Positions 1 to 64,000 of a stretch of DNA of 64,000 nucleotides are shown here, piece by piece. Made by a program: the position numbers and the translations under genes. Location of the stretch: contig NC_134025.1 in NCBI RefSeq assembly GCF_964204645.1, forward strand, positions 3,415,001-3,479,000, given 5' to 3'. Positions within the stretch are counted from its first letter, which is position 1. The number at the start of each line of letters is the position of its first letter. Origin of the DNA: Tubulanus polymorphus. Taxonomy: Eukaryota; Nemertea; Palaeonemertea; Tubulaniformes; Tubulanidae. Under the pieces are notes generated by a model. That model was not told where the DNA came from, ran no database searches, and was given only the letters and a program-made list of their open reading frames with translations.

Positions 1-3000
1 TGCAAAATGAACTCGACGCAGAACGACGTAGAACAAAAGAATCTATATCTAAAGATGTGAATCGAAAATCAGATGATGGTACGTAATATCGATAAACCTG
101 AGGGGCCGAGACGAGACACTGTGTTCTCATTGACACAGTTTGAATGTCATTCATTTCATGAATAAATGAATATGCAGTTTATTTCATTTTTGTTCTGAAA
201 TGTTGCGCTTGGGATTTTGATTTCAAAGGTCCTAATTACGAGCGGAACTGGCAACTAAATGAATATGTACATCTGTTGTAACATTTGAATGCTAATAAGT
301 ATAACGAGTCTGTGTACTCTAGCGAGTCAAGGACACTAGACAGAATTGGCTATTTTTAATTTGTCGATGACACGTCGCGAAAACCAATCGGTATCAACCA
401 CTTACTGGACATACGGATTCTTTCAATCGGCTACGCTAATGACTGAAACTTTTCAGTTGCTCACCTGGTAAGACACGTCGATGTTCTGAAAATTATCGGA
501 AAAGTATTACTTTTCCCCTACTGTACTATAAAAATAAATCAAAATAGCAAAAATAGCAGCATTTCAATTTTTGAAAAAAGGGTCCATGATTAATTTCTTG
601 ATCCATTGAAAAAAGTGTAAAATTATGAATATATAACGGATTAAACACAAAAAAAAGACATTTTCTTATTTCAATCGGATGAGTTTTGCGGAATTCCGGG
701 AGGCAGATTCGCACTACTCTCAAATAATTAGAAAAAGGTCTCGATAAGAAAACTATAGAACGAAGCTGTAATTTACGTTAATATGATACATCCCTTGCTA
801 TTAAGTAATGGGTTTGAGGGTAGGATTAGCATAATATGATTAAATTCAACGCGCACCGTTGTCACATATTTACGCACCTAGCACGCATCGTCATATTGAT
901 TTCTCTTGGATGAAGTCACGAGTATTGAGGGTATTCTACGCTCTCTATATCTTTTCATTTGCGCAGACGTGTTCGGCGGAGGACGTTGACCTCATTACTC
1001 GAATTATCATCCGAGGTAAAATACCTTCGTAGCTCAGTTCTAGAAAAATGCGCATCATTTTTGTTAGGTTTCAGTTTGTTGGTCATGTTCGCCATTGTAA
1101 GTCCTAGTATCAGGCTTACCGATAAGATTAATGAAACCGATTTGAGAGTTTCGGATAAATTTGTTGAGTTATGGTTTGGTTTAGAGGTGATTAGTAAGTA
1201 TTCATTTCAATTAGTAGCTTTGACGGGATGAAGCTGTTATTCCAATTTTAATCACGCGAATGTCGACAGCATTTGAATGGATACAATTACAATCTTCTGG
1301 AGTTTCATTACACTTCTTAGTTTCTTACCAGACTCCATTTTAGCATAGAAATAGGGAAAATCAATTGTTGACACCGTACAAACAGTTATTACATATATTT
1401 ATATAGATATATCTAGTATGCATTATATAAGGGATTGCGTATGAGTCAATGTGCGCTATGTCATCAATATTGTGGCATTTCAGAATAACAATTGCAATTG
1501 TAAATTTTTGTGTTTACATAGGCCTATGTATATTTCATCACTTATTTCAATTTTCATAATTTTTTATACTTATTTTTGAGAGGATGTGCACCATATCATC
1601 AATACATTTGGGCTGGACTGGTCAATTGAATTCAATTATCAATATACCTACTCAAATCCAAAATAACTTAAATGATCCTTGATATTAAATATATATATAT
1701 TTATATGATATTCATATTACCTTGTATTGCATTTATCCTCGACGATATGAAGCTATACCGGGTAAGTTTTATTTATCAAGGCGTCAATAAACTTTCCAGT
1801 TAGTTAGGCCTACCTTGTTTCAGTTTGAAACCAACCAAGAAAGAGATCTTGAATTGATTTATACACATACCAGTATATAGAGGTCTATGTGAGATCACAC
1901 AATGTAAAAACCTAGTACAGCTTGGGTCAATGACCGAGCATTTACTTTACTTTTTGCATCGGCGTAGATTTGTCTTCAAATATAGGTCATAGAGGAATAG
2001 TTGTCATTGATAGTGGACTCATACATCGTTAGTGACAACCTCCTGCGTTAGGCCGTTTGAGTAAATCACAATGCGAAAAAAATGAAACTAATTGTTTTAA
2101 ATGAACACTTTACTGATAGCTGAGATGTACTTTTAGTTTAATCTGATTTTATGGAAATTTTACATAAAGTGATGAATATTATTAATAAACTGACTAAACA
2201 ATCGGCAGCAGCAGCTGTCTGGCTGGTGAGGTTATATTATATGCACACCGTGTCCTTATTTAATGCAGTCTATGATTTCTCTCTCGTTTCGGCTGTAAAT
2301 GGTATCGTGTTTGGTCATCATCGGTTCAGGATCGTTACGATATCATTTATGTCGCCGTTATGCTGTGACAAAACGTCGGAAATGTTTGTATTAACTGCTT
2401 TTTGGTTAACTGCATCGGTAACTTTCGTTCGAACCCAGAGGGGGATAGGCTGACATTGTTACTTCTTTGACTTTTCGAAGATAATGCGGAATCGTAATCA
2501 TGAAAATAGTATCATCTGATTCCGACTTATTATTATTAATGCTTTTGATCTTCATTTCTTTGAATTTTACTCGAAACGTCTCTCGATTAAAATCTGTTGC
2601 GAGTCTAAATCTACTCGTTCATATCCGACGATACATGATTATAATGGATCGGTTGCTTCGGGCGTTCGTATCTCTGCGGGGTTTAACTACGCGCTAATTA
2701 ATTAGTAATGAAATTTCTATTTTTCAGCCGAGGACTTTGCCTTGGATGAAATATCATCGAGCGATGTTGAGAAAAAGCAGGAACGCAGAATAAGCCGTTC
2801 ATATACAGATGAATACGCGAATTTGGTTGATTCGACAGCGTCGAGCTCAGAGATGGGTTCATCTCAGAACGACCTAATGCAAAATTTCAATCAACAAAGT
2901 GAGTTCATTTTTCTATGAATAATTGATCTAGGTGTATTCGCTCGAACCGAGGTCGAAAATTATTTGTTTATTTTATTGATTTATTTATTTACTTCGCTTC

Positions 3001-5360
3001 ATGAAGGTCCGTATATTGAATAATTACGACAAAAAGATGTTCATTTAACGACATTGTTTTCAGGAGATTCATTCTCTCTTTCAGTTGTGTCGACTACGAC
3101 AGCGAATCCGATGAAGCAAATTAAGAAGAATAAGATTTGCCTCGTTTGCGGTGACAAGGCTATCGGTTGTAATTTCGGCGTAATCAGCTGCGAAAGTTGT
3201 AAAGCGTTTTTCCGTCGTATGGCCTTCCGCGTGAGTAAGAGTATTTTCTATCCGTGTTTTCTCCTTCCCTCTCGGAAAACGTGTCGTTTTTTTCTTTTTT
3301 TTTTCATCGCCAATTGGCTTAATGGTGGCCTGCTTGGTTGCCAGCCTGTTTTAGTCCTGTCCCGATTCTGCGGAGCATTTGAACGACTAAATTAACGTTA
3401 ACTGTAGAAAACCCATTATCACAGCTATATTTCATTATGTAAGACATTATTTCGCTATCTCTGAATTTTTACAATGCAATGGAGGTTTGAATAGTAATTG
3501 TTACAACAATGAAAACCCGATAAAAGATAAATACTTCATTTTTCAAAAAAGTTTGTACAATAGTTTCTTTAGACGATAAACGTTATAAGAAAAATAAGTA
3601 GGGAAACCCGATAAAAGTGAAAAATCTGCATAGATGAAAGATAACGAAAGAAAAAGAGAAATAAAAAAAAGAACAATAACCAACTAACCGGTAACCTGTC
3701 TCGAGGTGAATTGCTTGTTTTCGTTTTTCAGATTATCAAAGGTCGGTGTCAAGGGAAGTGTGAGGTGAATACTGAAACGAGAGTCTACTGTAAAAGTTGT
3801 CGCTTGAATAAATGTTTTGCCGTCGGTATGAAAAAGCACATGATTCTGAGTAAAAATGGTAATTATCCCTGCGATACAACACTGGCTTTTGAAAAACCTA
3901 ATTAGATTGAATAAAAACACTTGTATAAAGAGCATTCGGTAATGAATATAAAAATAGGTCACTTCTTTGCAATTTCTACGGATTAATGTTACCATGGTTA
4001 CTGATAGATAATATATTTGACATACCGGTATTCATTCATATTGGGGAGTGCATGTCTAACATTGCGTAGAATCATGTCATACTTTCTTTCCATATGAAAT
4101 CATCTACCTTACAAATCGTAGTCACTTGATCTCTGTACAATCCATGCGTTTGGAAATAAATGTATGGATATTTTAGAGATCATCATGTACAAACTGCTCA
4201 GTACTCTGAAAGGATTAATAAGTGGCTTTTATTCGATGAATGGCATGCTTTCCGCAGTATTTGGGCCAATTTTATTGATGGATATTGTTCAATATTATTC
4301 AACATGAAAAATCAATCACTTTTTAACGAACCAGTTTGGGGTCAAAACAAAATACTGTATTGGTTAGAAAGCTATTCGCGCAGCTGTTAGATTGTAATTG
4401 AAACTGCAATATGTAGCATGAGTGGATATATCTATAAAGAGTAATACGTCATTCATAATAGTCACGCACAATCTGTTTTAAACTGCAGGTGATGATGAGA
4501 AACGCAGAAGATCCACAACATGTCTCGTAGAACATCCAGTATCCGCTAGTAATACATCTCTACCTGTAAACATTAAAAAAGAAATCAATGATGACAACGC
4601 GTTTGAGGAGAGCTCTACGATTAACGAATCTCCGCCTAGCACTAGCAATAGTGATGTATTTTCAATCACAGCTGAAGAGTTGGAGCTCATCGATGAACTA
4701 AATGATGCATTTGACGTCATGTATAATACTCCGACTAACACAGAACTTACCGAAACTCCGAGCACGTTAGATATCGTAAACATGGCCGATAAGTCAATCC
4801 GTAAAATCATAAAGTCAGCGAAATCGATTAAAATGTTCTGCGTGCTTAATTTGGTCGATCAGATCGAAGTTCTGAAACATTGCGCCATTGAATTATTGCT
4901 CATCACATCGATTCCGTACTTTGATCTAAAGACTGAACGTTGGTTTATTTGGCACAAACAGCCTCAAGCTAACATCGTTAAAACTAATCAATTCAAAATG
5001 GAAGGTAATGAACAGCTTATGAAGTTGTACGGCGGCTACATCAAATTTGTATCCGTTGTGAATAATTTGATTCGTGGCGATCGCTGTATATTGAATCTAT
5101 TAACGGTTATCTGTCTCTTTAATGCTGAAATACTCAAAACGGAAACGCGACTATACAACGAACGCGCTCAAGAAAAGTTCGCTTTCATTTTACAACGTTA
5201 TATAGAAATCCATCGACCCGGTGAACAATTGTTCCCGAAACTCATCGTGAAGCTGATGGATTTACAAATTATAAAAGAACAACACGCTAAATTATTGAGC
5301 TCGATGCACGTTAATGATATCGAACCGTTGTTACGAGAGTTGTTCAATTTATCGACGTAA
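1..5360 (+). CDS. Nuclear receptor, HR96/DAF-12-like (NR1 group), 3' part of gene
   Basis: Ligand-regulated transcription factor acting in the nucleus. Exons: <1-78 (5' incomplete), 2728-2898, 3064-3230, 3732-3858, 4489-5360. All junctions are GT-AG and the phases match. The third exon holds zinc finger 1 (C-x2-C-x13-C-x2-C) with P-box ESCKAFFRR, the HR96/DAF-12/VDR-group type. The fourth holds zinc finger 2 ending in [13 protein letters not shown]. The last exon encodes a charged hinge and the whole ligand-binding domain, ending in an AF-2-like helix, [12 protein letters not shown]. The first two exons encode a polar, charged N-terminal region without a recognisable domain; the translation start is left of the window. 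The second finger is odd: its first two cysteines are three residues apart (CQGKC), not the usual five. AATAAA occurs about 40 bases after the stop. Superfamily assignment is certain; the exact subfamily is inferred from the P-box and finger 2. Confidence 0.9.
79..2727 (+). other. Intron of the nuclear receptor gene
   Basis: This is a 2.65 kb intron between exons in matching phase (GAT GAT G / CC GAG). It begins GTACGT and ends in a pyrimidine tract plus CAG. I see no further exon, RNA gene or transposon here; open frames within it lack splice context or homology. Confidence 0.75.
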
Positions 5361-5618
5361 TATGTAGCATTTTCCTAGAAAAACCAGTCGGTGATAAATA
5401 AATAAATGTCATTAAAATTGTGTCGGTGCCTTTTCATGTGGCGAAGATTTATTGTGCCAAACACACATGTATACCCAGTATGTTGATTTGTAATTACAAT
5501 TTTAAGTCATTTTTGTTGAATTCTATTTTGTGCTATATATTTTTATCATCAATATTTATGTTGACTAGAAACTCAAATAATCATTCCAGTGTCCCAAATT
5601 AACCACAGAATTGTGCAA

Positions 5619-5722
5619 TTTTAGAAATAAGTGGTGTGAATTTTTCTGATAAAAATGAGATCAATGATGCTTTAAAATCAATGTGATTTCATTTTAAGCA
5701 TCCACTTTCTATTTCTAAGTTA
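5619..5722. repeat. Imperfect inverted repeat, MITE-like
   Basis: TTAGAAATAAGTGG on the left is mirrored by CCACTTTCTATTTCTAA on the right. An inner pair, GATGCTTTAAAATCA and TGATTTCATTTTAAGCATC, surrounds a tiny loop. The whole can fold into a roughly 100-base hairpin. It is compatible with a small non-autonomous DNA element or a structured 3' UTR tail; no coding potential is seen. Confidence 0.45.
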
Positions 5723-8409
5723 AAGCTTACTGTTGTTCTTGAAGTGACAGTTCGTTATGTTTTCAATCTTAAACATAAGTGCTCATCAAAAAATGCATAA
5801 AATTTGAAATCTTTGTGGCTGTGTTTTTTAAGTCGAGGGGTAGTGTAAGAACATGTAGGAATATTTGTCACCAATGGTAATTTTCATAAAGAGCCAGTCT
5901 ATCATTTCAGCCATTCAGTTGCAATGCTTCTTGAATAGCAGTGGTCGCTTTTGTATGTAAACCATTCATATCATTGGTTGTCTCCAAATATATTATACAA
6001 TTTAGGATATTCGTCTATTGATTCTATTATGCAGCTATTTTTTACTCACAATTTCTGAACGTGTACTATTGTGTGACGTTTTAGACTTGTATATTGTGTC
6101 TGAATGGATACCTGTAGCCCAGTGGGTGCCTGTCTTGTTTACATGAATTTCGGGTGAGGTAATAATGTATGTCTTCATGTTTGCACATTTTTTCAATAAT
6201 TTAACATTTTCCAGTACTGTTTTTATTAGAAATCCACTTTCGTGCCAAATAAAGTGTATACTTTTTGTACATGTATACATGTATGATATTTCACATTTGA
6301 TGAAGTTTTATTGTTAAATTGCACTTGTCTCAGCAACGTCTTATCAAAATGTTTTCTAGGAAATGTTAACTGTCCACAATACTTAGGTAAATACCGTTTT
6401 ACCAAATTTGTGCCATGTGTGCCATTGTAGTTTTATTTTATGCACAACTACATTGTACTGTTAAGATTTATTGTTCTTAATAATCATTGTTACACTTAAA
6501 TCATGTGTTGAAGGAAATATTGCCTGTATCTTACCATAGTAAAACTGTTGTTATTGTTGTTGGATTCATGTATATGAAAAAATGGGAATTGTAAAAATTG
6601 AAAAGGAATTTAGTATCCAAGTTTTCAGTTTATATACACATTTACTGCTATTTATATTTCTTCCTGGTAAATTTAAACCTGCTGCAGATGAAAGACCAGA
6701 ATTTTTAAGATAACTGAAAACCTGAAAACCTGCTTTGATGTTTTCAACACTGTATGAGAGTACAGCATGAAATATTACAGTTCAATCATACTATTCCTCA
6801 ATTCCTTGAAATATTCTGAAACTCCTTAAAATTTGAAAACTCCCAAAAAATCTTTAAAGTCAGTATTTAAGTCATTCACAATCTGAAGCAAATCAGTCTA
6901 TAACGTTCCTTGCTTAATCAGCAAGGTATACATAGATTAATTCATATTAACCCCCTTGAATGTTGACACTTACTGCTTAAATACTCTTCAAGAAGTCCTT
7001 GTTGTATTATTCTGGAATTACTGAATAGTATGAACCGTGTATTAGAAATCTGTTTTTTAGCGCTAATTCGGTGCAATGCAATTCAAGGGTGATTTGATTA
7101 TTCACATTGTATTCTACCATACAATCAAGTGTAATCATACTTACTGTTATTCAGTACCCCAGGTGACTTTTCAGGTATGAAATTTCTTGTATGCAACTTG
7201 GAAAGAATTTGTTTTACCCATTCATTCAAAAAAAGTTGAGAAAACTCATGGCAATAATATATAGGCCCTTACTACGAGGAATGATGTACATAATATGACC
7301 AGATAAATTATTACTGCACACTGAGTTTGTAAATATATTCAATGTTTATTTTCCCGGATGATGTAGGAATATTGCCGTCCATTTATTTCCACTAACAATT
7401 GGGTTTTTGACAAAGAATGTTATTATAATTCATTACATTTTGATATTTTATTGGTAACATTCTATTGATTTTGCATGCATTAGCAAACTAATCCAAGTAT
7501 CAATCTCCAGTTGCGTTAAATGTCAAATTCAAATAATTGCAAAAAGGAAAAAGTGATAATATTGAAGTGACATTGGGGCTATTCAAAAAGTATGTACACA
7601 AAATATTCCTTATTTCCGATGCCTTGCCCCATGTATGCAATTGTAAACATTTAATTACATGCCAGTTCATGAGGAAAATTTACCAATTTTTAACCTCTCC
7701 ATCAGGGCAGATTTAATGGTTGGCTCAGGAGACCCCTGCCTTCCCATTGAGGTTGCCCTTCTTGTTGAGTTTCAAAGATCACTAAAACCAGCAAATTTGA
7801 CCCTCATCATTTTCGGAATTGCATATATAATTTCTGATATATTTCTTCAAAACTATCCAATAATGAGGATGGGACCCTGATAGTAGCCTATTAGATGGCT
7901 GCAGTATCTAAAAGACACCTTTTCTTTTGGACCCCGGCCCTGTCCATGTATGTGCATGTACTTTATGATTGGCTCCTAAAGACAGTGTTTTCGCCTGGTG
8001 AAGTTTCATTTGTTTGACTTATTGAGAAATGGGCGCGGGTAAATAAAAAAAATCAATGGTCTATGTTTCTATGATAATACTGTTAAGTGACTTCCTTAGA
8101 TTGAAGCATTGAATTATTAGTGCTTCCCTGTACATTTGGTTTTGGGACTTCATATCGGATTGGCATTGTTACAAAATAGAGGCTATTTAGGTTGAACTCT
8201 GTGCGAATACAGAATGTAATTCGGTAACGCTTAGTTGATATGTATGTTAGAAATTAAAGATGTATTTGATGTGGTAGACACATTCTATCTTAACATCCAG
8301 AAATAAGTGTCCATATTAGAAAAAAAAATTTTGTTAAATTAAAATATAGATTGATGCTTTTTAGGTCCACTTCATGAATGTATTTGTGATATATTATAAG
8401 CTCAAAAAT

Positions 8410-8440
8410 AGCTTCTATCACATCAGTGATAGAAGAAGCT
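8410..8440. repeat. Short perfect hairpin
   Basis: CTTCTATCAC and GTGATAGAAG are perfect complementary arms around ATCA, and flanking AGCT/AAGCT partly extends the stem. The function is unknown. Confidence 0.5.
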
Positions 8441-9296
8441 CAAATGATATAAATGTTGATCCATATGATCACGTAAAAACACTACTGCATAATATCGGAG
8501 TTTTGGCAATGTTTTATGAGTAATTACTTCTCTGCGGATGACTTAATACCAAATTTTGTATTGTGAAAGAGGTTATCTGTACATCTGTTGTTTTGACTAC
8601 AGTCATCGTTAGTTTTGGGATGATAGAAATGTTATTTGACATGGTCATATTTTTTCAAAGTCGCGAAACAAAATTTGTGAAAAGATTTGGAGCATTTTGA
8701 TTTTTGGGTGCAATTCTTTCTGAGTAAAAACCCTTGCGGACCATTTATCCCATGTATGAAATACTATTTGAGTCGGAATAAACTATTACATACTTGGCCA
8801 TTAGATAAATGTCAGTTTGTTTTTTTATGCCGTCTAAAACTTTATCTTGCGGAATCGTATAGGTTAACTATAACGCTTTCCGGTACAGTTTTATGGTTAA
8901 CGCGATTGTGGAATTAACGTGTGATGAATAATATTTGGATTTGGATTTAAGACTCTGGTAAGCGAGTTTTCTTGTTTATAGATGGCGCCGGGCAATGTTT
9001 TGAAGTTCCAGCATTCACTGCGCGAGACACAACTTCCTGCATCTAGACATGTCACAACATGTACTTTAGCCTACTTGCCACTACGACATTAGTCTAGAGA
9101 TATCAATTTGTGGTAAGTTAACATCATTCCATCGATGTTAAATGATTATCTCACACTTGTTGATGTATACTCAACGGCTGCCACGTGCACGATGACGCCA
9201 GCAGTGAGTTACAAGTTGAAATTTTACGTGTGTGTGAAAGAAAGGAATGTTAATTAATGATCTCTTGCCCGAAGACTCTTTTGGTTAGCCGAACAC

Positions 9297-9402
9297 GGTC
9301 ATCTCATACCCAGTTCAACTCGTACCTGGTCAACTGAGTTCGGTCAACTCGTACCCTATCTTTGGTCAACTCGTACCCTATGCTAGCTAACTCGTACCTT
9401 TC
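9297..9402. repeat. Degenerate tandem repeat, core CAACTCGTACC
   Basis: About five copies of a unit near 20 bases. Two adjacent copies of GGTCAACTCGTACCCTAT (from 9342 and 9364) are nearly identical. Flanking copies are more diverged (GTTCAACTCGTACC, AGCTAACTCGTACC, GGTCATCTCATACC). Confidence 0.65.
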
Positions 9403-10187
9403 CGCATTCGTTGCTTATAACTTTCAAACTGGACCTTTTAGTCAACCACAACAGCCCATCTAATCTGATCTGAATATAGGGGGTAGCCTTACCAATACCA
9501 CCAACCATTTAAGTAGACCTGCTGGCCTGGGCCAGTCACTGAGTCAGGACATATTAGTAGTGCTCTTCTGGTGCACTGTTCTTGGTCTTGGTCGGAGTTT
9601 GATGGATATTTGGGACGGATTAGAAAAATAAGGCACTGGACAATTCATAAATTTAAAATACCGAAAACTTAAGATAATTATTCTGCCATCCTTATTGATT
9701 CCACGACTACAGCTATTTCGAATTCAAAATTCTATGAATCGGCATCTGATTAGTATGAATACCAGTCCCTTGATACAGATAAATCATAATACTTTATTAT
9801 ACTTAAACATGTAATGTTGATGTGCACTTTCTACAATCTATGCTCCCAGTTACACAGTGATATACGTATTCCTCTTACCGTGCTAAAAGTGTTTTCCTGT
9901 GCCCATTTACAACTAACCTCGGTTAGCGCTAACAAGGTTTTCCTGCCCCGCCCCAGATGATTTCTAAAGCTACCCATAGAATAACGGCGGCTAGATTTGA
10001 AAATGATGTTCCATCTTTTCAAGGCTAGTTGTATATTTTGCTCAATTTATCCAAGATCCGTCTAAAACAAGATAATGAATAATTGTGTCGTATTTTGTTT
10101 GTTTTAGAAATAGTTTGTGATGCCAGAGTTCTATAATCAACGATCTGAATATAGTTTGTTGGTAAAATATCAGAAAAGTTAAAAGTA

Positions 10188-11803
10188 ATGGCAGCGAAGG
10201 AAGATGAAGGAGCTGGTGGAGACTCGGCCGAATTGTTGCCCGAAACACCGGGTAATCAAACGAGCACAATCGAACAAAACCTTCCTCCGGATACAGAAGA
10301 AAATGTCTCTCGACAAGCTGAAGATATTGTGCGTAATTTTATTTATGAACGTTATATACATGATCTGATTGATGCTGGCAATACTGGTGATACAGAGGGA
10401 TATGGCGAACAAACACCAGCCATGCCTGAATTAACGAATTTCACTTCTGATCCTCTCGGGTAAGCGTTTTAGATCATTTTCTGGCACAAGTCAGAATATT
10501 GCAATATGCTATGTGGCACTATTTTGATTTATTTCTGATTTAGGTCCATTATTTATTTTGATACAGTTAACACAACTGGATGTGTACTACTATGATTGAG
10601 ATATATGATGCCTTTAGTAATTGATCTAAACATTTCTCTAAAATTCAACGCCCCTTTTTGCAGGAAAAGTTTCTTTTTGTGTTAATGCTTTGGTTGGAAG
10701 TCAGCCCCGGAGCCATCCCTATTATGTTTTCAGATCTGCTTCGAGAGTCGGTCGACAATTGGCGATGATAGGCGATGATATAAACTCACGGTATGCCGAT
10801 CAGTTTTCTGGAATGGTTAAGATGTTAGATTTAACTCCGAACACAGCTTACGACGCATTCGCGGGAATTGCTAGAAGGTAGAAAACATAATGATTATAAT
10901 AGTTTGTTACAGAAAAATTGTACCACTACATCTATGGGAATTCAAAATGTAACTGACTTCATTATGAATATCATAATGATTATGATATTTTCCTTTCTCC
11001 GATGATGAAGTTTAGTCAAAACTTCCAAACTGTCAGAATAAACTGTTGTATCATCAACTGTGGGTTCATTAACATTACAGTCTACTTTCTGCTCTTTGAA
11101 TGGGCAGCTGCCAACGCCTACTGTGGCAATTGAACATTTCATTTCAGTTACCGAAGGCAAGCGAGGATGTGCCAGGTTCACTTGTAGTTGCTCTGTCTTC
11201 TGTGTTCAATTTCCTCTACATTTCAATTGCAATGGACTTAGAATGGAAGGGAATAAATCTAAACATTCTAAATAATGTATTTGATTGTGGCTTGATTATC
11301 TAATCGATCCTTTCTTTCTGCTTTTTAAAGGTTATTCGAAGACGGTGTGATTAACTGGGGTCGAGTGATCACGCTGTTGTGTTTTGGTTATCGAATGGCT
11401 AGACAAGTCCTTATCAGCGGCATGAAAACATTTTTCAGGAAGATTGTCGAATTTCTCGTGAAATTCATTGTACGAGAAAAAATCGCCAAGTGGATCGCCG
11501 AACAAGGAGGCTGGGTACGTTTTAAAACGTTTGAAAGGAATCATAATTGAAAATGGATTTGTCTAATTTTGCACGCCTTTTTTCCATGCACATTCTTTTC
11601 CTTCTCATTCTTCAATGCGAATGCGCGTGCTCCATAGAAACTCCGGTGCTAGAGGATCTATATGAATGAATGAATATTTCTATTCATTTCAGGTGGCAGC
11701 ACTCAGATATGTTCCAGAATCCGTTGGCTGGCCAACGATTGCCATGATCAGTGTTTTTGCTGCATTGTCAATTACAATGGCCTATTGGATCTCAAAACGA
11801 TGA
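10188..11803 (+). CDS. BAK1: BAK-like pro-apoptotic BCL-2 family protein
   Basis: Predicted 236-residue effector that permeabilises the outer mitochondrial membrane in apoptosis. Exons 10188-10459, 10734-10877, 11331-11514 and 11693-11803 total 711 bases. The first exon has an acidic leader, then a BH4/alpha-1-like segment (AEDIVRNFIYERY). The second exon opens with a BH3 very close to vertebrate BAK: VGRQLAMIGDDIN. BH1 is LFEDGVINWGRVITLLCFG and BH2 is KWIAEQGGWVAAL, split by an intron after GGW, the classical BCL-2 family intron position. The C-terminus is a hydrophobic anchor ending YWISKR, as expected for a tail-anchored protein. Start chosen at the first ATG in frame with the alpha-1 region. 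BH3 identity points to BAK over BAX or BOK. Confidence 0.93.
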
Positions 11804-14800
11804 ATATACCTTTAGATAGTTGGATTTATACGTGACTAATAACACACTCAATATCATCGAACTCGGTTGAACTAAGTTTTTTATGTGTGTTTGGATGACA
11901 ATCCAAAAAAGCCCACCACTTGATGATCACACATAGACAATACTGTCCTTTAGATTATAGTACCAGTATAAAAGAATCATGTCACCTTGGATTTAAGTGT
12001 AATGCAGTAGCCTAATGCTTGAATGAAGTTGGATTGAATTGAACAATGGATGGTATTGATCTATTTAAGTGACTTTTTATGTGTGGTATGTCTATTTAGT
12101 TTGTACTGATCTGAATCCCCTTTTTTGACGATGTCATAATACATAATAGATCATATATAGCTGTGAGTGGCTAGAAGTACCAACCATCCATAGAATGAGG
12201 AGTCTAACAGAAATACAGAACCTACCCCTGGTTCCATTGTCCAGCCCTTAATCTCTTGATCCATATATTTGTAATAATTTATCTTTTGAAAATACATTGT
12301 AGACTTTTTGATATGAAGAGATATACTGATTTTATGACTTCATTGATAGAACAAAGGTAGAAATGGCTGCTCTGTCCTATCTATTTTGCACACAAGCAGA
12401 TAATTCATTCATAGTCTATCTTCCAATGATTTCTTCACTTTGAATTTTATTACTAGATCCTGTCTCAACAGTAGTTGATGATCATAGCGATTATTTATGT
12501 TCTAGAAAACATATCTTTTTGTATGTATACATGATTAGTTGATGCTCCCTTAAAACCTCATAAGCAACTGAGTTTAATCCTAAGCAAAATTGCATGCTGT
12601 CATGCGTGTGTATACAGATGTACCTGGAACCCTAATGATGTCTCTTGTTCATTGCACCGGTTGTATGTTTTGCTATAGGTGCGTTCATTACTGTCAACTC
12701 ATATCAGGAATACAAGTTTTAGAGTAACGAATGAAGTAGGCAGCAAATGTAATGTAGCTTCAAGTCATCTATGCACAAATACTTCAATCCTAGCAACAAA
12801 ATGAGGGACCAATACTCCACCTAATAAACTAGTGCCATAGGTAACTGCTGAAAGGATAGATAAAGCCAGAATTCGATATAGTTGTCCGTCATCTGATGAC
12901 ACAAAAATAACTGATACTTCTCCATCTAATGGGACCAATCAATGTCGTGGCAAGATGAACTTAAAAAGGAACTAACAAATTGTATTTATTTAGACGATTC
13001 TTGCAGTTTAATTTGTTGAATAAATAACCCTTGCTTCCTACGTCCAGCTAATTACAATTTTATAGCTCATTTTCTGCCTTAATATGTACTCCATTGGTTC
13101 CGTGCTTACTGGTATTTACCAGGCAGTATCGCTAGCTTTAATCTGATTAAACTACCAATCTTTACTAATCTCTCGTATAAGCAAGAAAGGTGATTGTGAA
13201 TTTAGTCAAAGATATTTTATTTGAGCTATGAATTAATGAGTGATGTTATTTATCAGATTTTCTGTTGTGTATAATGTTTCCCGATCTGTCTGAATTATCT
13301 AAAGCGTAGAAAGTAAGATTCTTTTTCATCCAAGATGAACACTTATTGTTTGAGTGCATAATATATGTATACACAACACTGCATTTCCTAAAGTGTTTGA
13401 TAATTAGTATTGATCACAAATAACAATACTTAAGACATGGCATGTTGATGTGTCGTGTTCCATTTCAGCTATGATTAGTAGCATTTATGTACATAAATCA
13501 TGTAAATATATTCTATTTGATGTGAACTATTTATCTATGCTTTGTGTTGTAGAAAAGTGATGAAAATGTAGATGAGGAGTGGACACCAGTTTTTGATTGT
13601 TCTTAAAACCGAATATCTAGTTGTATCTGGGTCAGCCATATATTTTACAAAATTTACCTTTAATGTAAAATTATAGAGAATTGTATTAAATTGATGGTGT
13701 CATTGTGTTCGGATGATGCTCTTGACTGTTGGAAAAAGGATTTGATCATATGATCAGAATATGTTCACTGTTTCATGTATAACCAATGAACTGAAGTTTT
13801 ATTTGGCACGTTCACAATCCATATTCACAGAACTTCTATGGTTGCTCCTTTAATGTATGTGTATAGCATGTTTTCAATATCAATGTTGTGAAAATATTGA
13901 GATATATTTATTCTGATACGAAATTAATATAGGTCTTGTTTGGCAAGTTTTGTTTATGTTGATGGAATCATTCTGGTTCCTCACTTGTTTCGTCCAGAAA
14001 AGTTTAAATCATTAAATTGAGCATACATATATGTTAAGTTTCTATAATCGTAATGAATTACATGTAGTGCCGGTATTTATTTGTTTTGTTTACATCTGAT
14101 CCTAGTGATTTCTTCTGCGAAAAATTTTTAAAGACAATTCCACTTTATCGATTACGCATTTATATAAGTTGAATTGTTTTGACATAAATCTATGATAGGA
14201 AAACTTTTGTGTAAATACACAAGACATAACTAATTCAGGTTCTTTCACTTTCAAACACTTTGATAGAAATCGTAAGTTATCTATACACATGAACCACATG
14301 TATTAATTTAAATTACCATCAATGTACCAAAACCATGTAAGTGCTACATTGTTAATTTATTTAATTTGATTCATGATTTTATCAAATTTCCAGTGTTAAT
14401 GATTGTGAATATAAATGAAATGTTTTTTAAGAAAAAGAGATTATTGAAAATAATTTCATAAGCCTGCATTTTGTATATTTTGAAACCTGCTAATAAATGA
14501 CTTCTCAATTTAATCCTTCTCATTTCTCTGCTTTAGGCCAAATTATCTGAGGTGCTCTTGCTTGGGTTGGTTTGAGTAATCAACTTTCATGATCCTCTGA
14601 AGTTTCCACTGAATTGAACTGCATACCTCAAACATATATGATTTTTCTTGCAATAACGGAAAAACATTAAGATTTTAACAGTATTTCAGTTACAATAGAC
14701 CTTTATTTGGAACAATAAATAAATATTAATTTTTGCAGGACGGCAGATGGTATCACAGACAACGAATTAATTCATTAAAAAAATGTTCTAACATAATGCG

Positions 14801-15451
14801 TGCTTATTATAAATGTATATCTCTGACTTTACATATTTAGCCTGTATTTGATATTATATGGAAAGGCACTAATATAAATAAGCCGATAAGCATAAAATAA
14901 TGGCATGACTGCACAGATGTAGGCAATAAATTAGTCAACGTCCTCAACATCCTCGCTTGCCAGCGGTCGGGTATCGCTCCCGAACTCGCTTCCACCAGCG
15001 GGGAACAGCTTTAGTGTAGTGGGTTCGAATCCCTTGACGAGTGAAGATGTCCAATAAACCGCCTACTGATAAAACACCACCCTTACCTATAATGCCAGAT
15101 TTCTGATCTGAGAACAGAAAATCGAAAAATCTGTATTTTATCTTTAATGGAAATTATTAGTCAAAATTATACCCCAATACTCTCTAAACTGGTGTATATC
15201 AAGGGTTGACTGAATATCAAAACAAAAGTTGTAAATTGCATGTATACTGTCAAATAATGTACAAGTATGCATGAACTTATTGAGGCACGATTTCGTACTG
15301 TTCATGTAGCATTTGTTGAAAATGTCAAATTTCATGCGTACGTAATAAATGAATGATCCCTTGGTTTGACGCTGTCTTACCAAACTTTCTAATTATTCTA
15401 ACAAGCTACGCATCGCGTTGACCTAACCAATTTTCAAAGCTAACTAAACTT
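11804..15451. other. Long 3' flank of BAK gene and intergenic DNA
   Basis: A 3.6 kb AT-rich stretch with scattered AATAAA signals (for example near 13019 and 14492), compatible with a long or alternatively polyadenylated BAK 3' UTR. A tRNA-like B-box lies near 15022. I see no supported coding exon. Confidence 0.5.
14958..15045 (+). repeat. Possible tRNA-derived (SINE-like) fragment with B-box
   Basis: GGTTCGAATCC at 15022-15032 matches the RNA polymerase III B-box and T-loop consensus exactly. It sits in a locally GC-rich patch containing a small TCGGG/CCCGA hairpin. No convincing A-box or full cloverleaf is seen, so this is not called as a functional tRNA. Confidence 0.3.
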
Positions 15452-18400
15452 CTAAGGTAATACTTCAGATCTCCAAATGCCATTCTGCATTTCAGAGACA
15501 GTGTGTTTATAAATCTTCTCTCTTTGACACTCTCTCTCTATTTGACGGAAGTGATGAATACGTTGAGCTTTAGCCCGACGTTTACCTTGTTCAACTTGAT
15601 GTTCTCTAGCAATTTCTTGTTCTAAATGGTTTCGTACGTTGGCCCACTTGCCCTGTTGATGTTCTAGGTATTGTTGCTGCAAGAAAATATGACAACCATC
15701 AGTAACGTAGACAAATAAAGAATACAGGTAATTATTTAACTTCCAAATTGAACATACTTTTTTACTTTCCAAATCGTTATGTATTTGTCTATTACGTTGT
15801 TCTCGTATAGCAGCGCGTCTTTCTTTAGCCAGTCTGGCGGCAGATTCACGTGATTCAAGTCTGGCCCGTTCCCACTGCTGATTTTCTTCAATACGTTGGC
15901 GTATCTGTTCATTGATTTGTTTCTTCCCTTCTCTTGCTCTTAATATTGCGTTGTATTCATTAGTCTCTCGTTGTTTCTCTCGATTGATTTGTTCTAATAT
16001 TCGCTCCCTATGAAAGTCTCTAATCATTGCTTTCAGTTTGTCATCGTCATTTATCTTGTTCTGATGATTTTCAATTCGTTTTTGAACCTGTTGTCGCCTG
16101 TATTGTAAACATGCACTATCATATCATGAATGAAACCTAACAACGGATGTTTAACGGATGTCATAAGAAATATGTTAAGTTACCTATATTCCCTTCGAGC
16201 AGCCTCTAAACGATCTATATTGTCCTGATGACAACCTTGTGAAGTGAAGTCTTTTCCAGGTGGTTGTGGTTGAGAATCTTTTTGAGTTGTAGGGGGTCTA
16301 GGTACATTACTCATGAGACGGTACATGATATCGGGATCACATTTACCCCGAGAGTTGTAAGCTGCTGCCTGATTAAATGTTGAATCCTTCCATTCAACTG
16401 CAATGAGAAGATATTCATAAGTTATTCAAGGAACTTCAAACAATTTGGAATTAAGTCGTTGTAATTACCTCCATATGGACCAGTCGGGGGTTTTCTCAGT
16501 TCAATATAGTTAGGACCTGAAGAATCCTTATACGGTTCATGATAAGGAGGAGCTCTTAGATGAGTTTGAGTTGTGTAGTCTGGCCAGTAATTTTTCCACG
16601 GCGGACGCTTCGTGGGCGATTTCTTCTTAGGTCGTTGAAGAGTTTCAGTTTGAGTTGTAGCATCCTCAAAGCAAAAATCATTGATATCGAAGTCATCTTC
16701 CTCAACACCGCTATCAACTTTTGAATCTTGAGTTACTTCGAGGTCTTCTTTTGCCGGCTCTGCTTTAATGACATTACTCTCTTCTTGCTCGCGTTTTTTC
16801 AATAGCTTACTCGTACCATCTGCAATTTCTTCCAGTCGTAACTGATGTTCTGCTAATTGTGACAAGATTTTCTCATTCAAATCTGACTGCGTCAATTCAG
16901 TACCCGGTATCAGATTGTCCATATCTTCACTTTTAACAGTATTGGTTACATTAACTGTTTTTGGAGTTGATGATGGAGTATATTTCCGCATTATCGGATA
17001 CAAAGGAGAATATCGGGGAAATCCTAAAGCTCCATGACTCACCATAACTTCACCCTGGTCATAGAATATTGGTTTAGTGAATGTATAATTGACTGGATCC
17101 CGCATAGATCCTGAAGTTGGATAACCAGGTTTACTTTCCTCTGGGTAATTGACAGTTTTTTCCAAGTATTTCCGAGCTTCTTTCGGCATTTTAAGTTCTA
17201 GAGCCAAACGTTCATACATTTGATGTGGAATCCATAAACCTGTCCCAAGGGGTACCTTCTCAGTTTTACCATTGAAGAAAGTCACAGTTATTTCTTGGTC
17301 TGTTCCGGCTGCAAATAAATGATAGTCACCTGATTAGGATGAAGATCAACAGAACATTGAATGTTTTCAAATAGATCTAGATTTAGGAGTTTATACTCAC
17401 TCTCAGCATCTCTACGCTCCATCCCTTCTATGACAATTCCTGGCAAGTACTGCTCTCCTTCTGGCTGCCATATAGCTAAAACCTTATCACCAGGAACAAT
17501 AGCATGTCGCAGAGCATCGGCTAACGATATTATATCATATACCATGGTCTCTTGATATTCCGTATCTATGAAATCACCATGCTTGCACGGTCCAAATTCG
17601 ACCAGAAATTGGTCATTGTGTATCTAAAAAATCGAAAAGAAAATTTATGAAAACTGTATTCATTTTGACAGAACTTCAGTTGCTCAGCCTTAAGGCAGAC
17701 AAAGGTCGGTCTATACGACTGCTTGTGACTCAATGGGAGGCGATTCTCTGCAATTGCCAGCGATGATTGCATTGCACATGTTCTGCAATGCAAACATCTC
17801 TCCCTTTCACTGACAATCCACACCATCGCTGATGCAGTTGACCACTACGCCCATTTTGACCAGTTGCAACCGACCTATGCCTGCCTCTAGTCAATCTCTT
17901 AATGCTGCTACCTGGCTTTTAACCGATCCTTTATAATAGTAACCATCTTTCTGTCGTCTAGCCAACACTTGTTTATTTATGAGTAACGCTCCTGCAGCTG
18001 GAGATAACCCCATATCTCCCGTCTCAGTTTGTAATTTTTCCTGATTCTTCATCCAAGCTCTAGCGGGTCGATATCGAGACCACGCATAGTACGGGTGATA
18101 ATAATAATAATGGTACGGGAAATAGTATGGAATCGGTAAACACGTCACGTCATCGATGTGTACCCGAGGATACGGCAAATAATCCATCAGAGGATCACCG
18201 GCTAATGTTGAAGAAACGCTACACGCTTTAGTATCGGGGAATATAGCGCCGCGAGATGTCCGTATGATTTTCGAATTCGAATGATCTGAGCGAAATATCG
18301 GACTAACGCGTTCGATGCATCCGTGGGTCGTAACGGAAACTACGTGAAATGATCCGTACGTTTCGCTGGCTAGATCCTGTAGGAATTTAGTCGCGGCCGG

Positions 18401-18889
18401 ATCCGACGTTCGACCGCTTACGTAATAACAGTGAACGGGACGCCCTTCCCAAACGTAATTCACGTGGTCGAGAATATCATCGGCGTGTTGATCGGGCATT
18501 CCATCTGTAACCAGATAAACAGATTCGCAATCTTCATCTTCAAAAGCTGTTAAAAGAGCGTCCAGCGTATTGGTTCCTGTTTTCGGTGCGACGTTCTTTA
18601 ACCAATCTGCAGCCACAGCGACGGTTTGTGGATTACACTTCACCAGTTTATCAGCCCACTGCGTAACTTCTGAACTAAATTCAACGATATTAAACATACA
18701 TTGTTTTCGTTCAGTTGCCAGATCAAGTAAAGTTTCAATTAGATGTTCCTTCACGCTGGCTAGTTTATTATACATGCTACCCGATGTATCTATCACGAAG
18801 ACCACATTGTTTTCTTTTATTTTGCCAAACATTGTTGGAAATCCTTTGGCAACCAAATTTTGTAACTGAACTTCGTCTTGGTTCTCCAT
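15452..18889 (-). CDS. VWA and DUF4537 domain protein with C-terminal coiled coil (C11orf16/VWA3B-like)
   Basis: Predicted 939 residues. Exons 18889-17912, 17623-17401, 17308-16469, 16397-16184, 16097-15758 and 15676-15452 total 2,820 bases. The N-terminus is a von Willebrand A domain with an intact MIDAS (DTSGSMYNKL at the start, then TGTNTLD and VTDGMPD). Two DUF4537/Tudor-like stretches follow, around YYYKGSVKSQ and across the next exons (PGDKVLAIWQPEGEQYLPG; ITVTFFNGKTEKVP). The middle is low-complexity and acidic. The last two exons are rich in Glu, Arg and Gln and form a long coiled coil. This architecture is shared with C11orf16 and VWA3B. The function is not established; a cytosolic or ciliary role is only a guess. 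The introns are short (81-92 bases in several cases). The ATG lies just after a possible acceptor, so a 5' UTR exon may exist. Confidence 0.85.
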
Positions 18890-19496
18890 TTTTCCTGAAA
18901 TGTGAAAATTTTACCACTGTAGCAAGATACATTCAAACGCAATACATACATATGCAATCAACCAAATAAATTTTGTAATAACACTTTCTAACAATGATCT
19001 ACAAATTAATTTGAAAAAACTGTATCAATATAGTAAAAGTTTAATTGAATTGACAAGTAAAACTGTACTTAATTTTGAAGTTTCACGTAGTTAAGAAATA
19101 AAAAAACCTTATGACATCAGTTTCTTCCTCACCTATCAATGTATTCTATTATCACAGCAAAAGATTTATTGCAATAGGAACGAGCTGAGAACGCGTTTAA
19201 AGATGTTTTCTCAGAGATTCGGTTCTAAATTTGACAGATTGACATACATTGTGGACATTGACAACCAGTTGCCACAACAAAAATATAAATTCAAATATTC
19301 GGCTACCAATAATCAAATATATCATATGATCATTAATTTCTAATTTTTTTGACGTAACAAAAATAAGAGTCGGCCTATAGGGGCCTGAGTAAATTAGAGT
19401 TTATTTGTACTATATTAGTTGACTTCGTTGATGACAGGGGGCGCCAGTAGACTGTTGACTTCAGTTCCGCCGTAAAGTCAAAGTTACTCTGGTAAA
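18890..19496. promoter_or_regulatory. Divergent promoter region between VWA/DUF4537 gene and NDUFB2
   Basis: The two start codons lie head to head 607 bases apart, so this interval should hold both promoters. No clear TATA box or other motif is recognised; the call rests on gene layout alone. Confidence 0.45.
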
Positions 19497-20281
19497 ATGT
19501 CGAATATTACGCGACTTTTTCAGTCGCTGAGGTGTGCAAGACAACTGACGGCACCAAGAACCAAGATAAATACGTTACTATTACGAAATGGTAGCAGCTC
19601 GACAGCGTATGTTCTCTTGAGAGATTTTTGTGAAATATTTCGTATTAATTATAGTCTGAGTTTGTTCCGTTGAGAATTACTCTTGTGTGTTAAATGTATT
19701 AAACTACTCTTAATCACATGACAATAACCGAATAGAATGGTGTGAAGTACAAATATTGATATTTTATTATATCAGTTTAGGTGTTTATACCACATGCTTG
19801 ACACATTGTTTAGAATTGGCACCTTACCTTCCTGGGGCGTGCTCAAAATCTTTTTGTTTGTGTTACTGTTAGGGCAAGCCCCTGTGGTTGTTAAAACCAG
19901 TGTCATCACTGATTTTTACCACGAAAATTGCGACGTGTCAAACTCTTTGAATTAATATAAATTTTGCTTTCATGATAATCATACTGGGTTATTGATTTCA
20001 GATGGACGTACCGTAAACTGAGCCGAACAACCAATAAGAAACATTTGCTATTATGCGATCTGATGGGAGGGTTAATGTGGTGGTGGATTCTCTGGCATTT
20101 TTGGACCGAACCAGAACATATATATGTAAGTAGTATGTGAGATATAAAACTAGAGAATACTCTCCATGTTAACCAACATTTATAAATACTTTTTATTTTC
20201 ATAAAGGGCCATTATGAATATCCAGATACATCTAAATGGACTGATGCAGAACTGGGAATACCTCCAGATGATGAAGATTAG
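19497..20281 (+). CDS. NDUFB2: NADH dehydrogenase (ubiquinone) 1 beta subcomplex subunit 2, mitochondrial
   Basis: Accessory subunit of respiratory complex I in the inner mitochondrial membrane. Exons 19497-19606, 20002-20125 and 20207-20281 total 309 bases (102 residues). The N-terminus is basic and rich in Arg, Ser and Thr, as expected for a mitochondrial presequence. The middle has the hydrophobic segment LMGGLMWWWILWHFW. The C-terminus, GHYEYPDTSKWTDAELGIP followed by PDDED, matches the very conserved NDUFB2 tail. Length fits the family. Confidence 0.95.
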
Positions 20282-21566
20282 AAATTTTATTTTGTGTTTT
20301 CCTTATAAAAAAGCTGTAGTTGATTGATTTACTATTGATTTAGTGTATAGTATAGACAACAGGAATTAAATGTTTGATATAAATTAATATATTACGAATT
20401 TATTGTTGTTGTCGGTTCTCGTTTAGGAGTGGAAAATATTCATGCAAAACTACTCATAGTGGAATATTCAATATTTTGATGGTTTGAAAATCGTTGAGAA
20501 TTTGCTCTAAAACTGTTTCTGTGGCATGTGGAGTCATCACTCAAGAGTTCTATTAAAAACGGCTTGAAAATCGTTTTTAAAAAGTAGATTCCCTTAAAAT
20601 AAAGCTTTAACGTTGATTGAATTGTTAATTGAAAACGGACTAGTGTCGAGTAATGAATGAAATTTGGCCGAAAATATCTGTATTCCTCACATGCCACAGT
20701 AAAATAGCGAGGCCCAGTTAGATCTCAGCCGTTCAGTGCTGCCCCTATTAATAACGTAAGCGGAATTTCTGTGAACTAAAATATCACTGGATTTCCTGCC
20801 GGGGCGCGCCTATTGCTGATAAACGATGGTACCATGAACCCGCCCTTTTAGGTTTTGGTGCAGTTCGAATGCCCTGAGGGTTTCGCCTCGGCTTCAAGTT
20901 AATTCTTCTATCGAGTACTATTATAACTGGAAAAAAGAAAAGTTGAAGTTTACTAGAATTCATAGTGGCCCTGCTGGCGGGTCCGCTTCTCTGAAGCCAC
21001 CAAGTAATTTTCATGCGGAAACTTGTTTTTTTTTCATTTTCAAAAATCGCCTCTAAATCTTGCCCACAGTACTAGAGAGTATATGACAGTTCGCAAAAAA
21101 ATCCGCTATCGGGTCCAAGCAGTCGCTCATTCGAACCCGGTGGCCGTGGACGTCGCTGATCTGATTCTGAGTGTTCTGAATGATGAATAGAGAATATTGC
21201 GGAGTGCCGCGGCCAGTTTCGGTTCCCGCATCACCAGTCAGCGTAGTTAGTTACCTAATCGTTGGTGGTAAGCTGGGTATATGTGGTTTGTGAAAATATC
21301 CGATCGTAAAACTAAACCACAGCGTTACCCGGCGAAGTGGACGGGCACAACGCACTACTTTAGTCTTGTGGGGAGGGGACCCTCTATACCGCCTTGACCC
21401 AACCCATCCCATATTCAATGTTCCTTCTCCAAGATCTTAGTAGAAATATGTATTGATCATAACTAATCTTCACAATGACGAAATTTCTTTGTTAACATGG
21501 AAACCGGAGAACATTCTTCGAAATACAACGGTTTATTCTCTTTCGAGAAAGTTACGTAAATTGACT
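20282..21566. other. Intergenic, non-coding
   Basis: Between NDUFB2 and the orphan membrane protein gene. It is somewhat more GC-rich than its surroundings around 20.8-21.4 kb. I see no supported exon, RNA gene or recognisable repeat family. Confidence 0.5.
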
Positions 21567-24023
21567 ATGAATTACTCGACGTGTTTTGGTGAGCAATTTT
21601 CTCGATCATCGGCATCGTAGGCAACATCATCATCTCTAATTCAAACTTATTTATCTATCTTTTTACTTGTAGCTTTGTTGTTTCACTTTGGATTTCTGCG
21701 TGGAATTCAAATGTTAAATGGAACGACAAAGGTAAATGCTGCAGTATTTGCGCCATGTCAGAAACTATTTGTTGGATCGTGTGAAATTTCCATCGAAGAT
21801 AACTCCGATACAGAGGCCACATTGAAGATTTACCTAGAACGCGTTTACCACGCTGTTCATCTGAAATTGAATGGTTTGGAATTTGACCGCGGGCAATTAG
21901 TTTTTAACCCTCGCTGGTGGTCATGGATCGTTCCGAGGGGTAGTTTTATGATGCACATGCCACTTTTGGATTACGATATAATTTCATTAGGGCAGTTATC
22001 CCACCGAATTGGCGCTGTAACAATTTCACTGAGAAGCACACCGTCTGGATGTCACCACCGCTTAGTAGACGCCTGTCTAGAAAATGTCATGGTCGAACTT
22101 CTGAAAAATTACGTCAATTCAATTGATGAAGTTCGAGGAAATGATGGTTTGATCTGTAGAAGTTCTTACACACATAATGTAATTGGCAGTACGGATTGGA
22201 ATGGATTAGGAATGCAGTGTTGTATTGGAGACCAGTCAAACAGTACAACCTGTCCATATTTATCCACTGACCAGTACTACAGGTCATCGGTCGTTCGAAC
22301 ATTGCTTTTCGTATTTGGCCTTTTTCTGCCATTGTTTACCATTTCACTGTTATTAGCTTGGCCAAATATTGGACTTTTAGAAATTCCCAAACACATCGCC
22401 GCAGGTCTGAGCATTGATAGATTTGAAATATATCGCCAAATGGAACTGAAAGGTACTATTGGATTACACCACGGGTCGACAATTCATGTCAGAGATATAG
22501 ATCTGATATCATACGGTGGATCGATGCACTGGGGAATATTTTGGGGTCGCTTACGAAAGATAAACCTTAAAAAGGTTGCATTGACATTAGTTATTACATT
22601 ACAATTTGCCTTTATTGCGATAATTCTAATCATCTACAAGCATCATTTAAGCGCGAACATTTATCTGTTTCGGTCCGGTTTAGAAATTGCGTACAATCTC
22701 AGAAACGTGCCAATAGCTTGGATCCTCACGCCTACCAAATTCTGGCCATTCAAAATTGCGGCTTTCGCCATTTTACATAATATCAGTACAATAATGCTGT
22801 TTACATTTTGGTGGCTGATGGAGGTGAGCTCGGTTCGAGGCGTCGTTTTAAAATTCATTTTCAATATTTACGAGAGACTGTCTAGAAATGGAAGCGAAGA
22901 GTCTAAAGCGGTGATAGAGAGAACTATATGTAGAATAATAACGGCTCTGGTAATCTATACATTACTCGGAAGTTACATTACAATTTACTCGATGTTTCAC
23001 ATGTTGATTTACACACTTTGCGGAATCATCTTACATATCGACATTATCTCGCCGTGGATAATGGGTATCGGTGTTCTTTTATATCACGTTTACGGTATTT
23101 ACTCGAAACTCATCGCCGAGTACATGACCATTAAACGCTTGATATTCTATCACTGTCTGTCGAAAAACGTGAAGATTTATCAAGCATTTCACATATGTAA
23201 ACGAAGAATTCGGAGACACGATCACACAGCGAATCATCTGATTGATTTGGATAAAACGATTTTAGAGTATAACCCGGTTATAGCGGATATGCCAATCGTG
23301 TATGTCACGGGCACCGAAAACACCGGCAAAATTAATTTTTTCATCCATCGAAAATTGTTCAAACAAACATGTAGCATTTATGCGCCTGTAATTGAAAATT
23401 CAACTAAAGCTTCCATCAGATTTCTGTCGACAACGACATTCGTCGGATTAGTCGTATTCTCGATCGTGATAATCAGAGATTTCGACGACAAAAGTGAAAC
23501 TAACATAATCATCACATCTCTGGTGACGCTCTTGACGTCATTGATTCCGAAGATAACTGAAATCATCTTCGGAGACAACGACCAGATGAAACAGCTCGGG
23601 GAGAATCTTTTATCACTGAGAATACAGCGAAAAGTGCAAGCGTGGCGTCCGATTATAATGTGCGCGTCGACTCCTTCTGAATTCGAAAAAAGTTCCGACG
23701 AATACAATAACGAAATCTTAGCAATTCCTGACAACGGTCGCCACAGCGCTCCTCTAGAATATACAGAATCAGGTTCGACTGATCTTGACGATGGTAGATC
23801 GGAATTCTTACCGGACGATAGAGTAAATTTCACTCCGTCTGATCCCAAATTAGAATCTTGTACGGCTGCGTGTCAAACTGCAAGAACTGATTCTTCCAGA
23901 ACCGTATCAGACTCACAATTATTAAAAGTTGACGATATTCACGTTGGTGTCAGTAGAACTAACTTATCATTAATATCAGAACAATCTGACACATCTATTG
24001 ATGGAATAATTTGTAAATTGTAG
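21567..24023 (+). CDS. Multi-pass membrane protein of unknown family
   Basis: Predicted 790 residues from a 22-base first exon (21567-21588) and one very large exon (21673-24023), separated by an 83-base GT-AG intron; together 2,373 bases. The joined N-terminus, MNYSTCFALLFHFGFL, looks like a signal peptide. About 200 extracellular-like residues with several cysteines (including MQCCIGDQ) follow. Next come about seven hydrophobic segments: near residues 220-245, 310-330, 370-390, 435-470, 475-495, 610-630 and 635-655. The final 130 residues are polar, rich in Ser, Asp and Thr, and probably cytosolic. I do not recognise the family; it does not show the motifs of GPCRs, ion channels or transporters that I can name. 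AATAAA at 24047 follows the stop by 24 bases. The unusually long coding exon contrasts with the exon-rich neighbours and could reflect an old retroposition. Confidence 0.75.
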
Positions 24024-24072
24024 TTATTTATGTTAAATCTAATCACAATAAAAGGCATTTTACCTTTAATAA

Positions 24073-24402
24073 TTACAGACGGTTTTTGATTTTAGGTAAA
24101 CAGTTATTTCTTTTCCAGATATCCCCTTTATCCCAAATGAATGTTGCTGGCCATCTAGTGAAATGTGGCGGTTCTTTTCTTTTGTAATGAGGAATTCCTT
24201 TTCTGCATAACGTTATATTTCCTATCTGTTTATCTTCTACAAATTGCATGATTTCCAGAATCGTCAGAGGATTTGCTTTTTGATGAATCGGAATTTTCTT
24301 CTTGTTCGCAGATGGGCATGTAACTACATGGGCCCTCAATCCCGAGGCGTAGACATTAACTTTCTGACAGTTTGGAAAACCTGGACATTTCCACTTCATC
24401 AT
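24073..24402 (-). CDS. Orphan 109-residue protein with possible C-C-H-C zinc motif
   Basis: One coding exon, beginning ATGATGAAG immediately after a TATAG acceptor, so a 5' UTR exon probably lies upstream at higher coordinates. The N-terminus has CPGFPNCQ, then LRAHVVTCPS about 15 residues later, which could bind one zinc ion. The rest is basic, with tryptophans near the C-terminus (TRWPATFIWDKGDIWKR). It converges on the 790-residue membrane protein gene with only about 50 bases between stop codons. I do not recognise a family. The splice signal, start and biased composition support a real gene, but expression data are needed. Confidence 0.5.
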   Translation of the reverse strand: MMKWKCPGFPNCQKVNVYASGLRAHVVTCPSANKKKIPIHQKANPLTILEIMQFVEDKQIGNITLCRKGIPHYKRKEPPHFTRWPATFIWDKGDIWKRNNCLPKIKNRL

Positions 24403-25264
24403 TTTACCTATAGTAACAAAAGAAAAGAGATGATTCATATGTTAAACCAATTTCTGCAAAGTTCAATTAGAATAATCAGATAGAAACGGCTTAATGTTGA
24501 AAATCATGGTAAAAGAAAACATTTTTTTACAATACCTATCTGACCCGACGGCCACTTTCACTGTGTGATGTGCTTAGTTCCAACTAATGTTTGGAATGAT
24601 TTAAATTCGTATGTGTATACACTAAACTAGAAAACATTTAACTGGTTTACTACCGAGCTATTATTTGGATAATGACCTGGTCATATCAAAAAGCGCTTTA
24701 AACGTATATTTCATTATTCTGTACATTTGATGAGAATTCACTGCACGTGTATATTGTTCAATCTGGGAATATGATGACTTTTTTTCACATGTTAACGCCT
24801 ATATTTCATTCGTGTCTTTAATATATTGTCACGATATGAGGCTTCACGCCGTGGTTCACCGTTTTCCCGTATTTTACTAACGTCAACGAGAATTTTGCAT
24901 TCCTTTTAATTTTCCAAAATCAATTTATTTCCGAAAATGAAATGGGTCTTCGGGCATTTCACGTTGTTGGTGTTACAAACTACAGATAATTTACATTATG
25001 TTTGTACATTATGTTTGGATAAGATATATATTCATATTGATATATTTTGACACTCTAAAAGGATTTCGTTGAAGTATCAAATCAAGTAAGTATATAGCAT
25101 TAAGCATTACTCGCCATTCAAGTAGACACGTCATATTCATCTTAAGATTAGGTGTACATCAGTCTCAAGAGTATTGTAAAATTTTATCTTCAATTGCTAT
25201 TCTAAACATCATTTGTCATTCCTCGTTTAACTAATGGATTATTTTGTCATTTCTCAATTAGCTA
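24403..25264. other. Intergenic or 5' UTR/intron region
   Basis: AT-rich sequence between the 109-residue orphan (-) and the possible 89-residue gene (+). It should contain the promoter and any 5' UTR exon of the orphan. No coding exon is recognised. Confidence 0.4.
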
Positions 25265-25534
25265 ATGGATTCTGTGTCACCAAAAGTGGATGTAACCTAT
25301 CGTTCATGTGTGCTACCAGTTTCCGCTTGGCACCGATTTTGGTATCCAGGTGCAAGTGTGGTCCGTTCCAGAACTGAATTGAAAACTCAATTGCAAACCT
25401 CGGAGGAAAGATTTCTCGGGCAAACTAGGAGTTCGTTGGAGCACCATCGTTATTTGGAGCGAGCGTACAAGTATTCATACAAACTCTTATCATTTGGAGA
25501 CTCAACATGGATGATCCATAAAGAGAACGAATAG
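25265..25534 (+). CDS. Possible small gene, 89 residues, unknown function
   Basis: The open frame begins at an ATG just after a TTCTCAATTAG acceptor-like site and runs to a TAG. Its composition looks protein-like, with aromatic and charged residues throughout (WHRFWYPGAS; RYLERAYKYSYKLL), no low complexity and no membrane segment. No family is recognised. Size and composition resemble small ciliary or sperm microtubule inner proteins, but this is only an impression. It could be a last exon of a larger gene or a chance frame. Confidence 0.4.
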   Translation: MDSVSPKVDVTYRSCVLPVSAWHRFWYPGASVVRSRTELKTQLQTSEERFLGQTRSSLEHHRYLERAYKYSYKLLSFGDSTWMIHKENE

Positions 25535-25594
25535 TCAACTATTGAAATCATAGGTAATAATATCTATGGAGATATTGAAATAATGGGTTTGTTT

Positions 25595-26312
25595 TTATAA
25601 ATGAATAAGTTCTCTTTCTGAGTTAAAGGCAGCGCTGTTTGGACGACCGGTTTTAGGGACTAGATTCATCCAATAATCTCTACCGTGTCTGTAATAAATG
25701 AAAAGAATACAATGAGCTGCTTCTGCGCAATGGATACTGGTAGAAAGTCAGAACTGGCTATCAGTTTACTGTTGACGGTCATGTTCAAATGCATTCTGTG
25801 CGTATCCAGCCGCGAATGGTAAATTATGATATTTTCAAGGAGGTCTAAATCCCCGTTCTTCGTATAACTGTAATAATATCATTATAGTAGAATATTTGTT
25901 ATGTTACCCGAGGATGGAATTCCCAATGGGATCAGAATATTGAAATGCAATGAAACGTGTACAAACCTCTTAACAATAAGTTAATTTTGTGACCCCTGAT
26001 CTTGAGCCACAAATGTGCATCACCGGTACTTACACAGATGGGGACCCGGGCAGGTCGGCCCACTTATATGTCATTATAGTGTGTTAGACCCTGTGTCGTG
26101 AGTAGAATATGTTGCAACATAGAGCTATAGTTCTATGGTTGCAAACAAGTATATAAAACTTACCAGCGTCAGGATGTTCTCTAACGCATTCAGGAGTATG
26201 AATTCCAGCAGTCACATATCCTCTTCTTTCAAGTGTATTTATATAACTACCGTCGCCTAATAATTATACGTTTTGCTAATATTTCCAGTATATTCGGTTT
26301 AGTAGCCATATC
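25595..26312 (-). pseudogene. BHMT pseudogene keeping only exons 1, 7 and 8
   Basis: A decayed tandem copy lying just downstream of the intact BHMT-like gene. Exon 1 (26312 to about 26168) matches the intact exon 1 closely (MATKPN start, HTPEC, EHPDA, same donor) but has a one-base insertion and a premature TAG at 26247-26249. Exon 7 (near 25869-25770) retains ERGFRPP, then a GGA-to-TGA stop at 25835-25837. Exon 8 (25685-25595) still reads HGRDYWMNLVPKTGRP to a TAA. Exons 2-6 are absent. The sequence ahead of exon 7 keeps only the last five bases of exon 6 (AAGAG) plus its donor and intron start, around 25953-25971, so the deletion ended inside exon 6. Confidence 0.88.
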
Positions 26313-27512
26313 TCTTGAAAGTAAGGCCAACTACAGGCACTTGAGTATGGGCTTTGACCTTGTTGGTGTTTTAAAAATGATGTAAGTTAGGCTACGCCAA
26401 AAGAAAACCCTGCCCGACCGACCCGATATTTCAGTCGTTTCAAATAATCATTTTCGGAATAAAATTGAAATGCCTACCGACCCTTTTTCAAAATATTGGG
26501 TGAAATTACTTTTTTCAAACGTGGCCGGTCGACTACCAAACTGGCGAACTCCATTCTCGTAGATGTTTTCGTCGTCGGCACTCTGAGATCAACTTTATTA
26601 CATCGGATTTAACAATTGATTCTGGAAATGGTGCAGCCATACTCAGACAACTTTGCTTATCGGACATTGATGGCGATCTTGGATCTGTACCAGGATTCTC
26701 CGTGAAAATGGGTCAAAATATGGTTTTTTTTATTAGTTAATTGACATTCCGACTAAAGATTCGGTCCAGTTAAAAGTATTTACGGCGACCTACCCCATTT
26801 TCAAAAGTACCCCATTTTTTTCTATAAAAAAAAAAATCCCTACCTACCCATTTTGGTGATTGCCCCGCCCGAAAAACAGATTTTTGTGTGGTCTTATCGT
26901 AATCTATTACAATAAAAACTCCACCGGGTCGCCATGCAACTGATTTACCCATAATCCAATTTGCGCCCCTGCGTCATGGGTACTAAATCGGAGATATCCT
27001 CAACCGTTTTCGTTCAATGCATGATGAAGTCTCTGTCAAATCCAGGGAAGCTGTTAAAATTCAAATTAGAGTTGACATACTGTCTCTTCACATCAATGTA
27101 ATCTGTTAGATTAACTGTATGGTTCGTTTTATGTACCGTCATGTCTTGATATTAGTACGGTATTTCACTGCGTAAATATGGCGACGTTGAGAAAAAGATC
27201 GTATGGAGCAACCTTGGAGTAATCATTTGAATGATTACTCCAAGGGTTAACAACTACCCAGTGCCCGGCGGCATCTTGGAAATCAAATCGCCAAATCGCT
27301 CGCCGAGCGAGTTGGGTCAATCGCAAAATTCGATCGGAAAATCGTGTTCGTAAAATAAAAACGCCGCTAGTAAGTCCAAAGGTTTCACAAAAGGTGTTGA
27401 GAGTTTGTGCCAAGTTGAAGATTTGGAGACATTCTGCTTGGATTTGAATGTATAATTTGATTTTTATTTGGAATATTGACTTAACGCGATTAAATGAACA
27501 TTTTTTCTGTTT
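26313..27512. other. Intergenic with repeat-like blocks
   Basis: Between the BHMT pseudogene and the intact gene. Around 26395-26520 and 26775-26890 are pyrimidine-rich blocks with repeated CCGACC/CTACCC motifs and A/T runs, resembling a dispersed repeat. A perfect palindrome lies at 27212-27245. No exon is supported. Confidence 0.45.
27212..27245. repeat. Perfect 34-base palindrome
   Basis: CCTTGGAGTAATCATT, then TG, then its exact reverse complement. The arms are 16 bases with a two-base centre. No terminal repeats or gene border are obvious nearby. Confidence 0.85.
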
Positions 27513-29552
27513 TCATAAATGAATAAGTTCTTTTTCTGAGTTGAGAGCAAGGCTGTTTGGACGACCAGTTTTGGGGATGAGATTCATCCAAAAATCTCTA
27601 CCGTGTCTACAATAAATAAAGATAAAAACAACACTGAAGTGAGAGGTTCATAAACTGGGTGAAATTGACGTCGAATGAGCGGTCAGTTTAATACTTGGAA
27701 CGCGAGAGTGGAAATGAACTACGTGAATATCCTTCCGCGAATGGTAGATTATGATCTTTTCCAGGAGGTCTGAATCCGCGTTCCTCACATAACTATAATA
27801 ATATCATAATAGAATATTCAAAGTAATCCGATGAATTCATAAACAGGGTTTAAGCTCAACCCCGATCGTGTCTAACTAAAAGTAAATTGATCTAAATCAT
27901 TGCAATAGAACTAACACTAGTAAATGTAATTAGCAGGGGCGGATCTAGGGGGGGTGTCTTGGTCCAATTTTTTGGACCAAGGTTTACCATCAATAGTTTT
28001 TTCAACGAGTGAATTGACCGAAAGCATCCCCTAAAATGTTGTAGAAGTATCCGGAGTACGTGGTGTTTCGTAAAAAGTGCCCTTTTTCTCATTGGACACC
28101 CCCCCCCCCATGGAAAATCCTAGATCCGCCCCTGAATCGGATAAAACGCGATAAAACGTGTACAAACCTCTTCGGCCATTTCACGAATATGATAACTCTC
28201 GAAACCACAACATCCTCCGATATATCTCACTCCGAGTTCATAAGCTTTACGGGCATAATCTCTACATTCCCAACGAGTAAGAACGCGCGGTTCCATCGCT
28301 GAAAATAAAAAAAACCCCATCAAATCAGATGATATTATTACCTGTTCTAATATCGTTGATTCATATGTACTTTCAGCTCACCTAGCAAGAACTCGGGTAG
28401 ATGCGAATATCCTTCAACTAAATACTCAGTATCAGGAGATAAGAATCCGATTGGTTGCATTATTAGAAATGGAGATAAACCAGCTTCTTTCAGAGCATCT
28501 TTCATCAATTTCATCGTTTTCAGTTGCGCGTTATAATCAAACTGACAATTTAAACCCACAATATCAGCTCCTGGGTGATTGAAAACAAACGCTTATTTCT
28601 TACAGATCTTGGATGATATTGATACATGAAACATGTTTGAAAAATAACGCAACGAATGCAGTGGGGGAAACTTATTCACGATGAAGGCATGATTCCAAAC
28701 CTCGTTTAGCCATTCTAACTGCACACTCTCCTGCACTGATTCCATCAATACAACCAACTGAACCTATTCTCATCGTACACGCTATTGGCTTGTTGTATTT
28801 CTTCATCACATCAATCGCCCATTCCATCTCTTCGATTGAAGCGAAAAACTAAATTTAAAATACATTGTTCAGTTACAAATTGTTCATAATGGAAAACTTA
28901 AAATTAAAACATATTCGTATTGAATAACGTTTTGGTTTAATAAACCTCCGCTATGAAGAAATCGACATCCTTTTCTTTGAACACTTCGCATTGCTTTTCG
29001 AATTCTGCTTGGACTGCTGCCTTCCCTTTCCCAGCTGTGTAGGTCGGTGTAGGCGACACACCTCCGCAAACTAGCAGATTGTATGATTTGGCAACGTCAA
29101 GCGCAAGATCGCATCCTGCATGATTTATATCTGCTCCCTAGTAGAACAATATTATAGAAAACATTTGATACTGATAAACTTAAAGAATTCATTAATTCTG
29201 AAGGACCCAGAATATATTACATCGTATTGTTTGGCCGTGTCACTCAATTGAAGTTTTCCATCCGTCGCATGAAAAGTGAATGCTTGAATTACATCAGCTC
29301 CAGCTCGAGCAAATTCTTTATGTAAACCACTTACTGAAAATCAGAAATCGTTTCTTTATCAATAATCCGAAGTCGATTATCTCAACCTGTTATCGTTAAA
29401 TACCTACCAGCATCGGGATGTTCTAGAACACATTCAGGAGTATGCAATCCACCAGTCACATATCCCCTTTTTTCTAATGTATGTACATAACTACCGTCTC
29501 CAATTACGGGGCGTTTCGCCAATATCTCTAGTAAGTTCGGTTTAGTGGTCAT
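27513..29552 (-). CDS. BHMT: Betaine-homocysteine S-methyltransferase family protein
   Basis: Zinc-dependent methyltransferase that remethylates homocysteine to methionine in the cytosol. Exons 29552-29408, 29333-29221, 29137-28946, 28848-28701, 28570-28382, 28298-28168, 27792-27695 and 27606-27513 total 1,110 bases (369 residues; vertebrate BHMT is about 406). Zinc ligands are present: LNCQFD in exon 5 and GGCCGF in exon 6. Other family marks are [32 protein letters not shown], and a C-terminal HGRDFW dimerisation-region segment. The residues that line the betaine pocket in vertebrate BHMT differ: GLHTPE where vertebrates have GPWTPE, and TFHAT where they have TFYAS. The methyl donor is therefore uncertain. 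The protein ends before the last 30-odd residues of vertebrate BHMT. Confidence 0.93.
27934..28134. mobile_element. Small TIR element (hAT-like MITE) in BHMT intron 6
   Basis: 201 bases bounded by perfect 16-base inverted repeats, CAGGGGCGGATCTAGG at the left and its complement at the right. The CAGGGGCGGATC start is typical of hAT-group non-autonomous elements. An inner hairpin (CTTGGTCCAA/TTGGACCAAG) and G/C runs next to both termini are present. No coding capacity is seen. An 8-base target duplication is not evident, so age or a secondary change is likely. Confidence 0.75.
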
Positions 29553-30177
29553 TTCCAGTGTTGACTGTTACAATATGGGGAAACAATTGGTCTTCACTTC
29601 TTCACCGTTGTTTTCTGTTATCTCATAAGATAACACCGTGGTCTCGTGAACTCTACGTGAATCACAAGTTTGGGATGAAATCGATTGGTCATCAGCACGA
29701 ACATTGTCTTGGACTTAAGTGAGGGTTGATCTATCTGAGATCGTTATGCATAATGATAAGATATATATCGAGTAATACTACTTATCAGTGTAATCAAAGA
29801 ACATTGTCGTTGTCAGCGAGAATGCACCTATCGAAGCAACCTTGCGAACACGCAAATAATATCTCTGAACATGAAAACGAAAATGAATTATCCATACGCC
29901 GAAACAGCCAATATTAACTGTTGAAATTCAAATTTTCTATTTTTGTTATGGGATGAACAATAAGACACAGCTAAGCAGGAAAAACCTTTTGGATTAGACA
30001 CTCTTGTTTTGGCGCGCTGCTGTCCGTTCCTCTCTGTGCGGGGTGATTTTACGCACCGCCACCAAAACATGGATTATGAATACCTAAAAAGTTTCTGGAA
30101 GCCAAAATTTTGGTTTGATTAATACATCGATGTTAGAAATAACTAGATTACATCGTTTTTGTTTAAATTATCATTTT
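29553..30177. other. Intergenic: BHMT promoter side and GMC 3' flank
   Basis: Both neighbours are on the minus strand. The interval should hold the BHMT promoter. A small GTTATCT-CATA-AGATAAC hairpin lies near 29618-29635. No coding exon is recognised. Confidence 0.4.
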
Positions 30178-33100
30178 TTATTTATAAAGATCACTTTTTA
30201 CAATATCACTGGCCCTTTCAGCCATAGCTACGATAGGAGCGTTTAGATTTCCGGTAGGTATTTGCGGCATGATCGATGCATCCACGATTCTTAATCCTCG
30301 GATCCCTTTAACTCTGAAATGGAAAAGAAAAAGGTACAAATACACCTAGGTTGAAAATCTTAAATCGCACGTAGCAAGACTGGATCAATCGATTCATTCG
30401 GCGTAGGAAAATTAATGCACCTTAGTTTAGGGTCGACTACGGTGTCGTTTCTTCGATGGTCACCCATTCTGCATGTACCGCATGAATGATACACAGTCGT
30501 CGCTATATTGGTGACGAGGCACGCAAAATATTCATCACTGGCGGTTTGTGTATGTTCACATCCCTCGTACACGGGTAAATGCGGTTTAACGTCCATAGCT
30601 TGAAAAGCCTTACTCGAGTTGATTATATCTATTGTCATTTTTATTCCTGAAAATAATATATTCATTTTGAAAGCGGTCAGTTCGTAGTAAGTTTAAAATC
30701 TCTAGAAAGAATCTGAATTCTGTGGTGCCCTGGGAAAAGAAATCGGACGACTTCTCGTATTGAAAAAAAAAAGATTTTATCTATGACGCTGTTTAAAAAA
30801 TCTAATACATTTTTATCATAATCTCTTAATGTCAGAGCCTGCATCACGGACACATATATATATAGTACGCCGCCAAATAAGGGTTCACACCCATCAGTAA
30901 CGTCATATTCCGTCATACGGACCAGTCAATATGACGTAAGGAAACGTGACGCTGGAGGTGTTATTCGTGATACTTTATTTTATAAATTTGAAATCTGGAG
31001 TCATCCACGCGCCTGTCCTGTGCCTCAAGACCACCGAATTATGTCGCATTATCTTTGATCGCAAATAGGCTCCTCACCTTCAACAAGTCGGTTTACATCG
31101 TGCCCCGACGATAGAATATTCGGGTCTATTAACACGTCATCCTCAGGTAGATTAGACTGTAATTTAATCGTTCCTCGCGACGCTATACCGCTCACTAACG
31201 TCACTGCGATTATAAAACCTTCTTGGTCTGTGTCGTGATTTGGTGGAATGAATTTTGCCCATGCGTCTTCTTTGTAATTGGATAAAGTTTTAACTGCATC
31301 ATTCGCGATGGAACCAACCCCTATTGATTGTAGCTCGATATCGGGAATGTCGGTCTCCGCCGTTTGATATTTCGTTTTTATAAAGCCTATACCATTAAAG
31401 CCAGACGCCCCACTGAGATAACCTATAAAAATAACAAAAGAACACTTCAGAATTATGATTGACGATTCAAGTGACCGTTTTACCCCGACACGACAGAACG
31501 CTTAAACATTTATATTCACCTTTTCCTTGAAAAACGTATTTAACAATTTGTCGCAGTGACTTGAGTTTTGATTCGGTGATACTAACGGTTTTCCCGATCG
31601 AGAAATATATGCCAACAAATGGATGATCCTGTAGATTGTGACCAACTGGTAGATCGGATATACTCTCGATCTGAAAAATACGAACGCATATATGACCCGG
31701 TCTAAAACTATAAAGACTGAATAAATCACGCATTGGTTTCCTTACGTTATGAGATTCTAAATGTTTACGAGGTCCAATTCCTGATAACATCATTATCTTA
31801 GAAGTAGCGATTGCTCCAGCTGATAGTAACACCTCCCCTCCTGGCTTGACAAATAATTTCCTTCCATCACTCAATTGGACTCCTGTGGCAATTTGCTTCG
31901 AGTCTCCACTCAGTCGAACCAGAACCTGAAGAAAAATTTTTAAAACCATTTGAGGTTTCGCACACAGAACAGCAAGACACAAAAACAATTCTTTTCATTT
32001 GGAAATGAGTGGATTTTGAAAATTGAATGAGTCTTATTCATTCCGTCTTGTTGGCCTATTGATTCCGACTGATTACTCCGAGATGACTATGGCTTTACCT
32101 TGTCAACATGTGTACTGCTCAGGAGTTTTAAGTTCTCTCTATTGAGGGCAGGTTTCATGTAAGCGTCGTATGTGCTCCATCTCATACCTCTATATGTCGT
32201 AGCTGTAAAACGAAAAAATACGAAATTCTATTAACTCATCAACCATGTCGCATTCACTACTGGGCTATTTGGGTTACCTTGAGCGCTGGTAAATCCGATT
32301 TGAGATCGTCCGTTTACATCCGTTAACGGAAAACCAGCTTCCGTGCCAGCTTTTAAAAACGCCTCGGTAAGTTCATCGAGTGTATCGACATCGCTCACTT
32401 GCAGAGGTCCATCAAAACCATGAAATCCTAAACACATAATGATGCGTACACATATTGAATTTTAATTTACCTATTACACTACAAGCAATGTGAGTTAGTT
32501 ATTCCATTTATACCTGGATCGAGAAGTTTAAGTCTCCCCTTATTATTTTCTGATTTGATGAAGTATTTCAATAGGTTGCTGTAGTTCCACCCGGAAGCAC
32601 CGTAAGTTTGTTCCCAATTGTTGTAATCAGCTCGATTACCCCTCACGTATAACATCGCGTTTATCGTACTAGTACCTCCGACAGCTTTTCCAGCCGGTAT
32701 GGTGAATTGCTGAAATTAATCACCAACAGTGAAATTCTAATTAAATCTATCAAATAGCTTTTTTGTTCACCTGACGGAATAAAATCTAATCATACCTTAT
32801 TTTTTAGACTTCTACAGGCGTATTTTTGCGGCGTTGATATATACGACCAATCGATGGAGGATTTTTGTAATAACGGTGTCGCAATCGGAATTGATGATAG
32901 AAGTCCTGTCCACCCAGAGGGCACATCTCCGGCTTCTATCAATGCGATGTTTAATGTATTATTCTCCGAAAGTCTATTCGCCAGTACGGTGCCACTTGTT
33001 CCAGCGCCAACTGAATATTCAAAATTAGTTCTTAAACATTGAACAATAAGAACAAATGGCAAACCCGATATTCGATCAACTATCATGTATTACCTAAACT

Positions 33101-33250
33101 AAACCAGTTAATTCTTTCCAATAAATATTTTTGAATCGATAACTCACCGATAATGATATCGTATTTGATGTCTTCAGATGGTTTTGGACGGCAGAAAATT
33201 GCAATAATAACTCCTGTAAAAACGGCGAATATCACGAAATTAGAGATCAT
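30178..33250 (-). CDS. GMC-family FAD oxidoreductase (glucose/choline dehydrogenase-like), membrane-anchored
   Basis: Predicted 601 residues. Exons 33250-33148, 33010-32796, 32709-32514, 32427-32278, 32202-32099, 31925-31746, 31670-31520, 31422-31078, 30646-30421 and 30313-30178 total 1,806 bases. The N-terminus ([16 protein letters not shown]) is a signal anchor, followed by the FAD-binding [32 protein letters not shown] is the GMC signature 1 and [20 protein letters not shown] is signature 2. The C-terminal domain has the catalytic histidine in [10 protein letters not shown] and the paired asparagine in TGNLNAP. Family members oxidise alcohols or sugars using FAD; the substrate cannot be told from sequence. 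The stop overlaps an AATAAA-like polyadenylation signal on the minus strand. Confidence 0.92.
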
Positions 33251-34227
33251 GATGCCGGTCCATATAATGCGCCTGTCACCACCACCTGCGCTACTCGTAA
33301 CAACTAATCTTATCGTGTCTGTGGATGATTACGTATCTACTGTCACTCGGGATGCTGCGTCACTATATTGCTGCATTGTGAGAGTTACAGTCGTGTCTTC
33401 GATATATTAAGTGATAATAAGGTGATTAATTATCGACTTCGAGTGTCAATTTCCGTCGATGATCAGTGTATGAAGATTGACACGTATATATCGCCTCCTA
33501 CTGAGATCCTGCACCGCTGCGCCTAATTATTTATCTCCCATCATTTTAACCGATCGAACTTGACATTATCCAGCAGACACGAATGTCGTTTTCTGTGCTG
33601 CTGTTCCGTGCGAATTTCTTCCTTAAGGACCGCAGTGTCGTATGGTCATTTTACATGTCATAAAAAATCAGTAAGAAGAAATAAATCTATTCCGCTGTGT
33701 GAATTCTATTTGGTCTATGGTAGGTCAACATAAGTTGTCCATTGTATTTGCGCGTCGGAGGAGTGGATCGTACCGGTGTATGTTCGCTGAGAGTGGCCCC
33801 ACAAAAATTGGAATGACATAGCTTCAAAACAAAATTAAGGGTCTCAGGAAACACGGATGTTTTTTTAGAAGTACATGTAATGTTCTGTATCCCTTGATAT
33901 TATCATGAATTTAACAGTAAGCCGGATCTCTTAAAATTCGAGCGGTGTCATTTTTGTCTCCCCTCAAGATCACACAGGCCAGACTTACATAATCTGTGAC
34001 ACATCTTGTGAATTATAGGTAAATTTTATGGGTTAATCATAGGTCAATTATGGGTAGGCTCCTAGTCTAGTATGTTACACTGGAGATTCTCACATCCGCC
34101 GGTTTTGATTATTTGTACGATTACAAAATCTTGGGATTCGAACCTAACCAACAAATTACGAGTAGTGGTCTGCACCGATTCAATTCAATAAGCTATATTG
34201 CCAGTAACCAGGGTAACTGAAAACAAC
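33251..34227. promoter_or_regulatory. Divergent interval between GMC oxidoreductase and AK9
   Basis: The starts are head to head 977 bases apart, so this interval should contain both promoters. The AK9 start lies in AACATGGCGGATG, which resembles a YY1 site at an initiator. A minus-strand B-box-like GGTTCGAATCC lies at 34134-34144. Confidence 0.35.
34134..34144 (-). repeat. tRNA B-box-like sequence, possible SINE relic
   Basis: The minus strand reads GGTTCGAATCC, identical to the B-box near 15022. No A-box or cloverleaf is seen, so this is a weak call. Confidence 0.25.
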
Positions 34228-36308
34228 ATGGCGGATGAAATGGAGGAAAATATTTCTTTAGAGGTATTCTTCAATTTTCAAAGTCATAACAATTGATTAT
34301 ATGGTTAAAATGACATCTTACATGAATTGCCACTCTAAAAGTTCAAGCCATACTATTGCGCTGTGCGGGGTTGGGTCGGTTCGCAATATATGATTGATAC
34401 CGACTGACTTTCGACGTCGTCATTAACAACGTGGTTGACGTTATTACAGATGCCAGACAAACAGTTGTGGTTGTGACTGACTGACTTTTTTGACAGTGAT
34501 TGAGATTCTTGAGTGATGGTTGGTTGTTGTTGTTTTCGTTGACAGTTCCTATAGGCCTAGTTTTTTTTGTGAAAAAGTGAAGTCACCCACCTAATAAAAA
34601 GGGCTGCCGAGCCCAATGAAATGCCTGCATTTAGGCCTACTACTTAACAACACTTAGAAATATCTTTCAAATTCAAAACACAAACTCAAAAACTGGCCCT
34701 GGCCTGCCAACTATAGGCTAAAGACAATCAATAAATGCTGGTCTATATCTAGTCCTGGAAGTGGTTGCATTCATAATGAACAGACACTAAGTTTCTTGGT
34801 GATCGATGGTCGTGGATAGAATTTGGATTTTAACCCTAGCTCTAAGCCCGTTTTTTTCATCCATATCTTTCTTCCTTTTGTCCTTATCTTTATTTTTCCT
34901 TTCATAAAAATACTTGTCAAAAAGTGTTAATGACCATTATTGATATTATTAATGTAATTGAATTGAAGCAAAATGATCCAAATCATGTAGTATCGATCTT
35001 GCCTGATTTATGCAACTAAAGGATTTTTATTAAGGTAATACAAATGCATGTATCTGGGGAATTCAAAAAGGATCTAATCTGTTTTTGATTCTGCCTGTAA
35101 ATTATTGTTTGCATGCTCAACACCAATGTGTGGACTCAATAAATCCTGTTATGAATTGTTTTTGTGGTTGATTTATTATTGACTTATTGTAGAAAGCATC
35201 TCTCGAATTTTCAGCTTTTGTAAAAATCAACTTATAATTTCAGGAGCCGCAGAATTCTAATGCAGGGCAACCTGAAGAAGTTCAAAATGTAGAGAATCGT
35301 GCAGTTAGCGTGTCTCATTCCGTTCCCTCCAATCATTCTCAGCACAAAGTCTCTCCTAAAGACCCGTATAACGAAGATGAGGTATTTTGCATTCAAAAAT
35401 TGCACTACTTTACCAGAACTATACTTCGTAATATTGACAGGTTTTATTGTTTAATTATTCTAGACTGAACTTCGATTTCTTCATTCTAAACCAACCTGTT
35501 TCATTGTATTTGGTAAACCTGGATCAGGTACTTCAACTCTTGCCAGAAGATTATCTCAGGAATGGAAATGTGAACTGATCAGTGGTGAGAATTGATAATT
35601 CTATGAATTACTGGTACCGTTTAAAGTCTCCTTGGTGCCATTATCTTACCATTTGTAAATGTTTGTTTTTGCCAGCTTCGGAATTGATAATGCAAGGCCT
35701 AGAACTTCAAACTGATCTGGGGAATAAAGCCCATGAAATTTTGACAAGAGGAGAAGCTATCCCTGAAGAAATGGTTGTTAAATTCATAGAAGAGAAAATA
35801 AATTCTCCTGAAGTTGCACATCATGGTAAGCTTGTTTGATTAATGAGTGATACGTTAGCTTAGTAGGCCTATAGTTTTCATTGAAGGTAAACCTTAAATT
35901 ACCTTGATATAGTTGAAGATTACATTGATTTTTTACTCAATAACAGGTTATGTGCTGGAAGGCTTTCCTTCGCTTAGTGAAGACTATCTTAGTCTCAGAG
36001 ATCAATTAGAATTGACTAAGAATTGGAAACTTCAACCAGACTTCATTATCAATGTTAAGGTAAATATTTGATGAATATACACGGCAAATGTTGTGGCAGT
36101 TTCAATACAAGGAAGGTTCAGCTACATTTTATTTTATGCAATTTCAAGAAGAGAGAGTCTAATTGTGTGTATTTTGTAGATACCGGATAAAGATTTAGAA
36201 CGCAGACGATGTGGAATGCGTATGGATCAGATAACAGGTGACATCTACGTACAAGAAGCGTACAATCCAGAACGCACGATAGTAATACCCGAGGTGAATG
36301 AGGGCGAG

Positions 36309-36339
<31 letters not shown>

Positions 36340-39300
36340 GTGAAGGGGAGGCTGAAGAGGTTTGTGCTTAGATTCTTTACTCGTAAAAATAATGGCTTAC
36401 AATTGCTAATAAATTGCTAATGATCGCTTCACTTTTTTGTTTTAGGAACGGGAATTTCCTGAGCTGCCACCAGAAATAATTGAAAGATTATTGAAACGAC
36501 CAGAAGATATGATGCCATTTGTGCAAGATCATATTCTCAAGTTTAAGTCGAATCTGTTACGCATACTTGAGGTAAATAGAGCATTCATGATGAAGCTATT
36601 ACGTCATCAAATCTCACAACTGGTCCTTTTAGACTGAAGAAGGTGGTCCTTTTAGACTGAAGAAGGGTGGTGATAACCATCCAAAATAATTCTACTTTTA
36701 ATAAATGTTTTGGTTCAATTACAATTGTGAGATTTTATGTTATGTAACTGTGTCACAAGTGATTCATCTATTGCGTTATGACTTGTCTTATTGATCTGAA
36801 ATTTACAATTCAGGATCACATAGCTGACCATGATCAACAACATCTAATTGAATTAGATGGAAATCAACTTCCAAGTGTTCTTTTCAAGGTGAAGATGTGT
36901 AATAGAAATTATCCTAATGTTTTATTTTACATATCATTTGTATCAACTCATGAAATATGCTTTTCAGCATCTGATGAGTCGTCTAAGTTGTTTCGTATTA
37001 CGGCCAGCTGCAGTTCCAGTAAGATTATACGATCCCGAAGAAGAAGAATTACCCGAAGATATCGATACCGACGAACTGATGAGAATGCTCGCACCGAAAC
37101 AAATGGTGGCTCCACGCTACCGATGGCAACGATCTAAATGGTTACGCAATTGTCCCGTAGCTCTCAAAGAAGGCAATGTTATACCTGGTAAACCAGAACT
37201 AGCAGTCAGGTAAGTGACTAGACATAAGTATAGGTTATCAATTCTAAGTGACAACAGGCAATTATATTGCCTCTGAAATTAGAAAAATGTATAGATTATG
37301 ATTTCATAGGTGAAACAGGCGATTATATTGCTACCGTATATTTGCAGTTTCTTGGATAAGATGTATGTTCTATCGAGTCCTGAAGCTATGGAAAAGTTCG
37401 TGAAGAATCCGCGACCTTATCTTCTTCCTCCACAGCCGAGGCCGGCATGTAAAATCATAATTCAAGGTCCCGCTTTATCCGGAAAATCAAGTGTCGCCCA
37501 TTTATTAGCGCAGAAATATTCGGCAAAGGTTTGTGAATTTCTGTCTAGGATTTCTAAACCGGTAGTCGACACCTAATTTCAGTACTATTTCTCATTGTGT
37601 AATATATGAAGGTTTTGGATATGGATGATTTGATGAAACAAAAATTTGTGGAAGAGCGTCAGAGATTAGTAGAACTGGCAAAACAAGAGAATCTTGAACA
37701 AGCCATTCAAACTGTAAAGATAAAGATACGCGACGAAATGGAAGCAGCTGCAGCAGCAGCAAGAGATGAATGTACGTGTGACTCGATCAGTGATATTCTA
37801 TTTATTTAAATACGATCACGATGCTTGACTTGCATTTTCATTTCAGCCGGTGAAGATACAGTCGCAGAAACTATAGAAACTGAGAAAGATGAAGATGATG
37901 ATGGTATGTTTCAAATGACTAATTTACATTTTTCCCTATAATTCGACAAATTAAAAACCAGTACTTGTATCTTTCAGATGAAGCGAAAGGAAAAGTCTCG
38001 GATACGGAACAAACAGGTATTCATCATTGAATCTCTATAAATTGCAGTGTGAAATGCATATTTAATGTGTGTACATGTATGTGTTATCTGGGAATTGCAC
38101 CTCTGTGATTATACTGATCAACTCATTAATCTGTGTGTTCAAGTTTGCTGTGTTTAATAGCTAACACTTCCTTTCACTTGATTTGTGTAATAGAGAAACA
38201 AGAGAAATCAGAAATACCTTCTGTTCAGATTGATGATGATGAAGGTTTGTATGCAGTGTTGCTTGTCACAGTAGTAGATTTAGTACAAATTGCACCCGAT
38301 GAAACCTTAGTTCATGAAAACACGTTCAATATTTCAGATGTGGATAGTAAACCAGCTGAAATTGAGGTGGATGAAACTCATCCCGAAGTCATCGCTATTA
38401 TCGAAGCTGCAGTGAAAGAAGCCGAAAATCAAGACATCGTTTTGGCTAATGAAGTATATGTTGAAGTTCTCGATGAGGCTATCAAAAAATATGAAGAAGA
38501 AATGAGACATTCCAACAAAGACTCGCCAATGTAAATAATGATAATAATAATAATAATGGGGTTTATATAATAGTGCTAAATCCAATGAAACTGCTTGGAG
38601 CGTTTTACAGATGATGGAATGCACTTCCTTAAAACAGAAACAGTTCTGATGCTTCCTGAATTAATCAATGGATGTGATGGCCCTCAGGCTGACTGAAAGT
38701 TTGTTTCAATTTTGGGACACTGTTGGAAACCAACAGACTGTCTTTGGAGGGAAGGCACTAGATTTTACTTTACATGAAGATTGTGTACAGTTTATCTTAT
38801 CTATTGTTTATCTTGTTTATCAATTGATTAACTTTTTTTTCTTCAGGAATGGTGGTTGGATTTTAGATAACTTCCCCAAAAATCGAGAACAGTGGTCGGT
38901 CATGCTTGAGAAAGGCATTCACCCCGATGATGTGTTGTTTATGCGTGATAGCAGCGAAGGTGGAGCTTATTTACTAAAAAGATGGTATCTGTGTAACAGA
39001 GAAACTGTGGACGCAGCCAATCAAAAACGGGCAGAAGAGGCAGCTAAAGAAAAAGCTCGAAAAGAGGAAGAAGCTCGGTAAAAATGATTATGTCTAAATT
39101 ATAAGAGGCCAAGTTTTACAAGGTTTATTTGTTTTAATTCTTGAGATCATTGCGCATGATAAGGTTGTTGTAAGCGACTAATCATGATTTTGCTTCATAA
39201 AACAGTCCGTGGAAATGCTTTGTTTAAAGCTCTTACCGATTATTTGTATTTTCGAAATGTATGTTTAGGATAAAAGCGGAGGAGGAGCGTCTTGCTGCTG

Positions 39301-42300
39301 AGGCAGAAGCAAAAAGAATAGCTGACGAGGACCGACAACGACGTATAGAATTAGGAGAGGAAGTTGATGGTAGGTTCACATGTTACTATTTATATCTTAA
39401 TGCACAATATATAATTCAAATCACGCAGAATGAATTCACAGAATATTTTGAGTTGTGGTGGCACGTGCACAATGTTTGTAACATCAGATCATTCTGGTTT
39501 CGTAGAAATTCCCGAAGAACCCGAGGAAGTTGATACTGAAACACAAGGTACATTTCCAGCGATTCATTTGCAGGATGTTTAACTTATAATCATTCAGTAC
39601 ATTTGGTTATGGTATCACAGAAGCAATGATCTTAATAATGCATTTCTTATGTTTGCCATTTAACCCTCTCAAGAGAGTAAAACTGAAGAAATTAAGACGG
39701 AAAGCACTGATGTTAGTGGTGTAGACACTATTGTCAAAGGTAACCATTTGAATTGTTGCTGATTGAGTTGTAAATCCTGATAATGGCAGCATATTATCAC
39801 TGTGATTATATTCATTATCACATGAAATACATGATGTGAATGATACACCAATTTCACAGCCTACAAACTGCCATAATCAGCGAGTTCACTTTGACATTTC
39901 CAAAAATATGAAAGTTCAATTTTCCCCAGTAATTGCTATGCACTTTAACTGGCTTCTTTAAATACAAATTAAATTCAATTTCGTGTTTGACTTTTCACAA
40001 TTAAAGGATTATATTTTATTGCCCTATTCAGTACCAACACTAACAGTAACGCAGCCAATTCAGATCATTATTGAAAAACCAGCTCCTGAAAGTCATCAAG
40101 GTAGAAACGACAAGACTTTTTAATACATGTTTCTATACGTGTTCTTTACTTTCGCTCAAAACCAATCAACTCTTCTTCTCTTTATAGTTATTGGTACTAT
40201 ACATGTATATTTATAACGTAGATATTTTTTTCAATTAAGCTTCCAGTGAGTTGCCACCCGGTATATGAGATGCTATGCTAGTAACCAAAGCTATCAAATC
40301 TACTCGTTTTGCTGCATTAATATCAGCTACTGAGATATTGATATAAGAATAATTACTATGATTTACCAGTGATAATCACGACTGATTAAGGGTGTGGTTA
40401 TTAGCTATTCATGATTTCCATTTCCTCATGATTAATTGATTTGGTGCTGAATTATAATCAGCTCAATGGATATTACACTACATATCAATTTATGAGAATG
40501 AATAAGTATCTACAAAAATTAATCTCAGCAAGGAGCAATTTCCTTATTTCTCACCAGATAAAGATGCAATCTCCCTGGATGGTATTGATGCAGTGTTTAT
40601 AGCCATCCTCATTCTTAAGTTTATTTATTTCACTGTTTATGTTCTCATGTCATTTCTTTCATTTTTAGAAGTACTTCTTGTTATATATGTAAGATAGTCT
40701 TATTGCATTTCAAATGGTCTATAAGTTTTTACCCCCACTAAAAAGCGGTACATTGCCCAAAATCTGATTAGGTAGTGCATTAAAACTTAAATATGGACTT
40801 TTAATTTCAGATGAAGAGGAAGAAAAACCAAAACAAGAAACTGAAGATACTCCTAAACCAGGTAAATCGGGGAAACATTCATTACTATTGAAGTTCTTTG
40901 TTGTGTATTTTATTCATGATTAAAACTTGTTTGTTTGAAGATGCTACTGCAGCTCCTGTGGCTGATGATGATGAGACAATGAGCCAGGAAGAACAACCTG
41001 AAGAGGTCAGTTGGTTCTTCATTTTCAAAAATCTTTAAAGAACTTCTGTTTGCCTGGCAGTGAAATCTGAATCTATTCATTACCATAGGATGTTCAACCA
41101 CCAGAAGGTCCAGAACTTGAAGCCCAAAAATTGAAGCGCAAAGACTTTGATAATGAGTGGCCATCAATGGCAGCAGTACTTACTGGAAGTATTGGAGTGG
41201 AGCCAACACAACTCGATATTGAAAATAAAAAAGTAGAAGATTTATTAGAAGAGGCGATCCTTAGTATTGAACGTAAGCATCTGATAATTATTTCCATCTA
41301 CCGGTATTCATAATTGATTACAGTTATACAGAACTTACCGGTCCCCCAGGATCTGGCTGATTAAATCTGTTTATAGTTCATTATTTCTATCGCATGCATT
41401 GCTCTCATTAAAACGTGATATAGATTCATATTCGATCAGTTTCGTTAGATACATCTACATGATGAGTATTTCTTTCAGTGTTGGTGGTATGTTGTTTCTT
41501 TGATCTAGAAATTATTCCATAGATTGTTTATTGTTATAAACAGTGGTTTATTCGTTGTTTTTACTTTAGGTGGTTTTAAGTATCAGGGTTGGGAAGTGAC
41601 TGGTGTTGATTTAGACGAAGAAGATGAAGATAATGAAGCTCTCGCTCAGGAGGAGGAAGAGGAAGAAGCCGAGGAAGCTGAAGAGGTAATTTTTCTACTT
41701 CACAACGAAAATCTTCATTTCAAAAAAAAATATTACAACTAGTATGATGATTCATTTCTGCAGGAGGAAGATGCCAATAAAGGAAAGAGTAAACATTTAG
41801 GCGACACAAATCACTTTTGTCCCGTGGCATTATTTGAGAATGGTGTACTGTGTCCTGGTAATCCAGAGATTGCTGCGAAGTATTGCGCGAAAACCTTTTA
41901 TTTGTCTTCAAACGATGCGCGGGACAAGTTCTTGAGTGATCCGACCAAATATTTACCAACTGACAAACCATTCCAGGTAACAATTCTCACATTCAACTTA
42001 ACCTGCGTTAAGATGATTTTGTTAGAATGAACTAATCTTGTATTGTCGTGTGTTTACAGGCTCCACCGACACGAATTTTGATTCTCGGACCGCGTGGAGC
42101 TGGTAAAAGTCTCCACGGTCGACACTTGGCGAACAAACTCGGTTTGTTTCACATTTCTTTCAAAGAACGCCTCCAGGAATTGATAATGCAGAAAACCAAA
42201 GGCAAAAAACTTGGTCCTGAATATGAGGAAGACCAAGAAGAGCCTTTAGAGGATGAAGAGCAAGAAACTGAGTGAGTTTTTCTCAGATGAATTTCATGAT

Positions 42301-45300
42301 AATTTAGTCGACTCAGTTTATAGTAATACATGTATTTGGTATATGATGTATTTTAGTGAAGAGACACTAGCCGCAGCTGATGGTGCCGAGGCAGTCGCTG
42401 ATGAAAGCACCGGTGAAGGTGAGACAAAAGAAGAGGCACAAGAAGAGGAAGAACCAGAATTCACGGACGACGAAGAAAACATTCGTCAAAATCTTGTCGA
42501 TGATGAACCTTTACCGACTGAAACTTTAGAGAAAATCGTGCCTGAATGGTGGCAGAAAGAACCGTTTAAGTAAGTCAGAAACTTTTTGAGAAAAATATTT
42601 TTGCTATGCGATACATTTCTAAATGTAGACTTTTCTTCGATTAGATCGACTGGATTTGTTTTGGAAGGATTTCCGAGAACGGTAGAGGAGGCTCGGTTTA
42701 TGGCTGATAGTGGTTTATTCCCAGATGCCGCGATACTCATAGCCGTTGAAGACGGGGATGTGTTTAGTCGACTCTTACCTCCTAAAGTTGAAAAATGGAA
42801 AATAAAACGTGATCGAAGGTTGGCAAAGAAAGCTCGCGCAAAAGACAAGGCAAAGAAAAAACGTGAAGCAGAAATTCAGAAGCGTCGAGAAGAGTTATTG
42901 AAGGAGGCAGCGGAGAAGAAAGCCGAACGTTTAGCTCAGAAAGCTGCTGAACGTGAAAGCGCAGAAGAAGAGGAAGTGGAAGAGGAAGAAGAAGAGGAAG
43001 AGGAGGAGGAAGAGATGGACATCGAAGGAATTTTAGCCGAAGAGTTTGAGGTACGGGGAACGTATTTATCTTGAACGGAAAAATACTTTTATTTCGTTTA
43101 TCGATATTAACTGAAATGCATTATTTTTAAGGAGGAAGAGGAAGAGGAAGAAGATGATGAAGAATTAGAGGAAGATGCCGTGGAAAGAATGAAAAATGAT
43201 TTAGCTGAAATTTACGACAATGACACCAATCGATTAGCAGCTGTACAGGTAAAGAGAGTTCTCTTATCCGTGAATTTTGAATACGGTACATAAAACATCT
43301 TCTATACGGATGAATTGTCTATATTTGAAGGATACACTTGAAGAATTAATGATTCCACGTGTGGAATTAGACGGAGGTCGCAAACCTCACATCATCCGAT
43401 ATTTACTGACGAAGAAACTGCGACAGATCGTACAGTACAGAAACAGCATGTTTGAACGCGTCTATCCGATTAGTGAACGACTCGCCAACCAAATGTTGCA
43501 AGCCGGTTATAAACAACCGAGCAGATTCGGTCGCTGGGATCCAATTACAGTCAGTACATTCATTCTCAACATCCATTCATCGTCATGTGTATAAATACGT
43601 TTTATAACTGATATTTTTTATTCTCAGTTGATGGAAGGAGAATGTATTCAACCGATTCAAGGACCGGGTTATCAAACCTTTCCTTGTATATATCGATCAC
43701 ATATATACTATTTTTCTACCAATCAAAATCGTGACCAGTTCATGCAAGATCCACTGCAACATTTATCACAACCATCGCCTAAACCGGTCGTACCGATTCG
43801 AATGGCGATTGTCGGTCCACCGAAAGCTGGAAAAACTACTCGTAAGTTTTCATAGCAGTTCGTCGTATTCTGCATAATGGCAACTTTTCTTTTTGTTAAT
43901 GAAGATTTTTCAATGTGTATTAAATAACCCACATATGGATAGAAGTAATCTATCTGAAATGTCAGTGAAACAGATTTTCATATTGTGGGTCTTCATATAT
44001 GCTTCATAGACTACAACTAGTCGCAAATTATTTCAATGTAAAATAAATATGAATATTTTCAGTGGCTACGAGGTTTGCCGATCAGTACGGCTGTTTAAAA
44101 CTGTCCATTGGTGAATGTATTCGAAATATATTGACTAATCAACCGAAGACAGAACTGGCCAAGTTGATCAACTCTCACCTACATAAAGGCTTAGCCTTGC
44201 CGGATGAATTAGCGGTTCAGGCTTTAGAAATCAGTCTAATGGATATGAGATGTCAGACTAGAGGGTAAGCACACTCTGACAATGCTATTAATCTATATTC
44301 GACAATGGCGATTCAGTTCCTCATATTTTTGACGTAGGTTTATTTTGGATGGTTTCCCTATGACAAAGAAACAAGTTGATCTAATGACTGAAAGAAGCAT
44401 TATTCCTTTCCGAGTGTTGGAAGTGCAGTGTGACAGCTGTGAGATTATGGTACGAGGTACTAAAGATAGACTCAATCCTGGCAGGTATGTACGTGTGAAA
44501 TACACTTATTAATCCTCAAATCACTGTCACCAACATCCGCTACATTTTTTTTTCGTGTATATAATTTTTTAAAGACACTATATAGACATATTTAGTTATG
44601 AAAATGTATGCGTTTAGATTTATTTCCTATTTGCATGTAACCGTACATATATTTCACGACATATTTTAGGCCGTATGTAATGCATGATAGCGCACAGATT
44701 CTAGCAATTAAACTCGCATCGTACGGACGAGAAATCGGTACTGTTCGTGACTGGTACACGAATGAGCACAAAAACTGGCGAGTAATCGATGGAGAATGTT
44801 CTAAATGGCACATGTGGAATAGCGCGCTTACTGAAGCGAAGGCTAGCATCATTCAGATACAATCATATCTGGAGCGAGTTTCAGATGGTAAGCAATTCAC
44901 TTGTGTTTTCACGGTGAAATAGTCTGCGTTATCACTGCATGAAATAGTTAAAATGTCCATCACACATTCTATTGATAATATACATTATATACATAATTGA
45001 TTATCGTTGATTCAAAATGATTTATGATTATTTCAGGAAAATCGGCGTCAATAGCAGACATGTGTATTACGCCTAATGAACTAGTTCAACGAATCGGGCA
45101 ATACGAACAGTATTGTCCTGTTAGTCTAGCTCTGCGAAATGAACTGGTCGACTGTTCTGTTAATCCGTCATTAAAATATTCTGCTGAATTTAGAGGCAAG
45201 TTTTTCTTTAAAATATAATGACTGAATGATTGAGAGAATGGATGTTAACATATAGCGACGTGTGTGAGTGTATCTAACCGTCTTAACCTCTGTTTATTAA

Positions 45301-46497
45301 TCAGGAGAATTGTGTCCCGGTGGAGGTGAGAACTTACATCCAAGAAGATGCATAAAGACTGTCTCATTGTCTAAGGATTAAGTGGCTCACTTAAAAAAAC
45401 CAATCCCACTTAGACAATATCAGTCGTGAAACATTTAGTACCCTGGACTTGTAGCAAATGTTTAGAGCTGTTCTTTAACAAAAAAATTGAATTCTATTTT
45501 TAGGTCATTATTATAAAATGGCTGGTCCCGCAGAACTGGAACTGTTTTTGGAAGAACCTGAAAAGTTTGTTCCTCCACTGGCCGTTAGGAAATTGCCTCC
45601 ACCCGAATTGTTACCGCACAGACGAACCGCTGCTGATGTTAAAGCTATGTTTCCGATACAGGTAGAATTACAAGGTTACTGTCCGGTTACATACCTTGAC
45701 GGAAAATGCAGGTAAGATACAGAGACCGTACGAGACATTTCTCTATCACAGAGCTAAACTAACACCAATCTCTGAGAGTGAATGTACAAATTTCTATTGA
45801 TTCAGATATGAAGCAATCGTACCTGGTAATGGTGAACTCGTCGTCGAGTACCGTAACAAGATTTACTACTTCGTAACCGAGGAGCATCTTGATAAATTCA
45901 TGAGGTAAAAACGCTTAACGGTGACACTCTGCACAAACTACACGAACAGCAAATAAGATAATGATAAATCTTGAATGATTTGTTTTAATAGGCGACCAGA
46001 TCTGTATTGGGATCTCAAACTGCCCCATAAACTTCCACCGAAGAAGGATCCGGTCAATGTAGCCAGTTTACCAATGCTCGGATACATGGAACAAACTGTA
46101 GCAACAGCTATAACTAAATCACTCACAGCCGTCGGAATGTTCAAACCTAAGTATCCATTTTTATCCGCGACTAGGTCTGCAATAGTATACATGGCATATC
46201 ATCTAAAAGGTGAGGACATTAAAATCTTTCAAGACTGTTTTCGGGTGATGAATAGTGATTTGACATATCGTTTTTTTTCTCTCAGCGTTCAATCATAAAA
46301 GTTCGGACTATGTGAGGAAAAAATACAAGAAGAAACTCGAAAAATATGAGGAAACTTGCGAACTGATCAAGTATCTCGGCGATACGATGACGGTTAAATA
46401 CAAAGAACCGAGAGAAAGACCGATTGACTTTGATTTTAAGATGAAACAATTTTTGCTCCTCAAAGACTGTACCCCTACAAGTTCATGGATTGCCTAA
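34228..46497 (+). CDS. AK9: Adenylate kinase 9
   Basis: Multi-domain nucleotide kinase, predicted 1,954 residues (human 1,911). Forty exons total 5,865 bases: 34228-34263, 35244-35381, 35464-35584, 35676-35825, 35947-36059, 36180-36359, 36446-36571, 36814-36888, 36968-37209, 37348-37528, 37612-37771, 37847-37903, 37978-38016, 38194-38244, 38338-38530, 38847-39077, 39269-39369, 39506-39547, 39674-39739, 40032-40100, 40811-40861, 40941-41005, 41089-41272, 41570-41685, 41764-41976, 42060-42271, 42357-42569, 42645-43050, 43132-43248, 43331-43549, 43628-43841, 44063-44264, 44338-44484, 44670-44887, 45037-45195, 45305-45325, 45504-45711, 45806-45904, 45992-46209, 46286-46497. P-loops: GKPGSGTS (Lys missing), GPALSGKS, GPRGAGKS and GPPKAGKT. 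NMP-binding signatures are LDNFPKN, LEGFPRT and LDGFPMT. APRYRWQRSKW precedes domain 2. Long acidic Glu-rich linkers separate the domains. Small linker exons may be alternatively spliced; a few acceptors (AAG type) are less certain. Confidence 0.93.
36621..36666. repeat. Perfect 23-base tandem duplication in an AK9 intron
   Basis: TGGTCCTTTTAGACTGAAGA plus AGG occurs twice back to back. It lies in the intron between the exons ending at 36571 and starting at 36814, and looks like a recent slippage or duplication event. Confidence 0.85.
38536..38560. repeat. AAT trinucleotide microsatellite in an AK9 intron
   Basis: A short run of TAA/AAT repeats begins just after the donor of the exon ending at 38530. 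Confidence 0.6.
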
Positions 46498-47243
46498 GAT
46501 ACATGTTATTCGCGCACGGAGTGTTGCATTATAATGATTTACAGCTATCTATGATTTTATAATGATTATCTGTGATTAATGATGCCGTCCAATGAAATTC
46601 TTTACTTATGTAAACGCGTACTTTAAATTTTGTACTAAAATGTTAATGTATTATTAAAACTGTTGAGTATCATATAAATTTCTGCGTTGTGTCTTGTCTG
46701 TTTGTTCGGAGTTGTGATATATCCCATGAGAGATGTTTTACACAGGAATCCTTCACTTTTCTCATGAAACGCAAACAACTGGATGAATTCACTTCTTATC
46801 TTATGTTCCAAGACCTTAGTTGACTGGAAGCTGAACGGCAATTATTTGCGCCAATGTAATAAAACATAATGGTCAAGATTTAACTACTTTCAAATTTATA
46901 TTTCACAATATCAACAATAGATTACATATGTACATCTGGACTCCGTTCCACAGTTATAAGTTAAGTCAATGCTTCTATAAAACCTAGGGTAAAATTCTAA
47001 CCTAGGAGTCGTGTGGAACTGGATCCTATTCCATCGATTAAACCGCACATGAATCGCTACATGTATAGCACCATTTATATGATTGGTTTGTACAATCATT
47101 TTGCTGTTTGATGGACACATAAATTGGTTTATTTGACATGCACAAATGAAGATAGAGCTATTCCTACTTTCCAGTCTTTAATGATTTCAACGTCCGCTGA
47201 ATCAATCATCGGTTTTTTATTTTCTGAATGAATGCCTCATTAT
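46498..47243. other. Convergent intergenic interval, AK9 and WASHC3 3' flanks
   Basis: Holds the 3' ends of both genes. An AATAAA near 46858 (+) can serve AK9, and one just beyond the WASHC3 stop (minus strand, near 47217) can serve WASHC3. No coding exon is recognised. Confidence 0.55.
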
Positions 47244-47900
47244 CTATTCTGGCGCATAAGGTCCATTCTGAAATAGAACATGAGTAGATGATCTAAAAGT
47301 ATTGAAAATCAAATAAGCAATATTCATTTAAAAGCGGTTATAATTCTGTGAGGTACCTGTTCTTCAGCTGGCTGCTGAGATGTATTTGTATCTGATGTTG
47401 TTGTAGAGGAGGTCGATGGATTTGCTTTCACATTCTCCAAACCAGGAATTGATGACAACTAAAAAATGAATAAAGATATGATTATATTTTCAAACAGCGA
47501 GTTCAAATGAAATATTCTCAAAATCAAATTAATCGTACTTTAGTTTCCAATATACTCATAGTCACTTCTAGCCTTTGAATACGGTTTGAAAGAACTTCCA
47601 ATTTCTCTTCGCAGACGCATGAAAATCGATTAAGGAATCGCGTTGTGTGCGATATGAAATGATTCAGAAATGCCAACGTTCTTTTCTGATGAACGGCTCC
47701 TACCTAGAGAAAAATAATGAAATCATACATGAAGTGAAATATAATTAATTTGAATTTGTTACTATAGTGTATTTCGTACACGACACGGCGATAAATCACA
47801 TTCGGTTCCCAAAATCGCATCAACAGGTAATGAACATCTTTAGTTTTACCTTTGTATAATCGATTCCAGGTCCTACTATGGGTAACCCGTGCGCATCCAT
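47244..47900 (-). CDS. WASHC3: WASH complex subunit 3 (CCDC53), short form
   Basis: Coiled-coil subunit of the WASH complex, which drives ARP2/3 actin assembly on endosomes. Exons 47900-47850, 47703-47539, 47458-47357 and 47267-47244 total 342 bases (113 residues). The start MDAHGLPIVGPGIDYTK, the QKRTLAFLNHFISHT segment, FLNRFSCVCEEKL and KLSSIPGLENV match vertebrate WASHC3 closely. The vertebrate protein is about 194 residues; here the frame ends NGPYAPE after a Thr/Ser-rich linker, and the conserved C-terminal half is not found. AATAAA follows shortly after the stop. Confidence 0.92.
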
Positions 47901-48245
47901 CCTCAATTTTTCAAGTGTTGTGAAAAAACAAATTAGACGTCGCAATTTATTTCATTTATTTCCTGGTTTGGTGTGACTAATTACCAAAATGTACCTACCC
48001 TCATCCGACAATTGAAGGTAATCGCCTTGAAAAATTCGGATATTTATCATTTGGATGATATGGGAATTGATATATACGGAAATTACGGTATGAAATTGTT
48101 AAAAATAAGATAGATTTTGTTCAGTCGGGCATCGGCCGACATTTTCGGTCTTGTTCGTTTCGGTACTCAAGGCGATTAATGGCGGAAGCGCTGCCTGAAA
48201 TAAAAAAGTGATTTTTTATTTTTCATGAATTAGTTGGCATTAAAG
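47901..48245. promoter_or_regulatory. Compact divergent promoter of WASHC3 and TNPO3
   Basis: Only 345 bases separate the two opposing start codons, so a shared bidirectional promoter is likely. ATGGCGGAAGCG at 48179-48190 resembles combined YY1/ETS sites. The same ATG opens a ten-codon upstream frame ending in TGA at 48209-48211, ahead of the TNPO3 start. Confidence 0.5.
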
Positions 48246-51200
48246 ATGGATAGTCAGCCATCAGTCGAGACGGTATTTCAAGCGCTTACAGCGCTTTATC
48301 ACAACCCGGACACAGCCGGCAAAGAAAGAGCATCAATTTGGTTGGGAGAATTACAAAAATCGGTAAGCGTCGCGCACACAAGTACACACGGGAGACGGAC
48401 GGGAGGAGTCCCCCCAACATACCGGCTACAGTCTACAGACCTGTCAGTATCAGAGTCACGAAGTATTGGATATTCAACCATAATTTAGTGTTTCTTAGTC
48501 CTCAAAATCAAGTACCATATATTTCCTTATAAAAAGTGCATCATTTTGACCTGATGGTCTTTGGTATTATTACAGTCAGGCCTCCGTTAAAATTTTTATA
48601 TAAATGGTAAGATTGCATTTTTCAGGTATATGCCTGGCAGATTGCTGATCAGTTATTGAGACTGAATAAAGATGTGGAGTCGTGTTATTTTGCAGCGCAG
48701 ACAATGCGTACCAAGGTAGAAATATAAAATAACAAGCCTTAAATGTTTATATAATATGGGTCACTGTACTGCTGTTAATGAGCTATTGACCCATTTATTT
48801 ATAATGCACAAAATAATGCTATATTGCCATACAACATCAATTTGTCAAAATGATTTGATCGGCGTAAATATGGAGCTATTATATTTGAGTTTTTGAAGGA
48901 GTTAATTGTATTTCTTTTTTAAAGATCCAGTACGCATTTCATGAGTTACCAGTGGAATCTCATCAGTCTTTAAGAGACTCGATATTAGAACATGTCGCTA
49001 AAGTGACTGCTGAGACGCCAGCTGTTATTGTAACACAGGTACAAACATTATTATAATATAGAAGCTAAAGCAAGTTCTTATTTGCTAAACTATAGCAAAA
49101 TATAGTACAAATTGAAGTAATGTTATGTATAAAAGACACGCAATCATCAAAGGTCTAACAATGAAAATCTGTTCGACTGACTTCACCTAGATCCTTGGAG
49201 AATCATTCTAATACGTCTGTGTTATGGATCTTCGTTGTTACATCTTCGGGTGTTTACTCTTTCGACTCAATTGACTTTGTAAGAGCTGCAACTAGTTTTA
49301 ATTGGTTCTTTAATAGTTGTGTTTGGCCCTTGCTGATCTTGCCTTACAAATGGCTTCATGGAAAGGAGCTGCCTCAGACTTGATAGAAAAGTAATTTATT
49401 TCTATTTACTGCCAGTATTTAAAGCGTAACATTTGTTTAGAATATATGATATGTGACCGATTTCTTCATATACAGATTTAGTTCCAATGCTGATCATATG
49501 AATTTCCTCTTGGAAGTGTTAAAAGTCTTACCCGAAGAAGTAAGTATTAGGCCTACTGAAGAGTTAAAGTAATATTCACTGAGAGGACGATTAGATGGTA
49601 ATCACACATGCTGTTTTTGTTTTTCAGATAAGTAGTAGATCTCTGCGTCTGGGTGCAAATCGTCGAACAGAAATCACTCAGGAACTTACTGATTCAGCTC
49701 CTGTTGTCCTTCAACTTCTGGTGAGTTCAATATATTTGGAGAATGAGTGAAAACAAATAAAATTGGAATGAATAATCGTTGTCATTTATAAATGATTTTC
49801 AGACTGCTTGTACAGAAAAATGTGGTCAAGATGTTCGGATTCAAGCTAAAGTGTTTCGATGTTTGGGTAGCTGGTTTAATATTAACGCGTTGCCTCAAGA
49901 AATCATCGTGAATAGTAAATTATTAACAGCGCCTTTTATGGCATTGGTAAGTAATACTCGCTATTATTCCTGCGTGGTGAGTGCAGATATAGAATTTTTC
50001 TTACTTATTCAGAAACTTCCCTTTTCACAGATGAATAAAGATTGCCCTTCAACGCTGCACGAAACCGCGTGTGATTGTGTCTGCGCAGCTTTATACGCTG
50101 CTGAGGTTCGTCATCTTTACACCGTATGAAAGCCATTACTCAAAACAATTTTAAGAATACATTATGTTAAGTATGATTTGTATATCGAATTATGTAGGAT
50201 ATAGAGAAGAATGGTCTACTTGCTCAAGCATTATTTCGAGGTGTCATGAGTTTGCCAGAAGCTTATCATATGTCAGTTGCAGAGGAAGATATCGATAAGT
50301 AAGATTTCGTCATTGACACCTTCGTTATGTAGCACCAGTAGCAGACTCGGATTTTACTTACTTCCTCTGTTTATTTTTAGGTCATTGAACTATTGTCGTA
50401 TTTTTACTGAGATGGCCGAGTCATTTTTAGAAGTAATTGCGAGGCATCCAAATCAAGTGAGTTGTAAAGATCATTAGATTTAGATATCAGTCTACGATGT
50501 AATTGCCAAATTATCGAACTGTATCAAATGCTGCCATTTCTTCCTTCTCAGGGTCTCGGTGATTTAAGATTGGTTGAATTAGTGTTAACTTGTGTCGGTC
50601 ACCACCAGTATGAGGTATGAAAATCGATTCATAGTTTCTCCAGTATTTTACTCGTGCTTCACATGTATTTTCAAAGTTTTTGTTGTGCTCTGTTTTGCAG
50701 GTTGCTGAAATAACCTTCAATTTTTGGTATCGACTCTCAGAAATTCTCTACAAGGAAAACAATGACGAATTAAACGCTGTATTCAAACCCTACATACAGC
50801 GACTAATAATTGCGTTATGTACACATTGTCAAATGGATCCAGATCACGTGAGTTGAACCGATATTTCGTATACCGCAGTATGTGGAATATTTCACCGATG
50901 AATGGAATATTTTTAGGATGGAATACAGAAAGGAATTGATGGCGATTTCCGCGAGTTTAGAACAAGAGTGATGGAGTTGATAAAAGACGTTGTGTTTTTA
51001 GTCGGTTCGTCTTCGTGTTTCTCACAGGTTTGTTCATTCGCTTGTATTGTGAGATTTACGATCTTAGCGCTTTCATAAAACTCTGCGTGTACCGATGATG
51101 ACTGATTGATTATTCACAGATGTTCGAAGCATTAAAGAATCAAACTGCGGCTTCATCTTGGGAACAATCCGAAGCTGCTTTGTTTATCATGTGTGCTGTT

Positions 51201-53775
51201 GCTAAAAATATATTACCGTAAGTTTTGGTAATCTATTCTATCTAAACGCTGTCAATGTGAGTTGCTGATTTAGATTTGTATTTGATGATTACAGTGAAGA
51301 AGAGGGTGTAGTGCCACAAGTTTTAGAAGCCGTCCTGAATCTACCTCCATCAGCACATGTTGCTGTGAAACACATAAGCGTTAAACTTATTGGAGAATTA
51401 AGTGAATGGATTGACCGTCATCCTTCTTATCTTGGTTTGTTTTATTCATCTATAACTACACTGATGAAAAATACTTAGAAAAAACATTGAAATGTTCTAG
51501 TTATCAAAGTATGAATGATGTCTAATGAATAGTATTTTTCAGGATTAGTCTTACTGTGTTGGATCGAAATCGTATATATTTCCTATTCTGTTTTAGAACT
51601 GGTACTGCAGTTTCTTTTCACAAGTTTACATGACGCGAATCTGGCTACTGCTACTGCGAATTCGCTTCAAAATATCTGCTCAACTTGTAGAGATAAAATG
51701 GGTGATCATTTTGGTAGTTTGTTGGAGATTGTCAAAGCGATCGACTCGTTTATGGTCTCTAAGGAAGCCGCTGTCGGCCTTCTGAAAGGTAAAAAAAAGA
51801 ATAGATAACAAAATCAAAATTTCTAAAGAAAATTGTTTTTCTCTGAATTTACATACTAAGTCTCCTGTAATGCCGTTATGGGGACCGAGAAGAATATGGT
51901 GTTAAAAAAGAATAGCACTTTCATTGAATTGAGCGAGATTTGGCTCTCAAGAATGTTGGTATCAAGACTTGAGCACTTGCATTAAAAGAATGGTGTTTTA
52001 ATTGGCTCCGACTAAATGTTTTAGGTACGGCTATGATACTTGCTAAGATGTCACATGACAAGATCACCGAAGGTTTGAGGCAGTTATGCGCTCTTCAAAC
52101 CGATCAATTAAAAGAGTTGATGATGAAGGATGAACAGGTGAAGCTGTCGGGTCGCTCCCGTGCCGAGCCGACGTTTTGGTTGGACAGACTCGCCGCTATA
52201 TTCAGGTGAACCATCTGCTTTTCAACTAACTTTCGTTCGTCTCGGTTTTGCCTTTCTACGGGAATATCTACAATGCATAATAACAGTATTGTTGTAACTA
52301 GGAACTCGAACGTGACGGTGATGAACGGTCAACAGCATCCGTGTAAGATTGTAGTAGAGGAAGTGTGGCCCGTGTTATCGATGACGTGCGATAAATATCA
52401 GGACGACGTACGAATTATTGAACGATGCTGTAGATGTATTCGTTTCGCAGTAAGATGCGTCGGTAAAGCATCCGCATCTCTACTTACTCCGCTAGTTACT
52501 CAGGTGATTTATTATCGAGTCAATCGGTCAACCCTCCTTTTATATGAAAACATAATCGAACATGAAATACACAACATGATTTTCTCATTGTGGGATTGTC
52601 TTCTTTTTGTAGATGGTGAATTTGTATCAAGTTCACCAACATTCTTGTTTTCTTTACCTCGGAAGTATATTAGTGGATGAGTACGGTATGGAAAAGGGAT
52701 GTATACAAGGCCTCATTGATATGTTGCAGGTAGGTAGTCGTGAATCGATTACGGTAATAATTTGTTTTCTTAGCGAATTTTCTTTTTATCTCGATTATCG
52801 ATGCCTTTCATTTCTAGGCATTTTGTGGTCCAACTTTTAAACTGCTGGAGGAACAGCATGGTTTGCGTAACCACCCGGATACTGTGGATGATTTATTTAG
52901 ACTTTGTACGAGGTAAAGTGTGAAAACAACTACTTACTAATTACTTTTGAGTTCAAACAGGTTTGAAAAACTGATTTTCGGTTAGGTACCCGGTACATTG
53001 AATATACATTTTCAGGTTCGTGCAACGAAATCCAGTGCCATTTTTACAGTCAGATATGATGAAATCAATTCTATGCTGTGCAATAGCTGCCTGTAGTTTA
53101 GATCACCGGGATGCTAATGCCGCCGTGATGAAATTCCACATAGAATTCATAAAAGCAAGCAGAGTAAATGAGGTACATAGTCATCTTTTTTTGTAAGGAG
53201 CAATTATTTTTGGCTTTATTAGTATTTGACTGGTAACAATATATTGATTATCAAGGATCATGAAAATTTTGCCGTTCGGAGAGAAGCGACCCTTAAATTG
53301 CTGCAGGAGCACGGACAAGCTCTAATGACTTCTCTACTCAACTCTAGTGTTTTCTGCTTACCGTCCTATATGATCGTAGATATTGCCGATGTTGTATTTG
53401 AATTGATGCAAGTTGACAGATCTGTAAGTGTTTTTATCTTCGATCAGATGAACTCATTGTTTTCGATTTGTTTATTTTTATGAATTCACTTACTTACAGT
53501 CTGTATGTATTTGGCTTGAACATGCATTGAAATCGCTTCCTACTCAGAGTAGCGGTGGTTCTGTTACTGCTACTCATAAACAGTTAACTGACTTCCATAA
53601 AGCTGTCACCAGGTACGCATTACATTCCTCGTTAAAGAATCATACACTCCAGATCAAAAAATACACCGTGTACAGTCAGTGTTAATGATATAAAATCTGT
53701 TTGTATATTTTCAGTGCTGAAGATTGTAAAACAGTTTCACATGCTTTTAGAGACTTTTCAAGGTTGTATCGGTGA
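48246..53775 (+). CDS. TNPO3: Transportin-3 (importin beta family)
   Basis: Nuclear import receptor for SR splicing factors; binds Ran-GTP and cargo through HEAT repeats. Predicted 930 residues (human 923). Twenty-four exons: 48246-48362, 48626-48715, 48925-49038, 49317-49390, 49476-49539, 49628-49720, 49803-49946, 50031-50105, 50198-50298, 50381-50456, 50552-50614, 50701-50847, 50917-51027, 51120-51217, 51295-51434, 51597-51788, 52025-52205, 52302-52503, 52613-52729, 52818-52912, 53016-53172, 53256-53423, 53500-53612, 53715-53775. Hallmarks include [39 protein letters not shown]-type [48 protein letters not shown] and the C-terminal [12 protein letters not shown]. The total is a multiple of three. 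AATAAA overlaps the stop region. Confidence 0.96.
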
Positions 53776-55614
53776 ATAAATTAGTGATAAAAGTTTGCAG
53801 ATGAGATGTCTTTCACATAAGTAATTTGTACATCCTGAGATTATGTACGCGCTCGGCAGTTTCGTAGCTTCACGCGACATACTTTAATCAGGAATAAGTT
53901 GATCGATGCTATAGCAAGCGCGGGTGTATGCTTAAAATGCTGAAGAAACGATAGAATTGCTGAACATGACGAATCAGTTTCAGGGATAAGTGAGCGTTAG
54001 TGATACAGTATTCACTCACAGCTGATTTCCAATACAAACATGCATCTTGCTTTGTGATTGGAAATGAATTTGTCGCTGATCCTGAATGTGGTAATAGGGA
54101 AGCATGGATATTGAGAGGATACCGATATGAATAAACCACGCTTGTAGTTGTGATAGTGGTTGCTCTATCTACTGGTGATGTGTGTGTGTACCTGTTCATT
54201 CTAAAAACGCATGTCTTCATTATCTGTCTATGTACGCTAGTTTTCTTTTTCCACGCAAAAGAAAAACTGCTTTGGTAAATAGATTTTGGCACGCTAATGT
54301 GTACACGAAAAGACTTATCTCACATCATTATGAAAAAAGTTCAAAGTTTCTTTTCCCATCCTTCAAAGAAATGTATTTTAATACTGTATATATATCGGCA
54401 TATTGTATGCATCAAAATTTTATACAAATGCATTGCTTTAAGCCAGCTGCTCTTTTCATTGAATAACCACTTGTACAATGTATTTACGAGTTGTTCATAA
54501 AATTGTAATATTTTATTTGCCGTAAATGTGCATTATTAATCTTATGATGGACAGCAACTTTCAGTCGCAGGTCATATTTAAGTTTATGAATGATAATAAT
54601 GCAATTTGGTGACATTTTCTAGAACGACCATTTTTTGAGCCATAAACCAAAATGTGTGTGTATACTAAATTATGCAATGATTATCATAATATATCGTAAT
54701 TTATTTCAGAAATTAATTTGAAATTTGTTGTAGATATATAAGGACTTCCTGTGCATAATGATTTTATTCACATCTGTAATAATAAACTGTTTTTATCAAG
54801 TGAAGAAAACTAATTCAGTAGTTAGTGAATTATCTAGAAATACGCTGAATGATAGCAGCTTTCTTCACTTTATCCTCAAGAGTTTAACATTATCAACACA
54901 TGCACAATCTTGTAAATTAGACTGGCTAAAGAAAAAAATCATGTTGCATATTAAATTTAATAATGTTATGGCTAGAGGAGTGTTTTGAATAAATATATAG
55001 TTTCATCCGATAATCTCGTAGATTCTGTTTTTTCTATTTGCTGGTTCACTCTGGGCCTCATCATAAGAATTACAGGAACTGTGACACATGTAACCCACAT
55101 GCCGGTTCTGATTCAATGTTTTGCGTGCTGCGAAGAAGACTTCCTCAACCTGGAGGCCGCATGGCAAGGTACTCGGAGGTGTCCAAACTAAGTTAAAGCA
55201 CAGGTTAATTTTAAGATAGACTGACAATAACTATTCAATGGGTTCCTAAATCATTTTTTATTTCCACACCATGTCTTAACATTCACCAAGCAAACCTAAC
55301 CTCACATACCAGGTCAGTACAAGTGTACTTATACAAAGTATCAGAAAAGATTTGAGCAATAGAAATACCGGTATTCATATAATGTAACATAAATTACATA
55401 GTCTCAATAACATCCTTACAAATTACATATTGTAAATATCAACAGCTCATTAACATTATCATTAAGTGATTTGAAAATTATTACATCTCTATCACAGACA
55501 TTTTACATAATAGCACATATCATGCATTACAACCAATTCAGTTCATTCGAAAATAATAAACGTAAGTTTTTTTTATTTAGATCATACATGCTTGTTCATA
55601 ATGAAGCCATCTAT
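53776..55614. other. Convergent intergenic interval, TNPO3 and ACC 3' flanks
   Basis: A 1.8 kb AT-rich stretch between two convergent genes, presumably their 3' UTRs. Short open frames here have no homology or splice support. Confidence 0.55.
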
Positions 55615-58600
55615 CTATTCAGGTGGACTTGGTACGTCAAGTGATGACAGAATTCGGCTAACTTCAGCGCGTTGTGTAGCTGTCATATGCTGAGTAATGT
55701 GCACAATCGAATCCATCGCAACTTCAGGATTTTTCTGGATCAAACTGTAATACAAACGTATAATGAATATCATCATCAGTATTTTTCGACCGGATATCGA
55801 TTGAAGATCTTTTGCAACGTGATTCTCGTTTCTTACCTCCTTATGTTTTGTATGACGCTGTCTCGTTCGATACATTTCAGATTCTCATCGATAATTGAGT
55901 GGCCTGATTTATCGGCTAATTGAATCTTCAGCCATTCCACGACAGCTTTATCATCCTCCCATAGATAACCCTAATAGATGTAGAATAAACTGAGTAAATC
56001 ACAGCTATTCAAATTCAGATTGACAGCCAGGATGGACACTTTCTGCCAATTTACACATTCCCTGCCTTTCCCTGATCTTTCCATGTTAAAACACAAGTGA
56101 ATCGGCAGGTGAATCGAGAGATTTCTTGGTTTGAAATGTAATGTTGCAATCTATTCATCTATTATGAATCAAGTATTGATTAAATATACGCGTAGTGAAT
56201 AACAAGTGCAAGCTCCAAGTTTTCAAGGTTTTTTTGCAAAAATTTGTCAAATTCCCAGAGTTCTCCAGGTTTTCCAGGTCAGTGGCCACCCTGACAGAGA
56301 TTAACAACGTTTTCATACCTTGACAGTGCCTTGATCTTCAACAAACCATCGACTGAGCATTGAGAGTATTTGTCCGTTTTTCAGGTCCGGATTCAACGCG
56401 TATAATTTATCCTTCAACGTGTCTTCGAGAATCAATCGATGCAGACGCCAGTAGAAGAACTTACGAGCTGTTTTCCATTCGAGCACATCCTTTATAAACG
56501 AGAAATTACGAATACATCACAAACTTGTTTTCTTTCGAGGCTACGAATATTTGTTATATTCAATAACTCACAGAAATGACACCCTTTTCACGCATGCGTC
56601 CTGCAGTATCATGAAGATCGGCAAAATGAATAGCGACTTGATGATAGATGGGCATCAATTGTTCCTGGCGTTGATGTATCTTGGCTTCGAGCTTTTCTCG
56701 TTCTGTTTTTGATATTTCCGGTGATGACAGGTTGTCCGCTAATTCAGAGTAACTAGGGTCGATTCGTCTCATCGTTTTAATCAAATCTTTCGCTCGGAAT
56801 TTTATCTCAACGGTTCCTTGCGGTTCCAAGACGCCTCCCCTGAAAATAGCATAATATTCATCGCCTTTGTTCTATGCATTGATAAGATGAAACGTAGTGA
56901 TCCTAGGATAGCTTACCTGCTTTCACGATCAGCGTACATCTCCATATGTTCTGGATTGATTGACGGGTCTACGACGACCCAAGCCCCTCCTCTCAACTCG
57001 GCGTTTGGTGGAATGTAAATAAGAACCGGTTGTTTATATTCGCGCAGACCATCGACGATATACGCGCCGAACTTCAGTACTTGATCGTACATATCTTTCA
57101 TTCCACCGGAAAATCCTCGCCAGTTCGCGAATATCATCAGCGGAAGTTGTTCGCGGTTAAAATCTTTGATTGCTTGCGCCGTTTTATAAGCTGAATCCGG
57201 GAACCACACCTGTCCAGCTTGCTGTATCACCTATTGAAATACACACAATGATATATAAACGGATACTACATGAAAACTTTAATCAGTAGAATCCGCTTTT
57301 CTCGCATATTGCTGGACCAATAAATTCTTTCCGAGGTCCGTGAAATCCGAAGTACATGAAGTCAATTAACTTTGGGGTAAACCGAGTCTACTGTATTGAT
57401 TTGTTTAACAGAATGCTTACTTTTTCATCGGAGTCAAGATTGGCCGGATCAGCAGGTATTCCAAATTCTACGGTCCTGGTCTCAACGCAGATTACGCCTA
57501 ACGGTATACCACCTAGTCTAGCTCGACCACATATAACTGTCTGCGCCCAGGGCTTCATTATTTCATGAAATGAGCCACGATCAAAGAATCCGCTCTGCCA
57601 TTGATCTTGATTGTCTAGATTCAAGAGAAATAACCGGTACCCGAGGTATTAGCTTAAATCGATGTGTTTTCGAAGTGATTGGTTTAATTCACACCGAGAC
57701 ATGTACCTGGATTTGGTCGACCAGCAAGCATCCAACGTGGATCATAAGGCGTTTTCGTTGGAATGAAATCTACCGTTCTGTCAATTGGGTCAACTGGATC
57801 CAATATCGGCAATGGGTCATTATGAATCTAAATACACACCCCGATCAATATTATGTATTATAATCATTAAATAGTTTGCCCAATAGTTTCTCGATACTCG
57901 ATGAAATACCTTAGGAATGAAGGCTATCATATTCAAAATCTGATAAACACCATCGAAATCATCAGTACTGATAGCATGCGATACTCCGTTATTATGCATG
58001 ATTTGTATTCCACCGAGTTGATTGTTACTTGTGTAAACTTCACGTCCGAGAACCTTAAAATTAAACGAATTCAGTCGAGCTGCACGAATGAGTGGCAAAA
58101 AAATCAATGTAATCCGGATATAAACCCGTACCTTATTCAGGGCACCAGCTCCTGTTAGAATAATGTGAGAGTTTTCAACTTGTACGACACGTTGTCCCAG
58201 ACGTACCAGATACGCTCCAATACCAATAGCTCGACATGTTACCTAAAAATATACAAATATATCTCAACTTCGCGTAGATTTCAGGGAATTCTACAAAAGA
58301 AATGTTTTATATTTTGTGTAAAATCTAGAACTTAAAGAACGTCAAATTTAAAGTACCAGATTATATGTGGCTATTTCGTTGTAAGCCTGTGATGATTCTC
58401 CAGCTATCATTCCTGATCCGCGTAAATTCTCGACTCCGATTCCATCAACGTGACCGATTATATCCTGTATTTTATATCGAGCAGCTCCTTCATCATCGAT
58501 CAGTTCACATCGCACTGAATTCAAAGCGCTGACTTTCTGGAAATCTTCCGGTGTTAGATACAGATATTTGAATCCCTAGAAGAATTTCGAATAGAAAATT

Positions 58601-61600
58601 ACATCAAATTCTACCGATTCTCAACGCAGAAATGTTTCATGATTTGTCTCGTACCTTATCGGGGTCTTTCGGGTCCTGCCAAGCGACGTTAAACAAGTGT
58701 TTAACCTCTTCGGCTAAACCAATTCTTGCTCCACTGTTTGCTGCCAGGTATATCCTCGGTAATCCTTCACTTCTTGCTAATTCTGATGCTTTCTAAAATT
58801 CATAAGACACTCAAATGAGAAATTTATTTACAGTATATAAAACAATTCATGAAGCAGAAAACCTACCAAATATAACTGATCTTCCTGAGGACCGAATGAG
58901 CCAATTTGGTTTGTTATATCATTAGCGATGACGATTAAGTTTCTTCCATCTGGATATTCTGGTGTTTTCAAATTCATTCTCCAAGCAACCATCGCAATCT
59001 GGAAATTGAAAATACTTTCCGATTGGCAACTGATCGTTATTCTAACTAACAGCAGATTACAATCAATCAGGATCTACCTCGTTTTCTCCACTGAGTCGTT
59101 TGATTTCACAAAGTTGATCCTGACTATCTAGAACTAGTTCAACGTATGTTAGTAATTCACTCGGTTCATCGTCAGTTAGCCCTCGCTCTTCATGATACTC
59201 TTTCCATAATCTCGATACAGACTGAAAATTCACATTCAAATATTATCAGAGGATAGAGAAAGCAGTTTATAGATAAATGAAACATCTTTATTACCTGTCT
59301 GAACATTTCGGGGAAATCATATACATATGTAGTGCCCATATGTTGGGCTTGGAAACGTTTTTGTTGAAGATGATCTTTCGTCATATACGGAGTACTCAAT
59401 AGAAGTCCATGTAGAGGACCCTGTTTAGTACCATAAGCTTGGAACATTATCTGAAATCAAAATCGATCGATTCATCGTTTGTTTAAATAAAAGACCAAGA
59501 AAAAGTTTGAATCTATCTAGTAGGGAGCTTACCTGTCCAGTTCGTGGTTCAGTCACTTCTTTATACATGCTAATATCGAGATAGTAACCACTTTCATTCG
59601 TCAAGAACAGTCGTATTGGAATACGATTTCCATTTGCCGATAATCTACAAACATCAAATGCAGTTGTAGCAATTTAATGATGAGTAACAATGCACAAAAT
59701 ATTAAATCCAGCAAAATCAGTTTTTTGTCTTGATTAATAATCACCTGATAGTCAGTTTCAATTCAGCCTGTAAAACTCGCAATTTCCACAACCGACTACC
59801 ATATCTCATGACCATGCTACGGACAGTCTCTTCCAACTAAAATTTAAAATCATTACAATAATATTAGAACATGTATATTTCAACCAATTGCAGTGAACAA
59901 TTAATGCTTATTCATATATGGAAACTTAATGACTTTTATTTCTTAAAGAATATAATCTGATGAAGCGATTTTTTTCCATTAGCAGATAGGAATTATTAGT
60001 TTTAGCGATATGCAGATTAATTGTTAATGTCTAATGCATTCTATGATTATGCAAAAAATTTCAAACGTGAAATATAACATAAATAGACAAGACACAAATA
60101 AATATCAGAATCAGGCATTCATTCCATGCAAACACATAACAAATGTTGCATACATTTTAATCTAGAAACTTGTGTAGATAAATCGGATTTGAAATATACG
60201 GTCCAAAATCTTTGATTCTATGACAAAAATGAACAAAGACCACCTCATGCATGTAATATTCTGAAGTGCAATGAGGAGATAATATTGAAAATGACAACAT
60301 TCTCTTGTGGAAATACACAATATTTTAAGATTGTAAGAGTTTGTACCTTTGCTGGGTCCAATAGAGATAGTGTAGGGAAAAAATTGAGAAATATGTGGTT
60401 GCAATCGGTGCACTTTGACTGAAACATCAAAAATCAACATCATCAATGATGGCAGTCTATAAGGCTTATTATCTAGTGCTGTTAGTTGAAGTGGAGAATA
60501 ATCTGACATGCTTATCATTATATCTAAAAGCAAAGAGAGAGTTCATACTCTCTAAAGAAATAATGAGAAGCTCGTCATTAAACCCTATACCGAAATCAAG
60601 TCAGTTCCATATGCATTTGGTAGTTTTTTTCAAGATAGAATATTAATGATGATACAAAATCTACTTCTGAACATAAGCAATCTTGTACATTATTGTTTGA
60701 AATGCGTTTTGGGAATTAGCCGCTTACTACTGAACACTGGTAGCTGGAACTGATTTGATTAGAAGAAATACAGACGTACATGCATATCTCTCATCCCTTT
60801 CACACCCTCATCATACGTTTACATGTATCTACTACAAAGCAATGCGCAAAATTCCCTTATATAACAAGGAACCATCCAGAATCGTACGTAATTCTCAGAT
60901 AATTCAGGTAAAGTTCAAAATAAATAAAGTACTATATGATAACAAACCCGCTTAATTCGTCATTCGAAGAAAATTCTGAATGGTTGCCCAATAAGGAAAT
61001 CTACAACTTGCACATGCTTTATTTGAGTACTGCCTAAGTGCAGCAAACCTTTGTCGGGTCCATGTTGACAGTAGGAAGAAAGTTGAGGAAAAAATGGTTG
61101 CAGTCGGATCGTCGAGACTGAAACAAAAACACCTTCATATAATGATAATAATTTCCTAAACATGCTACATTATACATCAACAAACTGAAGACTACCAAAA
61201 CATTCGTTAACATTCCGGTTTGAAAGACAGTATTTTCGATACTAAAAAAAGATCACGACTAAAAATCATTCAACGATCCACGCCTATAAACTATTGTGCT
61301 CAAAAAGAAGAACAATTCATCGAGGCCGACGAAATGTTGACACAAGAAACTTATTGAAATAATTATGATACATGTAGTCCAGCTGTCAACATGTTCAATT
61401 AAGCAAAGCTGCACTAAAAACCTTTTTACATTGTACAATATCAAAATGGCAAACCCTAAAATGAATATTAAAAATCTATTACGTTCATTGAAAAACATTC
61501 AGACATCATCATATATTTTACCATAGCTTAAGGCTTAAACATGCTAGAACTTCAATAATCTTATTCAATTGTTTTCAGATATTTTATTGCATCTTCGAAT

Positions 61601-63323
61601 TCAAATATTTTTCATGGGGTAAATAGAAGTTCTCTACAAACCATTGGGTGTGAAAATGCTACTTCAAATGCATCCATAGCTTCTAAAAGAGTCCTTTCTC
61701 CTTCATTCTGAAGGTATTCAAATGATGCCTCCTAGAAAAACAATATTCACCAGATATGGAGTTATGAGATATGGAGTTTGTTTGTCAAGTACAAAGACTT
61801 AAAGTAAATACTGTATAGGTTCACTGACCTTTGTGACAAGATCTGAATGTCTAATGATCGACCTCACAAAGAATCTGTAATCAGTGACTTCACAACCAGC
61901 AGCCACCTGAAAATATCCCGAATTGAACAGTTTATGGTATATTTAATCAAATATGCAAATGGAGGGGTGGATTTAGGGGTTGATTTCAGGGATCAGGATT
62001 TTGAACAATCATTAAAAGTGCTTACTTTAGCTTTGCCTAAGTATAAATGCATTCGATGATTGGCGAATGGAATGGCTTCCAATTCAAAGTTTCTCATTCT
62101 GTTGATTTCAAGCTGGAAGGCCAGAGCTGGCTCTAGATGTCGGTAAATACGATCTTCACAGAACTATAATACATAATGACCACAGAAGATATATACCTGG
62201 TAAAACGAAATATGATATTCTGTGGAGGTAGAATTAGTAAAATGCCGCAAATATTCAGTAGAATGTCAAACCCACAATAAATACAAAAGACATAAAACTG
62301 CGAAAGATTTATTTGAAACTCAGTCATTATCTAAAAACCATTATAAAGGAATCATAAGAGCAGTGAAACTTACATTATCTCTGGCTCTGAAAGTGAAGTA
62401 TTTCGGGAACTCTCTCTGAAAATCATGAATTACACATGTATTTCCATTACAGCAAAAACAAAAAGAAATTTCAAAATGCAATGATGAATATGAGAGTTAA
62501 AGATAATTTACCTCAACCAGTAGCAGAAACGTTACTCTACGTATTCCCTTCTTTTGCATGGTCTCTCGCTGTAATCATCAATACAAAATATCATTACAGT
62601 TTGATTGAAAACTATATTGCGCAAATAAAAGGAAAAATACGTGTACATACCTTAGCTGCGCAGAATTCTTCAAATAATTTCACATATCCATCATCATCTC
62701 TTTCACCATTGACTTTCATTAGAGCTACATTCAGAATATGAATAGGTTCTTCGACCTTTGAATCCTGAAATGAATGATATTTGTACGGTTTTTTCTTTCG
62801 ACTTATTTCATCACAGAGACACTCGTGATGTATATAACTGGTTTACCTCCGTAGAACTGTGTCCACTACCCGTACTAAAACTGATCGGTCCAAAATCAAC
62901 AGTAGTACCAGGACTGGGTGGTGGGCTGCACGAAAATCGATCCATGACGATATCAAAATGCCTAAAACATATCACAAACACAATAAATTCATGGTTGCAA
63001 ATAGTTGAGACTATTTCCAGTCTTGATGAATATCGTTGAGAAAAACCCACAATTTAGTTTTCAAAAGCAACATGAAGAAAACTTACTCGACAAACTTAGA
63101 AAATGAGGTGAATGCAGCCATTGCTCCTCTCCTCTGACACGGAGGAAAAGCTTTTTCCGCGATAGCACTTGATTGGTTGAATGTATCGAGGTCATCACTA
63201 AGACTGCTGACTCTTCCTAATTGACTAAAACTTGACTCGCGTCTTTGCATCAACCTAGCAAAATTCAATTGTCCAATGTCCATTTTCTCAGGTGATATAT
63301 CCAGTGGTTCGCATGGTCGAGTC
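55615..63323 (-). CDS. ACACA: Acetyl-CoA carboxylase, central and carboxyltransferase part (5' incomplete)
   Basis: Makes malonyl-CoA for fatty acid synthesis. Exons: 63323-63087, 62961-62847, 62764-62651, 62568-62512, 62415-62374, 62163-62026, 61906-61829, 61731-61642, alternative 61117-61049 or 60418-60347, 59836-59745, 59644-59533, 59450-59295, 59221-59078, 58998-58867, 58792-58655, 58575-58357, 58242-58132, 58053-57910, 57827-57707, 57614-57421, 57230-56917, 56839-56572, 56489-56319, 55970-55837, 55744-55615. The carboxyltransferase part has [53 protein letters not shown] and [16 protein letters not shown]. The C-terminus is [18 protein letters not shown]. The central region carries a basic QRRESSF motif that could be phosphorylated. 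Biotin carboxylase and biotinyl domains must lie beyond 64000 on this strand. The gene could equally be called ACC, since many invertebrates have one copy. Confidence 0.95.
60347..60418 (-). CDS. ACACA: ACC alternative exon, version B (24 codons)
   Basis: 72-base exon with TTTCAG acceptor and GTACAA donor, phase 0 at both ends. It encodes [16 protein letters not shown] then LSLLDPAK. It is homologous to the exon at 61049-61117 and lies between the same flanking exons. It is one codon longer at the NF-PT-DP loop. Confidence 0.88.
61049..61117 (-). CDS. ACACA: ACC alternative exon, version A (23 codons)
   Basis: 69-base exon with TTTCAG acceptor and GTTTGC donor, phase 0 at both ends. It encodes [16 protein letters not shown] then VNMDPTK, the length of the vertebrate segment ([12 protein letters not shown] then VIMDPSK). 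About 630 bases of intron separate it from version B. Confidence 0.88.
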
Positions 63324-64000
63324 CTACAGAAATAAACGCATGAAAAAATATTGTAATATTGAGTCCGACTATTAGCCACTAACCAACTGTAGATTTTTTC
63401 TGACTTCCAAAAAATCACAGGAAAGATTTATCTTTATGGTTTAGAACACGTTCATCCACAGGTTATAACACAGAACACAGAACGCACTACAGTGAGGTGA
63501 ATTTAACACAGGGTGACTCGGTACCGGTACCTAGGCGCCTTGAAAAAATGATCTTAGGGTCTCACCAACGAACCATACATCCATTGAATATCCAAATTTT
63601 TCACCGAAATAAATTCATAATACAAGTAATTACCTTCGGACAATGACACTTGAATCTTGGCACTGATCAAATCAACTGAGAAAATGAAACTGCCTGCTGA
63701 CTGCTTTATCAAAGAAATATATATCGAAATGACTCAAATGATGAGGATTAATGAAAGACTATGGATCAACGCAATTTAAAGCACGATATTATAGCAAAAT
63801 TCTTATTCATTTTTAAAATACATTTGCACTGAATAAATGATCGAGTGATCATTGATTACCTATTTTAAAGAAATTGAGAGCAAATTATTCGCAAGTTCTT
63901 ATCGTTGAAATTATAACTGATTAAAATACAGCTTAAATACCAATAAGCGCAGGCATTTTTATAGAAGCAGAATATAGAGAAGCAGCAGCAGTTAATAATA
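63324..64000 (-). other. ACACA: ACC intron, continuing beyond the window
   Basis: Upstream of the first visible ACC exon, which begins in mid-codon after a TGTAG acceptor, so this is intron. No further exon is recognised up to the edge. Confidence 0.6.

Follow-up and report, generated by a model that had tools for sequence, protein, structure and literature searches.

Two homologous tandem exons, probably used as mutually exclusive alternatives, in the acetyl-CoA carboxylase gene of Tubulanus polymorphus

A duplicated exon in the acetyl-CoA carboxylase gene

The acetyl-CoA carboxylase (ACC) gene of the nemertean Tubulanus polymorphus carries two versions of one short internal exon. Read from the DNA, these versions, A and B, are real homologous exons that are both under protein-level constraint, and the best reading of their arrangement is that they are probably used in a mutually exclusive manner. 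Positions given without a contig handle are those of the window, the whole 64,000-nucleotide stretch that was analyzed.

A common upstream exon (61642..61731; EASFEYLQ...FSHPM) and a common downstream exon (59745..59836), both in the ACC reading frame, enclose exon A (61049..61117; 69 bases, 23 codons) and exon B (60347..60418; 72 bases, 24 codons). All four lie on the minus strand. The introns of the cluster measure 524, 630 and 510 bases, and all three have GT-AG borders. A TTTCAG acceptor precedes both A and B, and AAAG/GT closes both. Because the upstream exon closes with a complete codon (HPM), at the weak donor ATG/GTTTGT, the borders of the cluster are phase 0. A and B share this phase, and either one alone keeps the frame. 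Direct reading of the sequence confirms the preliminary description of tandem homologous exons of 69 and 72 bases between the same flanking exons. Its phase 0 borders and intact frames also hold, and either isoform aligns with human ACC1 throughout the test segment.

Separate open frames of the gene region match the BC, BCCP, ACC_central and carboxyltransferase parts of the enzyme (PF00289, PF02786, PF00364, PF08326 and PF01039). Read from individual open frames, the locus has the family parts expected of a complete eukaryotic multidomain ACC. In a genome search, ACC_central matches occur at this locus only, and the animal appears to have a single ACC gene. Two other PF01039 carboxyltransferase loci, on contigs C12 and C2, presumably encode the PCC and MCC beta subunits. 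A genome search with the spliced segment matched the exons of this gene alone, so there is no intronless ACC copy that records a splice form.

Upstream of the window, the ACC gene region has tandem copies of a ~268-base unit that contains an HPSI-coding microsatellite (about C1:3485077-3486159). A piece of this repeat, NLFRQVDMFVA, recurs in the frame of a genuine ACC exon, and the array may partly repeat exon as well as intron sequence.

Elsewhere in the genome, some ten Hox genes form an ordered cluster on one strand over ~320 kb (C6:5318228-5634756). Two Hox genes on C6 have an IKELN extension after the homeodomain. We take this extension to be the Lox2/Lox4 signature of spiralians, which would place the animal in Spiralia with an intact Hox cluster.

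Homology and protein-level constraint

The duplication is detectable without reference to protein, as a block of 55 bases with 73% identity and a spacing of 699 that includes the acceptor TGTTTCAGTC. When the 540 minus-strand open frames in the 34 kb around the gene were compared all against all, A and B matched with E = 8e-9. This comparison revealed no second duplicated exon in the ACC gene; the remaining matches were intronic repeats, overlapping frames and one weak unrelated match.

Over 23 aligned codons, A and B share 14 residues and differ at 25 of 69 bases (64% base identity). The changes fall mostly in third codon positions (9, 3 and 13 at positions 1, 2 and 3, respectively), with P = 0.004 for the shortage at second positions. 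In a neutral simulation that placed 25 changes randomly on A, a mean of 8.3 residues remained identical, and 14 was reached in ~0.05% of trials (P = 4.6e-4). Retention of 14 of 23 residues despite this many base changes is rare under neutrality and points to constraint at the protein level for much of the separate history of the two copies.

Compared with human ACC1, A and B each retain 15 of 20 core residues, though not the same set. B is identical to the human protein over a 10-residue stretch. A retains PTV and MDP as in human ACC1, where B has PTL and LDP. The whole test segment of 84-85 residues aligns to human ACC1 with an E value of 4e-37 when it contains A and 3e-35 when it contains B. 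Family scores are 171 bits with A versus 166 bits with B, which is slightly weaker.

Splice sites and candidate regulators

Both exons have usable GT-AG splice sites. The earlier view that these sites are good holds for the acceptors but not for the donors, which are present but weak. Scored with an approximate vertebrate consensus matrix, the donors of the upstream exon (GTTTGT), A (GTTTGC) and B (GTACAA) reach -1.4, 0.2 and -1.1 bits, and five neighboring donors range from 2.1 to 8.2 bits. Of the eight donors examined, these three score lowest. Weak donors are common among regulated exons, and their presence here would leave room for regulators. An alternative upstream donor four bases further on (GTAGAG) was rejected, with a score of -6.9 bits and a broken frame.

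The sense (minus) strand carries three UGCAUG motifs around B that are candidate sites for Fox-type proteins by motif match. One lies before B in the A-B intron (60779..60784) and two lie after it, ~96 bases (60246..60251) and ~217 bases (60125..60130) past the exon, compared with expectations of 0.15 before and 0.12 after. Since ten motifs were examined, this enrichment is a lead only. Action of a Fox-type regulator through these motifs is, on this evidence, a weak lead.

Probable mutually exclusive use and its alternatives

Several devices can force a choice between neighboring exons, and none of those sought was found in this cluster: a short intron, a frame break, a mix of U12 and U2 introns, RNA pairing or a distant branch point. 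The A-B intron, at 630 bases, is long enough to splice, which rules out steric exclusion. A and B total 141 bases, and joining both preserves the frame, so a transcript with both would escape nonsense-mediated decay. Every intron of the cluster is GT-AG, with no U12/U2 mix. Intron-intron pairing energies are not clearly above those of shuffled introns (3 of 60 shuffles were as good as the best pair, and 19 of 60 for the others). Competing RNA structures were rejected, with pairing near or within the shuffled range and the best inverted repeats short and AT-rich. A distant branch point like that of OGDH was also rejected, given AG dinucleotides at -40, -48 and -56 before exon B. With intron length, frame, intron type and pairing all negative, there is no built-in reason for exclusivity among the devices considered. 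An enforcing device is not required, however, as many mutually exclusive clusters depend on regulatory proteins. Moreover, where duplicated tandem exons encode part of the core of a globular fold, exclusive choice is what usually results.

These observations bear on three other explanations. One copy, most likely B, might be a formerly functional relic that now enters transcripts seldom, if at all. The weak donor of B, its one-residue insertion and its slightly lower family score all fit such decay. Yet its frame is open and its acceptor, donor and phase are intact after divergence to 64% base identity, the substitution pattern indicates protein-level constraint, and the donors of A and the upstream exon are likewise weak. 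We consider loss of function in one copy unlikely. Joining of A and B in sequence, always or often, to give a protein with a doubled segment is more doubtful still. Nothing in the frame, the phase 0 borders or the ordinary-length intron would prevent it, and no other preventing device was found. Such a protein, however, would have a second copy of the predicted central beta strand of CDC2, and alignment with ACC sequences of solved structure from human and fungi leaves room for only one copy of the segment.

It is barely conceivable that the second exon reflects chance similarity or an assembly artefact, an explanation with nothing to recommend it beyond the shortness of the segment. Among the open frames around the gene, the A-B match stands out (E = 8e-9), and the position, order, frame and acceptor are all correct. 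At 64% identity the copies are also too diverged to be a misassembled recent repeat. Mutually exclusive use of A and B remains the probable reading.

Position in the enzyme and proposed mechanism

Alignment places the exons at residues 1465-1487 of human ACC1 (numbering of the 2346-residue chain). The preliminary description assigned them to a carboxyltransferase-entry segment, which is inexact: they fall in CDC2, some 85-90 residues ahead of the carboxyltransferase domain. According to the crystal structure, the CDC2 sheet has six strands, long helices separate strands 3 and 4 and strands 4 and 5, and ACC has a major hinge where CDC2 meets CT (PMC4833862). The order found here is a helix (EASFEYLQ...), the A/B exon, a second helix (LEETVRSMV...) and a strand (LQAELKLTI). 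This order fits the CDC2 description if the A/B exon supplies strand 4 and the following loop. We infer that the alternative segment is the fourth strand and next loop of CDC2, within the non-catalytic central domain, and the extra residue of B falls within the loop after the putative strand.

The pair could go back to a 69-72 base exon that was duplicated in tandem long ago in a single ACC gene, with both copies retained as alternatives. The spliceosome would join the upstream exon to one of the two, A or B, before adding the shared downstream exon, such that each transcript carries exactly one of them. The products would be two full-length ACC enzymes that differ in a 23- or 24-residue piece alone. 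The low-scoring donors of the upstream exon, A and B may leave this decision to regulators, and a Fox-type protein that binds the UGCAUG motifs flanking B is perhaps one of them. The swap might subtly change CDC2, and because the CDC2-CT hinge helps set the shape of ACC, perhaps also activity. That a regulated, exclusive swap in CDC2 yields two kinetically or structurally distinct ACCs from one gene, chosen by tissue or metabolic state, is a tentative proposal. An effect of the swap on ACC polymerization is speculation.

By producing malonyl-CoA, ACC carries out the committed step of fatty acid synthesis and restrains the burning of fat. In vertebrates, two genes share this job. If both exons are used in T. 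polymorphus, they would add an extra layer of ACC control in the central domain, a region of largely unknown function. The natural pair would also be a ready-made probe of how CDC2 influences ACC shape and activity.

Comparison with known systems

The preliminary description knew of no such exon pair in animal ACC, and our survey agrees. No account of this kind of pair, whether as mutually exclusive, duplicated or alternative exons of ACC, was found in the accessible, largely openly available literature. Nor did such a pair come to light in studies of ACACA splicing in cattle and ducks. A case that is annotated elsewhere but unpublished may exist.

Vertebrates obtain more than one form of ACC from the ACC1/ACC2 gene pair and from a small skipped exon of ACC1 near a regulatory serine. 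These routes use two genes or exon skipping; neither exchanges one homologous exon for another in CDC2. In T. polymorphus, splicing of one gene may achieve an effect similar to that of the separate ACC1 and ACC2 genes.

Swaps that tune central metabolic enzymes are known from exons 4a/4b of vertebrate OGDH and exons 9/10 of PKM (PMC7969005, PMC3498831). Exclusivity in these genes is achieved by known devices, such as the distant branch points of OGDH; the AG dinucleotides 40, 48 and 56 bases before ACC exon B argue against that device here.

The closest parallels come from invertebrates. Exons 6a and 6e of coq-2, found in nematodes, flatworms, annelids and molluscs, are used exclusively and change the product, as proven by RNA-seq and gene editing (PMC7434440). 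Like ACC A and B, they are homologous exons that lie in tandem within one gene for a metabolic enzyme, and they occur in overlapping animal groups. The gene is different, and the use of one exon per transcript is proven for coq-2 and probable for the ACC pair. When a COQ2-like locus on contig C4 was inspected as a control for the a/e exon pair, only intronic repeats were seen. Near this gene is a short tandem repeat array (L021:1848-2738) that translates as repeated GEYSVI(D/N)S and is probably a minisatellite within an intron.

The oyster alternative oxidase gene carries exon 10 duplicates that form a proven pair with a stress response (PMC5589949). Here too an exon is duplicated in tandem in a spiralian enzyme gene, and one copy is the more conserved and the other the more divergent. 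The oyster exons are terminal, differ at ~170 bases and have a shown stress response; the ACC exons are short and internal. As mutually exclusive exons, the ACC pair would join a well-known class, in a gene for which it appears to be undescribed.
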